DNA of 64,000 nucleotides, taken from the NCBI RefSeq assembly GCF_016863115.1, contig NZ_BOOG01000034.1, positions 1 through 64,000 of the forward strand, written 5' to 3'. The notes under the pieces are model-generated. The model had not been told where the DNA came from. It made no database searches and worked only from the letters and a program-made list of their open reading frames with translations. Position numbers and translations under genes: made by a program. Positions 1-64,000 of the stretch are shown here, piece by piece. Source of the stretch: Sphaerimonospora thailandensis (GTDB taxonomy: Bacteria > Actinomycetota > Actinomycetes > Streptosporangiales > Streptosporangiaceae). How positions within the stretch are numbered: the first letter of the stretch is position 1; every line of letters starts with the position of its first letter.

Positions 1-46
1 ATGGCGCGAAGACAACGCGTACTTCGAAAAGGACGTGGAGATCTGA
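1..46 (+). CDS. C-terminal tail of an upstream gene (partial)
   Basis: Frame 2 is open from the window edge and ends WREDNAYFEKDVEI before TGA at 44-46. The acidic/aromatic composition looks like real protein rather than frame noise. The stop is the first TGA of an 18-nt repeat array, as at several other gene ends here. The competing frame-1 reading from base 1 runs through the repeat as a low-complexity DLTGH tract and is not believable as protein. No function can be read from 14 residues. Confidence 0.5.
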   Translation, partial: WREDNAYFEKDVEI

Positions 47-145
47 CAGGACACAGGGATCTGACGGGACACACGGATCTGACGGGACACAGGGTTCTGA
101 CGGGAGCGGGGGATCTGATGGGACGCGGAGATCTGATGACGGGAG
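38..145. repeat. Six tandem 18-nt units after a stop codon
   Basis: Six imperfect copies of an 18-nt unit with core ATCTGACGGGACACA lie head to tail. Read from position 44 every unit begins with TGA, so the frame-2 upstream gene would meet six in-frame stops. The last unit supplies the ATG of the next gene at 136. Units are 18 nt apart with no spacer, so this is not a CRISPR. Confidence 0.85.
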
Positions 146-414
146 GCGTCGACCTCGTACGCCGCCCCGAGCTCATCTCGCTGACCGGCCGGCAGAAGGA
201 ACAGGTGCGCGATCGGGCGCACCGCGACCGGAAGACCTGCACCGGCTGCGGCTCCGGGGAGTTCGTGGTGGGCGACGCCCTCTATCTGGGCTACCTGTTC
301 CGCAGCGAGCCTCTGGACGCGTACATGATCGCGCTCACCTGCGCGAACTCCTCGTGCCCGGACCCGTACAACGGGATCACGCTGCACGGGCCCGAGTTCC
401 TGCCGTCCCCGTGA
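136..414 (+). CDS. Small cysteine-containing hypothetical protein
   Basis: This encodes 92 residues starting MTGGVDLVRRPEL. The ATG lies in the last repeat unit and is preceded by GCGGAG at a suitable distance. An earlier start at base 1 would add a repeat-encoded DLTGH tract, so the shorter form was chosen. Two cysteine clusters, CTGC near residue 34 and CANSSC near residue 70, could hold a metal ion. Between them lies a hydrophobic stretch with aromatic residues (LYLGYLF). I do not recognise a family; it resembles small conserved actinomycete proteins of unknown function. Confidence 0.55.
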   Translation: MTGGVDLVRRPELISLTGRQKEQVRDRAHRDRKTCTGCGSGEFVVGDALYLGYLFRSEPLDAYMIALTCANSSCPDPYNGITLHGPEFLPSP

Positions 415-451
415 ACCGTCCCTCGAAAGAGGCGCGGCGCGCCGCCTCAGC

Positions 452-811
452 TCACCTGTCGGCCGCGTCCCCGAGCGGGACGGTCGGCCGGGCGATGCCC
501 AGCCGTTCCATCGCCGGCAAGGTGTCCCGCAGGGCGGCGCGCAGCGTGTCATAGCGGGCCCGCTCATCCGACGTCAGGCCACCTCGCCGGTAGTAATGGT
601 CCAGGCGTGGGAGCCGGCCCGCCAGCAGCGTCCCCCACCGGATGCTGAAGTCGTAGACCTGCGCCTGGTCCGCCGACGCCTGCGGGTCGTCCGCGAGCGC
701 GCGCAGCGCCTCGACCTCATCGAACAGCATGTCGAGGTCCGCGCTGGCGCCCGCGATTCGCTGCTCCCCGTTCACGAGTTCGTCGTTCAATGAACCCACC
801 TCGTCCCCCAT
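452..811 (-). CDS. Hypothetical helical protein
   Basis: This encodes 119 residues starting MGDEVGSLNDELVNGEQ. The start is chosen because AGGGGA sits just upstream on the minus strand; the longer reading to 916 adds a low-complexity N-terminus without such a site. The sequence is rich in Asp, Glu, Arg and Leu and probably all-helical, with a central segment YDFSIRWGTLLAGRLPRLDHYYRRG. There is no signal peptide or membrane segment. Function unknown. The 270 bases up to the next gene show only its promoter region. Confidence 0.55.
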   Translation of the reverse strand: MGDEVGSLNDELVNGEQRIAGASADLDMLFDEVEALRALADDPQASADQAQVYDFSIRWGTLLAGRLPRLDHYYRRGGLTSDERARYDTLRAALRDTLPAMERLGIARPTVPLGDAADR

Positions 812-1082
812 GACGTCCCCTGATGCCCCATATGACGCGCCCCCGCCCGTCGCGTTCAACTCGTCCCCGGGCACTCTCGAACGTACCCCAACGACTGCCG
901 CGACGCGCCGCGTCATCGCTGCTCAGAAGCCTGGTGGTGCCGCGACCAGTGTGAAGGATGAGTGACTGAAGGGATGGTGGGGAATTCCTTCCGCTGTGCC
1001 GATGAAAAGGTTTAGAGATTTTTACCTTTCGACCCGGTTTATTGCGCTAAGAGTGCTTTCAGCGCATGGCAACCTGTTTGTT

Positions 1083-2060
1083 ATGCGTGACGGAAAAGTT
1101 CGATTTACTGTCTGTGCCGGCCTGCTCGCGGCGGTGACCGGGTTCACCGGGATCGCGACCCCCGCGCACGCCCAGTCCTCGTACGCCCAGTCCTCGTACA
1201 CCCAGCTCTCGCACGCCTCATCGGCCGCCCACACCCTGACCGTCGCCAACGACCCGCCGGACGTCTACGGGCGCGCCGCCTACCTGCTCGACGCCACGAC
1301 CGGCGAGGCCCTGCTCACCGGGAACGCCGGACGGCGCATGCCGGTGGCCAGCCTCACCAAGGTGATGACCGCATACGTCGTGCTTCGTGAGGCCGACCCG
1401 GCGGACAAAGTCAAGATCATTCGCGAGGACGTCGAGTACGCCGAGAACAACGACGGCTCGGCGGCCGACCTGCGCCCCGGCGACCGGCTCGCCGTCGGGG
1501 ACCTGCTCTACGCGCTGATGCTCCCCTCGGGGGCGGACGCGGCACACGCGCTCGCCCGCACCTACGGCCCCGGGATCGCCGGCTTCACCGCCAAGATGAA
1601 CGCCGCCGCCCGCGAGCTCGGGCTGCGCGACACGAAGTACCTCAACGCCGACGGACTGCCCACGCCCAAGGGGCAGGGCGGCGTGTCCACCGCACAGGAC
1701 CAGGCGAAGCTCGCCGAGGTCGCGCTGCGCGACCCCAGATTGGAAGAGGTCACCTCGACCCGTCGTCACCACGTCGACAGGACCGAGGATCACCGCGCGT
1801 ACACGTGGACCAACACCAACGGTCTGCTCGGCTCGCGAGGGGTGATCGGACTGAAGACCGGTTTCACCCGGGCGGCGGGCTACTGCCTCACCTTCGCCGC
1901 CGACCGCGACGGCCACCGCCTGATCGGTGTCATCCTCGGAGAGCGGCAGTCGGGACGGCGCTTCCAGACCGCCCGCGCGCTGCTGAACTGGGCCGAGGAC
2001 AACATGACGGCGGACAACATGACGGAGGGCCACATGACGGAGGGCGAGGCGGCGGCCTAG
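1083..2060 (+). CDS. D-alanyl-D-alanine carboxypeptidase, peptidase S11
   Basis: A low-molecular-weight penicillin-binding protein that trims D-Ala from peptidoglycan pentapeptides outside the membrane. All three serine-peptidase motifs are present: SLTK near residue 90, a SGA variant of SxN near 149, and KTG near 258. The chosen start gives MRDGKVRFTVCAGLL and a clean signal peptide ending AHA before Gln; in-frame starts at 996 and 1002 would add a 29-residue tail. At 325 residues it lacks the C-terminal anchor domain of DacA-type enzymes, so it may be released. Short in-frame repeats lie after the signal peptide and at the C-terminus. Confidence 0.9.
   Translation: MRDGKVRFTVCAGLLAAVTGFTGIATPAHAQSSYAQSSYTQLSHASSAAHTLTVANDPPDVYGRAAYLLDATTGEALLTGNAGRRMPVASLTKVMTAYVVLREADPADKVKIIREDVEYAENNDGSAADLRPGDRLAVGDLLYALMLPSGADAAHALARTYGPGIAGFTAKMNAAARELGLRDTKYLNADGLPTPKGQGGVSTAQDQAKLAEVALRDPRLEEVTSTRRHHVDRTEDHRAYTWTNTNGLLGSRGVIGLKTGFTRAAGYCLTFAADRDGHRLIGVILGERQSGRRFQTARALLNWAEDNMTADNMTEGHMTEGEAAA
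1173..1217. repeat. Three 15-nt in-frame units after a signal peptide
   Basis: Three copies of CAGTCCTCGTACGCC (two close, one diverged) encode a QSSYA-type stretch just after the predicted signal cleavage site of the carboxypeptidase. The stretch probably acts as a flexible spacer. Confidence 0.8.
1998..2042. repeat. Three 15-nt in-frame units at a gene end
   Basis: Units of GACAACATGACGGCG type encode DNMTA, DNMTE and GHMTE immediately before the GEAAA C-terminus of the carboxypeptidase. This is the in-frame counterpart of the stop-codon arrays seen at other 3' ends in this window. Confidence 0.8.
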
Positions 2061-2109
2061 GTCGGGTTTCGACCTGAGCCGCACGCCCCGCCCCCCTTTT
2101 TTTCGGTCA

Positions 2110-2130
2110 GCTCAGCCGTGCGGGCTGAGC
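2110..2130. terminator. Hairpin between convergent genes
   Basis: GCTCAGCC and GGCTGAGC form a perfect 8-bp stem with a 5-nt loop. It lies between the carboxypeptidase (+) and the LPMO (-). A smaller stem AGGTCG/CGACCT at 2059-2075 and a T-run at 2097-2103 follow the carboxypeptidase stop. Confidence 0.6.
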
Positions 2131-2143
2131 GGGGTCAAACGGG

Positions 2144-2899
2144 TCAGACCCGCTGCCACAGAGCCGGCACGTTCGACGGCTCCCAGCCCGTGAGGGCGGT
2201 GTGCGCCTGCACGCACCGGTAGGTGGCGCCGCCGTAGGTGACCTGGTCGCCCGCCTTGTAGCTGGTGCCGGCCTTCCAGGTCCCACCGGGCTGGCTCGGG
2301 GGCTGGCTGGGCTGGGTCGGCGGCTGGCTGGGCTGGGTGGGCGGGGTGCTCGGCTCGGTCGGCGGCTGGGTCGGCGGGGTGCCGCCCCCGCCGCCGATCT
2401 GCACGTCGACGCAGGAGTAGAACGCGTTGGGCGTGTCGGCGACGTTCCAGACGGCGATGACCTTCTGGCGCCCGCTGTAGCCGCTCAGGTTCACGTTGTG
2501 CGTGACCGTCGCGCCCGGCTGCTTGCCGCCGCCGCTGAACGACGCGATCTTGCGGCCGGCGATGTAGTAGTCCCACGTGCTGGTGGCGTGGCGGGCGGTG
2601 AACGTCCAGGTGAAGCTGGCCGAGCTACCGACGCTCGTGGCGCGCCAGCCCTTGCTGTCGTCGCCGAGCGGGGCCCACCGCGAGTCACCGGCGGTGCAGT
2701 TCAGCTGGCCCTTCGGGCCCTCGACGCTCTGCGGCTCGTACTGGATGTTGCCGCAGCCCGACACGACGCCCTGGGCGCACTGCGCCTGCCGGCTCATCGG
2801 CGACGACACGTAGCCGTGCGCGCTCGCCGGAGAGGCGAAGAACACGCCGGCTCCGATCGCGAGAGACGCCGTCGACACGAAGGTCAACGTCTTCCGCAT
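2144..2899 (-). CDS. Secreted AA10 lytic polysaccharide monooxygenase with CBM5/12
   Basis: A copper oxidase that cleaves chitin or cellulose chains outside the cell. The signal peptide ends ASA and leaves His28 as the mature N-terminus (HGYVSSP), which with His104 (TARHATSTWDYY) forms the histidine brace. The catalytic domain runs to about residue 170. A Pro/Thr/Gln linker with repeated PTQPSQPP follows, then a C-terminal chitin-binding module from about 206 with WKAGTSYKAGDQVTY and a closing ALWQRV. GGAAGGAG precedes the ATG. Cysteines at 41, 49, 68 and in the C-terminal half suggest disulfides. Whether it prefers chitin or cellulose cannot be settled by eye; the CBM5/12 and the nearby amino-sugar locus favour chitin. 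Confidence 0.93.
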   Translation of the reverse strand: MRKTLTFVSTASLAIGAGVFFASPASAHGYVSSPMSRQAQCAQGVVSGCGNIQYEPQSVEGPKGQLNCTAGDSRWAPLGDDSKGWRATSVGSSASFTWTFTARHATSTWDYYIAGRKIASFSGGGKQPGATVTHNVNLSGYSGRQKVIAVWNVADTPNAFYSCVDVQIGGGGGTPPTQPPTEPSTPPTQPSQPPTQPSQPPSQPGGTWKAGTSYKAGDQVTYGGATYRCVQAHTALTGWEPSNVPALWQRV

Positions 2900-2937
2900 G
2901 TGTTGCTCCTTCCGCTGGGGGGGTGGAGCAAATATAA

Positions 2938-2952
2938 AAGAAAGTTTCCTAT
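2938..2952 (-). promoter_or_regulatory. Possible promoter/operator of the LPMO gene
   Basis: On the minus strand the sequence reads ATAGGAAACTTTC followed by the AT-rich TTTTATATTTG, about 45 nt before the LPMO ATG. GAAA-C-TTTC is a short interrupted palindrome and the AT-rich stretch could supply a -10 element. It is one of the few AT-rich islands in the region. Binding protein unknown. Confidence 0.35.
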
Positions 2953-3008
2953 CAGTAAAGCCCCAGTCATCGTCCCCGCTCAGGAGGTGTAAGCAACCTC
3001 GTGCCGAC

Positions 3009-3413
3009 TCAGCCCACCGCGGCGAGCGCGTCGATCTCCACCAGCATCGACTCGTGCGGCAGGCCCACGAACACCGTCGTACGGCACGGCAGCACGCCGC
3101 TCGGGCAGTTCTCCCTGACGAACTCGCCGTACGCCTCGTTCATCGGAGCGAAGTCCTCGCGCTTGGTGAGGTAGACGCGGAACATCAGCACGTCCTCGAC
3201 GCTCGCGCCGCCCGCGGTGAGGATCGCCTTGACGTTCTCCAGCGTCCTGCGGGTCTGCGCCCTGACGTCGCCGGGGTGCAGGTACTCCCCGGTGGCCGGG
3301 TCCTGCGGTCCCTGGCCGGACACCTGCAGCAGCGGCCCCTTGCGCACGCCCTGCGAGAACACCCAGGCCGGGGCGGGAGCGCCATCGGTCAGGATCGCCT
3401 GCTTGTCTGACAT
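3009..3413 (-). CDS. RidA/YjgF/UK114 family protein
   Basis: RidA proteins hydrolyse reactive enamine/imine intermediates released by PLP-dependent ammonia-lyases. The family signature is clear: SGQGPQDPATGE in the first half, NVKAILTAGGASVEDV in the middle and the conserved Arg in LPCRTTVFVGLP near the C-terminus. The start MSDKQAIL is preceded by GAAAGGAAG; an upstream ATG at 3434 overlaps the stop of the kinase gene and is possible. It follows the PfkB kinase in one transcript, which suggests that an amino sugar acid or amino acid is deaminated in this pathway, although no PLP lyase is in the window. Confidence 0.88.
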   Translation of the reverse strand: MSDKQAILTDGAPAPAWVFSQGVRKGPLLQVSGQGPQDPATGEYLHPGDVRAQTRRTLENVKAILTAGGASVEDVLMFRVYLTKREDFAPMNEAYGEFVRENCPSGVLPCRTTVFVGLPHESMLVEIDALAAVG

Positions 3414-3430
3414 GTCATGCTTCCTTTCAC

Positions 3431-4507
3431 TCATGAATCACCGTCGAGAGGCCCGGCCAGACCGGGACAGTCGATGCCCGCCGCGCTCACCCTGATCCGC
3501 GCCCACTGCTCGGGCGAGCACGCGAGCAGCCGCGCGCGCAGCCCCGGCGGCGGCGGGGGAGCGTGGTCGTCCGGCACGACCAGCGTGCCCGCGGCCATCA
3601 GATGCCCCAGCCGGAGACGTTCGCGCAGGCCGAGACCGCGCAGCGTGCCGGCCAGGAAGCCGGCGGCGAACGCGTCCCCCGCACCCATCGGCTCCACCAC
3701 CTCGACCGCGAGCGCCGGCTCGCTGACCACGCCGTCCACGCCGTCCACGCCTTCCGGGGCGGTACGGCACAGTGCGATCGCGGCCCGCGCGCCGTCCTTC
3801 ACCACGATCGTGTCCGGTCCGGGAAGCAGCTCGCGCAGCTCGGCCGGGTCACCCGTGCCCAGCACCTCGGCCGCCTCGTCGGAGCCGACCAGCACGATGT
3901 CGGCGGCGTCGAGCAGCCGTAGCAGCAGCCGCCGCAGCAGGCCCGGGTCGCGGCCGCGCCACAGTGACGGCCGCCAGTTCAGGTCGAAGCTGACCACCGA
4001 CTGCCCGCGACGCGGCCGGGCCAGCAGCGCGTCCAGCAGGGCCAGGCAGTCGTCCGACAGCGCGGCGGTGATCCCGGACAGGTGGACGAGATCGGCGGCC
4101 TCCAGCAGCCGGGCGGCCGCGGGATCGTCGAGCAGGCCGGGCCCGAGCGCCGAGGCGGCCGAACCGGACCGGTAGTACCGCGGGATCGTGACGCCACCCG
4201 CGGTCTCCTTGACGTACAGCCCGGTCGGCCGCACGGGGTCGACGGCGACCGCGCTGGTGTCCACCCCGGCGGCCGCGACCGAGGCCAGCACATAACGGCC
4301 GAACGCGTCGTCGCCGACCCGGCTCACCCACGCGGCCGGGACGCCGAGGGACACGAGTCCGCGGGCGACGTTGGACTCCGCGCCGCCCATTCCGCGATGG
4401 AAGGTCGCCACGTCCTCCATCGGGCCCGTGTTCTTGGTCGAACGCAGTGCCGCCGGAACGAGCACGGCCATCGATTCGCCCACGCACACCGCCGAGAGCC
4501 CTGCCAC
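3431..4507 (-). CDS. PfkB-family sugar kinase (2-keto-3-deoxygluconate kinase-like)
   Basis: A ribokinase-fold kinase that phosphorylates a sugar or keto-sugar acid with ATP. The N-terminal part has HRGMGGAESNVARGL, the substrate-binding glycine motif, and the C-terminal part has the anion-hole/catalytic motif GAGDAFAAGFLAG. About 358 residues, a little long for the family. The open frame extends upstream through the divergent promoter; the GTG at 4507 is chosen because GGGGGAAG precedes it and the PfkB fold starts there (VAGLSAVCVGES). It is divergent from the deacylase and overlaps the RidA reading frame. KDG kinase is the best guess; fructo-, ribo- or amino-sugar kinase are alternatives. 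Confidence 0.85.
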   Translation of the reverse strand: MAGLSAVCVGESMAVLVPAALRSTKNTGPMEDVATFHRGMGGAESNVARGLVSLGVPAAWVSRVGDDAFGRYVLASVAAAGVDTSAVAVDPVRPTGLYVKETAGGVTIPRYYRSGSAASALGPGLLDDPAAARLLEAADLVHLSGITAALSDDCLALLDALLARPRRGQSVVSFDLNWRPSLWRGRDPGLLRRLLLRLLDAADIVLVGSDEAAEVLGTGDPAELRELLPGPDTIVVKDGARAAIALCRTAPEGVDGVDGVVSEPALAVEVVEPMGAGDAFAAGFLAGTLRGLGLRERLRLGHLMAAGTLVVPDDHAPPPPPGLRARLLACSPEQWARIRVSAAGIDCPGLAGPLDGDS

Positions 4508-4583
4508 GCCGCTTCCCCCGCCTCCGCTAGTGTCTTGCGCAAACGCCGTCCCGCATCCTATGCGGTTGATCAATGAGTTTGGA

Positions 4584-6182
4584 ATGATCTTCAAGAACGC
4601 GACCGTCGTCGACGGGACCGGAGCCGGGCCGTACGTCGCCGACGTGGCCGTGAGGGACGGCCGAATCAGCGAGATCGGCGCGAGCGGCGCGAGCGGCACG
4701 GCCGCCGCGGGCGGGGCCGTCGTGGACGCGACCGGCCTGGTCCTCGCGCCGGGGTTCATCGACATGCACGCCCACTCCGATCTGGCGCTGCTGACCGAGC
4801 CCGACCACCTGGCCAAGGTGAGCCAGGGCGTGACCTGCGAGGTGCTCGGCCAGGACGGGCTGTCGTACGCCCCGGCCGACGACGCGACGCTCGACCGGCT
4901 GCGCCGTCAGCTCGCCGGCTGGAACGGCGACCCCGACGGCTTCGACTGGGACTGGCGGACGGTGGGGGAGTACCTCGACCGCCTCGACGAGGGCATCGCG
5001 GTGAACGCCTGCTATCTCGTCCCCCAGGGCACCGTCCGGGCGCTGGTGGTGGGCTGGGACGACCGGCCCGCCACGGACACCGAGCTGGCCGAGCAGAAGC
5101 GGGTGGTCGCGCGGGCGATGGACGACGGCGCCGTCGGCATGTCCACCGGCCTCACCTACACCCCCGGCATGTACGCCGGCACCGACGAGCTGGCCGAGCT
5201 GTGCGAGGTCGTCGCGGCGCACGGCGGGTTCCACGCGACGCACCACCGGTCGTACGGCAGAGGCGCCCTGGAGGCGTACGCGGAGATGATCGAGGTGTCG
5301 CGGCGGTCCGGCTGCCCGCTGCATCTGGCGCACGCGACCATGAACTTCAACGTCAACAAGGGGCGGGCGGGGGAGCTGCTCGGCCTGCTCGACAACGCCC
5401 TCGCGGCCGGCTGCGACATCACCCTGGACAGCTATCCCTACCTGCCGGGCTCGACCACGCTGGCCGCGCTGCTGCCCAGCTGGGCGTCGGCGGGCGGGCC
5501 GGGCGCCACGCTGGAACGGCTGCGCGACCCCGCCGTCTGCGACCGCGTCCGGCACGTCCTGGAGGTCGACGGCTCCGACGGCTGCCACGGCGTGCCGGTG
5601 GAGTGGGACACGCTGCGGATCTCCGGCGCCCGCTCGGCCGCGCTGGCCGGCCGCGTCGGCACACACGTGCGCGACTTCGAGGACTTCCGCCGGCTGCTGA
5701 TCGACGACGAGCTCGGGATCACGATCGTGCAGTTCGTCGGCGACGAGGAGAACGTCCAGACGATCATGCGGCATCCCGCGCATACCGGCGGCAGCGACGG
5801 GCTGCTGGCGGGCGCGAAACCGCATCCCCGGGCGTGGGGCGCCTTTCCCCGCTATCTCGCCCGGTACGTCCGCGAGTTGGGCGTGCTCACCCTGCCCGAG
5901 TGCGTCGCGCATCTCACGGGCCGCCCCGCCCGGCGGCTCGGCCTGCGCGACCGGGGCCTGATCCGGGCCGGCTACCACGCCGACCTGGTGCTGTTCGATC
6001 CGGAGTCGGTGCGTGACACCGCCACGTTCGACGACCCCCGCAGGCAGGCCGAGGGCATCTCCCACGTGCTCGTGGGCGGCGTCCCGGTGATCCGGGACGG
6101 CCGCCACACCGGCGCGCTGCCCGGTCGGGCGCTGCGCCGTACGAGCTCGGGCACGGTCGCTGTTCGATCGGGCCCCGCTTGA
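4584..6182 (+). CDS. N-acyl-D-amino-acid deacylase family amidohydrolase
   Basis: A metal-dependent amidohydrolase of the D-aminoacylase group, which removes an acyl group from N-acyl-D-amino acids or from related N-acetylated sugar acids. The first metal ligands are the HAH in GFIDMHAHSDLALL near residues 62-64. Later conserved segments include GMSTGLTYTPGMYA, THHRSYG, LHLAHATMNF and HPAHTGGSDG, and the C-terminus has the usual RDRGLIRAGYHADLVLFD. The start MIFKNATVVDGTG fits the family; an in-frame ATG at 4560 is possible. Divergent from the PfkB/RidA genes, so the three probably share one pathway. The end carries degenerate TTCGATCG/TTGATCGA repeats and converges on the permease. Confidence 0.88.
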   Translation: MIFKNATVVDGTGAGPYVADVAVRDGRISEIGASGASGTAAAGGAVVDATGLVLAPGFIDMHAHSDLALLTEPDHLAKVSQGVTCEVLGQDGLSYAPADDATLDRLRRQLAGWNGDPDGFDWDWRTVGEYLDRLDEGIAVNACYLVPQGTVRALVVGWDDRPATDTELAEQKRVVARAMDDGAVGMSTGLTYTPGMYAGTDELAELCEVVAAHGGFHATHHRSYGRGALEAYAEMIEVSRRSGCPLHLAHATMNFNVNKGRAGELLGLLDNALAAGCDITLDSYPYLPGSTTLAALLPSWASAGGPGATLERLRDPAVCDRVRHVLEVDGSDGCHGVPVEWDTLRISGARSAALAGRVGTHVRDFEDFRRLLIDDELGITIVQFVGDEENVQTIMRHPAHTGGSDGLLAGAKPHPRAWGAFPRYLARYVRELGVLTLPECVAHLTGRPARRLGLRDRGLIRAGYHADLVLFDPESVRDTATFDDPRRQAEGISHVLVGGVPVIRDGRHTGALPGRALRRTSSGTVAVRSGPA

Positions 6183-6203
6183 TCGAGCCCTGTTCGACGA
6201 GCT

Positions 6204-7067
6204 CTATTTGATCGATCCGGCGGTGAGGCCGGAGACGACCTTCCGCTCGATCAGTGCGAAGAGGATGATGACCGGGATCGTGGCGATCACCGAGCCGGCG
6301 AACAGGCTCTGCCAGTCGACCTGGTACTGGCCGATGTAGGAGTTGAGCGCCACGGTCAGCGGCTGCTTCTCCGGCGTGGTGGTCAGGGTCAGCGCGACCA
6401 CGAACTCGTTCCAGGCCGCGATGAACGTGAAGATCAGCGCGGTGACGACACCCGGCAGCGCGAGCGGCAGGGTGATCCGGAACAGGACGCCGAATCTGCC
6501 CGACCCGTCCATGGACGCCGCCTCCTCCAGCTCGCGCGGGATCGAGGCGAAGTAGGCGTGCAGGATCCACACGGCGAAGGCCAGGTTGAAGCCGCCGTTG
6601 ACGAGGATCAGCGACCAGACCGAGTCGACCATCCCGAACTGGAAGAACTCCCGGTAGATGCCGACCAGCATCGCCGTGGGCTGGAACATCTGCGTGATCA
6701 GCACCAGGAACAGGAACACCATGCGGCCGCGGAAGTTGTGCCGGGCCGAGTAGTACGCCGCGGGCAGGGCGACCAGCAGCACCAGGATCGTCGACCCGGC
6801 CGCCACCTCCAGGGTGACCAGGAGGTTGCCGGCCAGCCCACCGGACCAGAAGTCGACGAAGGCGCCCCAGTTGAAGGAGTCCGGCAGGTAGACGGCCTCG
6901 CGCTGCTGCTCCTTCGGCCGCAGCGCCGCGATGATCATCTCCAGGTACGGGAAGATGAAGATGAACGCGATCACGTACGCGCTCGCGGCGAGCAGCACCT
7001 GCTTGAGCGACGCCGGAGCGCGCCGGGGGGACTGGCGGCGCCGGGAGCCGGCCGGAGAGCGGGTCAT
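6204..7067 (-). CDS. ABC sugar transporter permease, MalG type
   Basis: The second integral membrane subunit of a carbohydrate importer (CUT1 class). Six hydrophobic segments are visible, starting with YVIAFIFIFPYLEMII. The cytoplasmic EAA loop that docks the ATPase reads LEEAASMDGSGRFGVLFR. About 287 residues. The ATG at 7067 overlaps the stop of the partner permease by 4 nt (ATGA). No ATPase gene is present in the locus; such importers in actinomycetes normally share the MsiK ATPase encoded elsewhere. The open frame continues far upstream in a low-complexity shadow of the partner gene, which I exclude. Confidence 0.93.
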   Translation of the reverse strand: MTRSPAGSRRRQSPRRAPASLKQVLLAASAYVIAFIFIFPYLEMIIAALRPKEQQREAVYLPDSFNWGAFVDFWSGGLAGNLLVTLEVAAGSTILVLLVALPAAYYSARHNFRGRMVFLFLVLITQMFQPTAMLVGIYREFFQFGMVDSVWSLILVNGGFNLAFAVWILHAYFASIPRELEEAASMDGSGRFGVLFRITLPLALPGVVTALIFTFIAAWNEFVVALTLTTTPEKQPLTVALNSYIGQYQVDWQSLFAGSVIATIPVIILFALIERKVVSGLTAGSIK

Positions 7068-7972
7068 CGGGGCACCTCGGTCTTCCACTTGCTGACCTTC
7101 AGGAAGATCGCCACCAGCACGATCACCATGCCGAAGTTCACCACCGACATCGCGGCGGACTCGCCGATGTCGGAACCCTTGAGGATGTACATGAAGATCG
7201 TGGACGTGGCGGTCGAATAGCCGGGCTGGCCGTGCGTCATCACCCAGATGATCGGGAAGTTGTTGAAGACGTTCATCACGTTGATGAGCGCCGCCACGGT
7301 CAGCGCGGGGCGCAGCAGCGGCAGCGTCACCGACCAGTACGTCCGCCACGTGCTCGCGCCGTCCATCTTCGCCGCCTCGTACACGTCGGCCGGGATCGTC
7401 GCCAGCCCGGCGAGCAGCGCGTACGTCGTGAACGGCACCGAGACGAACACGGCGACGGCGATCAGCCACGGCATCGCGGTCGACGCGGCGCCCAGCGGGT
7501 CGGCGGCGGCGCCACCGAGCTCGTCGAGCAGACCGAGGTCCCGCCGCACCATGTTGATCAGTCCGACCTCGGGGTCGAGCATCCACTTGAACATGATCGA
7601 CGTCATCACCACCGAGGCGGCCCACGGCGCGATCAACGCCCAGCGCGTGACCCGGCGGCCGGGGAAGCGCTGGTTGAACAGCTGGGCGAGGCCGAGTGAG
7701 ATCAGGACCGTGAGGGCGACCACCGCCACCACCCAGACCACGCTGCGGATCATCACTCCGCCGAAGTCGGCCTCGTCGAACAGTTTGGCGTAGTTGCCGG
7801 CGCCGTTCGAGCCCTGCACGACGCCGAACCGGCTGATCTTCAGGAACGACGACCGGATCATCTCGATGACCGGCCAGACGACCACGACGGCGATCAGCAC
7901 CATCGCCGGACCGATCCAGGCGAGGGGCTCCAGCCTGCGGGCCACCTGTTTGAAGGTGGGCTTCTGCTGCAT
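7064..7972 (-). CDS. ABC sugar transporter permease, MalF type
   Basis: The first membrane subunit of the same importer, 302 residues. Hydrophobic segments begin at WIGPAMVLIAVVVVWPVIEM, and the EAA loop reads YEAAKMDGASTWRTYW. It is cotranscribed behind the binding-protein gene, from which it is separated by a stable hairpin that may lower permease expression relative to the lipoprotein. A GGAAGC before the ATG is a weak ribosome site. Confidence 0.93.
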   Translation of the reverse strand: MQQKPTFKQVARRLEPLAWIGPAMVLIAVVVVWPVIEMIRSSFLKISRFGVVQGSNGAGNYAKLFDEADFGGVMIRSVVWVVAVVALTVLISLGLAQLFNQRFPGRRVTRWALIAPWAASVVMTSIMFKWMLDPEVGLINMVRRDLGLLDELGGAAADPLGAASTAMPWLIAVAVFVSVPFTTYALLAGLATIPADVYEAAKMDGASTWRTYWSVTLPLLRPALTVAALINVMNVFNNFPIIWVMTHGQPGYSTATSTIFMYILKGSDIGESAAMSVVNFGMVIVLVAIFLKVSKWKTEVPR

Positions 7973-7999
7973 AGATTCTCTGCTTCCGGGAGAAAGAGG

Positions 8000-8038
8000 T
8001 ACGGCCCGCGCCTGGAGTGTGTCCCGGCGCGAGCCGTA
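8000..8038 (-). promoter_or_regulatory. Intercistronic hairpin after the binding-protein gene
   Basis: TACGGCcCGCGCC and GGCGCGaGCCGTA pair over 13 positions with one mismatch and a 13-nt loop. The hairpin lies between the lipoprotein stop and the permease start in the same operon, with no T-run. It most likely protects the upstream mRNA or partly attenuates, giving more binding protein than permease, as in malE-malF type operons. Confidence 0.7.
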
Positions 8039-8046
8039 ACCGTGGG

Positions 8047-9321
8047 TCAGCTGCCCTCGGCGACCTTCTGGATCTCGCCCAGCACCTTGGCGGGGTCACC
8101 GCTGATGGCGCTGCCGATCGTCTGCTTGATCGCGGTGTTCACCTCGGACCACTTGGGGTCGGTGAACGGGTAGAACGTGGCGTTCGGCAGGGCGTCGAGG
8201 AACGGCTTGAGCTTCTCGTCGGAGGAGAGCTTCTCGATGCCCGACTTCGTCACCGGCAGCAGCTTGTAGGTGTCGCTGATCTTCTGCACGGCGGACGAGG
8301 CGTAGAAGAAGTCGAAGAACTTCCTGATCTGCTCCTGGTGGCCGTTCTTGTTGAAGGCCATGATCCAGTCTTCCACGCCGAGCGTGGTGTCCATCGGGCC
8401 GGTCTTGCCGGGGATGGCGGCGACGCCGTAGTTGGTGAGGCCGGCGCTCTCGAAGATCGGAATCGACATGGGGCCGCCGTTGACCATGCCGACCTTGCCT
8501 GCCCCGAAGTCCTCCCAGACCGTCTTGCGGTCCTTGGTGCCGGGGTTCGGCGTGGTCAGGCCCGCGTCGTGCAGCCCCTTCATGAAGGTGAACGTCTCGA
8601 CGTTCTGCGGCGAGTTGATCGCCCACTTGCCCGAGTCGTCCTTGTAGCCGCCGCCGTTGCCCATGAACCACAGGAACGACTCGCCCTGCGCCTCCTCCTG
8701 GCCGAGCGGCAGGCCGAACGGCTGGGAGACCCCCGCCTTCTTGAGCTTCTCCGCGTCGGCCTTCAGCTCGTCCCAGGTCTTGGGCGGCTCGGCGATCCCG
8801 GCCTTCTCGAACAGGTCCTTGTTGTAGAACAGCGCCCGGGCCGAGGAGACGAACGGGATGCCGTACGCCGCACCGTCCACCTTGCCGAACTCGGCGAACT
8901 TCTCCAGCAGGTCGGACTGGGTGTTCGGGGAGAGCACCTCGTCGACCTTGTAGAGCAGCCCGTCCTTGACGAAGCCGGAGTAGTCGCCCGTCTGCAGGAT
9001 GTCCGGCACCTGGCCGTTCTGCACCATCGTGGCGACCTGCTTGTCGATGTCGTTCCAGTTGATGACCTGGACGTCGACCTTGATGTCGGGGTTGGCGGCC
9101 TGGAACTCGTCCACCACGCCCTTCCAGAACTTGTCACCGCTGTTGTCCGCGGTCGGGCCGTCGCCGTAGTCGGCGGCGACCATCTTCAGCGTGACCGGGC
9201 CGCCGGCGGCCTTGTCGCCGCCGGAGTTGCCGTCGCTGCTGTCGTTTCCTGATCCGCAGGCGGACAGGGCCAGCACGGCCGCCAGGCCGATCGTGGCCGC
9301 GCCCGCGATCCTCTTGCTCAT
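8047..9321 (-). CDS. Sugar-binding lipoprotein of the ABC importer
   Basis: An extracellular solute-binding protein (family 1), about 424 residues, that delivers a sugar to the two permeases. It has a lipoprotein signal peptide with lipobox LSAC followed by GSGNDSSDG. Family features include VQVINWNDIDKQVATMVQ near the first lobe and a WEDFGAGKVGMVNGG segment. GAGGTGG precedes the ATG at a good distance. Three near-identical palindromes upstream match the DasR consensus, so the ligand may be N-acetylglucosamine, chito-oligosaccharides or another amino sugar. A ligand cannot be read from the sequence. Confidence 0.93.
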   Translation of the reverse strand: MSKRIAGAATIGLAAVLALSACGSGNDSSDGNSGGDKAAGGPVTLKMVAADYGDGPTADNSGDKFWKGVVDEFQAANPDIKVDVQVINWNDIDKQVATMVQNGQVPDILQTGDYSGFVKDGLLYKVDEVLSPNTQSDLLEKFAEFGKVDGAAYGIPFVSSARALFYNKDLFEKAGIAEPPKTWDELKADAEKLKKAGVSQPFGLPLGQEEAQGESFLWFMGNGGGYKDDSGKWAINSPQNVETFTFMKGLHDAGLTTPNPGTKDRKTVWEDFGAGKVGMVNGGPMSIPIFESAGLTNYGVAAIPGKTGPMDTTLGVEDWIMAFNKNGHQEQIRKFFDFFYASSAVQKISDTYKLLPVTKSGIEKLSSDEKLKPFLDALPNATFYPFTDPKWSEVNTAIKQTIGSAISGDPAKVLGEIQKVAEGS

Positions 9322-9342
9322 CTGATAACCACCTCGAAGCTG

Positions 9343-9358
9343 ACTGGTCTGTACCGGT
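9343..9358. promoter_or_regulatory. DasR-like operator 1
   Basis: ACTGGTCTGTACCGGT closely matches the published DasR responsive element ACTGGTCTAGACCACT. It lies 22 bp upstream of the binding-protein ATG, overlapping the likely leader or ribosome site. Confidence 0.7.
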
Positions 9359-9426
9359 CGGATGACAGGTGGCGGACAAACCTTTGATCCGCACTCTCGA
9401 GAGCCAGAGTAAACAGCAGACAAAGG

Positions 9427-9442
9427 GCTGGTCTATACCGGG
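9427..9442. promoter_or_regulatory. DasR-like operator 2
   Basis: GCTGGTCTATACCGGG carries the near-palindromic core GGTCTATACC, about 106 bp upstream of the binding-protein start. Same core as operators 1 and 3. Confidence 0.7.
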
Positions 9443-9482
9443 AAATATCGGATTCACAACGACGGAGTGACGTTCTCGGATC

Positions 9483-9498
9483 GCCGGTCTATACCAGC
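9483..9498. promoter_or_regulatory. DasR-like operator 3
   Basis: GCCGGTCTATACCAGC shares the GGTCTATACC core, 56 bp beyond operator 2. The 333-bp gap between the importer and the DeoR gene holds these three sites; a purine-rich GGAGAGAGGAGG lies at 9515-9526 and no gene is seen. Confidence 0.7.
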
Positions 9499-9654
9499 GA
9501 GAACCAGTCCTCTCTGGAGAGAGGAGGCGCGGATCAGAGGATCTGCGCGACGACGCGCAGAAGTACCATGTTTCGCGCATATTCAAACGTCACAGTTGCA
9601 TGAATGAACAGTCCCCCCTCCTCAAGATCACGGGTGGTGGGTGGACGGGGATGG

Positions 9655-10440
9655 TCAGGCCTCGATGACGTCGACGCCCGCCCGGGTGAACGCCTTGACG
9701 ATCTCGGGGGTCGCGTCGCGGTCGGTGACCAGGGTGTCGATGGCGTCGCACGAGCAGATCCGGGCGAACGCCCGCGTGCCCAGCTTGGAGGAATCGGTCA
9801 CGACGATGACGTGCCGTGCCTGGGCCGCCATCAGCCGGTTGATGCCGGCCTCGCCCTCGTGGTGGGCGAACGCCCCGCGTTCCGGGTCGAGGGCGTCCAC
9901 GCCGAGGATCGCGTAGTCGAGCGTGATCCCCTGCAGCACGCCGTCGGCCAGCGAGCCGATCAGCTCGTAGGAGGCCGGCAGCGCGACCCCTCCGGTGACC
10001 ACCAGCTTGACGTGTCTGCGTACGACGAGCTCGTTCGCGATGTTCAGCGCGTTCGTCACCACGGTGAGGCCGGGCTCCCCGCTGGGCGGGCCGGGGTCGG
10101 CGCGGCTCGCGAGGCTCCTGGCGACCTCGGTGGTGGTCGTCCCGCCGTTCAGTCCGACGATCGAGCCCGGTGGGACCAGGGCGGCGGCCGCCGCCGCGAT
10201 GCGGTGCTTCTCCGGGGCGTGCCGGGCCGCCTTGTACTGCAGCGGCAGGTCATAGGAGATCGCGTTGACCACCGCGCCGCCGCGTGTGCGCGTCAGCATC
10301 TGCTGTCGGCTCAGATGATCAAGGTCACGCCTGATGGTGGCGGCGGACACGCCCAGCTCGGCCGCGACGGCCTCGACCTCCACCTTGCCGTCTCTCGCGA
10401 GGATCGCGAGCAGCGCGTTCCACCGTTCGTGGCTCGTCAT
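9655..10440 (-). CDS. DeoR-family transcriptional regulator (AgaR-like)
   Basis: A sugar-phosphate-responsive repressor of 261 residues. The N-terminal winged helix has VEAVAAELGVSAATIRRDLDHL, the classic DeoR recognition pattern, followed by RGGAVV. The C-terminal sensor domain has NGGTTTTEVARSL, which binds the phosphate of a sugar phosphate, and VTDSSKLG. GAGAGGGAACG precedes the ATG. It is divergent from the SIS-kinase-aldolase operon, whose promoter carries an inverted repeat, and most likely controls that operon in response to a hexosamine or ketose phosphate. Confidence 0.92.
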   Translation of the reverse strand: MTSHERWNALLAILARDGKVEVEAVAAELGVSAATIRRDLDHLSRQQMLTRTRGGAVVNAISYDLPLQYKAARHAPEKHRIAAAAAALVPPGSIVGLNGGTTTTEVARSLASRADPGPPSGEPGLTVVTNALNIANELVVRRHVKLVVTGGVALPASYELIGSLADGVLQGITLDYAILGVDALDPERGAFAHHEGEAGINRLMAAQARHVIVVTDSSKLGTRAFARICSCDAIDTLVTDRDATPEIVKAFTRAGVDVIEA

Positions 10441-10517
10441 CGGTTCGTTCCCTCTCCCCGGTCGCTGTAAAGCGTAGCCAACACCACGACTTGCACATAT
10501 TTGAGTGCTAGTGGCAT

Positions 10518-10541
10518 CTTATGAGCAGAAATGCGCATAAG
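10518..10541. promoter_or_regulatory. Inverted repeat, probable DeoR operator
   Basis: CTTATGAGC and GCGCATAAG are 9-nt arms matching at 8 of 9 positions, separated by 6 nt. The repeat overlaps the end of the promoter region and the AAGGAGG ribosome site (10539-10545) of the SIS gene, so a bound repressor would block initiation. Confidence 0.6.
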
Positions 10542-10551
10542 GAGGCGTCTG

Positions 10552-11430
10552 TTGACACACGTCCTGGAGGAGATCGCCAGCCAGCCCGACTGCTGGCGCA
10601 GGGCACTCGACCTCGGGGCGGGCAGCCCCGAGGGCCTGCCCCTGCCCGGTGAGCGCGTGGCGGTGATCGGCTGCGGCACCTCGCTCTATATGGCCCAGGC
10701 GTACGCCGCGCTGCGTGAGCGTGCGGGCCAGGGCGAGACCGACGCCTGGGCCGCCTCCGAGCTGCCCGCCCGCCGCTATGACCGGATCGTGGCGATCACC
10801 CGCTCCGGGACCACGACCGAGATCCTCGACGTGCTGGGCGCGGTGGACGGCGGGACGCCCACGGCCGCCATCACGGCGGATTCCGCAACCCCCGTCGCCG
10901 GCCTGGCCGGCACGCTGATCACCCTGGACTTCGCCGACGAGCGTTCGGTGGTGCAGACCCGCTTCGCGACGAGCTCCCTGGCCCTGCTCCGCGCCCACCT
11001 CGGCGAGGCCCCCGCCGACCTGCCCGAGCAGGCCGAGCGTGCGCTGGCGGCCGACCTGCCGGAGAGAGCCGTCTCCCGCCGCCAGTTCACCTTCCTCGGC
11101 AGCGGCTGGAGCAACGGCGTCGCCGCCGAGGCCGCGCTCAAGCTACGCGAGGCCGCGCTGGCCTGGTCGGAGTCCTACCCCGCCATGGAGTATCGCCACG
11201 GGCCGATCAGCATCGCCGACGAGGGCAGCCTGGTCTGGTTCTTCGGCGGGGCGGACGGGCTGCTCGACCAGGTGGTCCGTACCGGAGCCGCGACCACCGT
11301 GGCCGCCCTCGACCCGCTCGCCGACCTGGTACGGGCCCAGCGCCTCGCCGTGGAGCTGGCCCGCTCGCGCGGTCTCGACCCCGACAGCCCGCGCAACCTC
11401 ACCCGTTCCGTGATCCTCGATCAGCCGTGA
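10552..11430 (+). CDS. SIS-domain sugar isomerase/deaminase, AgaS/GlmS-like
   Basis: Two tandem sugar-isomerase domains bind a phosphosugar; relatives deaminate galactosamine-6-P or isomerise glucosamine-6-P. Domain 1 has GCGTSLYMAQAYAALRE and the phosphate-binding TRSGTTTEILDVL. Domain 2 has the GlmS-like GSGWSNGVAAEAALKLRE and YPAMEYRHGPIS. The start is TTG at 10552: AAGGAGG lies six bases upstream, while the earlier ATG at 10531 sits inside the operator. About 292 residues. With the next two genes it forms an aga-like pathway (deaminase/isomerase, tagatose-6-P kinase, tagatose bisphosphate aldolase). Confidence 0.85.
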   Translation: MTHVLEEIASQPDCWRRALDLGAGSPEGLPLPGERVAVIGCGTSLYMAQAYAALRERAGQGETDAWAASELPARRYDRIVAITRSGTTTEILDVLGAVDGGTPTAAITADSATPVAGLAGTLITLDFADERSVVQTRFATSSLALLRAHLGEAPADLPEQAERALAADLPERAVSRRQFTFLGSGWSNGVAAEAALKLREAALAWSESYPAMEYRHGPISIADEGSLVWFFGGADGLLDQVVRTGAATTVAALDPLADLVRAQRLAVELARSRGLDPDSPRNLTRSVILDQP

Positions 11431-12374
11431 TCCTCACGGTCACCCTCAACGCCGCGCTGGACGTGACCTACGAGGTGGCGGAGCTGGTGCCGGGCGGCAC
11501 GCACCGCGCGAGCGCCGTACACGAGCGGGCCGGCGGGAAGGGCGTGAACGTCGCCCGCGTGCTCACCGCGCTCGGCCGTGACCGGGTCCTGGCCACCGGC
11601 CTCGCCGGCGGCCCGGCCGGAGCCGAGATCACCCGGGAGCTCGCCGCGGCCGGCATCCCGGCCCGGTTCGCCCCGATCGCGGGCGACTCCCGGCGGACCG
11701 TCACGATCGTCGCGTCCGGCGACGCCACGGTGTTCAACGAGCCCGGACCGGTCGTCACGGACGGGGAGTGGCACGGGTTCCGCGAGCGCTTCCGCGCGCT
11801 GTGCGGTGAGGCAGAGGTGGCCGTGCTGTCGGGCAGCCTGCCGCCCGGCGTGCCCCGGGACGCGTACGCCCAGCTCACGACCGACGCCCGCGCGCGCGGC
11901 GTCCGCGTTTTGCTCGACGCGGACGGCGAGGCGCTGCGGCTCGGGCTGGCCGCCCGGCCCGACGTCGCCAAGCCGAACGCGGCCGAGCTGGCCCGTGTCG
12001 CCGGCCCCGGCCCGGTGGCCGAGGCCGCGCGGTCGCTCCTCGCGAACGGGCCCGGCGCCGTGGTGGTCTCGCGCGGAGCCGACGGCCTGCTGGCCGTCAC
12101 CTCCGCGGGGACCTGGTCGGTACGGCCGCCCCGGCCGCTGTCGGGCAATCCCACCGGCGCCGGGGACGCCGTGGCCGCCGCGCTGGCCCGGGCCCTGCGC
12201 GGCACCGCTCCGCTCGACCGTGCCGCCCCGGTCGATTGGCCGGCCGTGCTCGCCGACGCCGCGGCCCTGTCGGCCGCCGCCGTGCTCGCCCCCGTCGCCG
12301 GGGACGTCGACCTCGCCGCCTACCGCACGTTCCTCCAGGAGATCTCATGCCACTCGCCACGACAGCCTCGATAG
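11427..12374 (+). CDS. 1-phosphofructokinase / tagatose-6-phosphate kinase (PfkB)
   Basis: A PfkB kinase of the LacC/FruK group that adds the second phosphate to a ketohexose phosphate. It begins VTLNAALDVTYEV, a hallmark of this subgroup, with GGKGVNVARVL as the substrate loop, VLSGSLPPGV in the middle and NPTGAGDAVAAAL as the catalytic/anion-hole motif near the C-terminus. 315 residues. The GTG start overlaps the SIS stop (GTGA), so translation is coupled. Tagatose-6-P is favoured over fructose-1-P because of the AgaS-like and aldolase neighbours. Confidence 0.88.
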   Translation: MILTVTLNAALDVTYEVAELVPGGTHRASAVHERAGGKGVNVARVLTALGRDRVLATGLAGGPAGAEITRELAAAGIPARFAPIAGDSRRTVTIVASGDATVFNEPGPVVTDGEWHGFRERFRALCGEAEVAVLSGSLPPGVPRDAYAQLTTDARARGVRVLLDADGEALRLGLAARPDVAKPNAAELARVAGPGPVAEAARSLLANGPGAVVVSRGADGLLAVTSAGTWSVRPPRPLSGNPTGAGDAVAAALARALRGTAPLDRAAPVDWPAVLADAAALSAAAVLAPVAGDVDLAAYRTFLQEISCHSPRQPR

Positions 12375-13192
12375 TCGCCGCCGCCCCCGCCGGGGTGTGC
12401 GCCTTCAACATCATCACCCTGGAGCACGCCGAGGCCGTCGCGCTGGCCGCCGAGCGGACCGGCACCCCGGTGATCCTGCAGGTCAGCGAGAACGCCGTAC
12501 GGTTCCACCTCGGCAGACTGCGGCCGATCGCCGATGCCGCACGCGCCGTCGCCGCCGCGGCCTCGGTGCCCGTCGCGCTCCATCTCGACCACGTCACCGA
12601 CGACGGGCTGCTGCATGAGGCGGCCGACGCCGGGTTCAGCTCGGTCATGTACGACGCGTCGCGGGAGCCGTACGAGATGAACGTGGCCCGGACCCGGGCC
12701 GCGGCGGACTGGGCGCACGGATGCGGGCTGTGGCTGGAGGCCGAGCTCGGCGAGGTCGGCGGCAAGGACGGCGCGCACGCGCCGGGGGTACGGACCGACC
12801 CGGGCGAGGCGGCCGCCTTCGTCGCCGCGACCGGGGTCGACGCCCTCGCGGTCGCCGTGGGCAGCTCCCACGCCATGACCACCCGGGAGGCGAGGCTGGA
12901 CCACGACCTGATCGCGGCGCTGCGCGAGGCGCTCGCGGTGCCGCTGGTGCTGCACGGCTCCTCCGGCGTACCCGACGACGAGCTGCGCCGCGCCGTCGCG
13001 GCGGGCATGAAGAAGATCAATATCGGTACCGCGCTGAACATCGCGTTCACCGCGGCGATCGAGGGGTCCGCTTACAGGGGCGCGGATCCCCGCCCCCGCC
13101 TCACCGCCGCCCGGGACCGCATGGCCGAAGCGGCCGCCCACCTCCTCGCCACCGTCTCCGGCGTCGCCCACGAGTGTCGTACTGCTTCATGA
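12347..13192 (+). CDS. Class II ketose-bisphosphate aldolase (tagatose/fructose)
   Basis: A zinc-dependent aldolase, 281 residues, that splits tagatose- or fructose-1,6-bisphosphate into two triose phosphates. Motifs: HLDHVTDD (catalytic Asp and a zinc His), VAVGSSHAM (zinc His) and LVLHGSSGV (zinc His and phosphate loop), then MKKINIGTALN. The ATG is preceded by GGAG six bases upstream and overlaps the kinase gene by 28 nt. It ends the operon. GatY/KbaY-type tagatose aldolases look the same at this level, so sugar specificity is inferred from context only. Confidence 0.9.
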   Translation: MPLATTASIVAAAPAGVCAFNIITLEHAEAVALAAERTGTPVILQVSENAVRFHLGRLRPIADAARAVAAAASVPVALHLDHVTDDGLLHEAADAGFSSVMYDASREPYEMNVARTRAAADWAHGCGLWLEAELGEVGGKDGAHAPGVRTDPGEAAAFVAATGVDALAVAVGSSHAMTTREARLDHDLIAALREALAVPLVLHGSSGVPDDELRRAVAAGMKKINIGTALNIAFTAAIEGSAYRGADPRPRLTAARDRMAEAAAHLLATVSGVAHECRTAS

Positions 13193-13232
13193 GGTGGGTT
13201 CACGTGGGCCGCCCTTGTGCCGGCGACGAGGG

Positions 13233-13874
13233 TCAGCTCATGGATCGGCCGGCCGATTTGAGTCCGGTTTCCATATCGGCTATGAAGTGCTGCCACGAGG
13301 AGACGTCCGTGATGGGGCCGGATGGGTCGATCCGTTCGAGAAGCAGTCGCCGATGCTGTGAGAAGCGTTGATTGAACTTTTCGAGCTTCCGTCCGGACAG
13401 GCCAGACGCGAGGGCCAGCTTCTCCTTCAGGACGGTCTTGGGATCAGGGACAGACTCGACCTTATTCGGCGAGGGGAGATTGAGCCGCATCTTGCCGTTC
13501 GGGTTCCCCGCGATGGTTCTCAGCTCTGCCTCGTCCATCAACAACCAGGCCTCGGTCATGCGCACAGGCACGATGGCCGCGTGGGCTGTTCCGGGAGCGT
13601 GTGTCTGGATCGCGGTCGCGATCTCTGTCAGGCGCACCTGCCGGCCATCGCGATCGGCGTCACGATGAACGGCGATGAGTTCGTACTCGCCATCGATATC
13701 GAGGACCGCGCGAAGCTTGTCGCTCACCGCACGACCAGGAGGTTTGGGAAGGCGGCTGAGGTCGGGATCGGTGACTGCGATGTCGATGCCGAGCCTTGCG
13801 GCGATGACTTCGATCTGCGGGATGATCCCGCTGTCGCTTGTTCCCTCCCCCAAGAAGAGCACGCGAACCGTCAC
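13233..13874 (-). CDS. TOPRIM-like protein (DUF4276/RloB type), partner of the ATPase
   Basis: A 213-residue protein with the two acidic motifs of TOPRIM-fold nucleases: VLFLGEGTSD near residues 5-14 (Glu10) and IAVHRDADRDG with Asp72-x-Asp74. The rest is basic and helical, ending SSWQHFIADMETGL. The GTG start at 13874 overlaps the stop of the ATPase gene (GTGA), so the two are translated together. Pairs of an SMC-like ATPase with a TOPRIM or DUF4276 protein occur in phage-defence loci of the OLD/PARIS/RloAB kind; here the role is inferred. Longer readings to 13973 lie inside the ATPase gene and were rejected. Confidence 0.75.
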   Translation of the reverse strand: MTVRVLFLGEGTSDSGIIPQIEVIAARLGIDIAVTDPDLSRLPKPPGRAVSDKLRAVLDIDGEYELIAVHRDADRDGRQVRLTEIATAIQTHAPGTAHAAIVPVRMTEAWLLMDEAELRTIAGNPNGKMRLNLPSPNKVESVPDPKTVLKEKLALASGLSGRKLEKFNQRFSQHRRLLLERIDPSGPITDVSSWQHFIADMETGLKSAGRSMS

Positions 13875-15280
13875 GCGATCTCCAAACGCAGATTGGCGCC
13901 GGGAGGCGTCGTCAGGTAGGGAAGGATGTCCGCCTTGGTCACGGGCACGGTTTCGCCCAGACGTCCACGCCATGAACCCGCCAGGGGACGAAGCCGCAGG
14001 GCGTGCGCCATGCGGCTGTCCGGCATCTGTTTGATCGTGGAGTCGGCGAACAGCAGATCGTCGGGCCGGACCAACTGGACGATCGCCGGAGAATGCGTGT
14101 TGATGATGACCTGGCGGAATGGGTTGTCCTCACCCGGCTCCTCCATGGGATCTACCGCGAGATCCTCGACGAGGCTCACCATGGCTTCCAGATTGCCCGG
14201 GTGAATGCCGTTTTCCGGTTCCTCCATGCAAATGAGGCCGGTCACGGAGGGGTCTTCCAGAAGTACGCACAGGGCGAGGAAGCGCAGCGTGCCCTCGGAC
14301 AGACTTCGGGCCGGCAGGGTGAGGCCGCTCGCTTCCCGAAGCTGGACGGACAGCAACTCTCGGACATCGTCCTGATCTACCCGGAGACTGCGTACCTTGA
14401 GCCCGTCGAGATCGGCAAGACGATTGGCCACCCTGGAGTACACGCGCTCGGGGTCTGAATCAGGGTCACGATGGGCGATGCGGTAGAGAGCGCCCGGAAG
14501 ATGGCGCCCGGTGCTGTCCATCGACCTTGGATCGACATAACGGTCAGATGTCCGCAGTGCCGAGGGTTCCAGGGCGAGGCGACGCCATGACTGCATCTCT
14601 CTGCGGGCGGCCAGGATGGTGGGATCGTCGTTGCTGGTCACTGTACTTACAACGGTGGCAGGCGCCCGAGACGCCGCGGCCGGTTTCGGCTGTCCTCTGC
14701 TTCCCCCATCCTGATGAATTCGGATAATCGGCTGACCGTCCTCGATTGAGGTCGAGATGAACGCGGTGCCGCTCCGGCGGCCCTTCAGAACGGTGTTGCG
14801 GAACTTGGCGGTGCTGTGGGGGAACTTGAGTCGCTGGGGAGCCTCTCGGAGGCTGATGTGCCGGAGATTCTCCTCAAGCAGCGTCAAACGACCGATCTTC
14901 TCTATTCCGGCTGGAGGGACATAGCCCAGCGCGAGCTCATATCGCAGAAATGAGATAGTCGGGATGGCGATCCGGCCGAAGTCGTCTTCCGTTTCGAGAG
15001 GAACGACCATTTCGGCGGCGAAGCGGATTCGATGGCTCTTCGATGCATAGCCGTTCCAGAAGAGGTCGCGCGGGTCGCCGAGACGTTCACCGCGAACACC
15101 TCTCACCTCCTGCGCGGCGTCCAGCAGTGACCTGTCCGCCAGCAGGCTGAGGAACTGGATGGCATCGAACACGTTCGACTTGCCGGTGCCGTTCTCCCCG
15201 GCGATGCATGTGAAAGCGCCGAAGTCTGCTCGGAGGCCGATAAGGTTCTTGAAACCGTCAACCTCTAGCCGTGTCAACAT
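13871..15280 (-). CDS. SMC/OLD-like AAA ATPase, possible defence ATPase
   Basis: A 469-residue ABC/SMC-type ATPase. Walker A is GENGTGKS at residues 28-35. The ABC-like signature is SLSEGTLRFLALCVLLEDP, Walker B is LICMEEPENGIHP, and the switch histidine is in INTHSPAIV. A long insertion with a Pro/Ala-rich stretch (residues about 190-260) separates the two halves, where coiled-coil or toprim-like inserts sit in relatives. The ATG follows GGGGGAGGAAG. It forms a two-gene minus-strand operon with the TOPRIM-like gene, sits alone between an amino-sugar operon and a lipoprotein, and uses visibly fewer G/C-rich codons than its neighbours, which suggests acquisition. Confidence 0.85.
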   Translation of the reverse strand: MLTRLEVDGFKNLIGLRADFGAFTCIAGENGTGKSNVFDAIQFLSLLADRSLLDAAQEVRGVRGERLGDPRDLFWNGYASKSHRIRFAAEMVVPLETEDDFGRIAIPTISFLRYELALGYVPPAGIEKIGRLTLLEENLRHISLREAPQRLKFPHSTAKFRNTVLKGRRSGTAFISTSIEDGQPIIRIHQDGGSRGQPKPAAASRAPATVVSTVTSNDDPTILAARREMQSWRRLALEPSALRTSDRYVDPRSMDSTGRHLPGALYRIAHRDPDSDPERVYSRVANRLADLDGLKVRSLRVDQDDVRELLSVQLREASGLTLPARSLSEGTLRFLALCVLLEDPSVTGLICMEEPENGIHPGNLEAMVSLVEDLAVDPMEEPGEDNPFRQVIINTHSPAIVQLVRPDDLLFADSTIKQMPDSRMAHALRLRPLAGSWRGRLGETVPVTKADILPYLTTPPGANLRLEIA

Positions 15281-15376
15281 CGCTTCCTCCCCCGACCAGC
15301 ATCGCATACCCGATCGGCCGCAACGGTCGATCTTCACCCTGTCATGCGGCCCAGATGGCGAGTGCATCGCCGCGTG

Positions 15377-16231
15377 TCATCCGCCGCCGGGGGTGAGGCG
15401 GACGCCGGTCACCGCGAACCGTTCGACCTCGGCGATGTGACCGCCGGTGCTGACGACGAGCGTCACCGTCTGGCCGGGCGTCGCGTGGAACGCGAGGGTG
15501 GCCGACCAGGGCTGGTCGGTGCCGCCCGCCTGCACGGGACCGGATTCGCCGAGCGCATCCTCACTCGCCGGGTGGCGGGCCTGGACGCGGATGCTCTCGT
15601 CCACGCCGGTGATCCGTCCGCCGGCCTGCACCGGTGATGCCACGCTGGCGCCGTACGCGGGGGTGGTGAGGGAGAGCGTGGTGTCGTCGGTGCCCACCAC
15701 CTCCCACGGCGCGTCGGCCTCGTCGCCGAACTTCACCAGGTGGAGCACGGCGGCGGTCATCGCGCGTCCGCCCTCCTCACCGCGGAACCCGACGGCCACG
15801 CGGGCGTGTGTCCCCTTGACGGTGCGGCTGATCACCCGGTCGATGTCCTTGAACCCCAGGTAGCCCTGGGTGAAGCTCAGCGCGGTCTGGTCGGCGTCGA
15901 GATGCCAGGGCTGGTGGCCGCCGGAACGGTAGGAGAGCGTCCAGGACCGCGCCTGCGCATGGTCGGCGAACGGCCACAGCGGCTGGTAGCGGCCCGCCAC
16001 CAGGGAAGCATCGTCATTGGGGGAGGAGCTCGGCCCGGTGGCGCCGCCGGTGCCCGGGCTGTCGGCGGGCGTGGCGGTCGCCGACGCGCCGGGCCCTGTC
16101 TGTCCGGGCACTGTCCGTCCGGGCGGCATCCCCTCCTCGGGGGACTTCTCCGCCGCGCCGCAGGCGGACGCGAGCAGGCAGAGCGCGGCCAGGGCCGTCA
16201 TCGTCCTCCGGTGTCCGTTGCGCAGTGTCAT
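15377..16231 (-). CDS. Lipoprotein with C-terminal Gmad2/Ig-like domain
   Basis: A 284-residue lipoprotein. The signal has three arginines (MTLRNGHRR) and the lipobox ASAC. A Pro/Gly/Ser/Thr-rich spacer to about residue 75 leads to a domain with YQPLWPFADHAQARSW, and then a beta-rich C-terminus with SPVQAGGRITGVDESI, the pattern of Gmad2 immunoglobulin-like domains found in spore-germination and cell-surface lipoproteins. A shorter start at 16201 has a better ribosome site (CGGAGGACG) but loses the positive signal region. Function unknown; outer face of the membrane. Confidence 0.75.
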   Translation of the reverse strand: MTLRNGHRRTMTALAALCLLASACGAAEKSPEEGMPPGRTVPGQTGPGASATATPADSPGTGGATGPSSSPNDDASLVAGRYQPLWPFADHAQARSWTLSYRSGGHQPWHLDADQTALSFTQGYLGFKDIDRVISRTVKGTHARVAVGFRGEEGGRAMTAAVLHLVKFGDEADAPWEVVGTDDTTLSLTTPAYGASVASPVQAGGRITGVDESIRVQARHPASEDALGESGPVQAGGTDQPWSATLAFHATPGQTVTLVVSTGGHIAEVERFAVTGVRLTPGGG

Positions 16232-16355
16232 GAATCGTCAGCCCTCCGCCGATCGCTTCTCATCAGTGCAGCACAGCCGCGACCCTGCCACCCAGCCGAT
16301 CGGAAAATCCGCTCACCCCGATCGACTGAAAAATCTACATCGTAAAGGGGTCGTG

Positions 16356-16514
16356 ATGGGAAACGCACACAAAACGACGTGGCGGGTCCTCGTCCCGGCC
16401 AACGGGAGCAACATCGTCCACGACACGATGGTCCCGGTAGCGTCGCGAGCCCGGAGCACGGAAGAAGGGAACGGCATGCGACGCATGGGTCTCGATCGGC
16501 GGGCGGCGTCATGA
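16356..16514 (+). CDS. Small ORF coupled to the LLM oxidoreductase gene
   Basis: 52 codons starting MGNAHKTTWRVLVP, preceded by AAAGGGG at 6-7 nt, and ending ATGA across the start of the next gene. The good ribosome site plus the overlap suggest it is translated, perhaps as a leader that couples translation. There is no recognisable domain; the sequence is basic in its second half (RARSTEEGNGMRRMG). Confidence 0.35.
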   Translation: MGNAHKTTWRVLVPANGSNIVHDTMVPVASRARSTEEGNGMRRMGLDRRAAS

Positions 16515-17419
16515 AGTACGCGATGAAGTACGCGGTGCTGGCGCCGGTCGCCGCGAACACGACCGCCGACCCCGAGTGGATCAGCGGCTTCGCCCGGCAC
16601 GCCGAGGGGTGCGGGTTCGAGTCCATCGTGGTCGTCGAGCACGCGGTGGTGATGAGCGGCTATTCGAGCGTCTACCCCTATGACAAGTCGGGGAAGATGG
16701 AGCTCAAGGACGACTGCGACATCCCGGATCCGCTTGACCTGCTGGCCTTCCTGGCCGGGCGGACGGACCGCATCGGCCTGGCCACCGGGGTCCTGGTCCT
16801 GCCCAACCACCATCCCGTCGTGCTGGCCAAGCGACTCGCCACGGTCGACGCCCTGTCCGGCGGGAGGTTGCGGCTGTGCGTCGGCATGGGCTGGATGAAG
16901 GAGGAGATCGAGGCCTGCGGCGCCGACTTCGCCAGCCGGGGCCGCCGGGCGAACGAGCAGATCCAGGTGCTGCGCGCGCTGTGGGCGGACAGGTCCGCGG
17001 CGGGGGTCGGCTTCCACGGGGAGTTCTTCGACTTCGACGGGGCGATGTGCTACCCCAAGCCGGTTCAGCCGAACGGAGTGCCGATCCACATCGGCGGCCA
17101 CAGCGTGGCGGCGGCGCGCCGGGCCGGCCGGTACGGCGACGGCCTGCAACCGCTCGGCGTGGTGGGCGACGAACTGCGGAAGCTGGTCGAGGTGATGCGC
17201 ACCGAGGCCGAGCGGGCCGGCCGTGACCCGGACGCTCTCGCCCTCACCCTCGGCCACCTCGTATCCCGCGTCACGCCGGAGAAGGCCGAGTCGCTGGCCG
17301 CCCTCGGCGCGAACCGGATCCTGCTGTCGCCCACGCCGACATCGGACCTGGGCGCGGCCAAGGACGAGCTGTCGGCCTGCGCCGAGCGTCTCGGACTCAC
17401 CTCGCATGCTCAGCGGTGA
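16511..17419 (+). CDS. LLM-class (F420-dependent type) oxidoreductase
   Basis: A luciferase-like TIM-barrel oxidoreductase of about 302 residues, probably using coenzyme F420. Features: an N-terminal strand MKYAVLAPVAAN, the conserved EHAVVMSGY loop, RIGLATGVLVLPNHHPVVLAKRLATVDALSGGRL (family core), MGWMKEEIEACG and PIHIGGHSVAAARRAGRYGDG near the C-terminal third. A second in-frame ATG lies four codons in. It starts a three-gene plus-strand operon with a SnoaL-like protein and an SDR. The substrate is unknown; proximity to steroid genes suggests a ketone or hydroxyl on a terpenoid ring, as inference. Confidence 0.88.
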   Translation: MKYAMKYAVLAPVAANTTADPEWISGFARHAEGCGFESIVVVEHAVVMSGYSSVYPYDKSGKMELKDDCDIPDPLDLLAFLAGRTDRIGLATGVLVLPNHHPVVLAKRLATVDALSGGRLRLCVGMGWMKEEIEACGADFASRGRRANEQIQVLRALWADRSAAGVGFHGEFFDFDGAMCYPKPVQPNGVPIHIGGHSVAAARRAGRYGDGLQPLGVVGDELRKLVEVMRTEAERAGRDPDALALTLGHLVSRVTPEKAESLAALGANRILLSPTPTSDLGAAKDELSACAERLGLTSHAQR

Positions 17420-17894
17420 CGACCGGACCGAGCTCGCCGACCTGGTCGCCCGGTACGCCCTGCTGGCCGACGAGCGGGACATCGCGGCGCTGACCGGTCT
17501 GTTCACCGGGGACGGCGTGCTCGTCCTGCCCGATCCGCCGGGCACGCTCGAGCCGGTCATCGTCCGGCGGGGGCACGAGGAGATCGCCGGCGCGATGTCC
17601 GCCCTGGGGGCGATGGCGTTGACCTTCCACGCGCTCGCCGGTCAGGTCTTCGACGCCGGGCCCGAGCCGGGATCGGCCGTCGGCCGGGTGGCCTGCGTCG
17701 CACATCATCTGTCGGAGCGGGCCGGCGGGCCGTCGGACCTGGTGTGGCACCTGCGCTACGCCGACGACTACCGGCGCGAGGGCGGCGCCTGGCGGATCGC
17801 CCGCCGGGCCGTACGGATCGACTGGATCGAGACCGGGCCGGTACGCCGCATGCGCGGGCAGGACGTGAGGGAAAGCCGGAAAGAAGGAGCATGA
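17406..17894 (+). CDS. SnoaL/NTF2-fold protein
   Basis: A 162-residue protein of the SnoaL-like (NTF2) fold. The typical opening ELADLVARYALLADERDIAALTGLF is followed by GDGVLVLPDPPG and a C-terminal YRREGGAWRIARRAVRIDWIE strand pair. This fold is used by ketosteroid isomerases, dehydratases and cyclases. It overlaps the end of the LLM gene by 14 nt and abuts the SDR, so the three are one operon. The catalytic Tyr/Asp pattern of true ketosteroid isomerase is not evident to me. Confidence 0.8.
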   Translation: MLSGDDRTELADLVARYALLADERDIAALTGLFTGDGVLVLPDPPGTLEPVIVRRGHEEIAGAMSALGAMALTFHALAGQVFDAGPEPGSAVGRVACVAHHLSERAGGPSDLVWHLRYADDYRREGGAWRIARRAVRIDWIETGPVRRMRGQDVRESRKEGA

Positions 17895-18730
17895 TGACCA
17901 CGTCAGGGGAGAGCCGAGCCTCGAGCAGGGTCTCGGTGGTGACCGGCGGGGCGCTGGGGATCGGCGGCGCGGTCAGCCGCCGCCTCGCCCGGCGGGGCGA
18001 CCTGGTGGTGCTGGCCGACATCGACGCCGAGGCGGCCGAGCGGACCCGCCTGGACATCGAGGCGGCCGGGGGACGCTGCGTGGTGGTCGCCGGTGACGCG
18101 AGCGACGACGACGTGGTCGAGCGCGTGCTCGACACCGCGCTGGCGGCCGGTGACGGCCGCGTCGACGTGCTGGTGAACAACGTGGGTGACTTCCGCCCGG
18201 CGTCGAAGACGTTCCTGCACAGCAGGCCCGGCCAGTGGCAGCGCCTGTACGAGCTGAACCTGCTGCACGTGTTCAAGATGAGCCACGCCGTCCTGCCCGT
18301 CATGGTGGAACGGCGCTCCGGATGCGTCGTCAACAACTCCACCGTGGAGGCGTTCCGCGGCATCCCGGGGCATGCCGTCTACTCCGCCTACAACGCCGGG
18401 GTCTCGGCGTTCACCAAAAGCCTCGCCGTGGAGGTGGGGCAGTACGGCGTGCGGGTCAACGCGATCGCGCCGGACCTGGCCGACACCGAGCAGACGCCGG
18501 CGAGTGCGATGCTGCGCGGCCGCGACCCCGGACTGATCCCGCTGTGGATCCCGCTCGGCCGGTACGGCGAGCCCGACGACTACGCCGCCGTCGTGGAGTT
18601 CCTCGCCTCCGACGAGGCCCGCTTCGTCACCGGCCACACGATCCCGGTGGACGGCGGGACGCTGGCCGCGTCCGGATGGTACGGCCGCAAGGACCGCAAG
18701 GGCTGGACGAACATGCCGAACGAGCCCTGA
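17894..18730 (+). CDS. Short-chain dehydrogenase/reductase
   Basis: A classical SDR of 278 residues. The nucleotide motif GGALGIGGA is near the N-terminus, NNVG at about 90, the catalytic Ser in VVNNSTVEAF, the YxxxK equivalent in YSAYNAGVSAFTKS and a C-terminal VDGGTLAASGWY. YSAYNAGVSA departs from the usual Y-x-x-x-K: counting from the second Tyr the fourth residue is Gly and a Lys follows only later (FTKS), so the catalytic lysine may be displaced or lost. GAAGGAG sits just before the double ATG (17891/17894). Last gene of the LLM operon. Confidence 0.85.
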   Translation: MTTSGESRASSRVSVVTGGALGIGGAVSRRLARRGDLVVLADIDAEAAERTRLDIEAAGGRCVVVAGDASDDDVVERVLDTALAAGDGRVDVLVNNVGDFRPASKTFLHSRPGQWQRLYELNLLHVFKMSHAVLPVMVERRSGCVVNNSTVEAFRGIPGHAVYSAYNAGVSAFTKSLAVEVGQYGVRVNAIAPDLADTEQTPASAMLRGRDPGLIPLWIPLGRYGEPDDYAAVVEFLASDEARFVTGHTIPVDGGTLAASGWYGRKDRKGWTNMPNEP

Positions 18731-18746
18731 GCGGAGCCAACGTGAA

Positions 18747-18770
18747 ACGGGCCCCCGGGAAGGGGCCCGT
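18747..18770. terminator. Bidirectional terminator hairpin
   Basis: ACGGGCCCC and GGGGCCCGT form a perfect 9-bp stem around a 6-nt loop, between the convergent SDR and SnoaL genes. Confidence 0.8.
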
Positions 18771-18809
18771 CCCACGTTCCGTGCCGGGTGTCGCCCCGGC
18801 CTGTCATCG

Positions 18810-19322
18810 CTATTCCGTCGGGATGCCGCTCACGAGCAGCTCGGGCGACTCGGTCCGGCCGTCGAGCACCCGGCCGGTGCGGGCGGTGACCCGCCAGCCG
18901 TCCGGTCCCCGGCGCAGCCGCCAGTGGTTGGCGGTCGCCCGGCGGACCCGGAAATCGCCGGGGCCCCCCTCACGGGCCGCCCCGTTCAGCACCATGAGGG
19001 AGTAGCAGACGGCGACCGCCTCGTCGCCGTTCACCGTGACGTGGGGCGCGCCGATGAAGTGCGCGCATCCGCCGGCGATCCAGCCCTGGTGCCGGTCGGA
19101 CCCGACCATCGCGGCGATCTCGTCCTGCCCGGTCATCACCAACTCGTCCACGTCGTACACACCGTCGCGCTCCCACAGCCCGGCGACGGCTTCGGCGCTG
19201 CCGCTGTCGACGAGCGGGCCGTAGGAGAGGATCAACCGGGTGATCTCCAGCTCGTCCTCGACCGCGCGCGTGCGCTCCTCCAGCCTGGCCAGCCGCTGCT
19301 CGATGTCCCTGTTGTCAGTCAT
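18810..19322 (-). CDS. SnoaL-like domain protein (SnoaL_4 type)
   Basis: 170 residues. An N-terminal coiled helix (DIEQRLARLEERTRAVEDELE) leads into ITRLILSYGPLVDSG, GLWERDGVYDVD, GCAHFIGAPHVTVNGDEAVAVCYSL and ATANHWRLRRGPDGWRV, which is the pattern of scytalone-dehydratase-like NTF2-fold proteins. His residues in CAHFIG and TANHW lie at positions that are catalytic in relatives. The gene overlaps the end of the LLM gene upstream by 8 nt. Likely a dehydratase or isomerase acting with that oxidoreductase. Confidence 0.82.
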   Translation of the reverse strand: MTDNRDIEQRLARLEERTRAVEDELEITRLILSYGPLVDSGSAEAVAGLWERDGVYDVDELVMTGQDEIAAMVGSDRHQGWIAGGCAHFIGAPHVTVNGDEAVAVCYSLMVLNGAAREGGPGDFRVRRATANHWRLRRGPDGWRVTARTGRVLDGRTESPELLVSGIPTE

Positions 19323-20196
19323 CCGCGTCTCCGAAAACGATTCCGATCTTGGTGCCGAGGGCGTGCAGCGCCTCGAGTTGCTCGCAGTAGTGGCCGGCCG
19401 ACTCGGCGGCCACGTGAACGCCGGCGATGGTCGCGCCCGCCTCGCGCACCGCCCCGAGCGCGCGCTCGGCGGCCTCCGGCGATCCTGACGGGTCGAGCGG
19501 GCGCCCGGGGCCGAGCACGATGTCGAAGCCGTCGGGCAGGCCCGCCTGGCGGACCATCGCCGACAGCGTGTCCAGGGGGAGGCCGAACGGGACCCAGCCG
19601 TCGCCGTGGGTCACCGCCCGTCGCAGCGAGCGCGCGGTCCGGCCGCCGATCCACAGCGGGACGCGTTCCTGCACCGCGTGCGGTTCCACCACGAAGCCGG
19701 CGAAGTCGTAGAACTCGCCGTGGAACTCCGGGACGCGCCGGCCCAGGGCCGCGCGTAGCGCGGCGATGGCCTCGTCGGCACGCGCGCCGCGACCCTCGAA
19801 GGGGGCGCCGAGCAGCTCGAACTCCTCCTTGAGGCTTCCCACGCCCAGACCCAGGACGAGCCGGCCGCCGCTGACGCGGTCGAGCGTGCCGTACCGCTTG
19901 GCGATCGCGAGGGGGTGATGGTAGCCGAGAACGAGCACCTTGGTGGCCAGCCGGATGCGCGTGGTGCGCGCGGCGAGGTAGCCGAGCGTGGCCAGCGGGT
20001 CCCAGTAGGCGCCGCCGCGCTGCTCGGCCGCCTCGACCGGGACGGCGACGTGCTCGCTGCAGGTGATGTGGTGATAGCCCAGCCGGTCGGCCGTCTCGGC
20101 GACCTGTCCGATCTCCTCGATCCCCGCCGTTCGCTCCCACTCCGCGCTCACGCTCGGTTGCCGCACCACCACCGGGGTGGTGATCCCGATCCTCAT
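19315..20196 (-). CDS. LLM-class F420-dependent oxidoreductase
   Basis: A 293-residue luciferase-like oxidoreductase. The core reads TTRIRLATKVLVLGYHHPLAIAKRYGTLDRVSGGRLVLGLGVGSLKEEFELLG, a very typical F420-dependent pattern, with ITCSEHVAVPVE before it and PLWIGGRTARSLRRAVTHGDGWVPFG after. GAGGGGGACA precedes the ATG. It is first in a two-gene minus-strand operon with a SnoaL-like protein, mirroring the plus-strand LLM/SnoaL pair 2 kb away. An inverted repeat AGAAA-TC-TTTCT lies 27 bp upstream. Confidence 0.9.
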   Translation of the reverse strand: MRIGITTPVVVRQPSVSAEWERTAGIEEIGQVAETADRLGYHHITCSEHVAVPVEAAEQRGGAYWDPLATLGYLAARTTRIRLATKVLVLGYHHPLAIAKRYGTLDRVSGGRLVLGLGVGSLKEEFELLGAPFEGRGARADEAIAALRAALGRRVPEFHGEFYDFAGFVVEPHAVQERVPLWIGGRTARSLRRAVTHGDGWVPFGLPLDTLSAMVRQAGLPDGFDIVLGPGRPLDPSGSPEAAERALGAVREAGATIAGVHVAAESAGHYCEQLEALHALGTKIGIVFGDADD

Positions 20197-20222
20197 GCCT
20201 GTCCCCCTCTGCCGACGTCACC

Positions 20223-20234
20223 AGAAATCTTTCT
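20223..20234. promoter_or_regulatory. Inverted repeat, possible repressor site
   Basis: AGAAATCTTTCT has perfect 5-nt arms around a 2-nt centre, followed by AG. The pattern AGAA-N4-TTCTA resembles the sites between the Hsd4A and FadD genes at 44.8 kb. It lies in the divergent region between the LLM and IclR genes. Confidence 0.4.
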
Positions 20235-20380
20235 AGTTGCGACCGGAGAGTTCATACCGGGGGTCCCGCTGACTGGAATCGGACATCTAGTAGCATTTCG
20301 GGTGCTTCGATGGGGCTTCCCTCCGTCGGGTCTCGTTGCTACATTCCAATACAAGAATTCGTTTCAGTTTTGGGGGTGCG

Positions 20381-21283
20381 ATGACCGCTGCCAGCGTCAT
20401 GTCCGAGTCGCCGGCGCCCGCACAGCGGGAGCTGCCGCCGTCGATGGTCGAGCGGATGACCCTGATCCTGGACGCGTTCCCGGGCCGCTCCACCCGTCTC
20501 ACCCTGGAGGACGTGGCGGGAGTCACCCGCCTGCCGCGCTCCACCGCTCACCGGATCCTGGACCAGTTGGTGCGGTTGAACTGGCTCGAGCACAGTTCGT
20601 ACGGCTACAGCCTGGGTTCACGCGCGCTCGGGCTCGGCGGCCGGGACGGCGGCCACGGCGAGATCAGGGAGGCGGCGGCTCCGCTGCTGCACAGCCTGCA
20701 GATCAGGACGGGGATGGTCGTCCACCTGGCGGTCCTCGACGACGCCGAAGTCTTCTACCTCGACAAGGTGGGCGGGCGGTTCGCCCTGTCGGTGCCCTCC
20801 CGCGTCGGCGGCCGGGCGCCGGCCCACTCGACCGCGCTGGGCAAGGCCATCCTCGCCTGGCTGGAGCCCGAGCAGGTCGACAGCGCGATCGGCGGGCGCA
20901 TCAGCCGGCTGACCAACCGGACGATCGGCGACATCGCCACCCTGCACCAGGAGCTGAACCGGATCCGGCGGCGCCGGGGCCTGGCCTTCGAACGGGGGGA
21001 GTGCTTCCCCAGCATCTCCTGTGTGGCGGCCGCCATCCGCGGCCCCGAGGGGCCGGTGGCGAGCATCTCCCTGGTCGGCGAGGCGCGCACCCCGCTGGAG
21101 AAGGTCGCACCGCTCGTGGTCGACGCGGCACGGCAGGCGTCACTGGCCCTCTTCCCCGATCTGGCCACCCAGCGGCGGAGCCGTCCGGGGAGCCGGGTGC
21201 CGCACCGGGCACCGGAGCAGACGTGGTCGCCCGAGGCCATGAACCGGCTTCTCGAGGCCGGCCAGAACGGTGACTGGAGGTAG
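20381..21283 (+). CDS. IclR-family transcriptional regulator
   Basis: 300 residues with an N-terminal winged helix (STRLTLEDVAGVTRLPRSTAHRILDQL) and a C-terminal IclR effector domain with STALGKAILAWL, LNRIRRRRGLAFERGECFPSISCVAAAIRG and PVASISLVG. The start MTAASVMSE is preceded by GGGGGTG; an upstream in-frame start at 20336 is weaker. IclR proteins often control aromatic and steroid ring-cleavage genes. It stands next to the hsaB/hsaD-like divergent pair and is the best local candidate for their control. Confidence 0.92.
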   Translation: MTAASVMSESPAPAQRELPPSMVERMTLILDAFPGRSTRLTLEDVAGVTRLPRSTAHRILDQLVRLNWLEHSSYGYSLGSRALGLGGRDGGHGEIREAAAPLLHSLQIRTGMVVHLAVLDDAEVFYLDKVGGRFALSVPSRVGGRAPAHSTALGKAILAWLEPEQVDSAIGGRISRLTNRTIGDIATLHQELNRIRRRRGLAFERGECFPSISCVAAAIRGPEGPVASISLVGEARTPLEKVAPLVVDAARQASLALFPDLATQRRSRPGSRVPHRAPEQTWSPEAMNRLLEAGQNGDWR

Positions 21284-21317
21284 CTGCGCCGCCCGGCCGC
21301 CGACGAGGCCCCGGCGG

Positions 21318-21341
21318 GGGAGGCGGCCCGCCCCGCCTCCC
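21318..21341. terminator. Hairpin between convergent genes
   Basis: GGGAGGCGG and CCGCCTCCC pair perfectly over 9 bp with a 6-nt loop, between the IclR gene (+) and the flavin reductase gene (-). Confidence 0.65.
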
Positions 21342-21360
21342 GGGACCCCCTCCCCGGGGC

Positions 21361-21954
21361 TTACCCCCAGCGGTCGCCCCAGCCCCACAGGTTCGGCCCC
21401 AGCTGCGGCTCGTCGAGCCCGAAGCGGCCGCGGTAGAAGACCAGCGGCCGTCCCTCACCGGTCGTCTCCAACTCCATGACATGGCCGAAGACCACGTCAT
21501 GGTCTCCGGCCACGTGCACGTCGTACACCTCGGCGTGGATCCGTACGAGCACGCCCCGCAGCGCGGGGACCCCCCAGCGGGACACGTCCCACTCGAGCCC
21601 GTCGAACTTCTTGCCCTTGCTGGAGCCGAACCGGTTGCAGACGTCGACCTGGTGCTCGGCCAGCACGTTCACACAGAAGAGGCCCGACTTCCTGATCCGC
21701 GGCCAGGTGCGGCCGCCGCGGTCGGCGCAGAACAGCACCAGTGGCGGCTCGAGGGAGACCGAGGCGAACGACTGGCAGGCGAAACCCACCGGTTCGCCGT
21801 CGTCGATGCCGGTCACCACGGTCACCCCGCTGGCGAACATCCCCATCGCCCGCCGGAACTCCAGCGGCGTGGGCGGAGCCACCTCCACGGACTCGTCGAC
21901 CGCCACATCGATAGGGCCTGCCGTCAGCGCGGACTCGGTGGACTCGACTGCCAT
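21361..21954 (-). CDS. hsaB: Flavin reductase, HsaB-like component of the steroid A-ring monooxygenase
   Basis: An FMN-binding flavin:NADH reductase of 197 residues. FRRAMGMFASGVTVVTG opens the domain, followed by GFACQSFASVSLEPPLVLFC and CVNVLAEHQVDVCNRF, and the closing histidine region GDHDVVFGHVMELE. Such a reductase supplies reduced flavin to HsaA, which hydroxylates 3-HSA to the catechol 3,4-DHSA. GAGGTGAACGC precedes the ATG at 21954; a start 7 codons earlier is possible. The position beside ring-cleavage genes and the presence of two HsaA-type oxygenases support the role; pairing with one or both is inferred. Confidence 0.85.
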   Translation of the reverse strand: MAVESTESALTAGPIDVAVDESVEVAPPTPLEFRRAMGMFASGVTVVTGIDDGEPVGFACQSFASVSLEPPLVLFCADRGGRTWPRIRKSGLFCVNVLAEHQVDVCNRFGSSKGKKFDGLEWDVSRWGVPALRGVLVRIHAEVYDVHVAGDHDVVFGHVMELETTGEGRPLVFYRGRFGLDEPQLGPNLWGWGDRWG

Positions 21955-22214
21955 GCGTTCACCTCGCGTTGCCATCGCACCCGCCGCCGTGGCGGATCTC
22001 CTGTCTTGAACCTACAAAGCGCCCCGCGACGTGCCGGAGGGCGGATCCCGTTGAGTGGAAGGCTTTCCGGGAGCCGGGCATTCCCGTCGCACCATCACAG
22101 GCCGCCCAGACGGGGGAGGGCGGCGACATCCCGCTCATCGGGATGCTCGCTATGGCGGCACGCCACCGTTGGTTACGTTCCCCGAAGCTGACATTTCTCT
22201 GACTGGGGCGGAAG

Positions 22215-23102
22215 ATGACCACCGAGTTGACCCGTGAATCGACGTTGACCTACGAGTCGACGTCGCGTGAACTCGCGACGGATCAGGGCGTGCTGCGCTA
22301 CCACGAGGCCGGTGAAGGCCCGCCGCTGCTGCTCCTGCACGGCTCGGGGCCCGGCGTCACCGGCTGGCGCAACTTCCGCGGCAACCTCGCCACGTTCGCC
22401 GAGCACTTCCGCTGTCTCATCCTGGAGTTCCCCGGGTTCGGGGTCAGCGACCCGACATCCGAGCACCCGATGGTCGCCGCGAGGTCGGCGGTGATCCGCT
22501 TCCTCGACGGCCTCGGTCTGCGGCAGGTCGACGTGATCGGCAACTCCATGGGCGGGTTCGTGGGCACCGACGTGGCGATCGCCCATCCCGACCGGGTGCG
22601 CCGGCTGGTCACGATCGGCGGCATGGGCAGGAACATCTTCAGCCCCGCCCCGGGCGAGGGCGTCAAGCTGCTGACGGAGTTCACCGACGACCCCACCCGC
22701 GAGCGGCTCGTCCGATGGCTCCACTCCATGGTCTACAACCCGGCGATGGTGACCGAGGAACTGATCGAGGAGCGCTGGGCCCTGGCGACCGAGCCCGAGA
22801 CGCTGGCCGCGGCCAAGCGCATGTACGGCTCGGCCGCGTTCGCCGCCAACATGGCCGCCCAGGCGGCCTCCACCACCCCGCCGTCATGGGCGATGCTGCA
22901 CAAGCTGAAGGCCAGGACGCTGCTCACGTGGGGCCGCGACGACCGGGTCAGCCCCGTCGACATGGCGCTGCTGCCCATGCGCATGATCCCCGACGTCGAG
23001 GTGCACATCTTCCCCAACTGCGGGCACTGGGTCATGATCGAGCAGAAGGCGGCCTGGGAGAGCGCCGTGCTGGCCTTCCTCACCAGGAAGGACGGCGAGT
23101 GA
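22215..23102 (+). CDS. hsaD: Meta-cleavage product C-C hydrolase, HsaD-like
   Basis: An alpha/beta hydrolase of 295 residues that splits the ring-opened product of extradiol cleavage (4,9-DSHA in the steroid path). The oxyanion/substrate motif GSGPGVTGWRNFRGNL is typical of C-C hydrolases. The nucleophile is in GNSMGG, the acid in TWGRDDRVSP and the histidine in NCGHWVMIEQ. It opens a plus-strand operon continuing through kstD, kshB, hsaE, hsaG, hsaF and an HsaA paralogue. GGGGCGGAAG precedes the ATG. Confidence 0.87.
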   Translation: MTTELTRESTLTYESTSRELATDQGVLRYHEAGEGPPLLLLHGSGPGVTGWRNFRGNLATFAEHFRCLILEFPGFGVSDPTSEHPMVAARSAVIRFLDGLGLRQVDVIGNSMGGFVGTDVAIAHPDRVRRLVTIGGMGRNIFSPAPGEGVKLLTEFTDDPTRERLVRWLHSMVYNPAMVTEELIEERWALATEPETLAAAKRMYGSAAFAANMAAQAASTTPPSWAMLHKLKARTLLTWGRDDRVSPVDMALLPMRMIPDVEVHIFPNCGHWVMIEQKAAWESAVLAFLTRKDGE

Positions 23103-24769
23103 GCGCGCACTGGGACGAGGAGTTCGACCTGGTCGTGGTCGGCAGCGGCGGCGGCGGCATGACGGCCGCGCTGGCCGCGCACGACAGCGGGCTGTCGGTC
23201 ATCGTCGTCGAGAAGGGCTCGATGTACGGCGGCAGCACCGGGATCTCCGGCGGGGGGATCTGGATCCCCAACAACCCGACCCTGCGGGCCAAGGGGCACG
23301 ACGACAGCCGCGAGTCCGTCCGCCGCTACCTCGAGCTGATCACCGAGGGGCGGGTCCCGTCGGCCCGGCTGGAGGCGTACGTCGACAACGGCCCGGCGGC
23401 GATGGAGCTGCTCGGCAGGAGCAAGTGGATGCGCTTCTTCTGGGTGAAGGGCTACGCCGACTACCACCCCGAGCTGGAGGGCGGCCGGCCGCTCGGCCGG
23501 ACCATCGAGGCGCTGCCGTTCGACACCCGCAACCTGCGGGAGGACGAGCGGTTCCAGCGTCCCAACAGCATGAAAGGCCCGCTCGGCCTGTGGATCACCG
23601 CCAAGGACTACCACGACCTGGCCATGGTGAAGCGCACCTGGCGCGGCCGCTGGGCCTCGGTCGTCGCGGCCTGGCGGGTGTCGTCCAACGTGATCCGCCG
23701 GCGGCACATGGCCACCGGCGGGCGGGCGCTGGTCGCCCGGCTGCGGATGGCGATGAAGGACGCCGGGATCCCGCTGTGGCTGAAAACGCCGATGACCGGC
23801 CTGGTCACCGACGCGAGCGGCGCCGTCGCCGGCATCACCGCCGAGCGCGACGGCACGCCCGTCCGCATCCGCGGCAGGTACGGCGTGCTGCTGGCCACCG
23901 GCGGCTTCGACCACAACCAGCAGATGCGCGAGAAGTACCTGCCGGAGGGCGGCCGGGCCGACTTCGGCATGGGCGCCAGGGAGAACACCGGCGACGGCAT
24001 CCTGGCCGGCGAGCGGGTCGGCGCGGCCCTGGACCTGATGGACGACGCCTGGTGGATGCCGGCCGTGCAGCACCCGGCGGGGGCGACGATCCCGCTGGTG
24101 TCGGAGCGCTCCATCCCGCCGTCGGTCATCGTCTCGGCCGAGGGCAGGAGGTTCACCAACGAGTCGGCGCCGTACGTGAACTTCGTCCACGACCAGCTCG
24201 AGGGCGGGCACGTGCCCGCGTGGTTCGTGATGGACGCCAAGGCCCGCTCCCGCTACCCGTTCGCCCAGATCCTGCCCGGGGCGCCGATCCCGAAGGCGTT
24301 CTACGACAAGGGCCTGGCCTTCCGGGCCGACACGATCGCCGAGCTCGCCGCCAAGATCAGTGTGCCGGCCGGCGCGCTGACCGAGACCATCGAGCGCTTC
24401 AACGGGTTCGCCCGGACCGGCAAGGACGGCGACTTCGGCCGCGGCGACAGCGCCTACGACCGCTACTACGGCGACCCCACGCTGAAGAACCCGACCATGG
24501 ACCTCATCGACAGGGCGCCGTTCTACGCCTTCCGGATCGAGGCCGGCGACCTCGGCACCAAGGGCGGGCTGGTCTGCGACGAGCACAGCCGGGTGCTGCG
24601 CGCCGACGGCTCGGCGATCGAGGGCCTGTACGCCACGGGCAACGTCTCGGCCTCGGTGATGGGCAACGAGTACGCCGGGGCGGGCGCCACGATCGGTCCC
24701 TCGATCGTCTTCGGGTACATCGCCGCCCGGCACGCGGCGGCGGTGCGATCGGGTGCGGGTGTGGCCTGA
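23099..24769 (+). CDS. kstD: 3-ketosteroid Delta1-dehydrogenase (KstD)
   Basis: An FAD enzyme of 556 residues that introduces the 1,2 double bond into ring A of 3-ketosteroids, the step that with 9-hydroxylation breaks ring B. The FAD motif VVVGSGGGGMTAALAAHDSG and VEKGSMYGGSTGISGGGIWIP lie at the N-terminus, and ATGGFDHN in the middle. The C-terminal substrate-side motif is TGNVSASVMGNEYAGAGATIG, which includes the Tyr-x-Gly catalytic region. The GTG start overlaps the hydrolase stop (GTGA), and the next gene begins one base after its stop. Confidence 0.88.
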   Translation: MSAHWDEEFDLVVVGSGGGGMTAALAAHDSGLSVIVVEKGSMYGGSTGISGGGIWIPNNPTLRAKGHDDSRESVRRYLELITEGRVPSARLEAYVDNGPAAMELLGRSKWMRFFWVKGYADYHPELEGGRPLGRTIEALPFDTRNLREDERFQRPNSMKGPLGLWITAKDYHDLAMVKRTWRGRWASVVAAWRVSSNVIRRRHMATGGRALVARLRMAMKDAGIPLWLKTPMTGLVTDASGAVAGITAERDGTPVRIRGRYGVLLATGGFDHNQQMREKYLPEGGRADFGMGARENTGDGILAGERVGAALDLMDDAWWMPAVQHPAGATIPLVSERSIPPSVIVSAEGRRFTNESAPYVNFVHDQLEGGHVPAWFVMDAKARSRYPFAQILPGAPIPKAFYDKGLAFRADTIAELAAKISVPAGALTETIERFNGFARTGKDGDFGRGDSAYDRYYGDPTLKNPTMDLIDRAPFYAFRIEAGDLGTKGGLVCDEHSRVLRADGSAIEGLYATGNVSASVMGNEYAGAGATIGPSIVFGYIAARHAAAVRSGAGVA

Positions 24770-24770
24770 G

Positions 24771-25799
24771 ATGTCGCCGCAGTTGAAGGTCCGGGTCGTC
24801 GAGGTCATCAAGGAGACCCCGGACGCCCACTCCCTCGTGCTCGAACCCGCCGACGGGGACCACGCCAGGTTCGGCTACAAGCCCGGACAGTTCCTGACCA
24901 TCCGGGTGCCGACCACCCGCCCAGAGGGGGCGGCCCGCTGCTACTCGCTCAGCAGTTCACCCGTCTGCGGTGAGAAGCTCAAGGTGACGGTCAAGCGGAC
25001 CAGGGACGGCTACGGCTCGAACTGGATCTGCGACAACGTCACCGAGGGCGACGTGCTGGAGGTGCTGCGCCCCTCCGGGACGTTCACCCCCGCCTCACTC
25101 GACGAGGACCTGCTGCTGTTCGCGGCGGGCAGCGGCGTCACGCCGGTCATGTCGATCCTCAAGTCCTGCCTGCGCGCCGGGAAGGGGAGCGTCACCCTCG
25201 TCTACGCCAACCGGGACGAGAGCTCGGTCATCTTCCGCGAAGAGCTGATCGCGCTGGCCGGCCAGCACGGCGAGCGGCTGACCGTCGTCCACTGGCTGGA
25301 GTCGGTGCAGGGCCTGCCCACCGCGGCCGCGCTGGCCGCCCTGGCCGGGCCGTACGCGGCACGTGAGGCGTTCGTCTGCGGTCCCGGGCCGTTCATGGAC
25401 CTGGTCACCGAGGCGCTGACCGGTCTGGGGGTTCCCGACCGGCGGATCAGGGTCGAGCGGTTCGAGTCGCTGACCGGCGACCCGTTCGCCGACTCCGACG
25501 TGGTCATCGACTCCGCCGGACCCACGGCCACGGTTGAGGTCACGCTCGACGGTGAGACCCGCACCCTGGACTGGCCCAAGGGCAACACGCTGCTCGACGT
25601 GATGCTGGCCGCCGGGATGGACGCTCCGTACTCCTGCCGTGAGGGGTCGTGCAGCGCCTGCGCCTGCGTCCTGCTCGACGGCGAGGTCACGCTGGAGCGC
25701 AACACGATCCTCGACGCGCAGGACCTCGCCGAGGGCCTCATCCTCGGCTGCCAGGCCGTCCCGGTCACCGACCAAATCAAGATCAGCTATGACGACTGA
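24771..25799 (+). CDS. kshB: 3-ketosteroid 9alpha-monooxygenase reductase component (KshB)
   Basis: A 342-residue electron-transfer protein with three domains: an FAD domain (ARCYSLSSSPVCG is the RxYS flavin motif), an NAD domain (AAGSGVTPVMSILKS and FVCGPGPFMD) and a C-terminal plant-type [2Fe-2S] ferredoxin. The ferredoxin ligands are CREGSCSACAC and the later Cys in LILGCQAV. It passes electrons from NADH to KshA, whose gene lies 13 kb downstream on the other strand. PaaE-type reductases share the layout, but neighbouring kstD and hsa genes favour KshB. Confidence 0.88.
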   Translation: MSPQLKVRVVEVIKETPDAHSLVLEPADGDHARFGYKPGQFLTIRVPTTRPEGAARCYSLSSSPVCGEKLKVTVKRTRDGYGSNWICDNVTEGDVLEVLRPSGTFTPASLDEDLLLFAAGSGVTPVMSILKSCLRAGKGSVTLVYANRDESSVIFREELIALAGQHGERLTVVHWLESVQGLPTAAALAALAGPYAAREAFVCGPGPFMDLVTEALTGLGVPDRRIRVERFESLTGDPFADSDVVIDSAGPTATVEVTLDGETRTLDWPKGNTLLDVMLAAGMDAPYSCREGSCSACACVLLDGEVTLERNTILDAQDLAEGLILGCQAVPVTDQIKISYDD

Positions 25800-25819
25800 G
25801 ACCCACCCGGGAGGACGAG

Positions 25820-26620
25820 ATGCTTGAGGAGGCGCTGCGCGCGGAAGCGGCGGAGCGGCTGTGGGCGGCCGAGCGGGACCGGGCGCCGATCGAGCCGCTG
25901 ACCGAGTCCTTCCCGGGCATCGACGTCGTCGACGCCTACGAGATCCAGCTCGTCAACATCCGCCGCCGCCTGGCCGGGGGGGCCGGGGTGTACGGGCACA
26001 AGGTGGGGCTGTCCTCACCGGTGATGCAGAAGATGATGGGCGTCGACGAGCCCGACTACGGCCACCTGCTCGACACGATGGTGCTGTCGGAGGACGAGCC
26101 CGTCCAGACCGGCCGGTACTGCTACCCCCGCATCGAGGTCGAGATCGGCTACGTGCTCGGGTCGAGCCTGCCCGGCGAGGGGTGCACCGAAGAGGACGTG
26201 CTGGCCGCCACGGAGTACATCGTGGCGAGCCTGGAGCTCATCGACAGCCGCATCAGGGACTGGAAGATCGGCCTGGCCGACACGATCGCCGACAACGCGT
26301 CCTCGGCCGGCGTGCTGCTGGGCGCGGCCCGGCGCACCCCGGCCGAGCTGCGGGCCGCCGGCGTGGACATCGCCGACATCGAGGCCGTGCTCTACAACGG
26401 CGATGCCGAGGTGACGCGGGGCAACACCAGTGCGGTCCTGGGCGATCCGACCACCGCCGTCGCCTGGCTGGCCAGGAAGGTCGCCTCCTTCGGGGTCAAG
26501 CTCGAGGCAGGCCACGTCATCCTCCCCGGGTCCTGCACCCGAGCCGTCGACGTGCGCCCCGGCGACACCTTCCGCGCCGAGTTCGCCGGGCTCGGCTCCG
26601 TGACCGCTCGATTCGAATGA
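25820..26620 (+). CDS. hsaE: 2-hydroxypenta-2,4-dienoate hydratase-type enzyme (HsaE)
   Basis: 266 residues of the fumarylacetoacetase-like/2-keto-4-pentenoate hydratase family. Conserved stretches: [40 protein letters not shown] with the metal-binding acidic residues, [23 protein letters not shown] and [13 protein letters not shown]. It hydrates the 2-hydroxyhexadienoate released from the steroid rings. GGGAGGACGAG precedes the ATG. The next gene starts within or just after its stop. Confidence 0.92.
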
Positions 26621-26631
26621 GGGTGAGATCA

Positions 26632-27537
26632 GTGACATCTGGACGGACCAGGGCGAGTGCCGCGATCGTCGGCTCAGGGAACATCGGGACCGACCTGATG
26701 TACAAGCTGCTGCGGTCGGAGGTGATCGAGCCGCGCTGGATGATCGGCGTGGATCCCGAAAGCCCCGGCCTGAAGCGGGCCAGGGACAACGGCCTGATCG
26801 CCTCGGCCGACGGTGTGGACTGGCTGCTCGCCCAGGACGAGCGTCCCGACATCGTCTTCGAGGCGACCTCGGCGTACGTCCACCGGGAGAACGCGCCCAG
26901 GTACAAGGAGCTCGGCATCCAGGCCGTGGACCTGACCCCGGCCGCGATCGGCCCGGCGGTGGTGCCGGCGGTGAACCTCGGCGCGCACCTGGACGCGCCC
27001 AACGTCAGCCTGATCACCTGCGGCGGCCAGGCCACGATCCCGATGGTGTACGCGGTCTCCCGGGTGACCGAGGTGGCGTACGCGGAGATCGTCGCCAGCG
27101 TCGCGTCCCCGTCGGCCGGTCCCGGCACCCGCGCCAACATCGACGAGTTCACCAAGACGACAGCCCGCGGCATCGAGACGATCGGCGGCGCCCGGCGGGG
27201 CAAGGCCATCATCATCCTCAACCCGGCCGAGCCGCCGATGCTCATGCAGGACACGATCTTCTGTTCGATCCCCGTCGACGCCGACCGGGAGGCCATCGCG
27301 ACCTCGATCAAGGAGGTCGCCGCCGAGGTCGCCTCCTACGTGCCCGGCTACCGGCTGCGCACCGAGCCGCAGTTCGACGACCCGACGGCCGTCAGCGGCG
27401 GGCTCGCCCGCGTCGCGGTGTTCGTCGAGGTCGAGGGCGCCGGCGACTTCCTGCCGCCCTACTCGGGCAACCTCGACATCATGACGGCCGCCGCCACCAA
27501 GGTCGGCGAGGGCTTCGCGCAGCGCATCCACTCGTAA
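26632..27537 (+). CDS. hsaG: Acylating (propion)aldehyde dehydrogenase (HsaG)
   Basis: A CoA-acylating aldehyde dehydrogenase of about 301 residues, partner of the aldolase HsaF, to which the volatile aldehyde is channelled. NAD motif [20 protein letters not shown], catalytic Cys in [19 protein letters not shown], and [16 protein letters not shown] in the C-terminal dimer domain. The start is uncertain: GTG at 26632 follows GAGGGTGAG, while ATG at 26617 overlaps the HsaE stop by 4 nt. Confidence 0.92.
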
Positions 27538-27549
27538 GGAGATCGACCC

Positions 27550-28572
27550 ATGCCCTACAGCGCCGACCTCGACATCCGCATCACGGACTCGTGCCTGCGG
27601 GACGGCTCGCACGCCAAGCAGCACCAGTTCACCGTCGAGCACGTCAGGTCCATCGTCGCCGCGCTCGATGACGCGGGCGTGCCGGTCATCGAGGTGACGC
27701 ACGGCGACGGCCTCGGCGGTTCTTCGTTCAACTACGGCTTCAGTCACACTCCGGAGCAGGAGCTGATCAAGGCCGCGGTCGCCACGGCCAGGCGCGCCAA
27801 GATCGCCTTCCTGATGCTGCCCGGTGTCGGCGTCAAGGACGACATCCGCGAGGCCGCCGACAACGGTGCGAGCATCTGCCGGATCGCCACGCACTGCACC
27901 GAGGCCGACGTCTCCATCCAGCACTTCGGCCTGGCCCGGGAGCTCGGCCTGGAGACCGTCGGGTTCCTGATGATGTCGCACAGCCAGCCGCCGGAGGTGC
28001 TGGCCAGGCAGGCGCGGATCATGGCGGACGCCGGGTGCCAGTGCGTGTACGTCGTCGACTCGGCGGGCGCGTTGATCATGGAGCAGACCAGCGACCGGAT
28101 CGCCGCCCTCGTGGCCGAGCTCGGCTCCGACGCCCAGGTCGGCTTCCACGGCCATGAGAACGTCGGGCTCGGGGTCGCCAACTCGATCCTCGCCGTGCGG
28201 GCCGGTGCCCAGCAGATCGACGGTTCGGTGCGGAGGTTCGGCGCGGGCGCGGGCAACACGCCGCTGGAGGCGTTCGCCGCCGTCACCGAGAAGCTCGGCA
28301 TCCGCACCGGCATCGACACCCTCAAGATCATTGACGCCGCCGAGGACGTGGTACGCCCGATCATGGACGGCGAGTGCCTGCTCGACCGGATGACGCTGAC
28401 CATGGGCTACGCGGGCGTCTACTCCAGCTTCCTCAAGCACGCCGATCGTCAGGCGAAGAAGTACGGCGTGTCCGGCGCCGAGATCCTCATCGAGGCCGGG
28501 CGCCGCAAGCTGATCGGCGGGCAGGAAGACCAGCTCATCGAGATCGCGGTCGCCCTCGCGGCGAAGAAGTGA
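27550..28572 (+). CDS. hsaF: 4-hydroxy-2-ketovalerate-type aldolase (HsaF)
   Basis: A 340-residue DRE-TIM metallolyase-type aldolase. [17 protein letters not shown] carries the catalytic Arg-Asp pair (normally TLRDG; here SCLRDG), [16 protein letters not shown] carries the two metal-binding histidines, and [15 protein letters not shown] follows. It splits the hydroxy-keto acid to pyruvate and an aldehyde handed to HsaG. TAAGGAGATCGACCC precedes the ATG, a strong ribosome site. Confidence 0.93.
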
Positions 28573-28580
28573 GACAAGCT

Positions 28581-29765
28581 ATGACAAATCCGGTTCTGGA
28601 AGCGGTCACCCAACGGGCCGAGGAGATCGCCGCCCTCGGCCCCTCCAACGAGGCGCTGGGCCGGCTGGACGACCAGGCGGCCAAGGTGCTGCGCGAGACG
28701 GGCGTCATCCGGATGCTGCAGCCGAAGACCCACGGCGGCCTCGAGGTGCACCCCCGGGAGTTCGCCGAGACCGTGATGAAGATCGCGAGCCTGGACGGTT
28801 CGACCGGCTGGGTGGCCGGCGTCGTCGGCGTGCACCCGTGGGAGATGGCGTTCGCCGACCCCAGGGTGCAGCAGGAGGTCTGGGGGGAGAACCAGGACAC
28901 CTGGATGGCCTCGCCGTACGCGCCGATGGGCGTCGCCCGGCCGGTCGAGGGCGGCTACATCTTCAACGGCCGCTGGCAGTTCTCCTCCGGGACCGACCAC
29001 TGCGACTGGATCTTCCTCGGCGGCATCCTCGGCGACGCCGAAGGCAATCGGACCCAGCCGCCGCAGCAGCTGCACCTGATCCTGCCGCGCTCCGACTACG
29101 AGATCGTCGAGGACTCCTGGAACGTCGTCGGCCTGCGCGGGACCGGCAGCAAGGACATCATCGTCAAGGACGCGTTCGTCCCCGACTACCGGGTCATCCC
29201 GGTCGCGAAGGTGTTCGACGGCAGCGCCGTCAGGGAGGCGGGGCTGACCAACCCGACCTACCTCCTGCCGTTCTCCGTCGCCTTCCCGCTCGGCATCACC
29301 GCGTCGGTGATCGGCATCGCCGAGGGCGCGCTCGCCCACCACATGACCTACCAGAAGGGCCGCGTCCAGATCACCGGCACCAAGATCAAGGATGATCCGT
29401 ACGTGCTCTACGCGATCAGCGAGGCGGCGGCGGAGATCGCGGCGGCCCGCGCGGCGCTGCTCGACAACGTCTCGCGCATGTACGACGCCGTCGTCGCGGG
29501 CCGTGAGATCACCTTCGACGACCGCGCGGTGGGCCGGCGCACCCAGGTCCAGGCGGCCTGGCGGGCGGTGCGCGCGGTCGACGAGATCGTGGCGAGGTCG
29601 GGTGGCAACGCCATGCGCGTGGACAACCCCATCCAGCGCTTCTGGCGGGACGCCCACGTGGGCCTGACCCACGCCATCCACGTGCCGGGCGCGGTCTTCC
29701 ACGTCTCGGCGCTGACCCAGCTCGGCATCGAGCCGCCCCAGGGCCCGATGCGTTCGATGATCTGA
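28581..29765 (+). CDS. HsaA-like flavin-dependent monooxygenase (paralogue)
   Basis: An acyl-CoA-dehydrogenase-fold monooxygenase (group D flavoprotein), 394 residues. Key segments: LDGSTGWVAGVVGVHPWEM, GGYIFNGRWQFSSGTDHCDWIFLGG, VVGLRGTGSKDIIVKDAFVP and RFWRDAHVGLTHAIHVPG. It resembles HsaA but less closely than the gene at 40077. It is the last gene of the hsaD-kstD-kshB-hsaEGF operon. It may act on a different phenolic intermediate or steroid class. The 3' end runs into a 17-nt tandem repeat that contains its stop codon. Confidence 0.88.
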   Translation: MTNPVLEAVTQRAEEIAALGPSNEALGRLDDQAAKVLRETGVIRMLQPKTHGGLEVHPREFAETVMKIASLDGSTGWVAGVVGVHPWEMAFADPRVQQEVWGENQDTWMASPYAPMGVARPVEGGYIFNGRWQFSSGTDHCDWIFLGGILGDAEGNRTQPPQQLHLILPRSDYEIVEDSWNVVGLRGTGSKDIIVKDAFVPDYRVIPVAKVFDGSAVREAGLTNPTYLLPFSVAFPLGITASVIGIAEGALAHHMTYQKGRVQITGTKIKDDPYVLYAISEAAAEIAAARAALLDNVSRMYDAVVAGREITFDDRAVGRRTQVQAAWRAVRAVDEIVARSGGNAMRVDNPIQRFWRDAHVGLTHAIHVPGAVFHVSALTQLGIEPPQGPMRSMI

Positions 29766-29821
29766 GAACCCGGACGATCTGAGAACCCGGGCGATCTGAG
29801 AACCCGGACGATCTGAGAACC
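29759..29821. repeat. 17-nt tandem repeat spanning a stop codon
   Basis: GATCTGAGAACCCGGAC is repeated three times with one or no mismatch, followed by a 12-nt partial copy. The TGA of the HsaA-like gene (29763-29765) is in the first copy, so every copy repeats TGA, each time in a new frame because 17 is not a multiple of 3. Confidence 0.9.
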
Positions 29822-29840
29822 ACAACGGCGGCCAGAACCG

Positions 29841-29893
29841 GAAAGGCCCCGCCGGCGCGCGTCTCTCCCTCCAACGCGCCGGCGGGGCCTTTC
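29841..29893. terminator. Strong bidirectional terminator
   Basis: GAAAGGCCCCGCCGGCGCG and its exact complement form a 19-bp stem with a 15-nt loop, ending in CCTTTC/GAAAGG. It lies between the convergent HsaA-like and SecDF genes. Confidence 0.92.
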
Positions 29894-29897
29894 GACT

Positions 29898-29938
29898 GCC
29901 CGGCCTTTCAGGCCCGGGTTTTCAGGCCCGGGCTTTTC
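29898..29938. repeat. 14-nt tandem repeat after the SecDF stop
   Basis: On the minus strand the unit TGAAAACCCGGGCC is repeated with flanking degenerate copies just downstream of the SecDF stop (29948). Again each unit begins with TGA. Confidence 0.7.
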
Positions 29939-29947
29939 GAGGTCGGC

Positions 29948-32194
29948 TCAGAGCACCGCGCCCGATCCCTCGCGGACGCGGGGCGCGCGCCGCTTGGTGC
30001 TCGGCGACGGCGGCGGCTGCTTGCTGAACCTCTCCAGCACGATCGCCGCCGGCCCGGCCAGGAACGACGACGACAGCGTGCCCACGACGATGCCGATGAG
30101 CAGGGCGATCGCGAAGTCCCGCAGCGAGTCGCCGCCGAACACGGCCAGCGCCGCCAAGATGAACAGCGCGCCGAGGCCGGTGTTCACCGTGCGCGGCACG
30201 GTCTGCAGGATCGCCGAGTTCACGACGCGGTCGAACGGCTCCTTGCGCTGCAGCGGCCACAGCTCACGGACCCGGTCGAAGAGCACGACCTTGTCGTTCA
30301 CCGAGTAACCGATGATCGTGAGCATGGACGCGAGGAAGACGCCGTCGATGGGTTTGCCCAGCCAGGCGAACGTGCCGACGACGACCGCGGTGTCCACGAA
30401 CAACGCGATCACGGCGGCCGTGCCGAACGTCCACCTGAACCGGATCGCCAGGTAGAGGAGCTGCGCGGCCAGCGCGACGGCGAGCGCGATGAGGGCGTTG
30501 CGGCGCAGCTCCTCGCCGAGGCTGGGGCCGATGAGCTCGTCGCGCCGCTTGGTGACGTCGCCGACCTCCTTGTCGAGCGCTTTCTCGATGCGGATCACCT
30601 CGTCAGAGGTGATCTGCCCGGTACGCACGGAGATGGCGTCGTCCGACCGCTGCACGACCGCCGAGGGGAACCCGGCGTCCGTGACCGCCTGCCTGGCCAC
30701 CCCGGCGTCGACGGGCTTGGTGGTGGCGAACTCCATGATCCGGCCGCCGGTGAACTCCACACCGAAGTTCAGCCCCCGGCCGAACAGCCCCACGGCCACC
30801 ACCACGAGCAGCCCGGCCGCGACGGCGAGCCACAGCCGCCTGCCGCCCATGAGGTCCGGGTTGCGCTTGGTCAGCCAGGACCTGACCCGGCCGATCGAGC
30901 CGAGTCCCGACACCTTCGGGCCGATCCTGCCGATCAGCATCTGGGTGAGCACCCGGGTGATCAGCATCGCCGAGACCAGCGAGGCGAGCACACCGATGGC
31001 CAGCGTCACGCCGAAGCCCTTCACCGGCCCGGAAGCCAGCCAGAACAGCAGGCCGGCGGCGAGCAGGGTGGTGATGTTGGAGTCGGCGATCGCGCTCCAG
31101 GCGTTCTTGAATCCACGGTCCAAAGACGCCTTGAGGCCGCGTTGCGGCGCTTCGCCGTACTCCTCCCTGGCCCGTTCGAAGACCAGCACGTTGGCGTCCA
31201 CCGCCATACCGATCGCGAGGACGAAACCAGCCAGGCCGGGCAGCGTGAGCGTGGCGCCCATGGCGACCAGACCGGCGTACGAGATCAGGCCGTAGCAGGC
31301 GAGCGCGATCGCGGCCATCACACCCACCAGGCGGTAGATGACGCCGATGAACAACGCGGTCAGGATCACGCCGACGATGGCGGCCTTGGCGCTCGCCTCG
31401 ATGGCGTCGGCGCCGAGGGTCGGGCCGACCGTGCGCTGCTCGACCAGCTCCAGCGGCACCGGCAGCGAACCGCCCTTGATCAGCACCGCCAGGTTCTGCG
31501 CCTCCTCGGCGGTGAACGACCCGGTGATCTGCGTGGTGCCGCCGGAGATGCCGGCCTTGCAGCCGATCGACTCGTCCACCTGCGGCGAGGAGATGACCTC
31601 GTTGTCGAGCACGATGGCGACCCGGCGCTTGGGATCGCCGACCGGCTCGCAGGCCGCGTTGCCGGTCAGCTCCCGCCAGGGGCCCGCCTCCTTGAAGTCG
31701 ATGGTGACGAACCATCCGGGACCCATCTGGGGGTCGCTGCGCGCCGCGGCGTCCTTGACGCCGGCGCCGCTGATGGCCACCGGGCCGAGCTTCAGCTTCT
31801 GGCCGCTCTCGTCCGCGACGGCGTCTTTGTCGTCGGCCTCGGCGACGCCGAGCACCGCGTGGAAGTTGAGCTGCGCGGTCTTGCCGATGACCTTGGCGGC
31901 CTCGCGCGGGTCGAGCACGCCGGGCAGCTCGACGATGATCCGCTTCTCGCCGGAGCGGACCAGGGTGGGATCGACGACTCCGAGGGCGTCCGCGCGGCGC
32001 CGGAGCACGTCGAGAGCACGGTCGGTGGACTCCGCGTCCGCCTTGACCGTGGGAGTGTCTTTCGTCTCGAAGACGAGTTGGGTGCCGCCGCGCAGGTCCA
32101 GACCCAGGCGCGGGGCCATGGTCAGGGCCAGCAGCAGCGAGGACGCGATGACGGCGAGCGCCGCCAGCGCGCGCCACAAGGGCGCACGTGACAT
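29948..32194 (-). CDS. SecDF fusion protein, protein translocase subunit
   Basis: A single-chain SecD-SecF of 748 residues, an RND-type membrane protein that uses the proton gradient to pull proteins out of the Sec channel. SecD half: N-terminal TM, LGLDLRGGTQLVFET, a periplasmic domain, then QRTVGPTLGADAIEASAKA and VLAIGMAVDANVLVFERARE. SecF half begins about residue 455 with its own TM and FGVEFTGGRIMEF, and contains LTIIGYSVNDKVVLFDRVRE. Twelve TM segments are expected. The ATG at 32194 follows GGAGGCTCGA. Most actinomycetes carry separate secD and secF in the yajC-secD-secF operon, so this is likely a second, fused copy. Confidence 0.93.
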   Translation of the reverse strand: MSRAPLWRALAALAVIASSLLLALTMAPRLGLDLRGGTQLVFETKDTPTVKADAESTDRALDVLRRRADALGVVDPTLVRSGEKRIIVELPGVLDPREAAKVIGKTAQLNFHAVLGVAEADDKDAVADESGQKLKLGPVAISGAGVKDAAARSDPQMGPGWFVTIDFKEAGPWRELTGNAACEPVGDPKRRVAIVLDNEVISSPQVDESIGCKAGISGGTTQITGSFTAEEAQNLAVLIKGGSLPVPLELVEQRTVGPTLGADAIEASAKAAIVGVILTALFIGVIYRLVGVMAAIALACYGLISYAGLVAMGATLTLPGLAGFVLAIGMAVDANVLVFERAREEYGEAPQRGLKASLDRGFKNAWSAIADSNITTLLAAGLLFWLASGPVKGFGVTLAIGVLASLVSAMLITRVLTQMLIGRIGPKVSGLGSIGRVRSWLTKRNPDLMGGRRLWLAVAAGLLVVVAVGLFGRGLNFGVEFTGGRIMEFATTKPVDAGVARQAVTDAGFPSAVVQRSDDAISVRTGQITSDEVIRIEKALDKEVGDVTKRRDELIGPSLGEELRRNALIALAVALAAQLLYLAIRFRWTFGTAAVIALFVDTAVVVGTFAWLGKPIDGVFLASMLTIIGYSVNDKVVLFDRVRELWPLQRKEPFDRVVNSAILQTVPRTVNTGLGALFILAALAVFGGDSLRDFAIALLIGIVVGTLSSSFLAGPAAIVLERFSKQPPPSPSTKRRAPRVREGSGAVL

Positions 32195-32230
32195 TCGAGC
32201 CTCCACAGGCTTGTCGTTATGGGAAACGTG

Positions 32231-32614
32231 TCACTGCTCTGTGGAGGGCGGCGCTCTGGCCGGGACGGTCGACGTGTTCGCGGGCACGGGCACGTCGCGG
32301 CCCGCCGAAGGGTTCTCGCCCGCGATGAGGAGAGAGCGGTGCGGCATGGCCACCGGAAGCACGGCCAGGCCGCCCGGCGTGGCGTGCGCGCCGGAGCGCA
32401 AATGGAGCCGGGGCACCCGGTGCTGCTGCTGGGCCACCCCGGGCCGGGGCAGGCGCCACTGCTCGGCTGTGGCGTGGTCATCGGCCCATTGCAACGCGGT
32501 GTAGGCGGTGCCGGCCCGATGGGCCGCCGCCTGTGCGTCCGCCGGGGCAGCACCCGCCGCCAGGAAGAACGCGGGCAGCAGAAGGAGCAACGCGGCGGTC
32601 AGTCTGCTCCGCAT
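32231..32614 (-). CDS. Small secreted hypothetical protein
   Basis: 127 residues with a clear signal peptide (MRSRLTAALLLLLPAFFLAAG, cleavage about ADA/Q). The mature part has AGTAYTALQWADDHATAEQWRLP, then a Pro/Arg-rich tail without cysteines. GAGAGGAGGGACG precedes the ATG. It lies just upstream of secDF in the same direction with 36 bases between, possibly co-transcribed. I do not recognise a family. Confidence 0.6.
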   Translation of the reverse strand: MRSRLTAALLLLLPAFFLAAGAAPADAQAAAHRAGTAYTALQWADDHATAEQWRLPRPGVAQQQHRVPRLHLRSGAHATPGGLAVLPVAMPHRSLLIAGENPSAGRDVPVPANTSTVPARAPPSTEQ

Positions 32615-32664
32615 CGTCCCTCCTCTCCCGTTTAACACGTCACCGTATCCGCTAACCCTGTTGG

Positions 32665-33108
32665 GTGAACGCCACCAGGATCGGGAATGGGATAACGATG
32701 GTGCTCTTTTTCGCAGGCTGGGTTATGGTCGGCATCATGGCGACCTCGCGGCGGAGCAGACCCGGGTTCACCGCCTTTTCGGTGGCGGTGGGCCTGCTCG
32801 TGCTCGCCCTGATGCTCATCGCATCGTCGCCGGCCTGGTACGGCAGCGACCCTGCCCAGCGCACGATGGGAGCGGCCGCCGGGGTCTGGACGCCCGGGGC
32901 GTGGATGGCCCCGTCGTCGACGGCGCCGACCACCGCGGTCGCCTCCGAGCAACCACCGGCCTTCTGGCGGCTCCGTCACCCGGCGACCTCCGGGGCGGCG
33001 AACCAGCCGTCATTCCGCATGCCCGCCTGGCCCGATCCGGGCGCGATACGCAGCCCACAGCAGACGGCACATCGCACCGCGGGTTCGCGAAGTCCTCCAG
33101 CCATCTGA
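32665..33108 (+). CDS. Small membrane protein of unknown function
   Basis: Up to 147 residues, GTG start at 32665 (an ATG at 32698 is an alternative). Two hydrophobic helices (MVLFFAGWVMVGIMA and FSVAVGLLVLALMLIASSPAWY) are separated by a short basic loop (TSRRSRPG), followed by a Pro/Ser/Thr/Ala-rich tail that is probably outside the cell. A competing minus-strand frame over the same bases is mostly basic low-complexity sequence and less likely. No family recognised. Confidence 0.5.
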   Translation: MNATRIGNGITMVLFFAGWVMVGIMATSRRSRPGFTAFSVAVGLLVLALMLIASSPAWYGSDPAQRTMGAAAGVWTPGAWMAPSSTAPTTAVASEQPPAFWRLRHPATSGAANQPSFRMPAWPDPGAIRSPQQTAHRTAGSRSPPAI

Positions 33109-33255
33109 TCGCTCGTTCTCACACCCGACACGAGGCGCATCGCGCCGGTCGGGCGTTTACGCGTACCGACCGGATTTCCGCGCGCCCGACCAGTTCCTCC
33201 AGGGAGCCGACCGGAGCAGCGCGCGCCGCGTTCGTTGATTTGGAGTGATGCCATC

Positions 33256-33534
33256 ATGGCAGAGATCGGATCGGCTCGCCGCCTGATGGAGGATTATCAG
33301 CGGCACATCGTACAGCTCGCGGAGCTTCGCGTGCTGCTGGAGGAGCGGCTCGGCGCGGCCGACGCCGGACTCGACGACATCGCCGAGATAGAGGCGGCCA
33401 TCGAGCGGATGGACCTCGGGTTGTACGGCACCTGCCGACGGTGCGAGGCGTTCATCCCGGTCGCCCAGCTCCGGCTCGCCCCGCACAAGCAGGAGTGCGC
33501 GGCCTGCCGGGAGCGCATGCGGATGAGCGCATGA
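33256..33534 (+). CDS. TraR/DksA-type zinc-finger protein
   Basis: 92 residues. The first half is a helix pair, IGSARRLMEDYQRHIVQLAELRVLLEERLG, and the second half the C4 finger CRRC...CAAC within IERMDLGLYGTCRRCEAFIPVAQLRLAPHKQECAACRERM. DksA-type proteins enter the secondary channel of RNA polymerase; this short form lacks the full coiled-coil length but keeps the DxxLYGxC pattern. A related gene follows 195 bp downstream. Confidence 0.88.
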   Translation: MAEIGSARRLMEDYQRHIVQLAELRVLLEERLGAADAGLDDIAEIEAAIERMDLGLYGTCRRCEAFIPVAQLRLAPHKQECAACRERMRMSA

Positions 33535-33729
33535 CAGCCGTCGCCCGGCCCGCCGGCCGGGCGATCTGACGACAACCGCAGGCCGCGGATCAACTGACCA
33601 CTGATATCCCGCTCCGGCCCGGCTCATGTGCCCGCCGGTGCGATCAGGCCTGCCCATGCGGGCCATCACCTGACTCGACGATCACGCATCGGGACCTTCC
33701 CGTGCCTCCCCACCGAAAGGATTTCGATC

Positions 33730-34071
33730 ATGACCACAAGTGACGAGTTCACCGGGATCAGCGACGTGCAGATGCGGCTCATCCGTGAGGAGCTGGAAGA
33801 GCAGCTCTCCCGGCGCAACACCCAGTTGCGCGACCTCAGGTCAGTAGTGGACGGCGGTGGGGGCGAGGCCCTGGCGCGGCTGGACGCGCTCGCCGACATC
33901 GCGTCCACGGAGCGGGCGATCGCGGAGGTCAGCAAGAGCCTGGCGCGGATGGACGACGGATCGTTCGGCACGTGCGCCGACTGCGCCAAGGAGATCCCGT
34001 TCAACCGGCTGAAGATCCGGCCGCTCACCCGTTACTGCATCAACTGCCAGCGGCGTCACGAGACTCGCTGA
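33730..34071 (+). CDS. TraR/DksA-type zinc-finger protein
   Basis: 113 residues with a helical N-terminus (MRLIREELEEQLSRRNTQL) and ALARMDDGSFGTCADCAKEIPFNRLKIRPLTRYCINCQRRHE, a complete C4 zinc finger of the DksA/TraR family. CGAAAGGATTTCG precedes the ATG. It is a divergent tandem copy of the preceding gene. The 195-bp gap between them holds no other gene I can support. Confidence 0.88.
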   Translation: MTTSDEFTGISDVQMRLIREELEEQLSRRNTQLRDLRSVVDGGGGEALARLDALADIASTERAIAEVSKSLARMDDGSFGTCADCAKEIPFNRLKIRPLTRYCINCQRRHETR

Positions 34072-34080
34072 GGAGCCTGT

Positions 34081-34121
34081 GAGAAACGGCGGTCCCGCCG
34101 TCCACCGGGGCCGCCGTTCTC
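34081..34121 (+). terminator. Terminator hairpin after the second DksA-like gene
   Basis: GAGAA-ACGGCGG pairs with CCGCCGTTCTC across an 18-nt loop. Stem about 11-12 bp with one bulge. Confidence 0.65.
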
Positions 34122-34127
34122 GACCGC

Positions 34128-34274
34128 TCACCCACAACCGCGACCTCGCCGCTCCACTCGGGTGAGCGCCGACACGGTCGCACGCCCGATGCCCCGGCTC
34201 GCCCCGATCACCATTGCGAGCGGTTTATCCCGCTTTATGGCCGCTTTCGCGGGCCCATCGTCCAGGGCTCCCAT
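34128..34274 (-). pseudogene. N-terminal fragment of an SDR gene
   Basis: 48 codons ending at a stop at 34128 include KPLAMVIGASRGIGRATVSALTR, the first beta-alpha unit of an SDR with the full GxxxGIG motif. Nothing of the remaining 200 or so residues follows; the frame runs into the terminator of the DksA-like gene. It looks like the 5' end of a deleted dehydrogenase gene. The rest of the 312-base gap up to hsaC is its upstream region and an AT-richer promoter stretch. Confidence 0.5.
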
Positions 34275-34383
34275 GTAGGGAAAAGCGCGAATTCTCACTG
34301 AGCGGGAAGCGCGGTACGACCCTCTCGCCTGTCTGCCACTTTTGAAGCAAAACCGCGACCTCAACGGGCAGATTGGTGGACAA

Positions 34384-35298
34384 GTGACGCAGATCCGGGG
34401 ACTTGGATATCTCAAGGTCCAGACGCGTGACATCGGACGATGGCGTGATCTCGTGATCGACGGGCTCGGCTTCGCCGAGGGGTCCGGGCCGGACCCGGCG
34501 GGCCTGTACCTGCGCATGGACGAGCGCCGAGCGCGGCTGGCATTGCTGCCCGGGGACTGCGACCGGGTGCTCGCCGTCGGCTGGGAGGTTCGCGACCAGT
34601 TCGCGCTGGCCGCGGTCGGCCGCGCCGTGGAGGCGTCCGGCACGCCGGTGAAGGTGCTCTCCGACGAGGAGGCCGCCGAGCGGGACGCCGAGCAGGTGAT
34701 CACGTTCACCGATCCGGCGGGCATCCCCGTGGAGGTCTACTTCGGTCCCGTGCTCGACCACAGCCCGGTCATCACCGGGAGGGGCCAGCGGTTCGTGACC
34801 GGTGCGCAGGGGATGGGCCACGTCGTGATCCCCACCACCGCGATGGAGGAGACCGTCTCCTTCTACACCGAGGTGCTCGGTTTCCTGCCGCGCGGCGCCA
34901 TCAAGATGGGCGGCGGCAGGCCGCCGTACCGGCGGGTGCGCTTCTTGGGAGTCAACCAGCGCCACCACAGCCTCGCCATCTGCCCGGCCGGCTACGCCGG
35001 GGACCCGGGCCTGGTGCACCTGATGGTCGAGGTCGACACCCTCGACGCGGTCGGCATGGCGCTCGACCGGGTGCGGGAGCTCGGCTTCTCCATCTCCTCC
35101 ACCCTGGGCCGGCACACCAACGACAAGATGGTCTCCTTCTACGTCCGCGCCCCCGGTGGCTGGGACATCGAGTACGGCACCGAGGGCATGCTCGTCGACG
35201 AGACGCACTACACGGCCGAGGAGATCACCGCGGACAGCTACTGGGGCCACGACTGGTCCGGGTCCGAGCCGCTGGCCACGTTCGTTCCGAAGGCATGA
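34384..35298 (+). CDS. hsaC: 3,4-DHSA extradiol dioxygenase (HsaC)
   Basis: A type I extradiol dioxygenase of 304 residues that cleaves the steroid-derived catechol. Two vicinal-oxygen-chelate halves: LGYLKVQTRDIGRWRDL at the N-terminus and VTGAQGMGHVVIPTTAMEE at the start of the catalytic half. The iron ligands are the His in GMGHVV, the His in GLVHLMVEV and the Glu in WDIEYGTEG; STLGRHTNDKMVSFY and WGHDW are typical HsaC/BphC landmarks. GTG start at 34384 after GGTGGAC. The next gene starts within 15 bases of its end. Confidence 0.93.
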   Translation: MTQIRGLGYLKVQTRDIGRWRDLVIDGLGFAEGSGPDPAGLYLRMDERRARLALLPGDCDRVLAVGWEVRDQFALAAVGRAVEASGTPVKVLSDEEAAERDAEQVITFTDPAGIPVEVYFGPVLDHSPVITGRGQRFVTGAQGMGHVVIPTTAMEETVSFYTEVLGFLPRGAIKMGGGRPPYRRVRFLGVNQRHHSLAICPAGYAGDPGLVHLMVEVDTLDAVGMALDRVRELGFSISSTLGRHTNDKMVSFYVRAPGGWDIEYGTEGMLVDETHYTAEEITADSYWGHDWSGSEPLATFVPKA

Positions 35299-35309
35299 GG
35301 GGCGGGATC

Positions 35310-36782
35310 ATGCGGTCGGTGGAACCGGTGGCGGCGAGCACGGTCGCCGCTTTCGATCACGAATGCGATGTCCTGGTCGTCGGGTTCGGCTGCGCCGGAG
35401 CGGCGGCGGCCTTCGAGGCGGCGTCCGCGGGCGCACGGGTGCTGGTGCTGGAGCGCGCGGGCGGGCCGGGCGGCTCGTCGGCGATGTCGGGAGGCGAGCT
35501 CTACCTCGGCGGCGGCACCGCGGTGCAGAAGGCCTGCGGCTTCGACGACACGCCCGACGACATGTTCACCTATCTGAAGGCGGCACTGGGCCCGCACGCC
35601 GACGAGGAGAAACTGCGCCTCTACTGCGACGGCAGCGTCGAGCATTTCGAGTGGTTCCGCGACCGCGGTCTCACGTTCAACGAGAGCATGTACGACGCGC
35701 CGAGCTGGATGCCGCCCACGCAGGACGGCCTGATGTGGCTGGGTGAGAACGCCTGGCCGTACGACACGGTCGCCCGGCCGGCCCCGCGCGGTCACCGGCC
35801 CGCCACCGAAAGCTTCGGCGGCTGGATGATCATGGACAAGCTGGTCGCGGCCGCCAAGGCCGCCGGCGCGGCCTGCCACACCGACACCCGCGCCGCCAAT
35901 CTGGTGGTCGACGACGCCGGCCGGGTGGTGGGGGTCGTGGCCCGGCAGTACGGCGAGACGGTGACCTACCGGGCACACCGCGGGGTGATCCTCACCACCG
36001 GCGGGTTCGTGGACAACGAGGAGATGCTCGCCCAGCACGCTCCGGCGCTGCTCGGCCACGGCAAGGTCAGCGACGGACTCGACGACGGCGACGGCATCCA
36101 GATGGCGGCCGCGATCGGGGCCGCGACCCGGCGGATGGCGGTCGTGCAGATCGCGATGTCGGCCCTGCCCGCGATGCTGGTGCGCGGCATGCTCGTCAAC
36201 GCCCTCGGGCAGCGGTTCATCAACGAGGACGTCTATCCCGGCCTGTTCAGCGTCGCCGCGCTGCAGCACCAGCCGGGGCCGTACTGGGCGATCGTCGACG
36301 AGGAGGGGTACGAGGACATCCCCGCGCGGGACCTGTGGGGGGTGCGTCCCACGTTCGTCGCCGAGACGCTCGCGGAGCTGGAGCAGGAGCTCGGCATGCC
36401 GGCCGGCGCCCTCGAAACGACGGTCGTCACCTACAACCGTCACGCGGAGCGGGGCGAGGACCCCTACTTCCACAAGGCCGCGAAGTGGCTCAGGCCGCTC
36501 AGGGCGCCGTTCGCGGCGGTCGACCCGCGCCTGGGGTTCAACCCCGGCGACCGGGAGAGCGCCGGTGCCGGGAGCGGCGCCTCCGGCTTCACCCTCGGTG
36601 GTCTGCACACCACCGTCGACGGGGTCGTGCTGAACAACTCGGGGCAGCCGATCCCGGGTCTGTACGCCGCGGGCCGGGCCGCCTCCGGCATCCACGGCGA
36701 GGGCTACATCAGCGGGACCTCGCTCGGCGACGGCACGTTCTTCGGCCGCCGAGCCGGCCTGGCAGCGGCCGCCGACGCGTGA
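35310..36782 (+). CDS. FAD-dependent 3-ketosteroid dehydrogenase, Delta4(5alpha) type
   Basis: A 490-residue flavoprotein of the fumarate reductase/KstD superfamily. CDVLVVGFGCAGAAAAFEAASAG and GPGGSSAMSGGELYLGGGTA form the FAD site, LTTGGFVDNEEM the middle, and the C-terminus reads GIHGEGYISGTSLGDGTFFGRRAG. That C-terminal pattern is closer to Delta4(5alpha)-ketosteroid dehydrogenases than to Delta1 KstD. It would oxidise 5alpha-saturated steroids before ring opening. The ATG at 35310 follows GAGGGGCGGG; an ATG at 35295 overlaps the hsaC stop. Confidence 0.78.
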   Translation: MRSVEPVAASTVAAFDHECDVLVVGFGCAGAAAAFEAASAGARVLVLERAGGPGGSSAMSGGELYLGGGTAVQKACGFDDTPDDMFTYLKAALGPHADEEKLRLYCDGSVEHFEWFRDRGLTFNESMYDAPSWMPPTQDGLMWLGENAWPYDTVARPAPRGHRPATESFGGWMIMDKLVAAAKAAGAACHTDTRAANLVVDDAGRVVGVVARQYGETVTYRAHRGVILTTGGFVDNEEMLAQHAPALLGHGKVSDGLDDGDGIQMAAAIGAATRRMAVVQIAMSALPAMLVRGMLVNALGQRFINEDVYPGLFSVAALQHQPGPYWAIVDEEGYEDIPARDLWGVRPTFVAETLAELEQELGMPAGALETTVVTYNRHAERGEDPYFHKAAKWLRPLRAPFAAVDPRLGFNPGDRESAGAGSGASGFTLGGLHTTVDGVVLNNSGQPIPGLYAAGRAASGIHGEGYISGTSLGDGTFFGRRAGLAAAADA

Positions 36783-37044
36783 ACCGTCCGTCGTGCGTGC
36801 CCTGCTCCACCATCCGGCCGCCCCTCATCACGATGATGGGGGACGGCCGGTCACAGGCCGTGACATGGCTGAGGAGGTTTTCGCCGAGGAGTTGCCCTGG
36901 CTCAAGTGGCTACCCGCCGAGGCCAGGTCCGAATGTGTGACGGAACTGCTCGACCACCTGCTCGCCGGGGCTGAGACCGGGCTGCTGGTTCCGTTCGCCC
37001 GTGTCCTGCGCGAATGGATGTCGACCGCCGAGATCTACCGGAAT

Positions 37045-37329
37045 GCGGGCCAGTGCTCCGGCGTTCACGCCGGGGGTGAAGGCCCGCGCGGGAGTGCCCT
37101 CTGGGGCGCGAGCGTGCCTGAACGGTAAACAGCTTGAGGCAGCCCAACCACGTACGGTAGGTTTTCCGTGCTCGGCGATAATAACCAAACCACCGAGCGT
37201 GCTCGGAACGCCGCAGGAACTGCGGTGTCAGCGCGTGGAGCCTTCGCCGTTAGGGGGGCTGTGAAGCGCGAACCCCCGCACCTCGGTGACGGGAAGAATC
37301 TTCAGCATTCATGCTGGAGAGGAGTTCAA
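37045..37329 (+). mobile_element. 285-bp tnpB-less IS200/IS605-type element
   Basis: The insert has a hairpin near each end, as single-strand transposons of this family do. The left one is CCGGCG-TTCA-CGCCGG (37058-37073). The right one, TCTTCAGCAT-TC-ATGCTGGAGA (37299-37320), is followed by GGAGTTCAA. The stretch from about 37215 (GTGGAGCCTTCGCCGTTAGG) to the right end resembles the 3' end of actinomycete tnpB genes and their overlapping guide (omega) RNA. No transposase is left, and there are no terminal inverted repeats or clear target duplication, which fits the family. Insertion is directly after GGAAT in the antitoxin gene. Confidence 0.6.
37215..37329 (+). ncRNA. Candidate omega-RNA (TnpB guide RNA) scaffold remnant
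   Basis: The right-end segment of the insert would form the scaffold, with the 3' hairpin at 37299-37320. The guide would be read from the flank beginning TCAGATCCTGAGCTCG. This is inferred from layout only; transcription and any trans-acting TnpB are unknown. Confidence 0.3.
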
Positions 37330-37449
37330 TCAGATCCTGAGCTCGCTCGCCGGCTGAGAGGGCCGTTCGACACCACCCATGCCGTGGACGCGCCCAGGCC
37401 GGGCGTCGATGAGTGACAGGCTGGGCCGCGCTGTTGTCGCAGGTGCCCG

Positions 37450-37560
37450 AGAACCGGAGGCGGTCGGATCTGGTATGCGATCGATGATGATCAGCGCATT
37501 GTCTGGATCACGCAGGCGGGGACCGGCCACCCTGGGCAGACCGACAAACGCAGGCGCTGA
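37450..37560 (+). pseudogene. RelE/ParE toxin C-terminal remnant
   Basis: One frame reads GGGRIWYAIDDDQRIVWITQ and then AGTGHPGQTDKRRR before a stop at 37558-37560. IWYAIDDDQRIVW is the typical last strand pair of RelE-like toxins. The frame has no start: a TGA in the same frame lies at 37414, and the N-terminal two thirds are missing. The toxin is therefore dead. The 108 bases after it up to 37668 hold nothing recognisable. Confidence 0.5.
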
Positions 37561-37668
37561 TTGACGTCGTTCTTCCAGGCATGCGGTTGACGGGGTGGGG
37601 GAATCCGCGAGTGGCGGGGGTGCGGGAACTGGTCGCCGCGATCGGCCGCCACTCGCGGGCCTGAGGAT

Positions 37669-38466
37669 TTACTTCGCCGCCGGAGGAAGCATGCGCTTCA
37701 TGGCTTCGTGGGCGCCGCGGACCAGTTCGGCGCGGGGGAAGCCGCTGCGCTTCTCGGCGGTCCTCTGGTTGCCGCCGGCGACCCAGACCGGGCCGTCGGC
37801 CAGATGCGCCAGACCCTCGCGGGCGACGTCGTCCGGCTCTGCGACGTTGAGGCCCGGGAGGTCCATCCGCAGCCCGGCCCGCTCCATCGCCGGGGTGCGG
37901 GTGACGCCCAGGACCAGCTCCAGCACGTGCACACCGTGCTCGCCGAGCTCCAGCCACAGGCCCTCGGTGAAGACCCGGATGAACGCCTTGGCCGCCGAAT
38001 AGACGGTGATCTGCGGCTGGCCCAGGTAACCGGACAGCGAGCCGACCAGCATGATCCCGCCACGCCGGCGCTCCTTCATCAGCGCGCCGAAGTGGTGGGT
38101 CAGGGCGAGCTGGGCCGTGATGTTGAGGTCGATCACGCCCCGCACCCGGTCCAGGTCGCCGGTGACGAACTCGTGGCCGTAGGTGTTCGCCCCCGCATTG
38201 AAGATCATCAGGCCGACTTCGAGATCGTCGGTCGTCGACCGGACGGCCTTCAGCGCACCGGGGTCGATCAGATCCAGCTCCAAGGTGCGCACCTCGACGC
38301 CCTTCGCCCGGACCCGCTCGGCGGTCTCCGCCAGCGGTCCGGGTTTGCGGGCGATGAGCACGAGGTTGATCCCGGCGTCGGCGAGCTGTTCGGCGAACGA
38401 CGCGCCCACACCTTCGGAACCGCCGGCGATCACGGCCCAGGGGCCGTACACATCCTTGTCGATCAT
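37669..38466 (-). CDS. Short-chain dehydrogenase/reductase in the kshA operon
   Basis: A 265-residue SDR with AVIAGGSEGVGASFAEQLADAG (nucleotide motif), FNAGAN, the catalytic Ser in MLVGSLSGYLG, and YSAAKAFIRVF (YxxxK). The C-terminus is LVRGAHEAMKRMLPPAAK. The ATG overlaps the stop of the small cysteine protein (ATGA), placing it third in an operon behind kshA. A hydroxysteroid or CoA-ester substrate is likely but not readable. Confidence 0.88.
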   Translation of the reverse strand: MIDKDVYGPWAVIAGGSEGVGASFAEQLADAGINLVLIARKPGPLAETAERVRAKGVEVRTLELDLIDPGALKAVRSTTDDLEVGLMIFNAGANTYGHEFVTGDLDRVRGVIDLNITAQLALTHHFGALMKERRRGGIMLVGSLSGYLGQPQITVYSAAKAFIRVFTEGLWLELGEHGVHVLELVLGVTRTPAMERAGLRMDLPGLNVAEPDDVAREGLAHLADGPVWVAGGNQRTAEKRSGFPRAELVRGAHEAMKRMLPPAAK

Positions 38467-38753
38467 TGGCTCTCTTCGTGTTCGTATAGATCATCCGGCA
38501 CGGTGACGACGCCGTCGAGGGCCGCCTGCGCGATCGTCTCGCTCAGTGCCGTGCAGCCCAGGAAGACGTCGCCGCAGGCGCCGCCGCCGGTGGCGCGCCG
38601 CTCCAGGCAGGCGTTCGTCGCATCCTCGTCCCACTGGATGCTGGTCTGCTGCCAGCTCGCCTTGCGCACCTGCACGGCGGCGCCGCACTGGCGGCACGCC
38701 AACGATTGCATCGGCGCGCCGTCCAGCAGGCGGTTGTCCGTACGGATCGTCAT
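38463..38753 (-). CDS. Small cysteine-rich protein linked to KshA
   Basis: 96 residues beginning MTIRTDNRLLDGAPMQSLACRQCGAAVQVRKASWQQTS. CRQC, then C in NACLERR, GACGD and LGCTAL, give several potential metal ligands. It overlaps kshA (stop at 38750) and the SDR (start at 38466) by 4 nt each. Small proteins of this type sit behind kshA in other actinomycetes and may be ferredoxin-like or zinc-binding accessories; their function is not known to me. Confidence 0.7.
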   Translation of the reverse strand: MTIRTDNRLLDGAPMQSLACRQCGAAVQVRKASWQQTSIQWDEDATNACLERRATGGGACGDVFLGCTALSETIAQAALDGVVTVPDDLYEHEESQ

Positions 38754-39901
38754 GCGGGCTGGCCTTCCGCGGCGCGGCGGGCGAGGTTCTGCTCGACCTC
38801 CTTCTTCCACGCCTCGATCGGCCGGGAGGTGTCGAGCTCGAACTCGAAGCGCTCCACCATCTCCGGCGTGACGTCGGCGACGTCGACGTAGAACTGCTCG
38901 TACCAGCGGCGGAGCTGGTAGACCGGGCCGTCCTCCTCGCACAGCAGGGGGTTGTCGATCCGGGTCTTGTTCCTCCAGATCTCGACGTCCTGGTTGAAGC
39001 CGCTGAGGATGTACTTGCTCATGGTCCGGGCCATCTCGTCGGCCGCCTCACCCGGGAACTTCTCGCTCCGCTCCACGATGATGCCGGAGTGCAGCACGAA
39101 CGAGTTCGCGTCGATCGGGTAGTGGCAGTTGAGCAGGACCGCCTGGACGTCCATGCCCTCGTAGTGGTAGGTCAAGTCGTCGATCATGAAGGACGGGCCG
39201 TAGTACGACGCCACCGAGGTGTTGCCCAGCATCTTCAGCGCGCCGTCCTTGGCGTGCTGCGTCATGTCCGCGCGGGCGGTGCCGTTCATGTACTGCGTGG
39301 CCACGTGCCCCTCGAAGACGTTCTTGAAGAACGTCGGGAACGAGTTGTGGACGTAGAAGAAGTGCGCCATGTCGACGACGTTGTCGATGACCTCACGGCA
39401 GTTGGTGTGGACGACGGTCTCGTTCCAGACCCAGTCGGTCCAGCCGTCGCTGGTCGCGCCCTCGATGCGGGGGATCGTCACCTCGGCCGGCGGCGGGTTG
39501 CCCTCGGGGTCGTTCCAGAGGAACAGCATGCCGTCCTGGTCCAGCGTCGGCCAGGCGGCGGTGCGGGCACGCCGCGGGACCCGCCGGGAGTAGGGGATCT
39601 CCGTGCAGCGGCCGTCGCCGCCCCAGCGCCAGTCGTGGAACGGGCAGGCGATCTCGTTGCCCTTGATCGTGCCCTGGGAAAGGTCCCCGCCCATGTGCCT
39701 GCAGTAGGCGTCGAGCACGTTCAGCTTGCCGTCGCCGCTCTGGAAGACGACGAGCTTCTGGCCGAAGGCGCGGACGGTGTGCGGCTTGCCGTCCTTGAAC
39801 TTCTCGGACAGGCCGAGGCAGTGCCACCCGCGGGCGAATCGCGTCGGGACCGCTTCCGCTTCGATCGTACGGACCTCGTCGTTGTCCACCTCGACAGTCA
39901 C
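38750..39901 (-). CDS. kshA: 3-ketosteroid 9alpha-hydroxylase oxygenase (KshA)
   Basis: A Rieske non-heme iron oxygenase of about 383 residues that hydroxylates C9 and, with KstD, opens ring B. Rieske ligands: CRHMGG and CPFHDWRWGG. Mononuclear iron: the Asp and two His of NVVDMAHFFYVHNSFPTFFKNVFEGH. RIDNPLLCEEDGPVYQLRRWYEQFYVDVADVTPEMVERFE is nearly diagnostic of KshA. The GTG at 39901 follows AAGGGATGGG; the frame stays open far upstream into the divergent gene region, which is excluded. It heads an operon with the cysteine protein and an SDR. Confidence 0.95.
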   Translation of the reverse strand: MTVEVDNDEVRTIEAEAVPTRFARGWHCLGLSEKFKDGKPHTVRAFGQKLVVFQSGDGKLNVLDAYCRHMGGDLSQGTIKGNEIACPFHDWRWGGDGRCTEIPYSRRVPRRARTAAWPTLDQDGMLFLWNDPEGNPPPAEVTIPRIEGATSDGWTDWVWNETVVHTNCREVIDNVVDMAHFFYVHNSFPTFFKNVFEGHVATQYMNGTARADMTQHAKDGALKMLGNTSVASYYGPSFMIDDLTYHYEGMDVQAVLLNCHYPIDANSFVLHSGIIVERSEKFPGEAADEMARTMSKYILSGFNQDVEIWRNKTRIDNPLLCEEDGPVYQLRRWYEQFYVDVADVTPEMVERFEFELDTSRPIEAWKKEVEQNLARRAAEGQPA

Positions 39902-40076
39902 GTTGACCCATCCCTTCAGGAGGTCGGTTCTCTCAACGTGCAAAAGTAGGTCCGTGCGCTCACCCCCCGCGAAGGTAATCCCATTGGGCGGGATGGTCCG
40001 GACATGCGGATATCGGCGCGACGCACCATCATGGACGTCATCTGTCCGGACGAGCGCGACACGGAGAAACCCCACC

Positions 40077-41255
40077 ATGAGCAACGAGGCGAGCAACGAG
40101 GTCCTGGATTCGGTCCGTGCGCTGCTGCCGAAGATCGCCGAGCGGGCCGGGTCGACCGACGAGAACCGGCGGGTTCCGGCGGAGACGATTCAGGAGCTCG
40201 TCGCGGCGGGGTTCTTCCGGATGCTGCAGCCCAAGAGGTACGGCGGAGCCGAGAACGAGCCGGTGGCGTTCTTCGCGGCGGTCCGCGACATCTCGGGCGC
40301 GTGCGGCTCCACCGGCTGGGTGGCCTCGGTGCTCGGCGTGCACCCCTGGCACGTCGGCCTGTTCGCCGAGGCGGCGCAGGACGAGGTCTGGCGGGAGAAC
40401 CCCGACGCGCTGATCTCCTCGTCGTACTCTCCGGTCGGGCGGCTAACCCCGGTGGAGGGCGGATTCGAGCTGTCGGGCCGGTGGAGGTTCTCCTCCGGCT
40501 GCGAGCACGCGTCGTGGGCCCTGCTGGGCGCACTGATCGTCGGTGCGCAGGGCAAGCCGGTGGACTTCATCACCGTGCTGGTCCCCCGCCGCGACTACCG
40601 GATCGAGGACGTCTGGGACGTCATCGGGCTGCGCGGCACGGCCAGCAACGACATCGTCGTCGACCGGGCGTTCGTCCCCCAGCACCGCACGATGCGCAAC
40701 TACGAGCAGGCGCAGTTGCGCGGCCCCGGCCAGAAGGTGAACACCGGGCCCCTCTACCGCATGCCGTTCGGCACGGTGTTCACGAGCGCGATCACCGCGC
40801 CCGTGATCGGCGCGGTGGCCGGGTGCTACCGGTCCTATATCAGCGCGATGCGCGACAGGGTCCGGCTCAGCCTCGGCGGCGGCCGGTTCGCCGAGGACCA
40901 GTTCGCCCAGGTGGCGGTGGCGCGGGCCGCTTCGGAGATCGACGCGGCGATGCTGCAGATGGACCGCAACGTGCGTGAGATCTATGAATGCGCGGTCAGG
41001 GGCGAGCAGATTCCGATGGAGCTGCGGCTGCGCGCCCGCAGGGACCAGGTCCGCGGCACCGAGCGGGCGCTGGAGGCGATCGACATCCTGTTCAAGACGG
41101 CCGGCGGCAACTCGCTCGGGCGCGGCAATCCGATCGAGCGGGCCTGGCGCGACGCCCACGCCGGCAGCGTCCATGTGGCCAACGACGTCGAACGGGCCCT
41201 GGCCATGTACGGCAAGGGCGCGTTCGGTCTCAAGGTCGAGGACAACCTGGTCTGA
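40077..41255 (+). CDS. hsaA: 3-HSA 4-hydroxylase oxygenase (HsaA)
   Basis: A flavin-dependent monooxygenase of 392 residues that converts 3-HSA to 3,4-DHSA. ACGSTGWVASVLGVHPWHVGLF, GRWRFSSGCEHASWALLGALIV and VPRRDYRIEDVWDVIGLRGTASNDIVVDRAFVPQHR match HsaA closely, and the C-terminus keeps ELRLRARRDQVRGTERALEAID and RAWRDAHAGSVHVAND. It is divergent from kshA across a 175-bp gap. This is the better HsaA of the two in the window. Confidence 0.92.
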   Translation: MSNEASNEVLDSVRALLPKIAERAGSTDENRRVPAETIQELVAAGFFRMLQPKRYGGAENEPVAFFAAVRDISGACGSTGWVASVLGVHPWHVGLFAEAAQDEVWRENPDALISSSYSPVGRLTPVEGGFELSGRWRFSSGCEHASWALLGALIVGAQGKPVDFITVLVPRRDYRIEDVWDVIGLRGTASNDIVVDRAFVPQHRTMRNYEQAQLRGPGQKVNTGPLYRMPFGTVFTSAITAPVIGAVAGCYRSYISAMRDRVRLSLGGGRFAEDQFAQVAVARAASEIDAAMLQMDRNVREIYECAVRGEQIPMELRLRARRDQVRGTERALEAIDILFKTAGGNSLGRGNPIERAWRDAHAGSVHVANDVERALAMYGKGAFGLKVEDNLV

Positions 41256-41435
41256 CGATCACGGTGATCGGCAGGTGGTGACCGTGGCGGCCGGGAGGGC
41301 GGCCACGGTCGGCGCGAGGGCGGTACGTAGGAATTTATCGGGGAATGTCATGACTGACAGGTCTCGCCACCCGCCACATCGCGCGGCTCATCTGTCCCAT
41401 TCATCGGTATGATCGACGCGGCTGATCATGGCAAT

Positions 41436-41455
41436 GTGATGTGTATTGTCATCAC
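41436..41455. promoter_or_regulatory. Inverted repeat before the TetR gene
   Basis: GTGATG and CATCAC are perfect 6-nt arms around TGTATTGT. It lies 38 bp before the TetR start, where an autoregulatory operator is expected. It differs from the AGAAT-type sites at 44.8 kb. Confidence 0.55.
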
Positions 41456-41493
41456 GAAATCGGGCTGATCGAACAGCAGACCAGGGGGACGCC

Positions 41494-42102
41494 GTGCCGA
41501 GGATCGCGGAGGCCAGGCCGCCGGCCGAACCCAGTTCGCCGGAGCAGCGTGCCCGGCACGTGCGCATTCTTCGGGCCGCCTCGCACATGGCGGCGGAGCG
41601 GGGTCTCGAACGCGTCCAGATGCACGAGGTGGCCAAGGCCGCCGGTGTCGCGATCGGCACGCTGTATCGGTACTTCCCGTCGAAGACCCATCTGTTCACC
41701 GCGGTCATGGCCGAGCAGGTCGACCGGTTCAGCGAGAGCGCGCCGCGCCCGAGGCCCGGCACGAGCCCGGAGGACGCGGTCGGGGAGTTGCTGGTGAACG
41801 CCAGCAGGCAGTTGCTGCGCCGGCCCGCGCTGGCGACCGCGATGCTCCAGTCGGCGAACGCGGCCAACGCCGCGGCCGTCGCCGACGCCGGCCGGATCGA
41901 CAACACCTTCCGTGACGTGGTCCTGCGCACCCTCGGGATCGAGACCCCGACCGCGATGGACGTCACCCTGGTCCGGCTGCTCATGCAGTGCTGGTACGGC
42001 GTGCTGCAGATGAGCCTCAACGGGCGGATGGCCATCTCCGACATGGAGAGCGACGTCAGGCTCGCCTCCCGGCTCCTGCTGGCCCCGCGCTCGAACGCCT
42101 GA
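41494..42102 (+). CDS. TetR-family regulator, KstR-like
   Basis: 202 residues. The N-terminal HTH reads RILRAASHMAAERGLERVQMHEVAKAAGVAIGTLYRYFPSKTHLFTAVM, the version found in KstR-type repressors of cholesterol genes, and the C-terminal ligand domain has RRPALATAMLQSANAANAAA. The GTG at 41494 follows AGGGGGAC; the ATG at 41446 lies in the operator. KstR-type proteins bind 3-oxo-sterol CoA esters. Its position among hsa and ksh genes supports control of steroid catabolism. Confidence 0.85.
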   Translation: MPRIAEARPPAEPSSPEQRARHVRILRAASHMAAERGLERVQMHEVAKAAGVAIGTLYRYFPSKTHLFTAVMAEQVDRFSESAPRPRPGTSPEDAVGELLVNASRQLLRRPALATAMLQSANAANAAAVADAGRIDNTFRDVVLRTLGIETPTAMDVTLVRLLMQCWYGVLQMSLNGRMAISDMESDVRLASRLLLAPRSNA

Positions 42103-42147
42103 CAGCTCGAACATCTGACAGCTCGAACATCTGACAGCTCGAACATC
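42100..42147. repeat. 16-nt tandem repeat starting at a stop codon
   Basis: TGACAGCTCGAACATC is repeated three times exactly, beginning with the stop codon of the TetR gene and followed by TGAGAGC. The last codons before the stop (GCTCGAACGCC) look like the end of a further diverged unit. Confidence 0.92.
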
Positions 42148-42207
42148 TGAGAGCAGGGGCCGCGGCAGCCTCTGGAGATCTCCCCGCTTCGGTGCGACCC
42201 TGACAGG

Positions 42208-42891
42208 ATGCGCTTACGCCCGATCGCGGTCGCGCTCGCCGCGTGCACCGCCCTGTCCGCCTGCGCGGTCCTGGCCGCCTGTACGGCCTCCTCGGCGGAC
42301 CCCGCCGAGGGCGCGAAGAAGCCGGCGGTCGTCCAGCCCGGCGCGCCAGGACAGACGAGCAGGGTGCTGCCGGCCGACCAGGCGCCGGAGGCCGACGGCG
42401 GGGACTACACCGAGGCCGACGTGCGCTTCATGCAGGGAATGATCGAGCATCACGCCCAGGCGCTGCGGATGACGGCCCTGGTGCCCGGCCGCGGCACGAA
42501 CGGGGATCTCCCGCTCCTCGCCAGACGGATCGAGATCTCCCAGAAGGACGAGATCGGGCTGATGCGGCGCTGGCTGCGGGCGCGTCTGAAGGAGGTGCCG
42601 AGCGTGGACAGCGCCGGCCACGGCCACCACGGCGGCGGGCTCATGCCGGGGATGCTCACCGAGGAGCAGTTCGCCGAGCTGGACAGGGCCACGGGCGCGG
42701 AGTTCGACCGGCTCTTCTGCACGTACATGATCCAGCACCACACCGGGGCGCTGCGGATGGTGGAGCGGCTGTTCGCCGACAAGGGGGGCGTGGAGCCGGA
42801 GGTCTACCAGCTCGCCTCGCATATCGACTCCGACCAGCGCATCGAGATCGACCGCATGCGGAAGATCCTTGCCGACCCGGCCTCCCGGTGA
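42208..42891 (+). CDS. DUF305 lipoprotein
   Basis: A 227-residue secreted lipoprotein (MRLRPIAVALAACTALSACAVLAAC, lipobox variants LSAC or LAAC). Two repeats of the DUF305/ferritin-like helix pair carry the hallmark histidines: FMQGMIEHHAQALRM and YMIQHHTGALRM. A His/Gly stretch (GHGHHGGG) lies between. DUF305 proteins are often copper- or stress-linked; a metal-binding role outside the membrane is plausible. It is not functionally tied to the flanking steroid genes. Confidence 0.9.
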   Translation: MRLRPIAVALAACTALSACAVLAACTASSADPAEGAKKPAVVQPGAPGQTSRVLPADQAPEADGGDYTEADVRFMQGMIEHHAQALRMTALVPGRGTNGDLPLLARRIEISQKDEIGLMRRWLRARLKEVPSVDSAGHGHHGGGLMPGMLTEEQFAELDRATGAEFDRLFCTYMIQHHTGALRMVERLFADKGGVEPEVYQLASHIDSDQRIEIDRMRKILADPASR

Positions 42892-42924
42892 CGCTCCCGA
42901 TGACGCTCCCGATGACGCTCTCGA
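42889..42924. repeat. 12-nt tandem repeat starting at a stop codon
   Basis: TGACGCTCCCGA occurs three times (the third with one change), starting at the TGA of the DUF305 gene. 12 is a multiple of 3, so the copies give in-frame stops. Confidence 0.88.
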
Positions 42925-42975
42925 TGACCGGGATGCCGCCGTTCCGGTGGGTTCCGTACGGCTAGCGTGCGGAGA

Positions 42976-43752
42976 ATGACACGAAAGATCGCTGTGAGCG
43001 GGACGGCATCGGGAATCGGAAAGGCGCTCGCCGGCCTGCTGCGCGCGCAGGGCGACGAGGTGATCGGCATCGACCTCAAGGACGCCGACGTGTGCGCCGA
43101 CCTGTCCACGCCGGAGGGTCGCGCGCTGGCCGTGGAGTCCGTGCTGGGGATGTGCGGTGGCGTGCTCGACGGCGTCGTCGCCTGCGCCGGCGTCTCCACG
43201 TTCACCACGTTGACCGTGCGGGTGAACTACTTCGGCGTGACCGCGATGCTGGAGGGGCTGCGCCCGGCGCTCGCCGCCGCCCCGGCGCCGCGCGCCGCCG
43301 TGATCGGCTCCATCTCCGGCACCAAGCCGGCGGTCCCGGAGGTGGTGCGGGCCTGCCTCGACGGCCTGGAGGAGGAGGCGGTCGAGTCGGGTGAGCGGGC
43401 CGTCGAGCGCGGAGACGGGAGGATGCTGTACCCGTCGTCGAAGTCGGCCCTCGCGCAGTGGCTGCGCCGCGTCTGCGTCACGCCCGAGTGGGCCGGGTGC
43501 GGCATCCCGCTCAACGCGGTGGCCCCCGGGGTCGTGCTCACCCCGATGAGTGATCCCCTCTTCGCGGACGAGGAGATGCGCAAGGCCATGGACGCCGCGG
43601 TGCCGATGCCGCTGAACGGGTACGCCGAGCCCGAGGTGGTCGCCGAGGCGCTGCGCTGGCTGATCAGCCCGGCCAACTCCCACATGTCCGGGCAGGTCGT
43701 CTACGTCGACGGCGGCGCCGAGGCCACCCTCCGCGGCCCGGACGTCTATTGA
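42976..43752 (+). CDS. 3alpha-hydroxysteroid dehydrogenase-like SDR
   Basis: 258 residues of the 3alpha-HSD/carbonyl reductase subgroup: VSGTASGIGKALAGLLRAQG, GIDLKDADVCADLSTPEGR (a signature of Comamonas-type 3alpha-HSD), VVACAGVS, VNYFGVTAMLEGLRP, ISSIS-like IGSISGT, YPSSKSALAQWLRR (YxxxK) and SGQVVYVDGGAEATLRG. It would interconvert 3-hydroxy and 3-keto steroids or bile acids. ATG at 42976 after GCGGAGA; a GTG three codons earlier is possible. Confidence 0.9.
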   Translation: MTRKIAVSGTASGIGKALAGLLRAQGDEVIGIDLKDADVCADLSTPEGRALAVESVLGMCGGVLDGVVACAGVSTFTTLTVRVNYFGVTAMLEGLRPALAAAPAPRAAVIGSISGTKPAVPEVVRACLDGLEEEAVESGERAVERGDGRMLYPSSKSALAQWLRRVCVTPEWAGCGIPLNAVAPGVVLTPMSDPLFADEEMRKAMDAAVPMPLNGYAEPEVVAEALRWLISPANSHMSGQVVYVDGGAEATLRGPDVY

Positions 43753-43778
43753 TCGGCACAGGGGCCGCTGATTGACAT

Positions 43779-43807
43779 GGGGTCCGCCTCGCCGGGAGGC
43801 GGACCCC
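43779..43807. terminator. Bidirectional terminator hairpin
   Basis: GGGGTCCGCCT and AGGCGGACCCC form a perfect 11-bp stem with a 7-nt loop between two convergent SDR genes. Confidence 0.88.
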
Positions 43808-43812
43808 GGATG

Positions 43813-44781
43813 TCACTTCTGGCTGGCGGCGTTCTGGACGCCCGTGGTGTCGAGCTGGGCCACGCTGTAGGCCGCGTAGGTCTGGTACGGGCCGCGCCCG
43901 TTGAAGTACGGCGTGAGCACCTGGTCGAGCTCCTCGGCCGAGAAGACGCCGTCGGCGGCGGTGAACTTCCGCTCAACCGTCGGGGCGGCCATGAGCGCCA
44001 CCATGTCGCCGTACACGACGAACACCTGGCCGCTGATCTCCTCGGCGGCGGGGGAGGCCAGGTAGCTCACGAACGTCCCCACCCGTTCGGGGGCGAGGAT
44101 GTCCAGGCCGTCGGCTGCATCGCCGTTCGTGTCGCCGTTCGTGTCGCCGTTCGTGTCGCCGCCGGCGAACACGTGGGCGGTCATGCCGGTGCGGGCCCGG
44201 GGGCAGATCGCGTTGGCCCGCACGCCGTACTTGGCCAGGCCCTGGGCCGTGGCGAGGGTCAGCGCCACGATGCCGGCCTTGGCGGCCGAGTAGTTCGGCT
44301 GGCCGGCCGAGCCGAACAGGAACGCCTCGGAGGAGGTGTTGACGACACGGCCGTAGACCGGGCCGCCGGCCGCCTTGCTCGCCGCGCGCCAGTGGACCGC
44401 CGCCGCCCGGGAGACCGCGGCGTGTCCCTTGAGATGGACGCGGATCACGTCGTCCCAGTCGGACTCGGTCAGGTTGAACAGCATCTTGTCGCGCAGCACG
44501 CCCGCGTTGTTCACCAGGATGTCCAGGCGCCCGAAGGCGTCCACCGCGGCGCCGACGAGGCGGTCGCCGATGGACCAGTCGCCCACGTCGCCGGTCACCG
44601 CGACGGCCTGCCGGCCGAGCGACCTGATCTCGGCCGCGACCTCCTCGGCGGCCGGGCCCATGTCGTTGACGACGACGTTCGCACCGCGCTCGGCCAGCGC
44701 CAGCGCCTCACTGCGGCCCAGGCCGGCGCCGGCCCCCGTCACGATGGCGGCCTTGCCCTCAAGGCTGATGTTCGAGCTCAT
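43813..44781 (-). CDS. SDR, Hsd4A-type (17beta-HSD4-like) dehydrogenase
   Basis: 322 residues with the multifunctional-protein-type SDR pattern: GKAAIVTGAGAGLGRSEALALAERGANVVVNDMG, NNAGVLRDKMLFNLTESDWDDVIRVHLKGHA, the catalytic Ser in VVNTSSEAFLFGS and YSAAKAGIVALTL (YxxxK). Related Hsd4A enzymes oxidise 22-hydroxyacyl-CoA or 17-hydroxy steroids in side-chain beta-oxidation. The ATG at 44781 follows GGGAGCGG. An insertion of GDTN repeats sits in the C-terminal half where homologues have a short loop. Divergent from the FadD operon. Confidence 0.88.
   Translation of the reverse strand: MSSNISLEGKAAIVTGAGAGLGRSEALALAERGANVVVNDMGPAAEEVAAEIRSLGRQAVAVTGDVGDWSIGDRLVGAAVDAFGRLDILVNNAGVLRDKMLFNLTESDWDDVIRVHLKGHAAVSRAAAVHWRAASKAAGGPVYGRVVNTSSEAFLFGSAGQPNYSAAKAGIVALTLATAQGLAKYGVRANAICPRARTGMTAHVFAGGDTNGDTNGDTNGDAADGLDILAPERVGTFVSYLASPAAEEISGQVFVVYGDMVALMAAPTVERKFTAADGVFSAEELDQVLTPYFNGRGPYQTYAAYSVAQLDTTGVQNAASQK
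44121..44156. repeat. 12-nt in-frame repeat inside the Hsd4A-type gene
   Basis: CGCCGTTCGTGT three times, encoding GDTN on the minus strand in a surface-loop region. The unit number may vary between strains. Confidence 0.88.
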
Positions 44782-44816
44782 ATCCGCTCCCGTACTACGT
44801 ATCCGAGGAGCCACAA

Positions 44817-44834
44817 ACTAGTACGAATTCTAGT
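44817..44834. promoter_or_regulatory. KstR-like palindrome 1
   Basis: ACTAGTACGAATTCTAGT has ACTAG/CTAGT arms. Aligned to the KstR consensus TAGAACNNGTTCTA it matches 10 of 12 fixed positions. It lies 36 bp upstream of the Hsd4A-type ATG and shares ATTCTAGTC with site 2. Confidence 0.55.
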
Positions 44835-44883
44835 CATGACCAACCCTGACACCGTTCAGTGAGACCTGACCGTTGTGTGAAAC

Positions 44884-44900
44884 GAGAATTGATTCTAGTC
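44884..44900. promoter_or_regulatory. KstR-like palindrome 2
   Basis: GAGAATTGATTCTAGTC contains AGAAT-TG-ATTCT, perfect 5-nt arms. It lies 8 bp before the FadD ATG, so a bound repressor would block that promoter. Confidence 0.55.
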
Positions 44901-44907
44901 TCTCGCC

Positions 44908-47756
<2,849 letters not shown>

Positions 47757-47761
47757 CCCAC

Positions 47762-50008
47762 ATGACGATCGGACTGACCGATGAGCATCGCGACCTGCGC
47801 GACGCCGTACGGGCCTTCGCCGCCCGGCACGTGACGCAGGACGTGGTGCGCAAGGCCGTCGAGGCCGAGCGCGAGGAGCTGCCGGAGTTCTGGCCGCTCC
47901 TCGCCGAGCAGGGCCTGCTCGGCCTGCACCTTCCCGAGGAGGACGGCGGCGCGGGCTACGGCCTGCTCGAACTCGCCGTCGTGCTCGAGGAACTGGGCCG
48001 CTCGCTCGTCCCCGGGCCGTTCCTGCCCACCGTGCTCGCCAGCGCCATACTGCACCGCGCCGTACTACACGGGGCCGAGCACCGGGAGCACCTGGCCGGG
48101 CTGGCGGCCGGCACGCGGATCGGCGCGGTCGGGCTCCCGCCCGGCGGCGGTACGGCCTCCGCCGGGCTCGTGCTCACCCGCGGCGCGAACGGGCGGGCGA
48201 CCGTCTCCGGTGTGTCCGGCCCGGTCCTGGGCGGCCAGGTCGCCGACCTGTTCGTGCTGCCGGCCACCGACGGGACCAGCACGGCGTGGGTGGTGCTGCC
48301 GCGGACCGCCGTGGAGATCGAGGACCTGCCCAGTCATGACCTGACCCGGCGGCTGTCGCGGGTGCGCAACGACGGCGCCGCGGCCGAGGTGCTGACCGGT
48401 CTGGGCGCCGACGACGTGCTCGACCTGGCCGCCGTGCTGTTCGCCGCCGAGGCGTCGGGCCTGGCCGACTGGGCCACGGCCACCGCCGCGGAGTACGCGA
48501 AGGTGCGCCACCAGTTCGGCCGCCCGATCGGCCAGTTCCAGGGGGTCAAGCACCGCTGTGCCCGCATGCTGACCCGGGCCGAGCAGGCCCGGGTATGCGC
48601 CTGGGACGCGGCGCGGGCGGCCGGAGGTGATCGCGGCGAGGCCTCGCTGGCGGCGGCCGTCGCCGGAGCGACCAGCGTCGAGGCGGCCTTCACCACCGCC
48701 AAGGACTGCGTCCAGACGCTCGGCGGCATCGGCTTCACCTGGGAGCATGACGCGGGTCACTACCTGCGACGTGCGCAGACCCTGCGCATCCTGCTCGGCT
48801 CCACCTCCTGGTGGCGGCGACGGGTCGCCCGCCTCACACTGGACGGTGTGCGCCGCGAGCTCGGCGTCGAGCTGCCGCCCGAGGCCGAGCGGATCCGGTC
48901 GGAGATCCGCGCCGAGCTGAGCCCCGCGGGCGACCTCGAGGGCAGAGACCGGCTCACCTACCTGGCCGAGCACGGCTACACCGGTCCGCACCTGCCCGCG
49001 CCGTGGGGCAAGGGAGCCGACGCCGTCACCCAGCTGGTGATCGCCGAGGAGATGCGCGCGGCCGGGCTGCGCGCCGTCGACATGGTGATCGGCAACTGGG
49101 TGGTGCCCACCCTGATCGCGCACGGCAGCGCCGAGCAGCGGCAGCGGTTCCTGCCGCCGTCCCTGCGCGGCGACATCATCTGGTGCCAGCTGTTCAGCGA
49201 GCCGGGCGCCGGCTCCGACCTGGCCGGACTGAGTACCCGGGCGGAAAAGGTCGACGGCGGCTGGAAGGTCACCGGCCAGAAGGTCTGGACCTCGATGGCC
49301 CGAGAGGCGCACTGGGGCATCCTGCTGGCCCGCACCGATCCCGAGGCGCCCAAGCACAAGGGCCTGTCGTACTTCCTGCTCGACATGACCAGCCCCGGCA
49401 TCGACATCCGGCCGCTGCGCGAGCTGACCGGTGAGGCGCTGTTCAACGAGGTGTTCCTCGACGAGGTGTTCGTCCCCGACGAGATGCTCGTCGCCGGGCC
49501 GGGCGACGGCTGGAAGCTCGCCCGCACCACCCTGGCCAACGAGCGGGTCTCGCTGTCACACGACTCCGCCCTCGGCAGCGGCGGCGAGGCGCTGCTCGAC
49601 ATCGCGGCCGCCGCGCCGCAGACGATGGACGACGAGCGGCTGACGCGCCTTGGGGCGATCCTCTGCGACGCCCAGTCCGGTGGACTGTTCGGGCTGCGGA
49701 CCACGCTGCGGTCGCTGACCGGGCAGCAGCCGGGGGCCGAGTCCAGCGTGGCCAAGTTGATCGGCGTCGAGCACCTCCAGGAGATCTGGGAGACCGCGAT
49801 GGACTGGATCGGCCCCGAGGCGCTGACCGGCGGCCACGGCGGTCGTGGTGACCGCGGCGAGCACCGCCGGGACGCCACCTGGATGTTCCTCAACTCACGG
49901 TGCATGTCGATCGCCGGCGGCACCACCGACGTGCAGCTCAACATCATCGGCGAGCGTCTGCTCGGCCTGCCCCGCGACCCCGAGCCGACCGGCGGAAAGG
50001 CGGGCTGA
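47762..50008 (+). CDS. Double acyl-CoA dehydrogenase, FadE34-like
   Basis: 748 residues with two ACAD units in one chain. Unit 1 (about 1-365) has LTDEHRDLRDAVRAFAARHV, LGLHLPEEDGGAGYGLLELAVVLEELGRSLVPGPF and KDCVQTLGGIGFTWEHD; it is degenerate at the active site. Unit 2 (about 370-748) has IIWCQLFSEPGAGSDLAGLSTRAEK, the FAD-binding WTSMAREAHWG and RCMSIAGGTTDVQLNIIGERLLGLPRD. This alpha-beta fusion is the layout of FadE34/ChsE3, which dehydrogenates a steroid side-chain CoA ester. It follows the thiolase with a 5-nt gap. The longer open frame upstream is a thiolase shadow. Confidence 0.9.
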   Translation: MTIGLTDEHRDLRDAVRAFAARHVTQDVVRKAVEAEREELPEFWPLLAEQGLLGLHLPEEDGGAGYGLLELAVVLEELGRSLVPGPFLPTVLASAILHRAVLHGAEHREHLAGLAAGTRIGAVGLPPGGGTASAGLVLTRGANGRATVSGVSGPVLGGQVADLFVLPATDGTSTAWVVLPRTAVEIEDLPSHDLTRRLSRVRNDGAAAEVLTGLGADDVLDLAAVLFAAEASGLADWATATAAEYAKVRHQFGRPIGQFQGVKHRCARMLTRAEQARVCAWDAARAAGGDRGEASLAAAVAGATSVEAAFTTAKDCVQTLGGIGFTWEHDAGHYLRRAQTLRILLGSTSWWRRRVARLTLDGVRRELGVELPPEAERIRSEIRAELSPAGDLEGRDRLTYLAEHGYTGPHLPAPWGKGADAVTQLVIAEEMRAAGLRAVDMVIGNWVVPTLIAHGSAEQRQRFLPPSLRGDIIWCQLFSEPGAGSDLAGLSTRAEKVDGGWKVTGQKVWTSMAREAHWGILLARTDPEAPKHKGLSYFLLDMTSPGIDIRPLRELTGEALFNEVFLDEVFVPDEMLVAGPGDGWKLARTTLANERVSLSHDSALGSGGEALLDIAAAAPQTMDDERLTRLGAILCDAQSGGLFGLRTTLRSLTGQQPGAESSVAKLIGVEHLQEIWETAMDWIGPEALTGGHGGRGDRGEHRRDATWMFLNSRCMSIAGGTTDVQLNIIGERLLGLPRDPEPTGGKAG

Positions 50009-50009
50009 C

Positions 50010-50882
50010 ATGCCGATCGACCTCGACAGGGCACTCGGCGCGCCGCCGGCGACCCGCGAGATCGCCTGGACCAGCCGGGACGTGCTGCTCTACCACCTGA
50101 GCCTGGGCGCCGGGGCCGACGCGGCCACCGACCCCGAGCTCGGCTACACCTACGAGCGCGGCCTGCGCGTGCTGCCCACCTTCGCCATGGTCGCCGGGCA
50201 GGGCATCTCCTCCGGCGACCGGCCGCCCACCGCGATGAACATGCCCGGCATCGACATCGACCTGCGCAGGATCCTGCACGCGGGGCAGGGGCTGACCGTG
50301 CACCGGCCGCTGCCCGCCTCGGGCGCCGCCACGGTCGCGTCGCGGGTCGCCCACGTCTGGGACAAGGGCAAGGCCGCGATGATCGTGCTGGAGCAGTCCG
50401 CCACGGACGGCGAGGGCGGCCTCCTGTGGACCACGAACATGCGGATCTGGGCCCGGGGCGAGGGCGGCTTCGGCGGCGAGCCGGGCCCGGAGGACCGGTG
50501 GGCGGCCCCCGATCGTGAGCCCGACGTCACGCTCGAATCGCCGACCGTCCCCGGGCAGGCGTTGCTGTACCGGCTCAACGGCGACCTCAACCCGCTGCAC
50601 GCCGACCCCGAGTTCGCCGGGGCGGCCGGTTTCGACCGGCCGATCCTGCACGGCCTGGCGTCGTACGGCATCGTCGCCAAAGCCGTCGTGGACGGCGTTC
50701 TCGGGGGCGACGTGACCCGGCTGCGGGGGCTGTCGGTACGCTTCGCGGGGCCGCTGTTCCCCGGTGAGACCATCCGGACGAGGGTGTGGCGGGAGGACGG
50801 TGGCCTGATGTTCCAGTCCACCTGCCCGGAGCGTGACGACGCTCCGGTGCTCACGCACGCGACCGCGGAGGTTTCGACATGA
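50010..50882 (+). CDS. MaoC-type 2-enoyl-CoA hydratase (double hot-dog)
   Basis: 290 residues. An N-terminal hot-dog half (ELGYTYERGLRVLPTFAMVAGQG) carries no catalytic pair. The C-terminal half has the hydratase 2 motif YRLNGDLNPLHADPEFAGAAGFDRPILHGL with the Asp and His of the active site. It hydrates the enoyl-CoA made by the preceding dehydrogenase. The ATG lies two nucleotides after the preceding TGA; the next gene overlaps its end (ATGA). Confidence 0.92.
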   Translation: MPIDLDRALGAPPATREIAWTSRDVLLYHLSLGAGADAATDPELGYTYERGLRVLPTFAMVAGQGISSGDRPPTAMNMPGIDIDLRRILHAGQGLTVHRPLPASGAATVASRVAHVWDKGKAAMIVLEQSATDGEGGLLWTTNMRIWARGEGGFGGEPGPEDRWAAPDREPDVTLESPTVPGQALLYRLNGDLNPLHADPEFAGAAGFDRPILHGLASYGIVAKAVVDGVLGGDVTRLRGLSVRFAGPLFPGETIRTRVWREDGGLMFQSTCPERDDAPVLTHATAEVST

Positions 50883-51526
50883 CGGGGTCCGACGTCCCGG
50901 CCGAGGGAACCGAGCGGGGGCCGGAGCTGACGGCCACCCCGAGGAACAAGGGCGTGGACGCGGCGGTCGCCGCGGCCCGCCGGGTGGTCGCCTCGCTGCT
51001 GCACGCCGGCGACGGATCCGCCGCCGAGATGGAGAAGATCGCGGACCAGCTCAACGCGATCGCCGACCACCTCGACGAACACGCCCCCGCAGTCGAGGAG
51101 CGGTTGGTGGACATGTGGCGCGGCGAGGGCGTCACCCGCCACGACCCGGTGACCGGGCCGGAGAACGCCATCGCGCCGCCGCTCCAGTTGCACGGCAAGG
51201 AGGACGGCTCCATCGGGGGCGTCGTCGTCCTCGGCCTGCCGTACCAGGGGCCGCCCGGGTTCGTGCACGGCGGCGTCTCGGCACTGCTGCTCGACCACAC
51301 GCTCGGCGTGGCCAACCACTGGGCGGGCACCTCCGGCGTGACGGGCACGCTGACGCTGCGCTACCACCGGCCCACCCCGCTGTTCGAGCCGCTGACCGTG
51401 ACCGGGCGCCAGGTCTCGGTCGACGGCCGGAAGATCAACACCGTCGGGTCGATCACGGCCGGCGGGAAGCTCTGCGTGAGCGCCGACGGCCTGTTCATCG
51501 TCAAAGACCTCCCCCGCCCCCGCTGA
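50879..51526 (+). CDS. Hot-dog thioesterase (PaaI-type)
   Basis: 215 residues. A helical N-terminal extension (VDAAVAAARRVVASLLHAG, EMEKIADQLNAIADHLDEH) precedes a 4HBT hot-dog domain with LPYQGPPGFVHGGVSALLLDHTLGVANHW (HGG catalytic motif) and TLRYHRPTPLFEPLTVTGRQ. Likely releases or edits CoA esters in the side-chain operon. It is the last gene; two copies of a 14-nt repeat follow the stop. Confidence 0.85.
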   Translation: MTGSDVPAEGTERGPELTATPRNKGVDAAVAAARRVVASLLHAGDGSAAEMEKIADQLNAIADHLDEHAPAVEERLVDMWRGEGVTRHDPVTGPENAIAPPLQLHGKEDGSIGGVVVLGLPYQGPPGFVHGGVSALLLDHTLGVANHWAGTSGVTGTLTLRYHRPTPLFEPLTVTGRQVSVDGRKINTVGSITAGGKLCVSADGLFIVKDLPRPR

Positions 51527-51552
51527 CTCACAGCCAGGGACTCACAGCCAGG
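51525..51552. repeat. 14-nt direct repeat at a gene end
   Basis: GACTCACAGCCAGG occurs twice in tandem; the first copy overlaps the TGA of the thioesterase gene. Confidence 0.75.
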
Positions 51553-51576
51553 GGACCCGGCCCCCGGGCCCCCTGG
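51548..51576. terminator. Terminator hairpin between convergent genes
   Basis: CCAGGGGaCCCGG pairs with CCGGGcCCCCTGG (13 positions, one mismatch), between the thioesterase and GNAT genes; a second stem CCTCGGC/GCCGAGG follows. Confidence 0.75.
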
Positions 51577-51611
51577 CCTCGGCGGTCCTCAGGCCGAGGT
51601 CATGATCAGTG

Positions 51612-52115
51612 TCATGTCCTCGCAGGACTGTCGAACGAGATCCAGCTATCAGGCGGCAGCTCCGGATGGCCTGGTACGGCTCGGCGTTCCTCGGTCCAAT
51701 CGTCACCGGCGACCTCGGCGGCGACACGGCGCCAGAAACGCACCGCGGTCACGTTGCGGTCCTGGAATGCGACCTCCCACGGCCCCGGATGCCGGGCGAG
51801 AACCTCCCGGACGGCACGCAGCCCGGTGCCCCTTCTCCGAGCCCCGCGCACCACGAAGAAACTGTTGAGCACGCGGGTCGTCCCGGCCAGGCCGCGGACG
51901 AAAGCGAAGCCGACGGGACGCTCACCGCTGGTCAACAGGTACGGCGCCCAGTCGGCGTCACCGAATGCCAGGTGAAGCCGATCTCTCCGGAACGTTCCGT
52001 TCGAGTTGGGCAGGACGCCGTGGAACTCCGACATGTCGTGACGGAACATCAGCCAAAGACGCTCGATCACCGGGCGATCGGTAGGTTTCGCGAGGCATAC
52101 ACCCACGTCTGACAC
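51612..52115 (-). CDS. GNAT-family N-acetyltransferase
   Basis: 167 residues. The acetyl-CoA fold is seen in FAFVRGL..TRVLNSFFVVRGARRRGTGLRAVREVL (the R-x-x-G-x-G/A pyrophosphate loop) and EVAFQDRNVTAVRFWRRVA. The GTG start follows AAAGGAG at 6 nt. The substrate is unknown. Confidence 0.88.
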   Translation of the reverse strand: MSDVGVCLAKPTDRPVIERLWLMFRHDMSEFHGVLPNSNGTFRRDRLHLAFGDADWAPYLLTSGERPVGFAFVRGLAGTTRVLNSFFVVRGARRRGTGLRAVREVLARHPGPWEVAFQDRNVTAVRFWRRVAAEVAGDDWTEERRAVPGHPELPPDSWISFDSPART

Positions 52116-52234
52116 GTGAATCTCCTTTGCTGCAAGGTGCGGAATTTCGACGCCGCGTGGTCCCGGTCACCGATCCGGAGGGAAGCCTTCTGGGGTTTGC
52201 CCACCATCCTCGGACCTGATCGAATCCAGGCACG

Positions 52235-52276
52235 AAAAAAGCCTCCCCGGCGGAGTGCATCCGCACCGAGAAGGCT
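52235..52276 (-). terminator. Orphan intrinsic terminator on the minus strand
   Basis: Minus-strand AGCCTTCTCGGTGCGGA... folds back on TCCGCCGGGGAGGCT and ends in six T. No minus-strand gene ends here: the nearest upstream coding sequence is on the other strand. The 370-base gap between the GNAT start and the antitoxin gene also has a minus-strand TTGACA at 52416-52421, so a short untranslated transcript is possible. I see no gene in the gap. Confidence 0.75.
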
Positions 52277-52485
52277 CAGAACCTGGTGAGCATCATATCA
52301 GGCTGGGTGCCGGGAAGATCCCGATGGCAGGAGTGTCGCCCCGAGATGTCGCTCGCGCCCGCGGAGCCTTGAGGCGGGGACTGTCTGCGAGGCCGGTACG
52401 AACCGGAATACGATCTGTCAAGACGGGGTTCGTGGCGTCTGAAAACAGATGCCCGGCGACACCTTGGACAGAGTAGGAGGCGAGC

Positions 52486-52773
52486 GTGTCCGTATGGTCG
52501 GTGCAGCAGGCCGAGCGACGCTTCAGTGCGTTGCTGGAACGTGCTCGCGCTGAGGGACCGCAGATCATCACCCAGCACGACCGGGAGGTCGCCGTGGTGG
52601 TCGACATCGCGGAGTATCGCCGTCTGAAGCCGGGACACCTCGATTTCAAGGAGTTCCTATGTTCCGGTCCTGACTTGAGTGAGTTGGACATCCGACGATC
52701 GCGTGAGCGTGCCCGGCTCGTCGAGCCCGATGCCGAGGCGGGTATGGACGAGAAGGCCATTGATGTGTCATGA
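52486..52773 (+). CDS. Phd/YefM-type antitoxin (orphan)
   Basis: 95 residues starting VSVWSVQQAERRFSALLERARAEGPQIITQHDREVAVVVDIAEYRRLKP, the complete Phd/YefM fold that binds DNA at the N-terminus. The C-terminal tail (RRSRERARLVEPDAEAGMDEKA) would neutralise a toxin. TAGGAGG lies before the GTG. A VapC/PIN toxin usually starts in the ATGA overlap; here ATGAGCGATAAGCCCGAGCG at 52770 begins in that way but then runs into ATPase sequence, so the toxin is lost. Confidence 0.85.
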   Translation: MSVWSVQQAERRFSALLERARAEGPQIITQHDREVAVVVDIAEYRRLKPGHLDFKEFLCSGPDLSELDIRRSRERARLVEPDAEAGMDEKAIDVS

Positions 52774-52792
52774 GCGATAAGCCCGAGCGCCA

Positions 52793-53464
52793 CGGTTCTA
52801 TGATCTGGATCCCTCGGTGCTGCGCGCGATTGATCAGGATCCACGTCCAAAGGACGCTCTCGGGCCCGCGGGGGAGTATCTAGGGCATGTGCTGGGCGCG
52901 CTGCAGAACGAGTACCCGATGGTGAAGGAGACCTTGGACTCCGCGCTGGCTGCGCTCATCGAGAACGCCGTCGGGATCGACCGGAAGCTGGAGGGGCGCT
53001 ACTCCACCGTTCAAGGGCGCTTCATCACTGCCGGAGAACGATTCCTCGACCCCGTGATCACGGTCTTCGAACGTGAATCCCTGTCCGAGGGGACCTTGCG
53101 GGCGGCGGGTGTCCTCGCCGCGCTTCTCCAACCCAGAGCGCTCTCCGGAGAGATCCCGCTGGTCGCCGTCGAGGAGCCGGAGAAAGCGCTCTATCCGTCT
53201 ACGCTGGGCGGCCTCTACGGGACGTTCATTGCCGCCTCGCACCGAACCCAGGTGATCGTCACCAGCCAGAGCTCGGACCTGCTTGACAACGAGAGCGCGG
53301 ATCTGTCGCACCTTCTCGTGGCGGCCAACTCTGACGGCGTCAGCAGGGTGGGCCCAGTGAACGCGTCAGTTCGTTCGCTCGTGGCCGACAAGGTCATGAC
53401 CATCGCGGAGCTTCACCGCAGCGGACTCATGACACCATCCGCCCACACCGGAGAGAGGCCGTGA
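52793..53464 (+). pseudogene. 3' half of an SMC/OLD-like ATPase gene
   Basis: The frame reads RFYDLDPSVLRAIDQDPRPK, then LGPAGEYLGHVLGALQNEYP, the signature region ERESLSEGTLRAAGVLAAL, Walker B-like PLVAVEEPEKALYPSTLGGLY and the switch TQVIVTSQSSDLL. There is no start codon context and no Walker A: the N-terminal half is absent and the Phd gene sits in its place. A GTG at 52817 could start a shorter product. The stop overlaps a GTG (GTGA), exactly as in the intact ATPase/TOPRIM pair at 13871-13874. Confidence 0.7.
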
Positions 53465-53567
53465 CGCCGCCCACCATCATGACGATCTGGAGATGTCCCG
53501 CGCGAACTCGCCTTCCTTCGCCAAGTTCTGCCGTGACGTCGAATATCTGATCACCGGCGAGAAGTAG
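53461..53567 (+). pseudogene. Remnant of the ATPase's TOPRIM/DUF4276 partner gene
   Basis: A GTG at 53461 overlaps the ATPase stop and encodes only MTPPTIMTI before running out of sense. In another frame DDLEMSRANSPSFAKFCRDV and EYLITGEK end at a TAG (53565-53567). PSFAKFCRDVEYL resembles the end of the intact partner (SSWQHFIADMETGL). The two ends of the gene appear joined by an internal deletion that changes frame. Confidence 0.4.
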
Positions 53568-53589
53568 GCCCCTCCCCGGGCTTACCTGG

Positions 53590-55776
53590 TTAGATGCGGC
53601 GGGCGGGGGCGCGGCGTTGGGAGGTCTTCTCGACCACGGTGGCGCCGGTCTCGGCTTCCAGGACGGGGGTGTAGCCGGCGGCCCGTAATCCGGCGAGGGT
53701 TTCCCGCTCACCGGCGGAGCTGATCAGCACGGTGGGGGCGATCTTCCGCAGGCCGAGTTTGTGCAGTGCCCTGGCCCGCGCGAGCTCGTCGAGCAGGGCC
53801 TCGTCGTCGGAGCGGATGCAGCAGCCGGAGCGGACGACGCGCATCCGGCCATGGGTTCGCCCGGCGTCCTTGACCAGGTACACGAGGGGCTGCGGCAGCG
53901 GGGCCTGGGCGGCCGCGGAGAGCCGGGCGAGCAGGTCGGTGGCGTCGTGTCCGGCGTCGAGGGCGTGCCGCACGGTCGCGGCGCTGAACCGCCAGACCAC
54001 GGCGTGGCCTTCCGACTCCCGCTTCGCCGCCGCGTCCAGGAGGGCGGCGAGCCGGACGTCGGGGATGCCGCCGACCACGGCGGTCAGGTCGGCCTGGAAG
54101 TAGGCGGTGGTCTGCGGCGGCGGAAGCATGCCGGTGAGCGCGTCCGTCAGGGCGGGCTCGGGAGCGGACCAGGCGCGGCCGGTGCGCAGCAGGTCCATGA
54201 CCGCGTGGCCGAGGGTGGTGAGCGTGCCGTGTGCGGTCACGCCGAGCAGTTCGGCCTCTCGCAGGGTCGCGGTGATCCGGTCGAGGGTGTCGGGGCCGTC
54301 GCCGACGCGGTACGGCCGGTGCCAGCCGGCCCGGGCCAGCAGGTAGGGAAGGGTCCGGGTGTCGCTGCCCTTGCCGTCCGGCAGCGCGGTGAGGGCCTCC
54401 AGCAGGGCGTATCGAAGGCCGACCGCTTCGGGGTCGCTGGGCTGGATCAGCGCGACCGCGGTCTGGTCGGGGTCGGGCCAGTACGTGAAGATCTCCGGGA
54501 CGGTGGCCCAGGCGGCGAGGATGGGGACCATCCGCCGGATGGGAGGCTGCTCCAGCCAGGCGTCGTAGCGGGCGGTGGGCAGGGCGGTGACGACGGGTTC
54601 CGGCAGCTTGCCGCGATGGCCCTTGGGGCGTGGGACGGGCTCGGCGTGCAGGCCCAGCAGGTCCGCCTGGGCGGTCAGATCGAGCCAGAGCCGGGCGATC
54701 TGATCGTCGACGCCGACGGTCTTGGCGACGCGCTTGGTGTCGCGGACCGCGACTCCGCCGGCCTTGCGAAGCGAGAGGGGTTCGGTGGCGCAGGCGGCCA
54801 GCAGGCGTTCGATCTGACTGGCCGCGGTGGTCAGGGCGATCTGGCCGGCTCCTTCGACGCCGTCGACGGCGGGCAGGTCGGCCGGGGGCTGCGGCGGCTC
54901 GGGCGTGTACGGTGCGCGCACCTCGCCGAGGACGGCTTCGGCCACCTCGAACGGAAGCTCGGCCACATCGAGCGATCCGGCGGGCAGCAGCAGCCCGCGA
55001 GCGGTCAGCCAGTCGGTGTTCGGGTCGCCCGATCCACCGGGGTGGAAGACGAACTTGTTGTTCGGGTTGTACCCGTAGACCCCGCCATGGTGGAAGGCGT
55101 GGGTGCGCACCCGTGATCCGTGCCGGGCGATGGTGGTCACCCATTCCCGGACGGATCCGGGGGCCTCGGCGAGCAGGGCGCGTACGCGCGCCGGGTCGGT
55201 AAGGAAGCCGACCACGTTGCGCTCGGCGGCGTCCCGCCCGGCGGCTTTCGGAAAGCCCAGCCCCATCGCGATCTTGTGGACCTCCGGGGCGTTGAAGTAT
55301 GCGGCGATGAGCTGACCGGCCGGGCGGCCCAGGCCCAGGGCGCCGGCCAGGTGCGCGTGGACCGCGTTCGGCACGATCACCTGGTCGCCGTGTGGCGGCA
55401 GCACCAGCGCCATGTCGGCCAGCTCGGTCAAGGTGGCCTCCGCGGCGGCCCGCAGGCTCGCGTCGGCTCCGGCGAGCAGGTCGATCACGCGGGTGCGGGG
55501 TACCGCCCGTTCCGCCGGGTCCTCGGCGCGCCAGAACTCACCGCCGATCGAGCCGTACTGCCGCTCGGCCAACCAGGCCACGGCCGCCAGCGTCTGAGTC
55601 TGCGGGAGCGTGCAGAACCCGATGAGCGAGGTCGCGACCCGGTGCTGCAGCAGCACGCGCGGGAGGTCGCGCCTGGCCACGCCGCCCTTGACGAGGCCGC
55701 CGCGGGCGAGGATCAGGTCGAGTTGCTCACGGCTCCTCGTCTTCAGCCAGTCGGCCAGGTGCCGTTCGCTGCTCAC
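53590..55776 (-). CDS. XPB-like helicase-associated (N-terminal domain) protein
   Basis: 728 residues of a conserved actinobacterial family related to the N-terminal part of XPB/Ssl2 helicases (Rv0862c type). Visible blocks: LADWLKTRSREQLDLILARGGL, LPRVLLQHRVATSLIGFCTLPQTQTLAAVAWLAE, LGFPKAAGRDAAERNVVGFLTDP and the C-terminal VVWRFSAATVRHALDAGHDATDLLARLSAAAQAPLPQPL and YLVKDAGRTHGRMRVVRSGCCIRSDDE. No helicase ATPase motifs are present. GTG start. A role with a partner helicase in DNA repair is presumed. Confidence 0.88.
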   Translation of the reverse strand: MSSERHLADWLKTRSREQLDLILARGGLVKGGVARRDLPRVLLQHRVATSLIGFCTLPQTQTLAAVAWLAERQYGSIGGEFWRAEDPAERAVPRTRVIDLLAGADASLRAAAEATLTELADMALVLPPHGDQVIVPNAVHAHLAGALGLGRPAGQLIAAYFNAPEVHKIAMGLGFPKAAGRDAAERNVVGFLTDPARVRALLAEAPGSVREWVTTIARHGSRVRTHAFHHGGVYGYNPNNKFVFHPGGSGDPNTDWLTARGLLLPAGSLDVAELPFEVAEAVLGEVRAPYTPEPPQPPADLPAVDGVEGAGQIALTTAASQIERLLAACATEPLSLRKAGGVAVRDTKRVAKTVGVDDQIARLWLDLTAQADLLGLHAEPVPRPKGHRGKLPEPVVTALPTARYDAWLEQPPIRRMVPILAAWATVPEIFTYWPDPDQTAVALIQPSDPEAVGLRYALLEALTALPDGKGSDTRTLPYLLARAGWHRPYRVGDGPDTLDRITATLREAELLGVTAHGTLTTLGHAVMDLLRTGRAWSAPEPALTDALTGMLPPPQTTAYFQADLTAVVGGIPDVRLAALLDAAAKRESEGHAVVWRFSAATVRHALDAGHDATDLLARLSAAAQAPLPQPLVYLVKDAGRTHGRMRVVRSGCCIRSDDEALLDELARARALHKLGLRKIAPTVLISSAGERETLAGLRAAGYTPVLEAETGATVVEKTSQRRAPARRI

Positions 55777-55800
55777 CCGGGCAGCATACCGAGCGCCTGG

Positions 55801-57441
55801 TCACTGGACGGACTTCTCGATCTCGCGGCGGATCACCTTGCCGGTGGCGTTGCGGGGGAGGGGCTCGCCGGTGATCCGCCACCGCGACGGGACCTTGAAG
55901 TAGGCGAGCCGCTCGGCGAGGAAGGCGCGCAGTTCGTCCTCGCCGACCGGCTGCCCGGCGTCGACGACGACCACGGCGGTGACCTCCTGGCCGAGGTCGG
56001 GGTGGGGCGTGCCGATGACCGCGCATTCGCGGACGCCCGGGTGCTCGGCGAGGGCGTTCTCGATCTCCGCGGGGTAGACGTTCTCGCCGCCGCGCAGGAT
56101 CAGGTCGGACCGGCGGGTGGTGAGGCGCACCCGGCCCCGCTCGACCACGCCGATGTCACCGGTGTGCAGCCACCGGTCGGCGTCGATCGCCCGCGCGGTG
56201 GCCTCGGGATCGCGCCAGTAGCCGAGCATGTTGTACGGGCTCCGCACGCAGATCTCGCCCTCCTCGCCCTCGGGCAGCGCGTTGCCCTCGGGGTCGCGGA
56301 TCTCCAGTCGCACGGTCGCGAGGGGATGGCCCAGCGTCCCCGGCGACTCGGCCAGGTCGGCGGGGGTCGCCACCGTCACGGCGGTGCAGGTCTCGGTCAG
56401 GCCGTAGCTGTCGACCAGGGCGTCCTTCGCCGGGGGGAATGCCCCGCGCAGCTTCTCCTTGAACGCCGGCGACGACGGCGCGGACGCCAGGGAGAACGCG
56501 GTCAGCGAGGACATGTCGTACGTCGACAGGTCGCCGTGCTCGATCAGCCGGTGCGCCATCGTGGGCACCGCGCCCCAGTTGGTGACCCGCTCCTTCTCGA
56601 TCAGCCGCAGCACCGTGTCCACGTCGAAGGCGCCCTGGTGCAGGACGATCGCGCTGCCGGTCGCCAGGCGCGGCACGGCGAGGTTGTGCAGGCTCGCGAT
56701 GTGGAACAGCGGCAGCGCCAGCAGATAGCGCCGGTCGGCCGGATCGGTGGGGTCGCCGAACGCGAGGGCCACGGCGTCGTTCATGCGGTGGTATTCGATG
56801 ACCGAGGTGAGGTTGCGGTGGGAGTGCACCGCGCCCTTCGGCCGGCCGGAGGTGCCGCTCGTGTAGAGGATGACCGCCGGGTCGTCCTCGGCCGCGGCGT
56901 GTGGGACCAGCGGTGCTTCGGGGTGCAGGCGGGCCAGCCGCGGCACGTCCTCCTCGACCGTCAGCACCGTCACGCCGGCGGCGAGCGCGGCCCGCTTGGC
57001 GTCGGCCACGAGCAGCTTCGGCTCGGTGTGGCCCAGGGCGTACTCGACCTCCCGGGCCGTCCACCAGGCGTTGTAGCCGACCGGGATCGCGCCGGCGGCG
57101 ATGGCCGCCCAGAACGAGATGATCCAGCCGGGATGGTTGGCCGCGTTGATCGCGATCCGGTCGCCGGGGCGCACGCCGAACTCCTCGCGCAGCGCCTTCG
57201 CCAGCGAGGCGACCTGGCGGGCGTGCTCGGTGAAGCTCAGCCGCTCGGTCGCGGTCACGATGTAGTCACGGTCGCCGTACCGGACCGAGTCGGCCAGCAC
57301 CTCGCCGAGATTGCGCCGGCGGTTCTTGAACACGGTCATCCGCGCGCCGAGGACGTCCTCCTCGGCCAGTTCGAATGCGCCGCCCGGGCCGGTGAGACGG
57401 CCCATGATCGCCGCCATCGCGATCTTCGGATCTGTCGACAT
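55801..57441 (-). CDS. Acyl-CoA ligase (FadD/class I adenylate-forming)
   Basis: 546 residues. [20 protein letters not shown] is the ATP loop, followed by [59 protein letters not shown] and [16 protein letters not shown] with the catalytic Lys. The N-terminus is unusually long and begins [27 protein letters not shown], a form shared by a group of actinomycete FadDs. The substrate cannot be read; steroid-derived propionate intermediates or fatty acids are possible. AAGGGA precedes the ATG. Confidence 0.87.
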
Positions 57442-57558
57442 GCCTATCGGTTCCCTTCATCCCGGTAGCCGGAATTGTCGGCAAACGCCGGATGCGGGAT
57501 GCCGCGGCTCCCGGTCACCGGGACACGTGACCTTCAGGGTCGGGCGTGCGAACCGGGC

Positions 57559-58524
57559 TCACCGCGAGGCGGCGCAGCGGAAGCCGGTGTGGCCGCTGGA
57601 CGAATCAGGGGTGTTGCCCGTGCGCGCGGCGACCCGGTAACGGTTGCAGTAGGAGTCGTGGCACAGGTACGAGCCGCCGCGCAGCACGCGGCCGTCGCCC
57701 GCCGGGGGGCCCTGCGGATCGATCCTGGTCCGCGGGGACTCGGCCACGTGCCAGTCGGTGCTCCACCGGTCCGCACACCACTCCCACACGTTGCCGGAGG
57801 CGTTGTACAGGCCGTAGCCGTTGGGCGCGAAGGACTTGACCGGCGCGGTGCCCGCGTAACCGTCCTCCGCGGTGTTCACCTGCGGAAACCGGCCCTGCCA
57901 GATGTTGCACCGGTGCCGCCCACGCGGGGTCAGCTCATTGCCCCAGGGATAACGGGCCCGGACGAGCCCGCCGCGGGCGGCCATCTCCCACTCGGCCTCG
58001 GTGGGCAGGCGCTTTCCCGCCCAGGCGGCGTACGCGGCGGCGTCGTTCCAGGAGACGTGGACGACGGGATGGTTCTGCCGTGACGTGATGCCGGATTCGG
58101 GCCCCTCGGGGGAGCGCCAGGTGGCGCCGGCGACCGCCAGCCACCAGGGCGCACCGGGCACATGGCCGTCGATGACGTGGCGGCGGTCGGCGACGTGGTG
58201 GAAGACGAACGACCAGCCGAACCGCTCGGCGTCCGTGACGTAGCCGGTGGCCTTGACGAAAGTGGCGAACTTCGCGTTGGTCACGCACACGGGGTCGATG
58301 AGGAACGGGCTCAGCGTCACCTCGCGGATCGGTCCCTCGCCGTCCGCCGCCCAGCCGTCCGGGTCCTCGCCGCCCATCAGGAAGGTCCCGCCGGGGATGC
58401 CCACCATGCCCTTGACGGGATCGTCGGCGGGGTCGCCGCGGCGGACGGGTGCGGGCGGTGCGGGCGGTGCGGGCGTGGCCCGGTGGTCCGCCGACCCTCT
58501 ACCGGGAGAGCAGCAGCTGGTCAT
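57559..58524 (-). CDS. Formylglycine-generating enzyme (SUMF1/FGE)
   Basis: A 321-residue copper-dependent oxidase that converts a sulfatase active-site Cys to formylglycine. The full FGE pattern is present: MVGIPGGTFLMGGEDPDGW, NHPVVHVSWNDAAAYAAWAGKRLPTEAEWEMAARGG, GNVWEWCADRW and the active-site pair in GGSYLCHDSYCNRYRVAAR, which distinguishes true FGE from EgtB-like relatives. GAAGGAC precedes the ATG. The N-terminus has TSCCSPGRG and a 9-nt PAP/PPA repeat. No sulfatase lies in the window; a steroid or polysaccharide sulfatase elsewhere is likely. Confidence 0.93.
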   Translation of the reverse strand: MTSCCSPGRGSADHRATPAPPAPPAPVRRGDPADDPVKGMVGIPGGTFLMGGEDPDGWAADGEGPIREVTLSPFLIDPVCVTNAKFATFVKATGYVTDAERFGWSFVFHHVADRRHVIDGHVPGAPWWLAVAGATWRSPEGPESGITSRQNHPVVHVSWNDAAAYAAWAGKRLPTEAEWEMAARGGLVRARYPWGNELTPRGRHRCNIWQGRFPQVNTAEDGYAGTAPVKSFAPNGYGLYNASGNVWEWCADRWSTDWHVAESPRTRIDPQGPPAGDGRVLRGGSYLCHDSYCNRYRVAARTGNTPDSSSGHTGFRCAASR

Positions 58525-58734
58525 GCGGGTCCTTCTCGTGTACGGCTGACGCGGCGTTTCTCCCACCCAACCTAATGTCGGCCGCCCGGTGGTCGCGTCT
58601 CCCGGTGACCGGGACCGATCCACGATGCCGTCACGCAGCCGGAAAGCCTGTTCCCGGTGAGCGAGACTCGGCCCTCCGGGTGTGCCGGGCCACATCACTA
58701 TTGCGGTTCCAAGACTCGGCGGAATGGACGACTT

Positions 58735-59496
58735 GTGGGAAGTTTGGACGGAAAAGTCGCAATTGTCACGGGTGCCGGTCAGGGGGTGGGCCAGGGCATC
58801 GCGCTCGCTCTCGCAGCCGAAGGCGCGTCTGTCGCGGTGCTCGGCCGCACGATGGCGAAGCTGGAGGCGACCTGCGCGCTGATCGGTGAGCGCGGGGGGC
58901 GGGCCGAGGCGTTCCTGTGCGAGGTGAGCGACACGGCGGCGATTCCCGCGGTCGTGGAGGAGGTGGCCGGACGGCTGGGCGGGGTCGACATCCTCGTCAA
59001 CAACGCCTACTCCGGTTCGCAGGGCCCGCTGCTGTCGCTGAGCGACGAGGCCTTCCAGAAGGGCTTCCGCACCGGCCCGTTCGCCGCGTTCGCGTTCATG
59101 AAGGCCTGCCACCCGCACATGAAGCGGCGCGGCGGCGGCAGCATCGTCAACCTCGTGACCTCGGCGATGGTCCGGTGGGATCCCACCACCTACGGCGCCT
59201 ACGCCGCGGCCAAGCAGGCCCTGCGGTCGCTGACCCGGACGGCCGCCGCCGAGTGGGGACCGGACGGCATCCGCGCCAACTCCATCGCTCCGCACGCGCT
59301 CTCGCCGGCGCTGGAGCGCTGGGCGCAGGCCGCTCCCGCCGAGGCCGCGGAGTTTCGCAGGACGATCCCGCTGGGCTACATCGGCGACTGCGAACAGGAC
59401 ATCGGCCGGGCCGTGGTCGCGCTCGTCGGCCCCGACCTGCGCTATCTGACCGGCGCGACCGTGCCTCTCGACGGCGGACAGGCCTTCTTCGGCTGA
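58735..59496 (+). CDS. Short-chain dehydrogenase/reductase
   Basis: 253 residues starting LVGSLDGKVAIVTGAGQGVGQGIALALAAEG (as GTG). NNAYSG, the catalytic Ser region SIVNLVTSAM and YGAYAAAKQALRSL (YxxxK) are typical. The C-terminus is VPLDGGQAFFG. The start is uncertain (GTG 58735 or TTG 58744). It precedes the ABC importer genes. A five-copy repeat begins at its stop codon. Confidence 0.85.
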   Translation: MGSLDGKVAIVTGAGQGVGQGIALALAAEGASVAVLGRTMAKLEATCALIGERGGRAEAFLCEVSDTAAIPAVVEEVAGRLGGVDILVNNAYSGSQGPLLSLSDEAFQKGFRTGPFAAFAFMKACHPHMKRRGGGSIVNLVTSAMVRWDPTTYGAYAAAKQALRSLTRTAAAEWGPDGIRANSIAPHALSPALERWAQAAPAEAAEFRRTIPLGYIGDCEQDIGRAVVALVGPDLRYLTGATVPLDGGQAFFG

Positions 59497-59585
59497 GCCG
59501 TGCCGTACCTCCCAGCAGTGCCCTCACCCCAAGCGGTGCCCTCACCTCAAGCGGTGCCCTCACCCCAAGCAGTGCTGTACCCCCC
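59496..59585. repeat. Five 18-nt tandem units after a stop codon
   Basis: AGCGGTGCCCTCACCCCA-type units run for 90 bp, starting at the last base of the SDR stop codon. Units 2-4 differ by one or two bases; the outer two are more diverged. Unlike the other arrays, TGA itself is not repeated. Confidence 0.88.
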
Positions 59586-59629
59586 GAAGACCTGCCCGCC
59601 GTCATGCGGTCAGTGAGAGGAGAACCTTG

Positions 59630-61048
59630 ATGAACGGCAAGGCGATCGCCCGCGTGGCGGCCGGCGCCCTGGTGCTTTCGATATTGACGGCCTGTGCCGG
59701 CGAGCGCGGCGGATCGGCGCCGGCCCCCGTGGCCGGCGACGGCGGGGCCGCCACGCCCGCCGCCTCGGCCGGCGGCCAGGAGATGTTCGGCACGCTGCCC
59801 TCGCCCTGTGGGCCGGGGGACGCCAAGGGCGCCACCGACCAGGGCGTCACGGACACCACGATCACCATCGGTTACGGCGACGACCGCGGCTTCCCCAAGG
59901 CGCCCGGCCTGTCCAAGGAGATGGGCGACGCGGTCAGCGCCATGATCAAATGGTGTAACGCGCAGGGCGGCATCAACGGCCGCCAGATCAAGGGCAACCA
60001 GTACGACGCCGCGTACATGCAGACGGCCACCGTCATGCAGAAGGCCTGCAAGCAGGACTTCATGCTCGTCGGCCAGGGCTTCGCCATGGACGAGGCGGCC
60101 GAGCAGTACCGCGTCGCGTGCAACCTGCCGACGGTCGCGGGCTTCACCGTCGGCCCGAACGCGGCGATGGGACCGATGAAGTTCGAGTCGGTCCCCTACC
60201 CGGTCGACCATTACAACGCGGCTCCGCTGAAGCTGGCCGCCGAGACCTTCCCCCAGATCAAGGACAAGGTGGACCTGGTCACGTCCACCTCACCGGCCGT
60301 GATCACGGGCAGCAACAAGGTCAAGTCCGCCATGAAGGAGCTCGGCATCACGCCGAAGGACTGCGGCGTCCAGCTCAACAACGAGGGCGACCCCAGCTAC
60401 GTGCCGTTCGCCGAGAAGTTCAAGGCGTGCGGCGTCGACGTGCTGTGGACTTCCAAGACGCCCGACCCGGCCATGTTCAGTCTGCTGGAGGCGCTCGACC
60501 GCGTCGGCGCCAAGCCGACGCTGGTGTTCGAGGCGACCTGGTACAGCCAGGCCGTCGCGAAGTGGAACACCTCGGGCGCGGGCGACAACATCCACGCCGG
60601 CCTGATCTTCCAGCCGTTCGAGAACGCCGACCAGGTCCCGGCGGTCAAGAAGTACCTCGATCTGGTGGGCGCCGAGGGCGGCAAGACCGCGCTGCTCGGC
60701 ATGCAGGCGACCTCGGCGTTCCTGCTGTGGGCGACCGCGGCCAAGGAGTGCGGCTCCGACCTCACCCGCCAGTGCATGGTCAACAAGCTGTCGCAGGTGC
60801 ACGAGTGGACCGGCGGAGGCCTGCACGCTCCGACCGATCCCGGCGCCAACCTGCCGGCCAGCTGCGCGCTGATGGTGAAGCTCACCGGATCGACCTACAA
60901 GCAGGTCGCCCCGGCCAACGTCGGCGAGTTCGCCTGTGACAAGAGCAACGTGCTCAAGACCGACCCGTCGACGTGGGGCACCAAGCTCAACGAGGACCGG
61001 GTCGCCACCACCTTCCTCACCCCCAACGTGATCAAGCCGCAGCTCTGA
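59630..61048 (+). CDS. Branched-chain-type ABC substrate-binding lipoprotein
   Basis: 472 residues. Signal MNGKAIARVAAGALVLSILTAC with lipobox LTAC. The periplasmic-binding type 1 fold (LivK family) is seen in ITIGYGDDRGFPKAPGLSKEM, ICK-like MIKWCNAQGGINGRQIKGNQYDAAY, MQKACKQDFMLVGQGF and SPAVITGSNKVKSAMKELG. GAGAGGAG precedes the ATG. It is the first gene of a Liv-type importer. Actinomycete importers of this type next to FadD and SDR genes may take up aromatic or steroid acids rather than amino acids; that is inference. Confidence 0.88.
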   Translation: MNGKAIARVAAGALVLSILTACAGERGGSAPAPVAGDGGAATPAASAGGQEMFGTLPSPCGPGDAKGATDQGVTDTTITIGYGDDRGFPKAPGLSKEMGDAVSAMIKWCNAQGGINGRQIKGNQYDAAYMQTATVMQKACKQDFMLVGQGFAMDEAAEQYRVACNLPTVAGFTVGPNAAMGPMKFESVPYPVDHYNAAPLKLAAETFPQIKDKVDLVTSTSPAVITGSNKVKSAMKELGITPKDCGVQLNNEGDPSYVPFAEKFKACGVDVLWTSKTPDPAMFSLLEALDRVGAKPTLVFEATWYSQAVAKWNTSGAGDNIHAGLIFQPFENADQVPAVKKYLDLVGAEGGKTALLGMQATSAFLLWATAAKECGSDLTRQCMVNKLSQVHEWTGGGLHAPTDPGANLPASCALMVKLTGSTYKQVAPANVGEFACDKSNVLKTDPSTWGTKLNEDRVATTFLTPNVIKPQL

Positions 61049-61079
61049 TCCCCGTCATCTGATCCCCGTCATCTGATCG
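61044..61079. repeat. 14-nt tandem repeat spanning a stop codon
   Basis: TCTGATCCCCGTCA twice, then TCTGATCG. The TGA of the binding-protein gene is in the first copy. Three TGAs follow in three frames because the unit is 14 nt. Confidence 0.88.
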
Positions 61080-61098
61080 CCTCATTGAGGGCAACCGC

Positions 61099-63321
61099 AT
61101 GACCACGTTCCTGACCTTCACGATTCTGGGGCTCGTCCTGGGGGCGGTGTACGCCATCGCCGCCTCCGGGCTGGTCCTCACCTACAACACCTCGGGAATC
61201 TTCAACTTCGCCCATGGCGCGCAGGCCATGCTCGGCACGTTCCTCTACTGGCAGCTCACCTACGGGTGGGGCCTGCCGATGTGGCTGTCGCTGATCATCG
61301 TGGTCGGCGTCGTCGGGCCCGCCATGGGCGCCGCCCTGCACGCGCTGATCATGAAGGGCCTGCGGGACACCGCCGACGTCACCAAGATCGTCGTCACGGT
61401 GGCGATCCTGCTCGGCATGCTGTTCCTCTCCCAGTGGATCTGGCATCCGGAAGACGCCCGGATCATGGAGATGTTCTTCGGGGCGGGCGCGAAGGTCGAG
61501 TTCTCCGGCGTGGTCATCCGCTACCACGAGATCATCTGCCTCCTGGCGGCCGCCGCGATCGCCGTCGGGCTGCGGGTGCTGTTCACCCGCAGCCGGGTGG
61601 GCGTGGTCATGCGGGGCGCCGTCGACGATCCCGACCTCCTGCGGCGATGCGGGCACAACCCCGACCGGATCGCCATGCTCTCCTGGGCGCTCGGCTCGAC
61701 CCTCGCCGTGCTGGCCGGCGTCCTGATCACCCCCGTCGGCGGCGGCGCGCTCGAGGCCAACGCGCTGACGTTGCTGGTCATCGACGCGTTCGCGGCGGCG
61801 ATGTTCGGCCGGCTGCGCAGCATCCCGCGCACGTTCGCCGGCGCGATGGTGCTCGGCCTGGCCGCCACCTACGTGGCGGCCTACTTCCCGACAGACTGGA
61901 CGTGGGCGGGCAACCTCCGCGTCTCACTTCCAATGATCATCCTGTTCGTCGTGCTCATCGTGCTGCCGCAGGACCGGCTGCGCGGCGCGGCGATCCGCAC
62001 CCGCGAGCGGTACCGGGCGCCGACCGTGCGCAAAGCCGTCACGTCGGGGGCCGCCCTCGTGGCCGGGGTCTTCCTGCTCGCGCTGCTGATGGACGACACC
62101 TCGATCACCACGTTCGGGCTCGGCATGACGTTCGCGATCATCGCGCTGTCGCTCACGGTGCTCACCGGCTACGCCGGCGAGCTGAACCTGGCACCGCTGT
62201 CGTTCGGCGCGGTCGCCACGATCGTCGCGTTCCACTTCGGCATCACCGGCACCGGCCTGGCGGCCCGGCTCACCCCGTGGGGCGTCCTGCTCGCCGTGCT
62301 CGTGACCGCCGTCGTCGGCGGGCTGGTCGCCCTGCCCGCGCTGCGGCTGCGCGGCCTCTACCTGGCGCTCGCCACCATGGCCTTCGGGGTGTTCCTGTCG
62401 AACATGGTGCTGCGCGACACCACCGAGCACACGCTGTTCGGCGTGACGTTCTCGCTGTTCCCGAACGGCACGCTGATCGTCCCGCCGCTCCAGGTCGGCC
62501 CGCTCGACCTGCGCGACGGCAGGACACTGCTGATGACCGCGACCGTGCTGTTCGCGCTGATCGCCATCGGCCTGGTCGCGCTGCGTAACAGCGGGTACGG
62601 CAGGCGGCTCGCCGCGATGAAGGACAGCCCGGCGGCCTCGGCGATGCTCGGCCAGAACCTGGTCAAGCTCAAGTTCGGCGTCTTCATGCTGTCGGCGGCG
62701 ATCGCCGGGCTCGGCGGCGTGCTCATGGCGAGCGCCGGCGGATCGGTCGCCGGTGACAACTTCCACATCATGGCGAGCCTGTCGCTGGTGATGCTCACCG
62801 TCGTGGGCGGCATCGGCTATGTCAGCGGCGCCCTGTTCGGCGGTCTGATGTCGGGCGTCGGATTCACCATCATCATCGGCACGTTCAACGACCTGGCCGC
62901 CGCCACCCCGCCGATGGAGACGATCTTCAAGTCCCTCGGGCACCTGGCGATGGTCGCCACCGCCCTGATAGGCATGGGCGTCGGCAAGAACCCCAGCGGC
63001 ATGGTGCACGACCTGTTCGAGAGCTACCGGGCGCTGCGGAACGCCCGGCCCGTGCTGATCGGCGGCGCCGCCGCCCAGGCGGTGCTGTACGTGCTGGCGC
63101 TGACCGGCGTCATCGGCAACTGGTGGTTCGCCGTCCTCACCGCGTGCCTGGTCATGATGCTGCCGGTCTTCGGCCGGATGCTCGCGCCCACGGCCGTACG
63201 GGAGACCCCGCTGGAGCTGGTCGGCGTGGACGAGCCGTACACACCGGAGCTGCGGGACCGGCTCGACCGCGAACTCGGCCTGGCGCCGGCATTGGGAGGA
63301 GACAGGCATGCAGTCGCCTGA
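61099..63321 (+). CDS. Fused LivH-LivM permease
   Basis: 740 residues containing both membrane subunits of a branched-chain-type importer. The LivH part (about 1-300) begins FTILGLVLGAVYAIAASGLVLTYNTSGIFNFAHGAQAM and has IDAFAAAMFGRLRSIPRTFAGAMVLGL. The LivM part (about 315-620) has LGMTFAIIALSLTVLTGYAGELNLAPLSFGAVAT and GYGRRLAAMKDSPAASAMLGQNLVKLKFGVFMLSAAIAGLGG. A third hydrophobic region (about 645-700) follows and ends in an acidic tail. The fusion saves one subunit gene. The next gene starts 14 nt before its end. Confidence 0.92.
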   Translation: MTTFLTFTILGLVLGAVYAIAASGLVLTYNTSGIFNFAHGAQAMLGTFLYWQLTYGWGLPMWLSLIIVVGVVGPAMGAALHALIMKGLRDTADVTKIVVTVAILLGMLFLSQWIWHPEDARIMEMFFGAGAKVEFSGVVIRYHEIICLLAAAAIAVGLRVLFTRSRVGVVMRGAVDDPDLLRRCGHNPDRIAMLSWALGSTLAVLAGVLITPVGGGALEANALTLLVIDAFAAAMFGRLRSIPRTFAGAMVLGLAATYVAAYFPTDWTWAGNLRVSLPMIILFVVLIVLPQDRLRGAAIRTRERYRAPTVRKAVTSGAALVAGVFLLALLMDDTSITTFGLGMTFAIIALSLTVLTGYAGELNLAPLSFGAVATIVAFHFGITGTGLAARLTPWGVLLAVLVTAVVGGLVALPALRLRGLYLALATMAFGVFLSNMVLRDTTEHTLFGVTFSLFPNGTLIVPPLQVGPLDLRDGRTLLMTATVLFALIAIGLVALRNSGYGRRLAAMKDSPAASAMLGQNLVKLKFGVFMLSAAIAGLGGVLMASAGGSVAGDNFHIMASLSLVMLTVVGGIGYVSGALFGGLMSGVGFTIIIGTFNDLAAATPPMETIFKSLGHLAMVATALIGMGVGKNPSGMVHDLFESYRALRNARPVLIGGAAAQAVLYVLALTGVIGNWWFAVLTACLVMMLPVFGRMLAPTAVRETPLELVGVDEPYTPELRDRLDRELGLAPALGGDRHAVA

Positions 63322-64000
63322 GCCACCGCCACTTCAGACACCCCTGCTCGAAACCCGGGGCGTCACCGTCCGATTCGGCGGCAACACGGCCGTCAACGAC
63401 GTCAGCATCGGCGTTACCGAAGGCCGGATCACCGGGCTGATCGGCCCGAACGGCGCGGGCAAGACCACGCTGTTCAACACGATCACCGGGCTGCAGCGGC
63501 CGGCGGCGGGCCGGGTCCTGCTGGACGGCGAGGACATCACCGGACTGCCTCCGGCCCGGCGCGCCCGCCTGGGCATGGCCCGCACGTTCCAGCGGCTCGA
63601 GCTGTTCCTGTCGCTGTCGGTGCGCGACAACATCAGGGTCGCCGGGGACATCGCGCGGGCGGCCGGCGGCGGGCGCGGCATCGACGTCGACCGGCGGACC
63701 GACGAGATCCTGGACCGGACGGGCCTGCGCGACATCGCCGACCTGGACGTGTCGGACATCCCGACCGGCCGGGCGCGGGTCGTGGAGGTCGCCCGGGCCC
63801 TGATGACCTCGCCGCGGGTGCTGCTGCTCGACGAGCCGGCCTCCGGCCAGACCGAGCGGGAGACCGAGGCGTTCGCCGAGCTGCTGACCGGCCTGGCCGC
63901 CGAGGGGATCGCCGTCTGCCTGGTCGAGCACGACCTCCCGCTGGTGATGAAGCTGTGCGGCACGATCCACGTGCTCGACTACGGCAAGGTCATCGCGTCC
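63308..64000 (+). CDS. ABC transporter ATPase, LivG type (partial, runs off the end)
   Basis: 231 codons are visible. Walker A is GPNGAGKTT, the Q-loop ARTFQRLELFLSLSVRDN, Walker B RVLLLDEPASGQ and the switch CLVEHDLPLVMKL. The ABC signature (usually LSGGQQ or LPYGQ) reads IPTGRARVVEVARAL, a degenerate form seen in some LivG proteins. The ATG at 63308 overlaps the permease gene and lies close behind GGGAGGAGACAGGC. Confidence 0.92.
   Translation, partial: MQSPEPPPLQTPLLETRGVTVRFGGNTAVNDVSIGVTEGRITGLIGPNGAGKTTLFNTITGLQRPAAGRVLLDGEDITGLPPARRARLGMARTFQRLELFLSLSVRDNIRVAGDIARAAGGGRGIDVDRRTDEILDRTGLRDIADLDVSDIPTGRARVVEVARALMTSPRVLLLDEPASGQTERETEAFAELLTGLAAEGIAVCLVEHDLPLVMKLCGTIHVLDYGKVIAS

Follow-up and report, generated by a model that had tools for sequence, protein, structure and literature searches.

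OLD-type ABC ATPases recur in defence loci together with TOPRIM or other nucleases, according to the available text of PMC12839542. In the PARIS system, AriB is held by AriA until a phage trigger releases it, and the released AriB cuts tRNAs (PMC12409363, available portions). TOPRIM_OLD toxins have also been shown to be neutralised by AAA ATPases (PMC10440598, in part). HEC denotes Hma-embedded candidates, of which several have undergone testing, as excerpts of PMC12111858 and PMC12988326 indicate. The system closest to the locus described here is HEC-01, a candidate defence system already named in PADLOC. Its source is reportedly the Payne et al. 2024 preprint. A report of HEC-01 itself being tested was not found in the literature, and its sole mention in the phage papers found was a listing. 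Here, we place a gene pair that had looked uncatalogued in this named candidate system and compare it with its described counterparts.

The gene pair and its site

The pair lies on the minus strand of the window, the stretch of 64,000 nucleotides of Sphaerimonospora thailandensis DNA that was analysed. It comprises the following features:

13170-15375, no strand: insert between two convergent genes, 2,206 bp here versus 14 bp in the same-genus genome G396
13871-15280, minus strand: ATPase reading frame, a predicted HEC-01A-like OLD-family ABC ATPase of 469 residues with ATG at 15280 (PADLOC, Pfam AAA_21, conserved ATPase motifs)
13233-13874, minus strand: small reading frame, HEC-01B-like and DUF4276-related, a TOPRIM-like putative nuclease effector of 213 residues with a GTG start (PADLOC, hhalign, conserved residues)
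13871-13874, minus strand: stop/start codon overlap of 4 nt, GTGA, read from the sequence, with an overlap of this length in 13 of the 18 intact pairs

The initial annotation had located both frames and the GTGA overlap exactly. Plus-strand bases 13871-13874 are tcac, giving GTGA on the coding strand, and this overlap may couple translation of the ATPase gene and the small gene. The frames counted from the first possible start are longer (15367 and 13973); the starts at 15280 and 13874 were taken from the profile of relatives. A search for a sigma-70-like promoter of the pair found none, which says little for an actinobacterium.

The base composition of the pair differs from that of its surroundings, with a GC content of 62% versus about 70%. 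The codon use is less GC-rich, as first described: GC3 is 0.73 and 0.75 for the two genes, below every one of the 42 window genes used for comparison, all at least 150 codons long (mean 0.92; genes called by a home-made script). A second low-GC3 patch lies at 51612-53464 and has the lowest GC3 in the window after the pair; its genes at 51612-52115 and 52817-53464 have GC3 values of 0.77 and 0.80.

In G396 the aldolase gene and the lipoprotein-like gene are convergent and the aligned flanks are 14 bp apart. The flanks of the insert share 90% identity with those of G396 over 270 bp, and 84% over 961 bp. G396 offers a clean empty site for a HEC-01 pair in a same-genus genome. Because the GC of the pair is low, a gain in the window lineage is favoured over a loss in G396, the one comparison genome. 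No repeat frames the insert at both ends among the repeats listed (20 of 21 direct-repeat families and 19 inverted pairs), and no tRNA gene was found within the window. By Pfam, one flank encodes a DeoR regulator, a SIS protein, a PfkB kinase and a class II aldolase; the other encodes a protein without a Pfam match, followed by a luciferase-like monooxygenase. The location between metabolic genes given in the initial annotation thus agrees with the Pfam assignments. The label lipoprotein is a reading of the sequence, as Pfam gives no family for that protein.

Family of the ATPase and comparison with known systems

The ATPase contains a Walker A motif GENGTGKSN (residues 28-36), a signature-like LSEGT (327-331), a Walker B motif MEEPENGIHP (352-361) and a switch His396. 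All of these elements had been recognised earlier, and their core residues (G28, N30, G33, K34, S35, S328, G330, T331, E353, E354, P355, E356 and H396) are invariant over 18 intact pairs. The protein matches PADLOC HEC-01A (PDLC04184) at 2.7e-99 and 331 bits over residues 1-440, and Pfam AAA_21 at 2.1e-25. The next named non-HEC system in PADLOC is AriA, with 89 bits. The NCBIfam MAD3 model covers residues 1-415 at 136 bits against a curated cut-off of 420 bits. The N terminus resembles the SMC_N and RecF families through weak matches. These weak matches would suit a general defence against plasmids or other foreign DNA, in which the ATPase would sense DNA structure in the style of SMC or OLD proteins and the partner would cut the invading DNA, as OLD-family nucleases are described to do (PMC7049728, in part). 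Such a role is improbable, since no coiled-coil arm was noticed by eye in the 469 residues and the best named defence families for the ATPase are HEC-01 and AriA.

The small protein matches HEC-01B (PDLC04210) at 2.7e-21 and 74 bits over residues 44-207, and all seven PADLOC families listed for it are HEC-01B. Judged by E values and bits against PADLOC-DB 2.0.0, rather than by the score thresholds of PADLOC itself, the profile matches make the pair a HEC-01 type of a divergent branch. The earlier statement that no named system matches is therefore superseded, as the pair falls in PADLOC HEC-01 (A at 2.7e-99, B at 2.7e-21). It has both genes, the gene order and the best profile matches in common with HEC-01, and the genes are adjacent with a 4-nt overlap. 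Its divergence is seen in the HEC-01B score of 74 bits (residues 44-207); other pairs in this genome reach 264 and 234 bits.

Other systems share part of this arrangement. Like PARIS (AriA/AriB), the locus has a separate OLD-type ABC ATPase and a small TOPRIM-type partner, and its ATPase resembles AriA (89 bits in PADLOC; E 6e-4 in another search). PARIS itself was rejected, as the small protein has no DUF4435 (Pfam) or AriB (PADLOC) match at E up to 1. With OLD and GajA of Gabija the pair shares the OLD-type ATPase and the order of TOPRIM ligands (E-x3-D, D-x-D, E, K), but it consists of two proteins where OLD and GajA are one fusion, and the PADLOC match is weaker. Gabija was rejected because the ATPase and TOPRIM-like genes are separate and no GajB helicase is present, the neighbours being the aldolase and the protein without a Pfam match. 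AbiL (AbiLi/AbiLii) and RloAB also combine an ATPase with a separate TOPRIM-like protein (PMC10440598, available text), whereas the ATPase of the window matches them with 52 bits only and its partner has no RloB or AbiLii match. MADS was rejected on the MAD3 score (136 of 420 bits), and a Pfam scan of six neighbours showed none of the other MADS genes. No relevant literature on MADS was found.

Family and candidate active site of the small protein

The small protein scores 16.6 bits (E 0.0096) against Pfam DUF4276, below the gathering score of 30.2 bits. A profile of 32 rows aligned with six DUF4276 proteins in hhalign gave a probability of 97.6% and an E value of 3.9e-12 over 189 columns. Because of this profile-profile match, and despite the low Pfam score, the small protein is classed by sequence comparison as a divergent DUF4276 relative that is not a Pfam member. 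No literature on DUF4276 was found.

The residues Glu10 and Asp72-x-Asp74, to which the initial annotation had drawn attention, are present, and they are not equally conserved. Nine residues are unchanged across the 32 relatives (D14, H70, D72, P103, E108, W110, E140, P145 and K146), and conservation is 90% or higher at E10, G11, A109, L112, D114 and L149. The second Asp, D74, is variable among these relatives, and E10 is replaced by Asp in two of them. The metal ligands of Ts OLD are E377, D381, D431, D433, S478 and E480, and a charge-stabilising role is assigned to R487 in Ts OLD and K562 in Bp OLD (PMC7049728, available sections). Residues E10, D14, D72, D74, E108 and K146 of the small protein follow the order of the OLD ligands, with identical E-x3-D and D-x-D spacing. 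By analogy, E108 and K146 may correspond in role to E480 and to R487/K562 of OLD. HEC-01 thereby gains a testable candidate active site consisting of E10, D14, D72, D74, E108 and K146.

A merged profile of HEC-01B and DUF4276 aligned with OLD TOPRIM in hhalign at an E value of 3.6e-4 and a score of 31.5 over 66 columns, with the EG and DxD motifs both in register. When the columns of the merged profile were shuffled, 59 of 60 controls scored at most 15.4 versus 31.5 for the real profile. The remaining shuffle (number 46 of the 60) reached 130.6 over 5 columns, an end artefact that was excluded as a match. The HEC-01B profile alone matched OLD TOPRIM weakly, at a probability of 5-7%. No chain of a TOPRIM enzyme in the PDB was matched with either the single protein or the 32-row profile as query. 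AlphaFold models of both proteins, built with one aligned relative (L006; two rows), had pLDDT values of 46 (mean, small protein) and 31. The small protein probably has a TOPRIM fold; the assignment stops at probable because the motifs and a moderate profile match support it and the AlphaFold models are unusable at these pLDDT values (46 and 31). The TOPRIM-like arrangement proposed earlier is supported by the motifs and the merged profile. Among the four families that had been put forward for comparison, DUF4276 proved to be related and OLD TOPRIM was reached through the merged profile; AriB and RloB gave no match.

Co-inheritance of the two genes

The pair was compared over 23 loci of a close group, namely the window, L006 (Umezawaea endophytica; 77% identity for the ATPase and 69% for the small protein), twenty stretches of other genomes and L082 (a plasmid of the cyanobacterium Kovacikia minuta). 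The close hits G701 and G638 and all distant-type hits fall outside this set. Of the 23 loci, 18 have the two genes intact, side by side and in unchanged order, and the pairing is therefore beyond chance. The 4-nt overlap is seen in 13 of the 18, and the gaps of the other pairs range from -1 to 11; in a few pairs the start codon was picked by the analyst from the overlap. The two genes are co-inherited: their pairwise identities over the 18 pairs correlate with an r of 0.93, a value that none of 5000 permutations reached. On average, the ATPases are 57% identical and the partners 42%. At two decimals, GC is below that of the own stretch for 18 of 18 ATPase genes and 17 of 18 partner genes. The NG86 comparison of the window pair with L066 gave dN values of 0.12 and 0.26 at a dS of about 2, which is saturated, and dS against L006 was undefined; constraint on the pair is only hinted at by these sequences.

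The remaining five loci are broken, reduced to remnants or lie at a contig end. In L072 (G878; 9753-12898) the small gene is split by an insertion element that carries a transposase-like frame and the ATPase is intact, and in L074 a stop codon lies within the small gene, again with the ATPase intact. Loss of the small gene alone in two loci would fit a toxin-antitoxin pair with the ATPase as antitoxin and the TOPRIM-like protein as toxin, whose main role would be maintenance or stress response rather than phage sensing. Couples of an AAA ATPase and a TOPRIM_OLD toxin have been validated as such pairs; however, the authors themselves suspect phage defence (PMC10440598, available text). The reverse loss also occurs, as L065 has an ATPase remnant next to an intact partner gene, and HEC-01 relatives are found in defence loci. 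A toxin-antitoxin function therefore appears unlikely, though it is the strongest of the alternatives. L081 has only a remnant of the small gene, and L070 lies at a contig end. A gene for an SbcC/SMC-like ATPase is located near L072.

Occurrence and neighbourhoods

The occurrence of the pair is scattered, and it is nearly absent from collections of mobile elements. Strong matches to the small-protein profile (E<1e-50) are present in 13 of 200 genomes of the same family and 7 of 394 of the same class; at E 1e-6, with distant types included, 44 of the 200 and 14 of the 394 have a match. Across the phylum, 6 of 396 genomes contain PDLC04210, a count that includes the genome of the window. Small-protein matches were found in 1 of 72,556 plasmid records, and no small-protein relatives were found in viral contigs. 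A scan of the viral contigs with the ATPase gave one weak match. Among 50,697 phage records the ATPase matches 2; one of these is an unverified contig with a distant pair.

No neighbour family is present in more than three of the 23 stretches (the gene-calling script overlooked some of the AT-richer pairs). Most of the 81 neighbour genes around 20 loci are ordinary and a few match defence families. By its family matches, the G672 relative (L085, 187-13389) sits in a clear defence island, and few other loci are defence-like. The genes of this one-strand island encode GmrSD, a protein kinase, an SNF2 helicase, a type IIG restriction-methylase and HEC-01A/B. The helicase matches DrmD (6e-80) and HmaA (1.4e-47), and the restriction-methylase gene and the ATPase gene share one base, the last of the former and the first of the latter. 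In G053 the pair adjoins a DpdF homologue (8.3e-142). The defence islands that had been suggested as a place to look thus yielded one clear case, together with the G053 pair, and homologous pairs are not confined to conserved housekeeping contexts. Five neighbour genes match mad3 weakly, one of them SbcC/SMC-like.

The SMC/RecF-like N terminus of the ATPase could also point to a role in DNA repair or housekeeping. The scattered occurrence, the empty site in the same genus, the lack of a widely recurrent neighbour and the broken copies make such a role very improbable.

Predicted function

By comparative evidence, the pair is a real, intact and probably functional member of HEC-01. It is likely to be a mobile PARIS-like abortive-infection module of sensor and nuclease, of the HEC-01 anti-phage kind. 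This sensor-effector logic is proposed because AriA/AriB, the pairs of ATPase and TOPRIM_OLD, and the OLD-ABC defence loci share it. The OLD/AriA-like ABC ATPase would act as the sensor and hold its partner inactive. A phage trigger would change the state of the ATPase, and the partner would be freed or activated. The activated DUF4276-related partner, through a TOPRIM-like two-metal nuclease site (E10, D14, D72 with D74, E108 and K146), would cleave host nucleic acid and the infection would be aborted. The nuclease activity, its inhibition by the ATPase and the phage trigger are all inferred. For the target, we would guess tRNA, by analogy with the free-standing TOPRIM protein AriB, and DNA next. 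The defence role first proposed for the locus gains from the HEC-01 matches, the relative in a defence island, the empty site and the scattered occurrence; what did not survive is the view that the pair matches no named system.

Further HEC-01 pairs in the same genome

Besides the pair described above, the assembly of the window contains five others with HEC-01A and HEC-01B matches, six in all. Two are in tandem on contig C24, and one each is on C69, C36 and C19. The genome has 4 Pfam DUF4276 matches, second only to a genome with 5 among the 200 of the family, of which 49 have any such match. Six pairs in one genome lend themselves to the question of whether such sensors split phage triggers. 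A speculative and rather improbable possibility is that HEC-01 forms a modular immune repertoire, with six divergent pairs, two of them in tandem, kept in this one genome, whose ATPases would read different phage triggers and whose DUF4276-type partners would share one OLD-derived, unfused nuclease site. Loss of the second Asp in the wider family may hint at an RNA rather than a DNA substrate.

The single pairs (L120, G000:C69; L125, G000:C36; L126, G000:C19) each consist of an ATPase and a DUF4276 protein with HEC-01A and HEC-01B matches. The tandem (L061, G000:C24, 7612-11435) consists of two distant-type HEC-01 pairs in the order A-B-A-B between an amidase gene and gatB (Pfam), and looks as if it had been inserted in a gatAB-like operon.

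Follow-up and report, generated by a model that had tools for sequence, protein, structure and literature searches.

The closest described counterparts of the tandem arrays reported here are the mycobacterial ETR/VNTR loci, for example ETR-F between rnc and fpg1 (PMC2734929), which are the actinobacterial counterpart of the arrays of Sphaerimonospora thailandensis (hereafter the host). Both are species-specific intergenic direct tandem repeats in an actinomycete, present where the genes of relatives lie only a few bases apart (PMC2734929), although the host arrays have mostly 10-20 nt units, occupy many unrelated loci and often start in the last codons of the upstream gene. This likeness to bacterial VNTRs is drawn from the sequence of one genome per species. 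MIRU, an apparently mobile family of 40-100 bp repeats with start-codon insertion and a coupled ORF (PMC2734929, PMC12548453), likewise forms gene-junction repeats in an actinobacterium and leaves the neighbouring genes preserved. The host arrays differ from it in that their units are short (mostly 10-20 nt) and unrelated rather than one homologous 40-100 bp family, and in that they avoid starts (density of start-spanning arrays 0.06 vs 1.29 at stops) instead of inserting there. We searched the literature for stop-phased arrays in bacteria and found none described, the nearest paper being that on Borg elements (PMC9879509), whose archaeal repeats are perfect, rich in A and almost never seen in the chromosome of the Borgs' own archaeal host, whereas the arrays studied here are imperfect, GC-rich and chromosomal. 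Marine Beggiatoaceae carry TAACTGA direct repeats, in which one heptamer is conserved across 169 sets (PMC4679880); these are also intergenic direct repeats with TGA, but the host arrays have no conserved unit.

The window, i.e., the whole stretch of DNA that was analysed, comprises 64,000 nt at the start of one host contig. The original prediction named eight tandem arrays at gene ends in it, and all eight are real, recovered both by TRF and by direct reading of the sequence. The arrays and their gene context are as follows.

40-136, + strand: 18 nt x5.4 array, unit GATCTGACGGGACACAGG, from TGA 44-46 of a gene cut by the window start (TRF, sequence)
28581-29765: acyl-CoA dehydrogenase gene, stop TGA 29763-29765
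29759-29821, + strand: 17 nt x3.7 array, unit GATCTGAGAACCCGGAC, first copy overlapping the acyl-CoA dehydrogenase gene end (TRF, sequence, gene call)
29898-29936, - strand: 14 nt x2.8 array, located 11 nt beyond the SecDF stop, not across it (TRF)
42089-42154, + strand: 16 nt x4.1 array, spanning the TetR regulator gene stop 42100-42102 (TRF, sequence)
42882-42928, + strand: 12 nt x3.9 array, spanning the DUF305 gene stop 42889-42891 (TRF, sequence)
46504-46577, + strand: two 15-nt arrays, in frame, within the 3'-terminal part of CDS 44908-46596 (TRF, sequence, gene call)
51525-51553, + strand: 14 nt x2.1 duplication, beginning within the 4HBT thioesterase stop 51524-51526 (TRF, sequence)
59514-59575, + strand: 18 nt x3.4 array, downstream of the SDR gene stop 59494-59496 (TRF, sequence)
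61044-61078, + strand: 14 nt x2.5 array, spanning the periplasmic-binding-protein gene stop 61046-61048 (TRF, sequence)

The genes that bear these arrays are ordinary ones (acyl-CoA dehydrogenase, SecDF, TetR, DUF305, 4HBT thioesterase, SDR, periplasmic binding protein and branched-chain permease). The claim that the stop lies at or inside the repeat unit holds for most of the named arrays, but those near 29898 and 59496 lie downstream of the stop and not across it; degenerate copies of the latter can be followed by eye from 59497, directly after the stop. Similarly, TGA is often reiterated in later copies, as had been claimed, but the unit at 51525-51553 holds only the GA of the stop, so that TGA is not repeated there. 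The units were also said to be unrelated to each other. They are not entirely so, as four window units have ATCTGA in common, but this signal does not extend to the family as a whole; at 42089-42154, the first copy reads GCCTGA and the later ones ATCTGA. The two in-frame arrays at 46504-46577 are products of the same process as the stop-spanning ones. A further perfect array within a gene (12 nt x3.5 at 44120-44161, TCGCCGTTCGTG, in gene 43813-44781) likewise has a unit divisible by three.

The closest matches of the focal acyl-CoA dehydrogenase gene are found in Microbispora, Planotetraspora and Nonomuraea. At about 20 orthologous dehydrogenase loci, from Microbispora to Streptomyces, the gene end GATGATCTGA or GATGATCTAG is kept and the 29759 array is absent, so the array is a local duplication of the end of the host's own gene and arose after its lineage had separated from these relatives. 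The array DNA has a single match in the host genome, and the 42882-42928 array is absent at the DUF305 orthologue of the same-genus genome G001. The view that this is not one dispersed repeat is thereby borne out: each array duplicates local sequence, which at stops means the gene's own last codons. Exact two-copy arrays have a mean overhang of 3.8 nt, compared with 0.8 nt by chance, pointing to slippage at short direct repeats; the slippage step itself is deduced from this overhang. An origin by frameshift, in which arrays truncate longer genes, was considered but does not fit the arrays, whose first copy holds the stop, or the conservation of the gene ends among orthologues.

We sampled 1.9 of the 6.18 Mb of the host genome (166 contigs) in 20-kb pieces, with a first pass of 1.5 Mb. 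Genes were called with a purpose-written codon-model gene finder, which, retrained on Streptomyces DNA, found 42 of the 46 stops annotated on a plasmid stretch and made only two calls beyond these, both of them genes truncated at the limits of the stretch. Over the first 1.5 Mb, 111 intergenic arrays (period 8-40, score at least 50) were present in 181 kb, compared with 1-4 in Markov or local shuffles, and their periods were mainly 10-20 nt with peaks at 15 and 18. Intergenic DNA of the host sample held ~40 times as many arrays with 10-20 bp units as shuffled sequence did. Stop-spanning arrays numbered 35 in the first 1.5 Mb, and such an array is found at only ~2% of genes. Among the larger contigs that were sampled, the window's has the most of them for its number of genes (5 in 80, vs 31 in about 1544 elsewhere), which presumably explains why the pattern was noticed in the first place. 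Similar arrays occur in other Streptosporangiaceae, and TGA-containing doublets are found across 101 family genomes; about 20 kb of intergenic DNA from a more distant actinomycete sample (G019) held none. In one genome (G000), a 15-nt x6.3 array lies at the extreme end of a contig (C2:97343-97437), which suggests that some assembly breaks fall within tandem arrays and that copy numbers may be underestimated.

Under a uniform-placement null, the 35 stop-spanning arrays in the first 1.5 Mb exceed the expected 9.1 ± 2.6, and per-position rates in the host likewise pointed to an enrichment at stops, of roughly 3-6 fold by the two approaches. We rejected this figure as overstated because both approaches average the whole intergenic space, part of it presumably under constraint, and because they include the window's contig, which is an outlier. 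We turned to a distance profile that pools the host, less the window's contig, with four samples from the family (G001, G006, G010 and 16 named loci), in which density is the number of array starts per 1000 possible start positions, with all stops in the denominator. Density was 1.29 across stops and 1.31 over the 16 nt that follow (P = 1), falling to 0.71 at 16-128 nt and 0.28 at 128-256 nt, and the stop-specific excess was gone. In the host alone, density across stops was nominally above that just downstream (1.39 vs 1.02, P = 0.3). The position of the stop within the unit showed no departure from a uniform phase (KS P = 0.18), and the coding part of stop-spanning arrays upstream of the stop was about one period or less. 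We show that the permissive zone is the gene 3' end and not the stop codon itself, since density across stops equals that of the next 16 bases. Overall, enrichment at stops stands against the uniform null, against start sites and against the remaining intergenic space (1.29 vs 0.71, P = 0.003, pooled), but not against the adjacent 16 nt; the postulated process that duplicates whatever covers the stop does copy local sequence, yet it is not aimed at the stop.

The rest of the profile shows that arrays arise widely but are seen in harmless places, of which the gene 3' end is the freest. Density was 0.06 across starts (P = 2 × 10−11 vs stops) and ~0.06 farther inside genes, and in 201 of the 207 arrays within genes the unit was divisible by three. 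More than 16 nt upstream of starts, arrays were common as well. One rare start-associated case lies in the window, where a perfect 12-nt tandem duplication (ATGAAGTACGCG, 16511-16534) at the predicted start of gene 16511-17419 copies the start codon and the first codons in frame.

We consider it very likely that these arrays are ordinary minisatellites of the VNTR type, born by slippage throughout the chromosome and then filtered by position through purifying selection. They share several features with that class: head-to-tail units of ~10-60 bp far above chance (111 vs 1-4), coding-DNA units in multiples of three, and locus-unique, locally derived units, as at 29759, where the first copy is the conserved gene end. 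The arrays checked between species (29759 and 42882) were absent in relatives, with one genome per species compared. When DNA is replicated or repaired, slippage or misalignment between short direct repeats would duplicate 10-20 bp stretches anywhere in the chromosome. Purifying selection would then set their persistence: within genes only units in multiples of three would last, across starts almost none, whereas across or just after stops they would persist freely. A stop-spanning duplication leaves the protein unchanged because its first copy, carrying the coding end and the stop, remains intact; this geometry makes the array look stop-phased, and the stop codon is repeated as a mere passenger. 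What is observed here is where arrays lie, that TGA behaves as a passenger and that an array has a local and recent origin; selection is what we infer to be the cause of the positional pattern.

The twofold excess at 3' ends over the remaining intergenic space is the observation on which an alternative could build. A mild hotspot for short tandem duplications might exist at gene 3' ends (~-16 to +16 nt around the stop) of high-GC actinomycetes, caused by transcription or translation termination and not by relaxed selection; once the ribosome has left, the exposed transcript (R-loops, stalled polymerase) would lead to more slippage in this region, though not at the stop codon itself. The excess also appears between convergent genes, which have no promoters between them (3'-end density 1.55 vs 0.64, P = 0.013, window contig included), and for relaxed constraint to account for it, a large part of the other intergenic DNA (promoters, terminators) would have to be constrained. 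However, relaxed constraint predicts the same gradient, the profile has no sharp peak, and arrays are common both more than 16 nt upstream of starts and in frame inside genes. We thus regard such a hotspot as unlikely, and attribute the twofold excess mainly to constraint on promoters and terminators.

The original prediction also raised selection for read-through insurance; in a wider form of this reading, reiterated stops would be selected as a safeguard against frameshift too. Some stop is kept in 55 of 77 later copies of stop-spanning arrays, which would be in line with such a function, but the stop triplet is intact in 67.5% of these copies, compared with 64.3% for the other triplets of the same arrays (paired Wilcoxon P = 0.94; 66.7% vs 66.9% in the first pass). 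The unit lengths of 51 stop-spanning arrays show no preference for or against multiples of three (17/18/16 modulo 3), arrays further downstream show no excess of sense TGA over antisense TCA (6 vs 6), and an array is found on only ~2% of genes. Because TGA retention is unexceptional, frame bias is absent and TGA equals TCA downstream, backup stops are not what keeps the arrays, and the repeated stop codons are passengers; the insurance reading is contradicted by these three tests and is, in our judgement, highly improbable.

An equally poor prospect is that the arrays act at mRNA 3' ends as transcription-termination, Rho-loading or RNA-binding elements. Such a role would agree with their position downstream of genes and with a C content of 37.2%, compared with 33.9% in other 3' sequence, but the skew is small, and a Rho-type C>G skew was set aside on the same ground. 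Moreover, the arrays have no common sequence and no Rfam match, the 29759 array is species-specific next to a conserved gene, and it is followed by a separate G+C-rich hairpin. This hairpin, a strong inverted repeat (GGAAAGGCCCCGCCGGCGCG...CGCGCCGGCGGGGCCTTTC, about 29840-29898) between the convergent acyl-CoA dehydrogenase and SecDF genes, is probably a bidirectional terminator; tandem arrays flank it on both sides. Nothing in these data calls for the suggested involvement of transcription termination or of mRNA 3' ends.

Seeding of arrays by a dispersed element or the common motif ATCTGA can be dismissed almost entirely: the motif is repeated in six arrays (0.4 expected) and has 14 pattern hits in the genome against none in the reversed control, but 9 of the 14 lie within the window's contig, GTCTGA doublets outnumber ATCTGA doublets in 101 family genomes, and at 29759 ATCTGA is the conserved gene end.

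Ordinary minisatellites, in turn, explain repeated stop codons at gene ends without any new system, and the analysis offers a clean null for future claims of stop-associated repeats, in which stop-spanning density is compared with that just downstream and TGA retention with that of other triplets. Gene 3' ends emerge as the main entry point of minisatellites in Streptosporangiaceae, and as a source of typing markers and new 3' untranslated sequence.

Downstream of the orthologous dehydrogenase stop in Microtetraspora niveoalba (L126) and M. fusca (L107), we noticed unrelated arrays with units of about 45 nt and about 12 nt, respectively, which represent independent array births near the same gene end in another genus.
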